NCBI GenBank assembly: GCA_003598085.1
Contig: QZKU01000074.1
Span: 1-11,072, forward strand
Source of the DNA: Candidatus Abyssobacteria bacterium SURF_5
Lineage (GTDB): Bacteria > Abyssobacteria > SURF-5
Reading direction: 5' to 3'
Length of the DNA: 11,072 nt
A program made the position numbers and the translations under genes. Under the pieces are notes generated by a model, which did no database searches, was not told the DNA's origin, and was given only the letters and a program-made list of their open reading frames with translations. This document shows, one piece after another, positions 1-11,072 of this stretch. The stretch's first letter is position 1; each line of letters starts with the position of its first letter.

Positions 1-90
1 GGCTACCGCACATTTGAAACCTTTTCGCTTGCCCTTTATCACGTGCTCGGAGACCTTCCTATGCCACAATTAACCCACAAATTCTTGTGA
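1..90 (+). CDS. C-terminal tail of a gene cut by the window edge, possibly an IS transposase
   Basis: Frame 1 is open from the first base to TGA at 88-90 and gives 29 residues. These include GYRTFETFSLALYHVLGDLP, with a final TH-x-F pattern just before the stop. From memory, this combination (GYRTF, ALYH-x-LG-x-LP, terminal TH-x-F) resembles the C-termini of DDE-type insertion-sequence transposases, perhaps ISL3-like. No catalytic residue is inside the window and I see no terminal inverted repeat after the stop, so the assignment is tentative. A genuine reading frame is likely, because the residues look protein-like and the frame ends cleanly. The next gene starts 157 bases downstream behind its own promoter. 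Confidence 0.4.
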   Translation, partial: GYRTFETFSLALYHVLGDLPMPQLTHKFL

Positions 91-198
91 GGAGCTTAAT
101 TTCTCTTGCCCGTCCGTGCACTCCCCATCCAACAATCACGGATCAGTGAATTCGCGGACGCTGCGCCCGCGGCGATAGAGCGCATCGGCCTCTTTTCC

Positions 199-228
199 TT
201 GACATGCAAATTGCTAATGCGTTAGCAT
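199..228 (+). promoter_or_regulatory. Candidate sigma-70 promoter of the mscS gene
   Basis: A perfect TTGACA -35 (199-204) is followed after 18 bases by TAGCAT (223-228), which matches 4 of 6 positions of TATAAT. The predicted transcription start is near 235. That leaves about 12 bases before ATG 247 and about 48 before ATG 283, which bears on start choice. The promoter overlaps an inverted repeat at 212-227. Confidence 0.5.
212..227. promoter_or_regulatory. Inverted repeat TGCTAA-TGCG-TTAGCA, candidate operator
   Basis: Perfect 6-base arms (212-217 and 222-227) flank a 4-base centre. The repeat fills the spacer and reaches into the -10 of the promoter ahead of mscS, where a bound repressor would block RNA polymerase. 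No regulator gene lies next to it, so the binding protein is unknown. Confidence 0.4.
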
Positions 229-246
229 CTGAAGAAGAGAGTCATA

Positions 247-1230
247 ATGAGGGCGGGGAATATCCACTTTGAGGAGGAGATGATGAGGAATGCCGCAGAC
301 CTGCTCAGTCAACTGCAATGGGCGAGCGTAGTGGAATCCGGAGCGACTGTCATTCTGATCCTGCTCCTGGCTCTGGTCGCGCAGGCAGTGCTTCTGAAAT
401 TAATCAGCCACCTCGAGCAACGCCTGATCCGACAAAAAATGGCCGAAGGCGAGCCGCCGTCCGAATCCGCAAAGCGCGTGCAGACGCTCACCCGCCTCCT
501 GCGGCAGGCGGCGTTGCTGGTCCTGTGGATTGCGGTCGGTCTTACCATTCTTCCGCAATTCGGAGTCGATATCGCACCGATTCTTGCCGGCGCAGGCATC
601 GTTGGCCTTGCCGTCGGCTTCGGCGGCCAGAACCTGGTTCGCGACATCATCTCGGGATTCTTCATGATTCTCGAAGACCAGGTTCGAGTCGGAGACGTCG
701 CCATTGTCAATGGCACGGGCGGTCTGGTCGAACAAATCAACTTTCGAACCCTCGTCCTCCGAGACCTCACGGGGACCCTGCACGTCTTTCCGAACGGCGC
801 TATCTCAACGTTGAGCAACATGACCTACGGCTGGTCGGCATACGTTTTTGACGTCGGCGTCGCCTATAAAGAGAATACCGATCGTGTCGTCGAGATGCTG
901 AAGAGAATCTGCGACGAGATGCGCAAAGACGAAACCTTCGGCTCCTGTATCATCGAGGATGCCGAAATCTACGGCGTCGACAAATTCGCTGACTCCGCCG
1001 TCATAATCAAGGGAAGAATCAAAACGAAGCCGATCCGGCAGTGGATGGTGGGCCGCGAGTTTCTCCGCCGTGTTAAAATCGCCTTCGACGAGAACGGTAT
1101 CGAAATCCCGTTCCCGCACCAAACAGTCTATTTCGGCGAAGCAAGCAAGCCATTCGAGCTCAGGCTTCTCGAACTCGCTTCTGCGAAAGAAGCAGAACAA
1201 AATGACGAATTGGACAGGAAAGACGGATAG
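247..1230 (+). CDS. MscS-family small-conductance mechanosensitive channel
   Basis: This is an inner-membrane channel that would open under membrane tension to release solutes during osmotic downshock. Three hydrophobic segments are visible at about residues 32-54, 84-104 and 108-140. The third is the glycine/alanine-rich pore helix (GAGIVGLAVGFGGQNLVRD, near 115-133). It leads into the MscS beta-domain (about 145-193, with F181-P-N-G) and the cytoplasmic alpha/beta domain, which ends in the IPFPHQTV motif near 287-294. The 327-residue length suits a compact MscS protein. ATG 247 has a purine-rich stretch at 231-241 upstream. ATG 283 has a better ribosome site (GGAGG at 273-277, 5-base spacer) and suits the predicted promoter, so the true start may be 283. 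The gene ends 9 bases from the convergent methyltransferase gene with no hairpin between them. The C-terminal tail (303-327) is charged and not conserved in the family. Confidence 0.93.
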   Translation: MRAGNIHFEEEMMRNAADLLSQLQWASVVESGATVILILLLALVAQAVLLKLISHLEQRLIRQKMAEGEPPSESAKRVQTLTRLLRQAALLVLWIAVGLTILPQFGVDIAPILAGAGIVGLAVGFGGQNLVRDIISGFFMILEDQVRVGDVAIVNGTGGLVEQINFRTLVLRDLTGTLHVFPNGAISTLSNMTYGWSAYVFDVGVAYKENTDRVVEMLKRICDEMRKDETFGSCIIEDAEIYGVDKFADSAVIIKGRIKTKPIRQWMVGREFLRRVKIAFDENGIEIPFPHQTVYFGEASKPFELRLLELASAKEAEQNDELDRKDG

Positions 1231-1239
1231 ATTTACTAA

Positions 1240-1860
1240 TCAAGAGAAAGCAAGCTCCTTCAAAGCAAAGCTAAGTATGCCTGCCAACAAACCGTAAATG
1301 GTGCTGCGTTCGCGAAAAAATGCCTCGCGCCATTCCCGACCAAACAACTTGTTCAGCTTCGGAAGAGGAATCCAGCGAGACGTTTCGGCGGCATATCTTG
1401 CATACTCATCCCCGAACCGCCGTTTGAGCAGGTCCTCTTCATAGATAACGATGAAGGAATAGAAGACAAAGCAGATGGACAGCGCCATGGGAACGAACCA
1501 GAGCATTTCCGATAGCACGCAGAATCCGGCGAGGGTCAGGTGGTTCCCTACGTAGAGCGGGTTTCTTATGAACGCATAGGGGCCGGAAACCACCAATCGG
1601 CGTGCTTTGTCTTTCCGCGTGCGGGCGCTTCGCCCGATATGCCGCATCGCCCATAATCGCAAAGCCTCGCCGGCGCATATGATTGCCGGTCCCGTCGTCC
1701 ATACGACAAGGTCGTTCTCGTATTCCGAAAAAAACGCGCAGAGCAGGAACAGAAAGATGGGCGTCGCAATAAAATTGCGCGACCTGAAGAGAAATCGCCC
1801 GATCCTGACAGCGGCTTTCTTCCCGGCGTAGTCACCCGCAGAAATAAGACGTTCCGTCAT
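1240..1860 (-). CDS. Isoprenylcysteine carboxyl methyltransferase / PEMT-like membrane methyltransferase
   Basis: This is a small integral membrane methyltransferase of the ICMT/phospholipid N-methyltransferase superfamily, which would transfer a methyl group from S-adenosylmethionine to a lipid-like substrate. The signature region is clear: GPYAFIRNPLYVGN at residues 93-106 (the SAM-binding G-P-Y...R-N-P-x-Y motif). It is followed after two hydrophobic helices (about 108-140) by EEDLLKRRFGDEYARYA at 141-157. Further hydrophobic segments lie at about 30-45, 55-70 and 188-202. Length (206 residues) is normal. It starts at ATG 1860, with GGGAGG at 1871-1876 about 10 bases upstream. It begins 23 bases after the stop of the GT39 gene and is probably the last gene of that operon. 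The substrate cannot be read from sequence. Its place suggests an envelope lipid or polyprenyl compound, but that is inference, since such genes occur in many contexts. Confidence 0.85.
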   Translation of the reverse strand: MTERLISAGDYAGKKAAVRIGRFLFRSRNFIATPIFLFLLCAFFSEYENDLVVWTTGPAIICAGEALRLWAMRHIGRSARTRKDKARRLVVSGPYAFIRNPLYVGNHLTLAGFCVLSEMLWFVPMALSICFVFYSFIVIYEEDLLKRRFGDEYARYAAETSRWIPLPKLNKLFGREWREAFFRERSTIYGLLAGILSFALKELAFS

Positions 1861-1883
1861 TGCTTCTTATCCTCCCTTTCACA

Positions 1884-3566
1884 TCATCGCCACAGTGCCA
1901 GGCACACCATCTCTCTACTGCCGATTTTCGCTTGCGCAATTGTCTCAAGCTTGCACTGAACGTCCCGGATGAGAGAATCCTGCTCCCGCGCCTGCAGGAT
2001 CACAAGCAGTCTGTCTGTAGTTTCGAGCGCCTGACGCAACCCCCCTTCGGTATCGACCCTCGGAATAGTTCGATTCATATAAAAATGTATATTGGGACGA
2101 TAGGTGCGGTAAAAGGCTATGCTATCGCTCTTGCCCGAGGCAGCCAGCACGTCGCTGCAAAACGGACGGGCGGACATGAAGTCGTCGGCCACCGGCGAAA
2201 GATGTCCGTATACATAGACGACCGCCAGAACGGTCGTCGCGATTACGCAAGCCAGCGCGGTCTTTGGAGGGCGGTCGCGACATACCAGACTTGCCGTGAC
2301 AAGGATTGCCCAGAAAACGGCAACCGGTGGAACTGCAGAGATGATTGATCTGTTCGCGTGGTGATAGACATAAAGAACAATCACGGCGACGCCCGCACCG
2401 GAAACCAGAGCCGCGAGCGCCAAGGGAATGGAAAACGCCTTTCGCTCCCTCAGCCGCCCTTCACCGGGATTCGCATTAACCAGTGTCCATCCCAGAATCA
2501 GCCCTCCCGCCGGGAGCAGCGGCATCAGATATTGGCTTCTTTTCCCGGAGACAAAAGTGAAAAACAGAAAGACAGTCAAAAACCAAACCAGAATGAATCG
2601 AAGCCCTCCATTCGTACGCAGGTATCCGTTCTTTTTGAGGCGGTATGCGGCAAGTGGTAAAAATACCGACCAAGGGAAAAACTGCCACCATATCTCTCCG
2701 AGATAATAATGCCAGGGGCGTTGATGAGAATAGGATTCAATCATGCGCCCCAACGTTTGTTTCGTGAGAATGGAAAGTGAGGCATACGCTCCGCCGCTCC
2801 TCTGATAAGCCGAAAACCACCACGGCGCCACCATCGCGGCGACCAGAAGCAGACCGAATGCCGCCGCTCCAATAAACCACCAGATTTGTTTCCTTGCAGG
2901 CACGCCCCGAAACAGAATCTCTACAACTAAAAACACGAGCATGACAAGCGGCGGAATCGCGAATCCCACGGGTCCCTTGGTCAGAACGGCAGGCGTGATA
3001 AAGAGGAAACCGGCCAGGTAAAGGGCCGGCTTACTCTTTGCATAACCCACATAAAAGAGGGAAAGCGAGGCGAGAATGCTTAGGGCGAGGAGTGCGTCGA
3101 GCGCGCCTTCTCGCGCATTCACAAAAAATTGAGCGCTCGTTGCAGTGATGAGCGCTCCCCAAAAAGCTTCGTCCCGACCCATCAGCCCGCGTCCGAGGAA
3201 ATAAGTGAGCAGAACGATAAGAGTGGCCGCCGTCGCCGACGGTATGCGAGCGGTGCTCTCCGTCACCTCGCCGCCAAGTTTCGAAAGGAGCGCCACAAGC
3301 CAGAAGTAGAGCGGCGGTTTCTCCGGATACACCTCTCCATTGAGGTGCGGGACAATCCATTCACCGGTCACGAGCATTTCCCTCGCAACTTGGGCGTATC
3401 TCGGCTCATCAGGGCTCCACAGAGAGCGGGCGCCTATGCCATAAAAGAAGAGGAAATATGCGGCCAAGAGTAGCGCAGCCACTTCGTTTGCCGTCCGAGA
3501 TTTTGAATTCATTTCCGCATGCCCGGCGCCGGCGGGGCCTATGTGCTGAGCGAAATATGATTTCAA
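1884..3566 (-). CDS. GT39 family polyprenyl-phosphate-sugar glycosyltransferase, ArnT-like
   Basis: This multi-pass membrane transferase would move a sugar from a polyprenyl-phosphate carrier to an acceptor on the periplasmic face. The N-terminal family motif is intact: WSPDEPRYAQVAREM at residues 50-64, carrying the D53-E54 catalytic region, then the PEKPPLYFW loop at 81-89. LTKGPVGF (195-202) and the GKRSQYLMPLLPA loop (341-353) match the ArnT/PMT architecture. About a dozen hydrophobic segments run through residues 30-455, followed by a roughly 100-residue soluble tail, as in ArnT. At 560 residues it is close to ArnT (about 550). The called start is TTG 3566, overlapping the upstream stop as TTGA with GGAG about 8 bases ahead. 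The alternative is ATG 3512 (residue 19), which has a weak ribosome site. The donor sugar and the acceptor (lipid A, other glycan or protein) are not determined. No arnA, arnB or arnD neighbour is present, so aminoarabinose is not assumed. Confidence 0.9.
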   Translation of the reverse strand: MKSYFAQHIGPAGAGHAEMNSKSRTANEVAALLLAAYFLFFYGIGARSLWSPDEPRYAQVAREMLVTGEWIVPHLNGEVYPEKPPLYFWLVALLSKLGGEVTESTARIPSATAATLIVLLTYFLGRGLMGRDEAFWGALITATSAQFFVNAREGALDALLALSILASLSLFYVGYAKSKPALYLAGFLFITPAVLTKGPVGFAIPPLVMLVFLVVEILFRGVPARKQIWWFIGAAAFGLLLVAAMVAPWWFSAYQRSGGAYASLSILTKQTLGRMIESYSHQRPWHYYLGEIWWQFFPWSVFLPLAAYRLKKNGYLRTNGGLRFILVWFLTVFLFFTFVSGKRSQYLMPLLPAGGLILGWTLVNANPGEGRLRERKAFSIPLALAALVSGAGVAVIVLYVYHHANRSIISAVPPVAVFWAILVTASLVCRDRPPKTALACVIATTVLAVVYVYGHLSPVADDFMSARPFCSDVLAASGKSDSIAFYRTYRPNIHFYMNRTIPRVDTEGGLRQALETTDRLLVILQAREQDSLIRDVQCKLETIAQAKIGSREMVCLALWR

Positions 3567-3838
3567 GAGTGCTTCTCCAGCGATGGTTTCGACCTAAAAA
3601 TCAACATCAAATTGCGAATGTAGATGAAAGCGCCAAAGCTTTGGCCCAGAATGAAAACCGGGTCGCGCCGATAAACGGCGTATGCGAGAAGTATTGAACT
3701 TCCCAGCAAGCTGATATGCCAGAAGGCGACCGGGATAACGCTTTTTCCACAACGTTCGGAAGCCACCCATTGGACCAGAAACCGCAGTGAAAAGACTATT
3801 TGGCCGACAAAGCCGATGATTAACCACGCCCGCGTCAT
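3563..3838 (-). CDS. LAB_N (lipid-A-disaccharide synthase N-terminal domain) small membrane protein
   Basis: This 91-residue protein is almost entirely one LAB_N domain. The family pattern reads FSLRFLVQWVASER, then a K-x-V-I-P-x-x-F-W segment, then LLAYAVYRRDPVFILGQ and a GAFIYIRNLMLI end. Three hydrophobic helices are visible at about residues 3-25, 36-55 and 61-82. The start is ATG 3838, because GAGGAGG lies 4 bases upstream and the ATG overlaps the GT2 stop as ATGA. A longer frame up to 3883 would run inside the GT2 gene. The domain is named for its fusion to LpxB in some bacteria, but as a free-standing protein it recurs between GT2 and GT39 genes. It therefore sits where the ArnE/ArnF flippase subunits would be. 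A role in presenting or flipping the lipid-linked sugar is inference. It has no visible catalytic motif. Confidence 0.88.
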   Translation of the reverse strand: MTRAWLIIGFVGQIVFSLRFLVQWVASERCGKSVIPVAFWHISLLGSSILLAYAVYRRDPVFILGQSFGAFIYIRNLMLIFRSKPSLEKHS

Positions 3839-4539
3839 CCTTCCTCCTCGATTTCGTATCGGATGTGCCGTCGTTTCATCCACCTGACAGCCAGCAGATC
3901 AATAAAGGCCTTCATGATTCGGTTTCGGATGCCATATTTGGACACGCCCATCCTTCTCTCCCGATGATTTACGGGAACTTCCACAACGCGATAACCTTCC
4001 AACTTCACTAAGGTGGGCAGGAAACGGTGCATGCCTTCAAACAGCTTCAGCTGCTCGACACACTCCCTCTTATAGGCTTTCAGTGAACACCCCACGTCCA
4101 CTATCTGTTCATCGCTGAGCTTGTTTCTGACGGAGTTTGCCACGCGACTGGATATTCTCCTCACAATGCTGTCGCGCCTTTTCCGGCGCCAGCCGCACAC
4201 CACGTCATAGTCCTCGAGTTTCTCCAAAAGCCCGGGGATGTCGGCCGGATCGTTCTGCATGTCGGCGTCGAGCGTCACGAGAATGTTACCCCTGGCACAC
4301 TTGAAACCGGCTGCCATCGCAGATGTCTGTCCGCAATTTTTTCTAAAACCGATGAAGCGGACCTCGTCAAACTCGCCGGCGAGTGAGCGCAAAACCTCGC
4401 GTGTGGCGTCAGTACTCCCGTCATCCACAAACAGAATCTCAAAGTCCTCTCCGAGATCTCGCATTGTTTGAAGAAGTTCGACAGTAAGCGGCCGCAGAGA
4501 TTCGAATTCGTTGTAAGCGGGGATGATAACCGATATCAT
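3835..4539 (-). CDS. GT2 family glycosyltransferase, DPM1/ArnC-like polyprenyl-phosphate glycosyltransferase
   Basis: This cytoplasmic-face enzyme probably attaches a nucleotide-activated sugar to polyprenyl phosphate, making the donor for the GT39 enzyme two genes downstream. Numbered from ATG 4539 (234 residues), it has the GT-A opening ISVIIPAYNE (2-11), FVDDGSTD (37-44) with D39-D40, the nucleotide/metal D-A-D at 91-93 in VTLDADMQNDP, GWRRKRRD (117-123) and the late RRMGVSKYG loop (195-203). It lacks the two C-terminal membrane helices of ArnC and GtrB, so it is closer to soluble DPM1 and may dock through its basic C-terminus (WMKRRHIRYE). An in-frame ATG at 4572 would add 11 residues, but 4539 aligns with the family start. 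The ribosome site is weak (GAGG at 4551-4554). The stop overlaps the LAB_N start, so translation is probably coupled. Confidence 0.92.
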   Translation of the reverse strand: MISVIIPAYNEFESLRPLTVELLQTMRDLGEDFEILFVDDGSTDATREVLRSLAGEFDEVRFIGFRKNCGQTSAMAAGFKCARGNILVTLDADMQNDPADIPGLLEKLEDYDVVCGWRRKRRDSIVRRISSRVANSVRNKLSDEQIVDVGCSLKAYKRECVEQLKLFEGMHRFLPTLVKLEGYRVVEVPVNHRERRMGVSKYGIRNRIMKAFIDLLAVRWMKRRHIRYEIEEEG

Positions 4540-4668
4540 GTTCGCTCTGCCCTCGTTCCGCGTCCCGTGCATATCGAGGATTCGATGACGGATTCAATCG
4601 CCGCATTTTCAGCACTGGCGCCGCGGCTGATTCGCCCCCAACACTCTGATAAGATGGCGTCGCCTTTG

Positions 4669-4674
4669 ATTATA
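4669..4674 (-). promoter_or_regulatory. Candidate -10 element (TATAAT) of the GT2 operon promoter
   Basis: A perfect TATAAT on the minus strand has no acceptable -35 at 16-18 bases (TCTTTC at 17). The -35 position is instead occupied by the tandem repeat at 4686-4703, which suggests an activator-dependent promoter. The predicted start near 4662 gives a leader of roughly 120 bases before ATG 4539. No terminator hairpin is visible after the kinase stop, so readthrough from the two-component genes is also possible. Confidence 0.5.
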
Positions 4675-4685
4675 GGAGGGACAAT

Positions 4686-4703
4686 ATTACGGAAAGATTA
4701 CGG
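4686..4703 (-). promoter_or_regulatory. Tandem direct repeat CCGTAAT-CTTT-CCGTAAT, candidate response-regulator box
   Basis: Two identical 7-mers are spaced by 4 bases, giving an 11-bp period (one helical turn). The proximal copy ends 11 bases upstream of TATAAT. OmpR-family regulators bind as head-to-tail dimers to such repeats. Written as hexamers it is CGTAAT-N5-CGTAAT, one base per half from the known PmrA half-site CTTAAT with N5 spacing. The nearest regulator gene is the OmpR-type one at 6182-6847. Confidence 0.55.
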
Positions 4704-4724
4704 TTTTTTTCTAACTGGCAAGAA

Positions 4725-6170
4725 TCAGGCCGCGCGTTTCTCAAAGAGAGTGATTGTGAGGATTGCGGGAGCTGTGAGGCGGGCGCTTACGCTCAGGCCG
4801 AGAACCCCGGCCAGCGATTTGACCAGGGATAGGCCCAGGCCGCTGTGGCTGTCGCCGGAGGAGCGGACTTCATCTTTCCGCCAAAACGGCTCGAACATGC
4901 AGCGCAAGTCGTCCTCTGACAGCCCTCGAACACTGTTGGATATGGAAAATGAGAACTCGCCGCCATGATTGCTCGCCACCCACCCGATCTTTCCGTTCTC
5001 GACGGAATGACTGGCGGCGTTCGAAAAGAGATTGTCGAGAATAATCTCCAGAAAATTCCTGTCGGTCACAATCGAAAGATTTTCCGGGACAGCGCCGAAG
5101 CCAATAATCCCACGAGACGCCGCCTCCTTCGCCCGCTTCTCCCAGAGCGACTCGATGAGTGGCCGTAGCTGAATCAAGTCCTTCTGCGGCTTCAATTGGC
5201 CTGCATGACAACGCGCCAATGTGAGCAGGTTCAGCACCGTGTCCTGCATTTCTTTTGCCGACTGAAGAATGTCCTCATAATTCTTCCGCTCACGCTCATT
5301 CAGATCGTCCGCGTATTTCAGGGCCACCTCGGACGCACAGCGTATTTCGCTCACCCGCGTGCGCAGCTCATGCGCCACATTCGAGGTGAATCGGCGCTCG
5401 CGCTCGAACGCGTCTTTGAGATTAGCGATGATGGCGTTCAGCGTTGTGGCGACACTGGCAAATTCCTTGATTTCCGGGACAGTGACCGGCGTCAGGTTCG
5501 CCGAGGAAATCGCCTGCACCTCTCGCTCGAAAACGCGCAGGGGCGCGAGGCCTCGCCAGATGACCACCCAGCCCAGCGCAAGCATGACGGCCAATTCGAT
5601 TGTCAAAAGCGGCGCCGTGATCTCGAGTGTCTCCCGCAGCCGGATGCCGATGTAGCCCTGGCTCAAGCCCGCGATAAAGAGGCATTCGCTTTCACCGGAA
5701 TCCATCGATGAGCCGGCATCACCAGCCGTTTCTATGCGAGCGAACTCGCGTAGCGCGGCGCAGCGTACCTTTTCGCCCTGAATGCGGGCCTTCCAGAAAT
5801 AGGTTTTGCCGCGAGGAAACTCCTGCGGCGACATCGGCAATGACAGGTTCACATCCCTGAGCGATTCCGACCGTGCGATTTCCCTGCTGTCGCTGAGCCG
5901 GAGAATCAGGAAGTAAGCATTGGTGGAGCGGTCCTTCGACTCTCCAATGGATTCTTCGGCCAGATTCAACCCGGTCCCGCCGTCAGGACCAGCCAATCGC
6001 ATGGCGACCAGGCTCGAAACATAGGCATCGACGCTCTTCTCGATCATCTTGACGAGAGAGCGCCGCCCCTTCTCGATGAAAATCAACTCCGTCAGGATGA
6101 AGACAACAACCGCCACAACGAACAGGGACAGCAACAGGCGGTTCTTAAGGCTCCTCGGTTTCAATCCCAT
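4725..6170 (-). CDS. Two-component sensor histidine kinase (QseC/PmrB-like architecture)
   Basis: This inner-membrane sensor kinase would phosphorylate the response regulator encoded just upstream. Membrane segments are at about residues 11-31 and 186-206. They enclose a roughly 150-residue periplasmic sensor region that I do not recognise, and a HAMP linker follows (about 207-255). HisKA contains the phospho-acceptor H267 in FTSNVAHELRTR (261-272). The ATP-binding domain (about 365-478) has its N box at LEIILDNLFSNAASHS (N380, N384), an FEPFWRKDE segment (426-434) and the GLGLSLVKSL glycine box (444-453). The usual D-x-G-x-G box is degenerate, which is normal for kinases carrying the FEPFWRKD variant. 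One oddity: the proline that usually follows HELRT is arginine (R272). The start ATG 6170 has AGAGGA 4 bases upstream and lies 11 bases after the regulator's stop, so the two genes form one operon. Confidence 0.93.
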   Translation of the reverse strand: MGLKPRSLKNRLLLSLFVVAVVVFILTELIFIEKGRRSLVKMIEKSVDAYVSSLVAMRLAGPDGGTGLNLAEESIGESKDRSTNAYFLILRLSDSREIARSESLRDVNLSLPMSPQEFPRGKTYFWKARIQGEKVRCAALREFARIETAGDAGSSMDSGESECLFIAGLSQGYIGIRLRETLEITAPLLTIELAVMLALGWVVIWRGLAPLRVFEREVQAISSANLTPVTVPEIKEFASVATTLNAIIANLKDAFERERRFTSNVAHELRTRVSEIRCASEVALKYADDLNERERKNYEDILQSAKEMQDTVLNLLTLARCHAGQLKPQKDLIQLRPLIESLWEKRAKEAASRGIIGFGAVPENLSIVTDRNFLEIILDNLFSNAASHSVENGKIGWVASNHGGEFSFSISNSVRGLSEDDLRCMFEPFWRKDEVRSSGDSHSGLGLSLVKSLAGVLGLSVSARLTAPAILTITLFEKRAA

Positions 6171-6181
6171 GAAATCCTCTT

Positions 6182-6847
6182 CTACTCAATCAGATATCCT
6201 GCCTTTGACCGGGTCTTGATCAGGGACGGCTCCCCAGCCTCCCCCAGTTTTTTCCTCAGGGACGACACGGCCGCGTCGACCACGTTGCTCATCGGCTCCT
6301 TGCGCTCGTCGTAAATATGTTGTTCAATTTCAGCCCGGCTGACCACTGCGCCGCGCCGCAAGGCGAGCAGTTCGAGAAGATTGTACTCTCGCGGCGGCAG
6401 TTCGATTGATACGCCCCTGCGGCTTACGGTTCGTGTGGCTAGGTCAATCTGCAACTCGCCAATCGAGACGAAATTCTGCTTCACGCCGTATCGTCGGCGG
6501 ATGAGCGCCCTCAACCGGGCAAGAAGCTCTTCGAACGCGAATGGCTTTACCAGATAATCATCCGCTCCCGCCTGCAATCCCTTGACCCTGTCTTCAACCG
6601 TGTCCTTTGCCGAGAGAATCAGCACGCTGGCCGGTCGCTGACTCTCGCGCAGCCGGCGCAACAGCGACAAGCCGTCCAGACCCGGCAGCATCAAATCGAG
6701 AATAATCACGTCGTAATCACAGGATTCGGCGAGCCAGAGACCTTCTTCGCCGTCACCGGTGGCGTCAACTTTGAAGCCCTCTTTCTTCAGCCCGAGAGAA
6801 ACAGACCTTTGAAGCCGTTTCGAATCTTCTACCAGCAGAACTCTCAT
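6182..6847 (-). CDS. OmpR-family response regulator (QseB/PmrA-like)
   Basis: This is a cytoplasmic DNA-binding response regulator. The receiver domain (about 1-118) has the acidic pair E7-D8, phospho-acceptor D51 in IILDLMLPGLDG, S79 and K101 (LVKPFAFEELLARLRAL). The C-terminal winged helix (about 125-221) shows the OmpR pattern LPPREYNLLELLALRRGAVV, then NVVDAAVSSLRKKLG and a final TRSKAGYLIE wing. All phosphorylation residues are present, so it should be a functional switch for the kinase 11 bases downstream. The start ATG 6847 is preceded only by a weak ribosome site (GGGGA, about 12 bases away). The tandem 7-mer upstream of the GT2 operon, and a single copy of the same 7-mer at this gene's own promoter, make those the likely targets. 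That is inference from position and repeat geometry. Confidence 0.95.
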   Translation of the reverse strand: MRVLLVEDSKRLQRSVSLGLKKEGFKVDATGDGEEGLWLAESCDYDVIILDLMLPGLDGLSLLRRLRESQRPASVLILSAKDTVEDRVKGLQAGADDYLVKPFAFEELLARLRALIRRRYGVKQNFVSIGELQIDLATRTVSRRGVSIELPPREYNLLELLALRRGAVVSRAEIEQHIYDERKEPMSNVVDAAVSSLRKKLGEAGEPSLIKTRSKAGYLIE

Positions 6848-6866
6848 AGCGCCGGTGAATCCCCAT

Positions 6867-6900
6867 CCGTAATGATACCAGTCCTAACCGTCGCGGTCAC
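6867..6900 (-). promoter_or_regulatory. Candidate promoter of the two-component operon with one CCGTAAT half-site
   Basis: GTGACC (-35, 6895-6900) and TATCAT (-10, 6872-6877) are separated by exactly 17 bases, with 4 of 6 matches at the -35. The predicted start is about 18 bases before ATG 6847. The 7-mer CCGTAAT occurs once on the plus strand at 6867-6873, next to the -10 and in the opposite orientation to the tandem pair at 4686-4703. It could be an autoregulatory half-site, or chance. Confidence 0.4.
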
Positions 6901-7193
6901 TCCCTCGCCTCATAAGCTTGATCCGGTGACCCAGCTAAAACTCCAACGCGCTTTTCAAGATAACGATGATTGCGGACACTGTCGCTGATTCATAAACGCG
7001 GAGAAAGGAGGTCGGCTGCCTTTGGCAGTGCATTCTCACTTTGCATCTAAAGGAATGGCAACAGGACACGCAAAACACTTGAAAAAGAGGAGTGTCTGTG
7101 ACTGAGCAGCGTCCGTTTGGCCGCCCCAAAGGAGATATCTATTGGTGCGCCATTCAAAATCACGTCATAATTAAACTTTTTGGAAGGTCCTTC
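6901..7193. other. Non-coding stretch between the SCP2-like gene and the regulator promoter
   Basis: Together with the promoter region this makes about 345 bases without a convincing gene. I see no tRNA, long repeat or clear terminator. A short hairpin (CTGCC-TTT-GGCAG, 7016-7028) has no T-run on either side. A palindromic GAAGG-T-CCTTC at about 7183-7193 has too small a loop to be a convincing terminator for the SCP2-like gene. Minus-strand transcription from 7194 may continue into the two-component operon. Confidence 0.5.
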
Positions 7194-7988
7194 TTATGTC
7201 ATCATTCCCTGCAAAACCGCCATGAAGTCGTTGAGCTGGGCCGCATATTCGGGCGAACCGTCCACCGCGACGCAGTTCTTTCCAACCGCCTCGACGAATT
7301 CTACTTCCTTGAGCAGCACCTTCATTGCGCCGTCAACCGTGTTGAACCGGAAATGGACGAACGGCCGGCGCCGCCGGTAGACGCCGCGTCCCGCCTTCGT
7401 CTTGCCAGCCTTCACACGCAGGTAAGCGGCAATCCCTTTCTCTTCCTCATACGGCTCGACCGTGAACTGATAAATGCGGTCCGGCTGTTTGCCAGTCCAC
7501 TCCTTCATGCGCGCGTCGCCAAGCTTGTTGAAAACGCTCAGAGCCGTGGTGATCATGTACAGCGACATCTTCACCTTGAGGTAACGCTTCTGCGCGTCCT
7601 TCGGGCGCGCATTCGGCATCATCAGTTTCAGGCTCATCAGAAGCTTGAACACCTTGAGCAAAAGACGCAGGTTCTTCAGCCCTCCCTTGATCTTGGGAAG
7701 GACCGTTCCGCCGGTCAACATCGTGTTCATCTTCTGGACCGAGGAAAAGTGGAAGGTGATATCGGGGTTCTCGGAAATGCCTTCGGCGGTCGAAAACCGC
7801 CCGCGATCAAAAGTGAGGTAGGCCCCCACTTTCGCACCGCCGTTGTCAGCGGAGAACTGGACTGCTCCCTTCTCGTTCTCGAAGAGCTTCCTCATCTTCT
7901 CGTCATCGACCAATGGTACCTTCATCACCGGGAAAGCGGCTCGAAAAAAAAGCCGGGCTGTCATGATATCCTGTTCAGATGTTCCCAT
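7194..7988 (-). CDS. Protein with two SCP2-like (sterol carrier/lipid-binding) halves
   Basis: This 264-residue soluble protein, with no signal peptide or strong membrane helix, has two segments that each read like an SCP2 fold. Residues about 41-103 contain GAVQFSADNGGAKVGAYLTF, then NPDITFHFSS and a T-G-G...K-I-K-G-G segment. Residues about 172-260 contain YQFTVEP, AAYLRVKAG, FVHFRFNTVDGAMKVLL and a final AVDGSPEYAAQLNDFM segment. A basic, methionine/leucine-rich linker (104-150) joins them. SCP2 domains bind hydrophobic ligands or act in lipid handling. The ligand here is unknown. The start ATG 7988 lies one base after the transketolase C-half stop, with GAGG 6-7 bases upstream. An internal ATG at 7964 also has a good site. 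It is the third gene of the transketolase operon. I recognise the domain pattern but not a named family, so function is open. Confidence 0.7.
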   Translation of the reverse strand: MGTSEQDIMTARLFFRAAFPVMKVPLVDDEKMRKLFENEKGAVQFSADNGGAKVGAYLTFDRGRFSTAEGISENPDITFHFSSVQKMNTMLTGGTVLPKIKGGLKNLRLLLKVFKLLMSLKLMMPNARPKDAQKRYLKVKMSLYMITTALSVFNKLGDARMKEWTGKQPDRIYQFTVEPYEEEKGIAAYLRVKAGKTKAGRGVYRRRRPFVHFRFNTVDGAMKVLLKEVEFVEAVGKNCVAVDGSPEYAAQLNDFMAVLQGMMT

Positions 7989-7989
7989 C

Positions 7990-9006
7990 TCAGACCTCGT
8001 CTTCCCAGTCTTCGTCTTCTTCGAATTCGATTTTCATTACTTGCCGGATCGTGTCCACAATCCCATTTGAATCCAGCTTATAGTGAGCATACAGGTCTTC
8101 CGGATATCCAACCTCGCTGTAGGTGTCCGGAAGCCCTATTTTGCGGAAGGCGCATCCCTTGCCGCTCTCGGCGATTACGTCGGCTACCGCGCTCCCCAAA
8201 CCGCCGAGCATGTTGTGCTCCTCGACGGTGATAACCCTGCGGGTTTCGGTCAGAGCCTTCATGATCGCATCGCGGTCGATCGGTTTGATGGTGTGCATGT
8301 TGATCACGCGCACGGAAAGACCATCCGCCTCTTCCAGCGTCCGGGCCGCCTCGACCGATTGCAGCACGCCTATCCCGCAGGTAATGATCGCAAGGTCGCT
8401 GCCCTCGCGCACCGTGTGCGCCTTTCCAATCTTGAACCCGTAATTCTCGTTCTCATAGAAAGGCGGCTCGAATCCGCGCCCGATCCGCATATACACGGGA
8501 CCGGGAATGTCCACGCACGCCCGCACCGCGTTCGCTGTTTCCGTCCCGTCAGCCGGAACGATTACCGTCATGTTCGCGAAGCTTCTCATGATGGCGATGT
8601 CTTCGGTGCAGTGATGGGTCGTGCCGGCCGCCCCAAAGCTGATGCCTGAGTGGGTGGCGATGATCTTCACCGGCAGCTTCTGATAGCAGATGTCGGTGCG
8701 CACCTGTTCGGCGGCTCGCATGGCCGCAAACACGGCAAACGTGCTGGCAAATGGAATCAACCCCATCTTTGCCATGCCCGCCGCGACCCCCATCATATTC
8801 TGCTCGGCTATGCCCATGTTGAAGAACCGGTCGGGATGCCCCTTCTCAAAAAATGCAATGGCCGTGGATTTAGCCAGGTCGGCCGATAAGCCCACGATCC
8901 TGGTATCGGTTTTTCCCATTTCCGCAAGGACGCGCCCGTAAATCTCGCGCGCCGACATTGTTGCGGCGTCATAGCAAGTCCAGGTTGTTCCGGTTCCGTC
9001 GCTCAT
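7990..9006 (-). CDS. Transketolase, C-terminal section (split transketolase)
   Basis: This encodes the pyrimidine-binding and C-terminal domains of transketolase, the thiamine-diphosphate enzyme that moves two-carbon units between ketose and aldose phosphates. Visible hallmarks are FFNMGIAEQNMMGVAAGMA (61-79), with E68 as the conserved glutamate that activates the cofactor, FASTFAVFAAMRAAEQVR (86-103), HSGISFGAAGTTHHCTEDIA (119-138) and the C-terminal VEEHNMLGGLGSAVADVI (261-278). The 338-residue length matches stand-alone C-halves. The start ATG 9006 overlaps the stop of the N-half gene as ATGA, with GAGGAG 7 bases upstream (9014-9019), so both halves should be made in equal amounts and assemble. 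A strongly acidic tail (EFEEDEDWEDEV, 327-338) extends past the family's normal end. 1-deoxyxylulose-5-phosphate synthase is unlikely, since it is a single long chain. Confidence 0.95.
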   Translation of the reverse strand: MSDGTGTTWTCYDAATMSAREIYGRVLAEMGKTDTRIVGLSADLAKSTAIAFFEKGHPDRFFNMGIAEQNMMGVAAGMAKMGLIPFASTFAVFAAMRAAEQVRTDICYQKLPVKIIATHSGISFGAAGTTHHCTEDIAIMRSFANMTVIVPADGTETANAVRACVDIPGPVYMRIGRGFEPPFYENENYGFKIGKAHTVREGSDLAIITCGIGVLQSVEAARTLEEADGLSVRVINMHTIKPIDRDAIMKALTETRRVITVEEHNMLGGLGSAVADVIAESGKGCAFRKIGLPDTYSEVGYPEDLYAHYKLDSNGIVDTIRQVMKIEFEEDEDWEDEV

Positions 9007-9863
9007 ACGCCCACTCCTCGCAGCAGCGCCTCATACATTTTCTCTATAGAGGCATGTGCTTTCTCTTTCAACGCAGCGTCCACCGAGCCATAATGCCAGG
9101 GAACCTGATTCTCCATAAAATCGACTCCCTTTCCTTTTACTGTGCTGGCCAGTACAGCCACCGGCTTATCCTGTGCGGCAAGCGCCTTCTCGATGCCCTC
9201 GGCAAGCGAATCCATATTATGTCCGTCCACTGTCACGACATCCATGCCGAACGCCTTGAGCTTGTCCGCCAGCGGCTCAACTCCCATCACCTTTTCGGTT
9301 GGACCGTCGATCATCAGGCCGTTTCGGTCAATGACAGTTATCAGATTCGTCAGCTTGAATTGAGCGGCTGCCATCAGCGCCTCCCAGACGGTCCCTTCAT
9401 TACACTCGCCATCCCCAAGTACGCAGTACACCTTCACGTTCTTCCCCAAAACGCGCGCCCCAAGCGCCATACCCACAGCCATCGATAAGCCGTGCCCGAG
9501 CGAACCGGTGGATGCATCGCACCCGCACACCTTGCACGAGTCAGGATGCATTCCGAAGGGGCTCTTGAACTTATTGAAGGTCTTCAGTTCCTCAGTGTCG
9601 AAAAAGCCGCGCCGAGCAAGCACCGGTGCGTATGCCACCGCAGCATGTCCCTTGCTCAACACAAGACGGTCCCGGTCTTCCCAACACGGGTCTTTCGGGT
9701 TTATGTTCAAATACTTGAAATAGAGGATGGTCAGGATATCGATTACACTCAATCCTCCACCAATGTGGGCTCCGCCCGCCCAACTGGTCATATCAACAAT
9801 ATCCTGCCGGAGCTGTTTGGCTTGGGCATACAGCTTCTGCCGTTCCTCTGCGGTTAGCGCCAT
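9003..9863 (-). CDS. Transketolase, N-terminal section (split transketolase)
   Basis: This is the diphosphate-binding half of transketolase, partner of the C-half gene it overlaps by 4 bases. The ThDP motif is complete: GDGECNEGTVWEA (150-162) through VIDRN (177-181). GAHIGGGLS (31-39), LSKGHAAVAYAP (69-80) and STGSLGHGLSMAVGMA (118-133) are the other signature stretches, and 286 residues is the usual size. Compared with typical sequences the loop before STGSLGHG is unusual: MHPDSCKVCGC (105-115) carries three cysteines (110, 113, 115). The start ATG 9863 has a strong ribosome site, AAGGAG (9871-9876), 7 bases upstream. The gene probably opens an operon (N-half, C-half, SCP2-like) under the promoter at 9956-9983. 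It would act in the non-oxidative pentose phosphate pathway in the cytoplasm. Specialised transketolases for secondary sugars cannot be excluded. Confidence 0.95.
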   Translation of the reverse strand: MALTAEERQKLYAQAKQLRQDIVDMTSWAGGAHIGGGLSVIDILTILYFKYLNINPKDPCWEDRDRLVLSKGHAAVAYAPVLARRGFFDTEELKTFNKFKSPFGMHPDSCKVCGCDASTGSLGHGLSMAVGMALGARVLGKNVKVYCVLGDGECNEGTVWEALMAAAQFKLTNLITVIDRNGLMIDGPTEKVMGVEPLADKLKAFGMDVVTVDGHNMDSLAEGIEKALAAQDKPVAVLASTVKGKGVDFMENQVPWHYGSVDAALKEKAHASIEKMYEALLRGVGV

Positions 9864-9881
9864 AAGCTTTCTCCTTGTCCT

Positions 9882-9898
9882 CGATCGGTCTCCGATCG
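9882..9898 (-). other. Leader hairpin CGATCGG-N3-CCGATCG next to the transketolase ribosome site
   Basis: Perfect 7-bp arms with a 3-base loop lie in the predicted 5' leader, 5 bases from the AAGGAG ribosome site. There is no T-run, so it is not an intrinsic terminator. It could tune ribosome access or mRNA stability. Confidence 0.4.
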
Positions 9899-9925
9899 GC
9901 CACTACCCGACCTGTTTTCATCAAA

Positions 9926-9946
9926 ATGAGAAACACTTGATCTCAT
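9926..9946. promoter_or_regulatory. Inverted repeat ATGAGA-N9-TCTCAT at the transketolase transcription start
   Basis: Six-base perfect arms at 9926-9931 and 9941-9946 begin about 10 bases downstream of the predicted -10. Position fits either an operator at +1 to +20 or the first stem of a structured leader. The arm lengths are modest and chance is possible. Confidence 0.3.
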
Positions 9947-9955
9947 CTGTCCCAA

Positions 9956-9983
9956 AGTATATACCATTGTCGACTTTTTTCAA
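9956..9983 (-). promoter_or_regulatory. Candidate promoter of the split transketolase operon
   Basis: TTGAAA (-35, 9978-9983) and TATACT (-10, 9956-9961) are separated by 16 bases on the minus strand. The predicted start is near 9949, giving an 86-base leader containing two inverted repeats. Confidence 0.5.
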
Positions 9984-9999
9984 AACAGGGCGGTCCCTG
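9982..9999 (-). terminator. Weak candidate terminator after the HAD-type gene
   Basis: On the minus strand CAGGG-ACCG-CCCTG (9999-9986) is followed by TTTTG. The 5-bp stem and four T residues are marginal. It lies about 110 bases after the HAD gene stop and partly overlaps the transketolase -35, which fits a compact end-then-start arrangement. Confidence 0.3.
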
Positions 10000-10111
10000 A
10001 TGAGCAACTCAAGGCCGGAACACACAGTCCGTCTGATCGGAGGTGGAGGAATAGGGGAAAGCCCGGCAGATCGGCGGACCCCATGATACACCCGCGGGCA
10101 AATGTGCAGAC

Positions 10112-10786
10112 TCAGGCGGAGCGGAAATTGTACATTATGGGGATTTTGAGGTCGGGATTACACGGAGAATTCTTATAGCCCAGATCGGCGGAAATGGTCT
10201 CGGTAACCTTCGAAGAGACCAGCATGAAATTCATCTCCTGGTCGAGACAACTTACCTTCCTCCCCGTTTCAAAGAAAAAATCGAACCCGCGCTTAAAACT
10301 GCCTTCGCCGCGCTCCCACAGGGCCTCGGCCACCTGTTCATACTCAAATGCGCTTACCTCAAGGCCGCGGCGGTCGTGCAGGAAAACCACCCCGAGATCA
10401 ACCGGCTCATCCGAAGCCTGATTCGCAATAACGAGAACATTTGAAAGCGCATCCGCTTCATCAAGATTGAATGCCTCGGCGGCAGGCAAATATCGTTTTC
10501 CCCAAAATGCTTCATTCAACTGCGACCGGGCAACGACCTTATCAAAATAGGCGTCCAGGCAAATAGAGCTTAGCACATTTTTGGAATACTCCAGTTTGGC
10601 GGAACTGACGACGACGTGGCGATAACCCTTGTCGATCATCCTGTTCAGAGCGCGGATGAGATCCTTTCGCAGAACATAGCTGTCCTGCGGGTGAGGAGCT
10701 TTTCCGCCGCCTCGAGCGGATACCAGATTGCGGAAAAATCCGAGCGTTTCATCGAGGTCCCAGCAAATGACTCTCGGCTTTTCCAT
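10112..10786 (-). CDS. HAD-superfamily protein with DxDxT motif (NIF/small phosphatase-like)
   Basis: This cytoplasmic protein (224 residues) opens with the HAD motif I, VICWDLDETLGFF. D10 would be the nucleophile, D12 the general acid/base and T14 the following threonine. Motif II is probably VVVSSA (58-63), and the motif III lysine may be K98 in FWGKRYLPA. The region where motif IV should supply one or two acidic residues for magnesium reads VLVIANQASDEP (117-128): alanine-asparagine stands where D-D or G-D is usual, with D126 a few residues later. It may be a phosphatase with altered metal binding, or a non-catalytic HAD protein. The C-terminal 60 residues match nothing I know. The start ATG 10786 has a GAGGG ribosome site about 6 bases upstream. 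It stands alone, with its own promoter and a possible terminator. Substrate unknown. Confidence 0.75.
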   Translation of the reverse strand: MEKPRVICWDLDETLGFFRNLVSARGGGKAPHPQDSYVLRKDLIRALNRMIDKGYRHVVVSSAKLEYSKNVLSSICLDAYFDKVVARSQLNEAFWGKRYLPAAEAFNLDEADALSNVLVIANQASDEPVDLGVVFLHDRRGLEVSAFEYEQVAEALWERGEGSFKRGFDFFFETGRKVSCLDQEMNFMLVSSKVTETISADLGYKNSPCNPDLKIPIMYNFRSA

Positions 10787-10828
10787 AATTACCCTCAGAG
10801 CACCCTTTGTTCACCCAAGACGGAATAA

Positions 10829-10858
10829 ATTATACCACGTTTTTTGAAAAATCAAGAA
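10829..10858 (-). promoter_or_regulatory. Candidate proximal promoter of the HAD-type gene
   Basis: A perfect TATAAT (10829-10834) is preceded by TTCTTG (10853-10858) at 18 bases, or by TTGATT at 15. The predicted start is about 35 bases before ATG 10786. The -35 overlaps the inverted repeat TCAAG-AA-CTTGA (10852-10863), which abuts a perfect palindrome GAGTATACTC (10862-10871). Confidence 0.5.
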
Positions 10859-10862
10859 CTTG

Positions 10863-10892
10863 AGTATACTCTTCTATAATTTTCTGTTACAA
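10863..10892 (-). promoter_or_regulatory. Candidate distal promoter of the HAD-type gene
   Basis: TTGTAA (10887-10892) and TATACT (10863-10868) are 18 bases apart on the minus strand, giving a second possible start about 30 bases upstream of the proximal one. The region is AT-rich, so chance matches are more likely here. Confidence 0.3.
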
Positions 10893-10949
10893 CTGTCCAC
10901 GATTTCAAAAACTTTCAGTCCACGGTTTTGGCCATAATCCGTTCCTCCG

Positions 10950-10980
10950 AAAAAAACCGCTGTCGGCGCGCGCGCCAGCG
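10950..10980 (-). terminator. Intrinsic terminator of the gene entering from the right edge
   Basis: On the minus strand CGCT-GGCG-CGCG-CGCC-GAC-AGCG folds into an all-strong stem with one 3-base bulge and a 4-base loop, followed by G and seven T residues (10956-10950). The core is the 12-bp palindrome GGCGCGCGCGCC (10965-10976). It lies 47 bases after a TAA that closes a minus-strand frame from the edge. Confidence 0.7.
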
Positions 10981-11027
10981 ATTCCGCAAACCGGGTGGGG
11001 AATTCCCACATAAGTTCTTGAGTTGCC

Positions 11028-11072
11028 TTAAGTAATCCCACCAGCAGATTTCTTGAGCAAAGTCGCGATCAA
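11028..11072 (-). CDS. C-terminal tail of a gene cut by the right window edge
   Basis: The minus-strand frame reads LIATLLKKSAGGIT and stops at TAA (11028-11030). Only 14 residues are visible and I cannot assign a family. The support is mainly the strong intrinsic terminator that follows in the same direction. A different frame also stays open to the edge, so the reading is provisional. Confidence 0.4.
   Translation of the reverse strand: MIATLLKKSAGGIT

Follow-up and report, generated by a model that had tools for sequence, protein, structure and literature searches.

We identified a predicted operator for a two-component response regulator (RR) of the OmpR/PhoB family in the window, the whole 11,072-nucleotide stretch of Candidatus Abyssobacteria bacterium SURF_5 DNA that we analyzed. 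With a probability of roughly 0.87, we judge from the sequence, its conservation and fixed spacing, its co-occurrence with the RR, and the nature of the target genes that the element at 4669-4703 is the operator of the adjacent RR and that, together with its -10 hexamer, it constitutes a class II activated promoter driving an operon encoding a family 2 glycosyltransferase (GT2), a LAB_N protein, an ArnT-like protein, and a methyltransferase. The two half-sites, spaced by one helical turn, would be occupied head to tail by a dimer of the phosphorylated RR, which would stand in for the absent -35 and draw RNA polymerase to the promoter through sigma region 4; the envelope-modification operon would be made only while the kinase is active. 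Binding, its dependence on phosphorylation, activation over repression, the signal, and lipid A as the modified product are steps that we infer. The original prediction that the regulator encoded at 6182-6847 binds here is strongly supported by co-occurrence of the element with RR relatives across phyla and by its fixed 11-bp distance from the -10; it is also backed by a blind scan in which the new match again lay beside such an RR, and by recognition helix residues unlike those of sister regulators that have other repeats at their promoters.

In the phyla concerned, gene regulation has hardly been studied by experiment. For one of their two-component systems, this proposal offers an operator that can be tested and a small set of predicted regulon members, and the targets of the regulator thereby become predictable in bacteria that have never been cultured. 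It ties that system to PepSY proteins and to envelope genes of the lipid A type; the paired recognition helices and sites are material for the study of DNA specificity in the OmpR/PhoB family.

The regulator, its presumed kinase, and the downstream operon

On the minus strand, the order is RR, histidine kinase (HK), site, ArnC-like GT2, LAB_N, ArnT-like PMT_2, and PEMT/ICMT methyltransferase. The RR, the proposed site binder (6182..6847; recognition helix SNVVDAAVSSLRKK), belongs to the OmpR/PhoB family, with Pfam Response_reg (PF00072, 100.9 bits) and Trans_reg_C (PF00486, 73.2 bits) both above cut-off. Its presumed partner is a sensor HK (4725..6170) with HisKA and HATPase_c above cut-off and HAMP below. 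The first gene past the site (3835..4572) encodes the ArnC-like GT2 (Pfam Glycos_transf_2); it may start at the ATG at 4539, and its product reached 159.9 bits against the NCBIfam ArnC model, short of the cut-off of 529. Behind it lie the genes for a small LAB_N membrane protein (3563..3883; Pfam PF07578), an ArnT-like PMT_2 glycosyltransferase (1884..3566; Pfam PF13231) that scored 138 bits against an ArnT cut-off of 567 in NCBIfam, and a PEMT/ICMT-type methyltransferase (1240..1860), for which the best NCBIfam model, below cut-off, was LmtA, the Leptospira lipid A 1-phosphate O-methyltransferase. Because these scores are well under the cut-offs, we treat the Arn- and LmtA-type genes as relatives and not as orthologues. 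Two other genes in the window, at 7194-7988 and 10112-10786, had no Pfam match; the product of the latter starts like a HAD-type phosphatase (ICWDLDETLG).

A second GT-LAB_N pair with 75% identity is present in the same genome (G000 contig C110, L168), and the related genus G001 carries a GT-LAB_N-ArnT cluster with 74% identity (contig C75, L156). Directly before each of these clusters is a gene that ends in a shared C-terminal sequence and is probably guaA. Neither a site nor two-component genes were found at L168 or L156, and the RR and HK were not found in G001 and G002 at the thresholds used. The GT-LAB_N copy in the window may be a duplicate or an import that was put under two-component control.

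Layout and rarity of the element

Read on the minus strand (window 4703-4686), the element is CCGTAAT-CTTT-CCGTAAT, followed by 11 bp and then TATAAT (aaaaaaaCCGTAATctttCCGTAATattgtccctccTATAATcaaagg). The 152-bp gap that holds it separates the HK stop at 4725 from the glycosyltransferase ATG at 4572 or 4539, and both genes are on the minus strand. The upstream half-site (4697..4703) has the core CGT[A/C]AT, which is intact in 13 of the 15 sites that we collected, and the downstream half-site (4686..4692), mostly C[C/G]GTAAT in those sites, stands in place of a -35. The -10 hexamer TATAAT (4669..4674) lies 11 bp past the second half-site, and its position alone predicts a transcription start about 7 nt farther on, at 4662. 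The 11-base units CCGTAATCTTT and CCGTAATATTG are identical at 9 of 11 positions, so the likeness extends past the 7-mers. At spacings of 16 to 18 bp from the -10, the best match to TTGACA was 2/6, and a sigma-70 scan called no promoter at the element; we therefore read the promoter as lacking a -35. The repeat, the TATAAT, and the missing -35 were thus all borne out by the minus-strand sequence, the TTGACA match count, and the sigma-70 scan.

The 11-kb window contains three perfect 7+7 repeats with a period of 11, this one and two more at 6703 and 9882, so chance alone could account for the repeat. What makes the element significant is that both the repeat and its distance from the -10 are conserved beside relatives of the regulator. 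In the genome-wide scan proposed with the original prediction, the window copy of CCGTAAT-N4-CCGTAAT was the only exact match in the 5.1-Mb genome (expected about 0.04), and the extended pattern had no second good match there. At up to two mismatches, there were 21 matches versus 14 for the reversed pattern. Two weak matches at two to three mismatches, one of them within a long coding frame, were not above the reversed control and were rejected as further copies. With a single copy in the genome, a one-operon regulon must be assumed.

Autoregulation of the window RR through this site was likewise rejected, since the PWM scored no higher than 0.2 bits anywhere in the RR stretch (L151). A single CCGTAAT at 6867, one of four in the window, points away from the RR. 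The window site would serve the downstream operon only, in contrast to the autoregulation that looks common in relatives. A literature search on the site sequence returned unrelated papers only.

Conservation beside regulator relatives

We took RR relatives from genome contigs and from the phylum of G103, a Hydrogenedentota record, and scanned their loci with the window's own 7-mer pair. An element of the form CGT[A/C]AT-CTTC-C[C/G]GTAAT-N11-TAnnnT adjoins close RR relatives (52 to 64% identity) in Hydrogenedentota, Lindowbacteria, and the phylum of Bacterium BMS3Bbin09, as well as in a further family. It was found in L012, L013, and L114-L118 and in weaker form in L014-L016; nearly all of these copies are followed by a -10 at a distance of eleven bp, and the consensus is CGT[A/C]AT-CTTC-C[C/G]GTAAT-N11-TATaaT. 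Conservation extends to the CTT of the spacer, so the true unit is the 11-mer C[C/G]GT[A/C]AT[C/G]TT[C/T], repeated once. Both the presence of the element beside RR relatives and its spacing are conserved, as expected of an operator.

Permutation tests supported this result. Among 11 RR loci (131 kb), the pattern with at most one mismatch occurred in 5 loci, versus 0.03 on average over 629 reorderings; no reordering reached 5. When TAnnnT was required at N11 and up to two mismatches were allowed, 6 loci matched versus 0.005, and again 0 of 629 reorderings reached that number. Period 11 was represented in 8 loci, and every other period from 8 to 25 in at most 3. A -10 (xAxxxT) lay at exactly N11 in 14 of the 15 collected sites, with other offsets reaching at most 3. 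The 14 include three sites (L186 and both in L132) for which the collecting pattern itself demanded TAnnnT at N11, as well as a few weak sites recognized partly through their N11 -10; the permutation test without the -10 is independent of how the N11 sites were collected. None of the 15 sites has a -35. Leave-one-out PWM analysis placed the site as the top match in 13/13 loci (19 to 37 bits), and in each locus it outscored all of 100 shuffles. Some of the sites that we counted had earlier served to refine the motif, so we regard only the permutation test with the window 7-mers, the later loci, and the G304 match described below as independent support.

One repeat right after the HK in L010/L114 (CCGTAAG-GTTC-CCGTAAC) had no -10 at N11 and was kept outside the 15. 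No strong site was found in the fetched DNA of L011, where the contig stops just upstream, or of L022, L037, L039, L043, L052, and L055, all with RRs near the site-bearing set, which counts against the operator reading.

Genome scans and the genes behind the sites

Across 68 genomes of the Hydrogenedentota phylum, five matches with at most one mismatch were found, in five genomes. All five genomes are among the seven with an RR of at least 57% identity, and the sites adjoin that RR (hypergeometric P of about 2e-6); most of the two-mismatch copies in these genomes were checked for homologues of the window's genes only. When 245 genomes from the BMS3Bbin09 phylum were scanned blind, two exact matches were found, in G099 (Bacterium BMS3Bbin09) and G304, and both adjoin an RR of 59 to 60% identity. 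The one new exact match, in G304, lies between a 59%-identity RR (helix SNVVDSAICNLRR) and opposite-strand genes that include an ArnT-like one. The exact matches in 386 genomes across the domain were the window, the Lindowbacteria locus copy, and one in G490 that falls inside a coding frame and is probably due to chance. All three genomes of the Lindowbacteria record's phylum carry the site at no more than one mismatch, and in the third it precedes a relative of the same PepSY-linked gene.

Glycosyltransferase operons follow the site in L117 and L118, as in the window. In L013 and L014, the site comes before genes for a probably secreted uncharacterized protein and a PepSY protein that head the RR-HK operon, and similar first genes of PepSY-RR-HK operons stand behind it in L015, L016, and L115. 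Autoregulation therefore looks common in the relatives. A PAP2 phosphatase gene follows the site in L012, where a second site has a PepSY-like gene, and in L116 a metallophosphoesterase gene directly after the HK stands behind the site. The probably secreted family heads PepSY-RR-HK operons in L013 (3739-4488), L014 (3589-4539), L115 (9458-10240), and L127 (5033-5788); it has no confident Pfam match, and several members carry PGIG(L/F) near the C terminus.

Recognition helices and sister regulators

We aligned the RR helices to E. coli PmrA/BasR without gaps. In the PmrA-DNA structure, positions 192 and 195 contact bases (PMC4660055). The site-bearing RRs have Ser or Ala at position 192 and Cys or Ser at 195; in the Planctomycetota sisters, position 192 is Val and position 195 mostly Gly. 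Three sisters of the Planctomycetota type carry period-11 repeats of the TTCAT type upstream of their RR operons, in L025 (4875, plus strand), L027 (4876, plus strand; GTTCATCTTCGGTTCAT), and L119 (9801, minus strand), a group based on few loci. Gammaproteobacterial sisters in L020 (4923), L028 (4916), and L038 (4923), all plus strand, carry TTAAG-N6-TTAAT about 80 bp ahead of their RR, with TAnnnT following after ten bp. These repeats resemble the published PmrA box, and the RRs have Val192/Asn196, as in PmrA.

The pairing of helix and repeat parallels the one-base difference between CGTAAT and CTTAAT to which the original prediction had pointed. The match between helix residues and repeat type is a correlation inside one family tree and not a demonstration. 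We tentatively propose, at a little under even odds, that a PmrAB-like envelope/lipid A system of several mostly uncultured phyla has its own operator code (CGT[A/C]AT read with Ser/Ala192 and Cys/Ser195), with sisters that use TTCAT-type repeats in Planctomycetota or PmrA-like TTAAG-N6-TTAAT repeats in Gammaproteobacteria. If true, this would be a natural series for how the recognition helix of the OmpR family reads DNA.

The window RR reads TRSKAGY at the wing, where Ser replaces an Arg that contacts DNA in PmrA (R210) and that every aligned relative keeps, a further point against the proposal. Ser192/Ser195 are also found in a more distant RR (47% identity) in L121.

Alternative readings

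The element might instead be the operator of another OmpR-family RR in the genome and lie beside this one because both occur in envelope gene clusters. Two good divergent sites in G120 (L132, 1535 on the minus strand and 1600 on the plus strand), about 65 bp apart, lie between a PEMT-type gene and a gene for a large putative membrane protein, and no RR of the window kind was found in that genome. In addition, a 23-bit site in L121 (12724, plus strand) is near a PEMT-GT-LAB_N-LAB_N-ArnT cluster with the 47%-identity RR. This reading is improbable given that the five good matches in the 68 genomes all adjoin this RR, that the site heads the RR's own PepSY-RR-HK operon in L013-L016 and L115, that the exact match found blind in G304 adjoins the RR, and that the helix residues differ from those of sisters with other repeats.

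Slightly less probable again is that the RR binds here as a repressor, sitting on the -35 region of a weak promoter and so blocking RNA polymerase. The site does cover the place where a -35 would be, and certain boxes of the OmpR family repress (PMC3335776, PMC2681069). Against this, the lack of a -35 in 15/15 sites means that polymerase would need help, and a directly oriented box phased at a constant N11 has the activating geometry of PhoP architecture I (PMC3335776). A chance repeat beside a chance TATAAT, as three perfect repeats in one window might suggest, is hardly credible and is refuted by the comparative tests, which found repeat and spacing conserved across phyla.

Comparison with known systems

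The best NCBIfam model for the RR was CopR/CzcR/SilR (TIGR01387), and the matching kinase model was the best for the HK. The RR missed the cut-off of that subfamily (221.4 versus 279.2 bits), and its neighborhood, unlike those systems, has no metal-transport genes.

The comparison with PmrA, drawn in the original prediction, holds for the architecture, with hexamers 5 bp apart placed one helical turn from the -10, and fails for the regulator and the half-sites. Published PmrA half-sites are CTTAAG/xTTAAT (PMC3973317), so that the 5-bp separation fits the PmrA box and the sequence CGTAAT does not. The window RR scored 199.9 bits against 330 for the PmrA equivalog model (NCBIfam NF007928), and it differs from PmrA at recognition helix positions 192, 195, and 196. 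The PmrA/BasR box of enterics is similar in that its targets include Arn-type lipid A modification genes.

PhoP half-sites are of the (T/G)GTTTA type, from which the window-type half-site CGT[A/C]AT differs, and the window RR is far under the PhoP cut-off (157 of 336 bits). The likeness to the Salmonella PhoP box is one of layout, a hexameric direct repeat with a 5-bp gap 11 to 12 nt from the -10 (PMC3335776, PMC2681069). In PhoP architecture I, represented by the mgtA, phoP, slyB, pmrD, and yrbL promoters, the directly oriented box precedes the -10 by 12 nt (11 in yrbL) and overlaps the -35, in a class II arrangement (PMC3335776). The same geometry, N11 without a -35, is present in the window and in 14 of the 15 sites. 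Because the window geometry matches this architecture, activation by an RR dimer that touches sigma is the best reading of the element.
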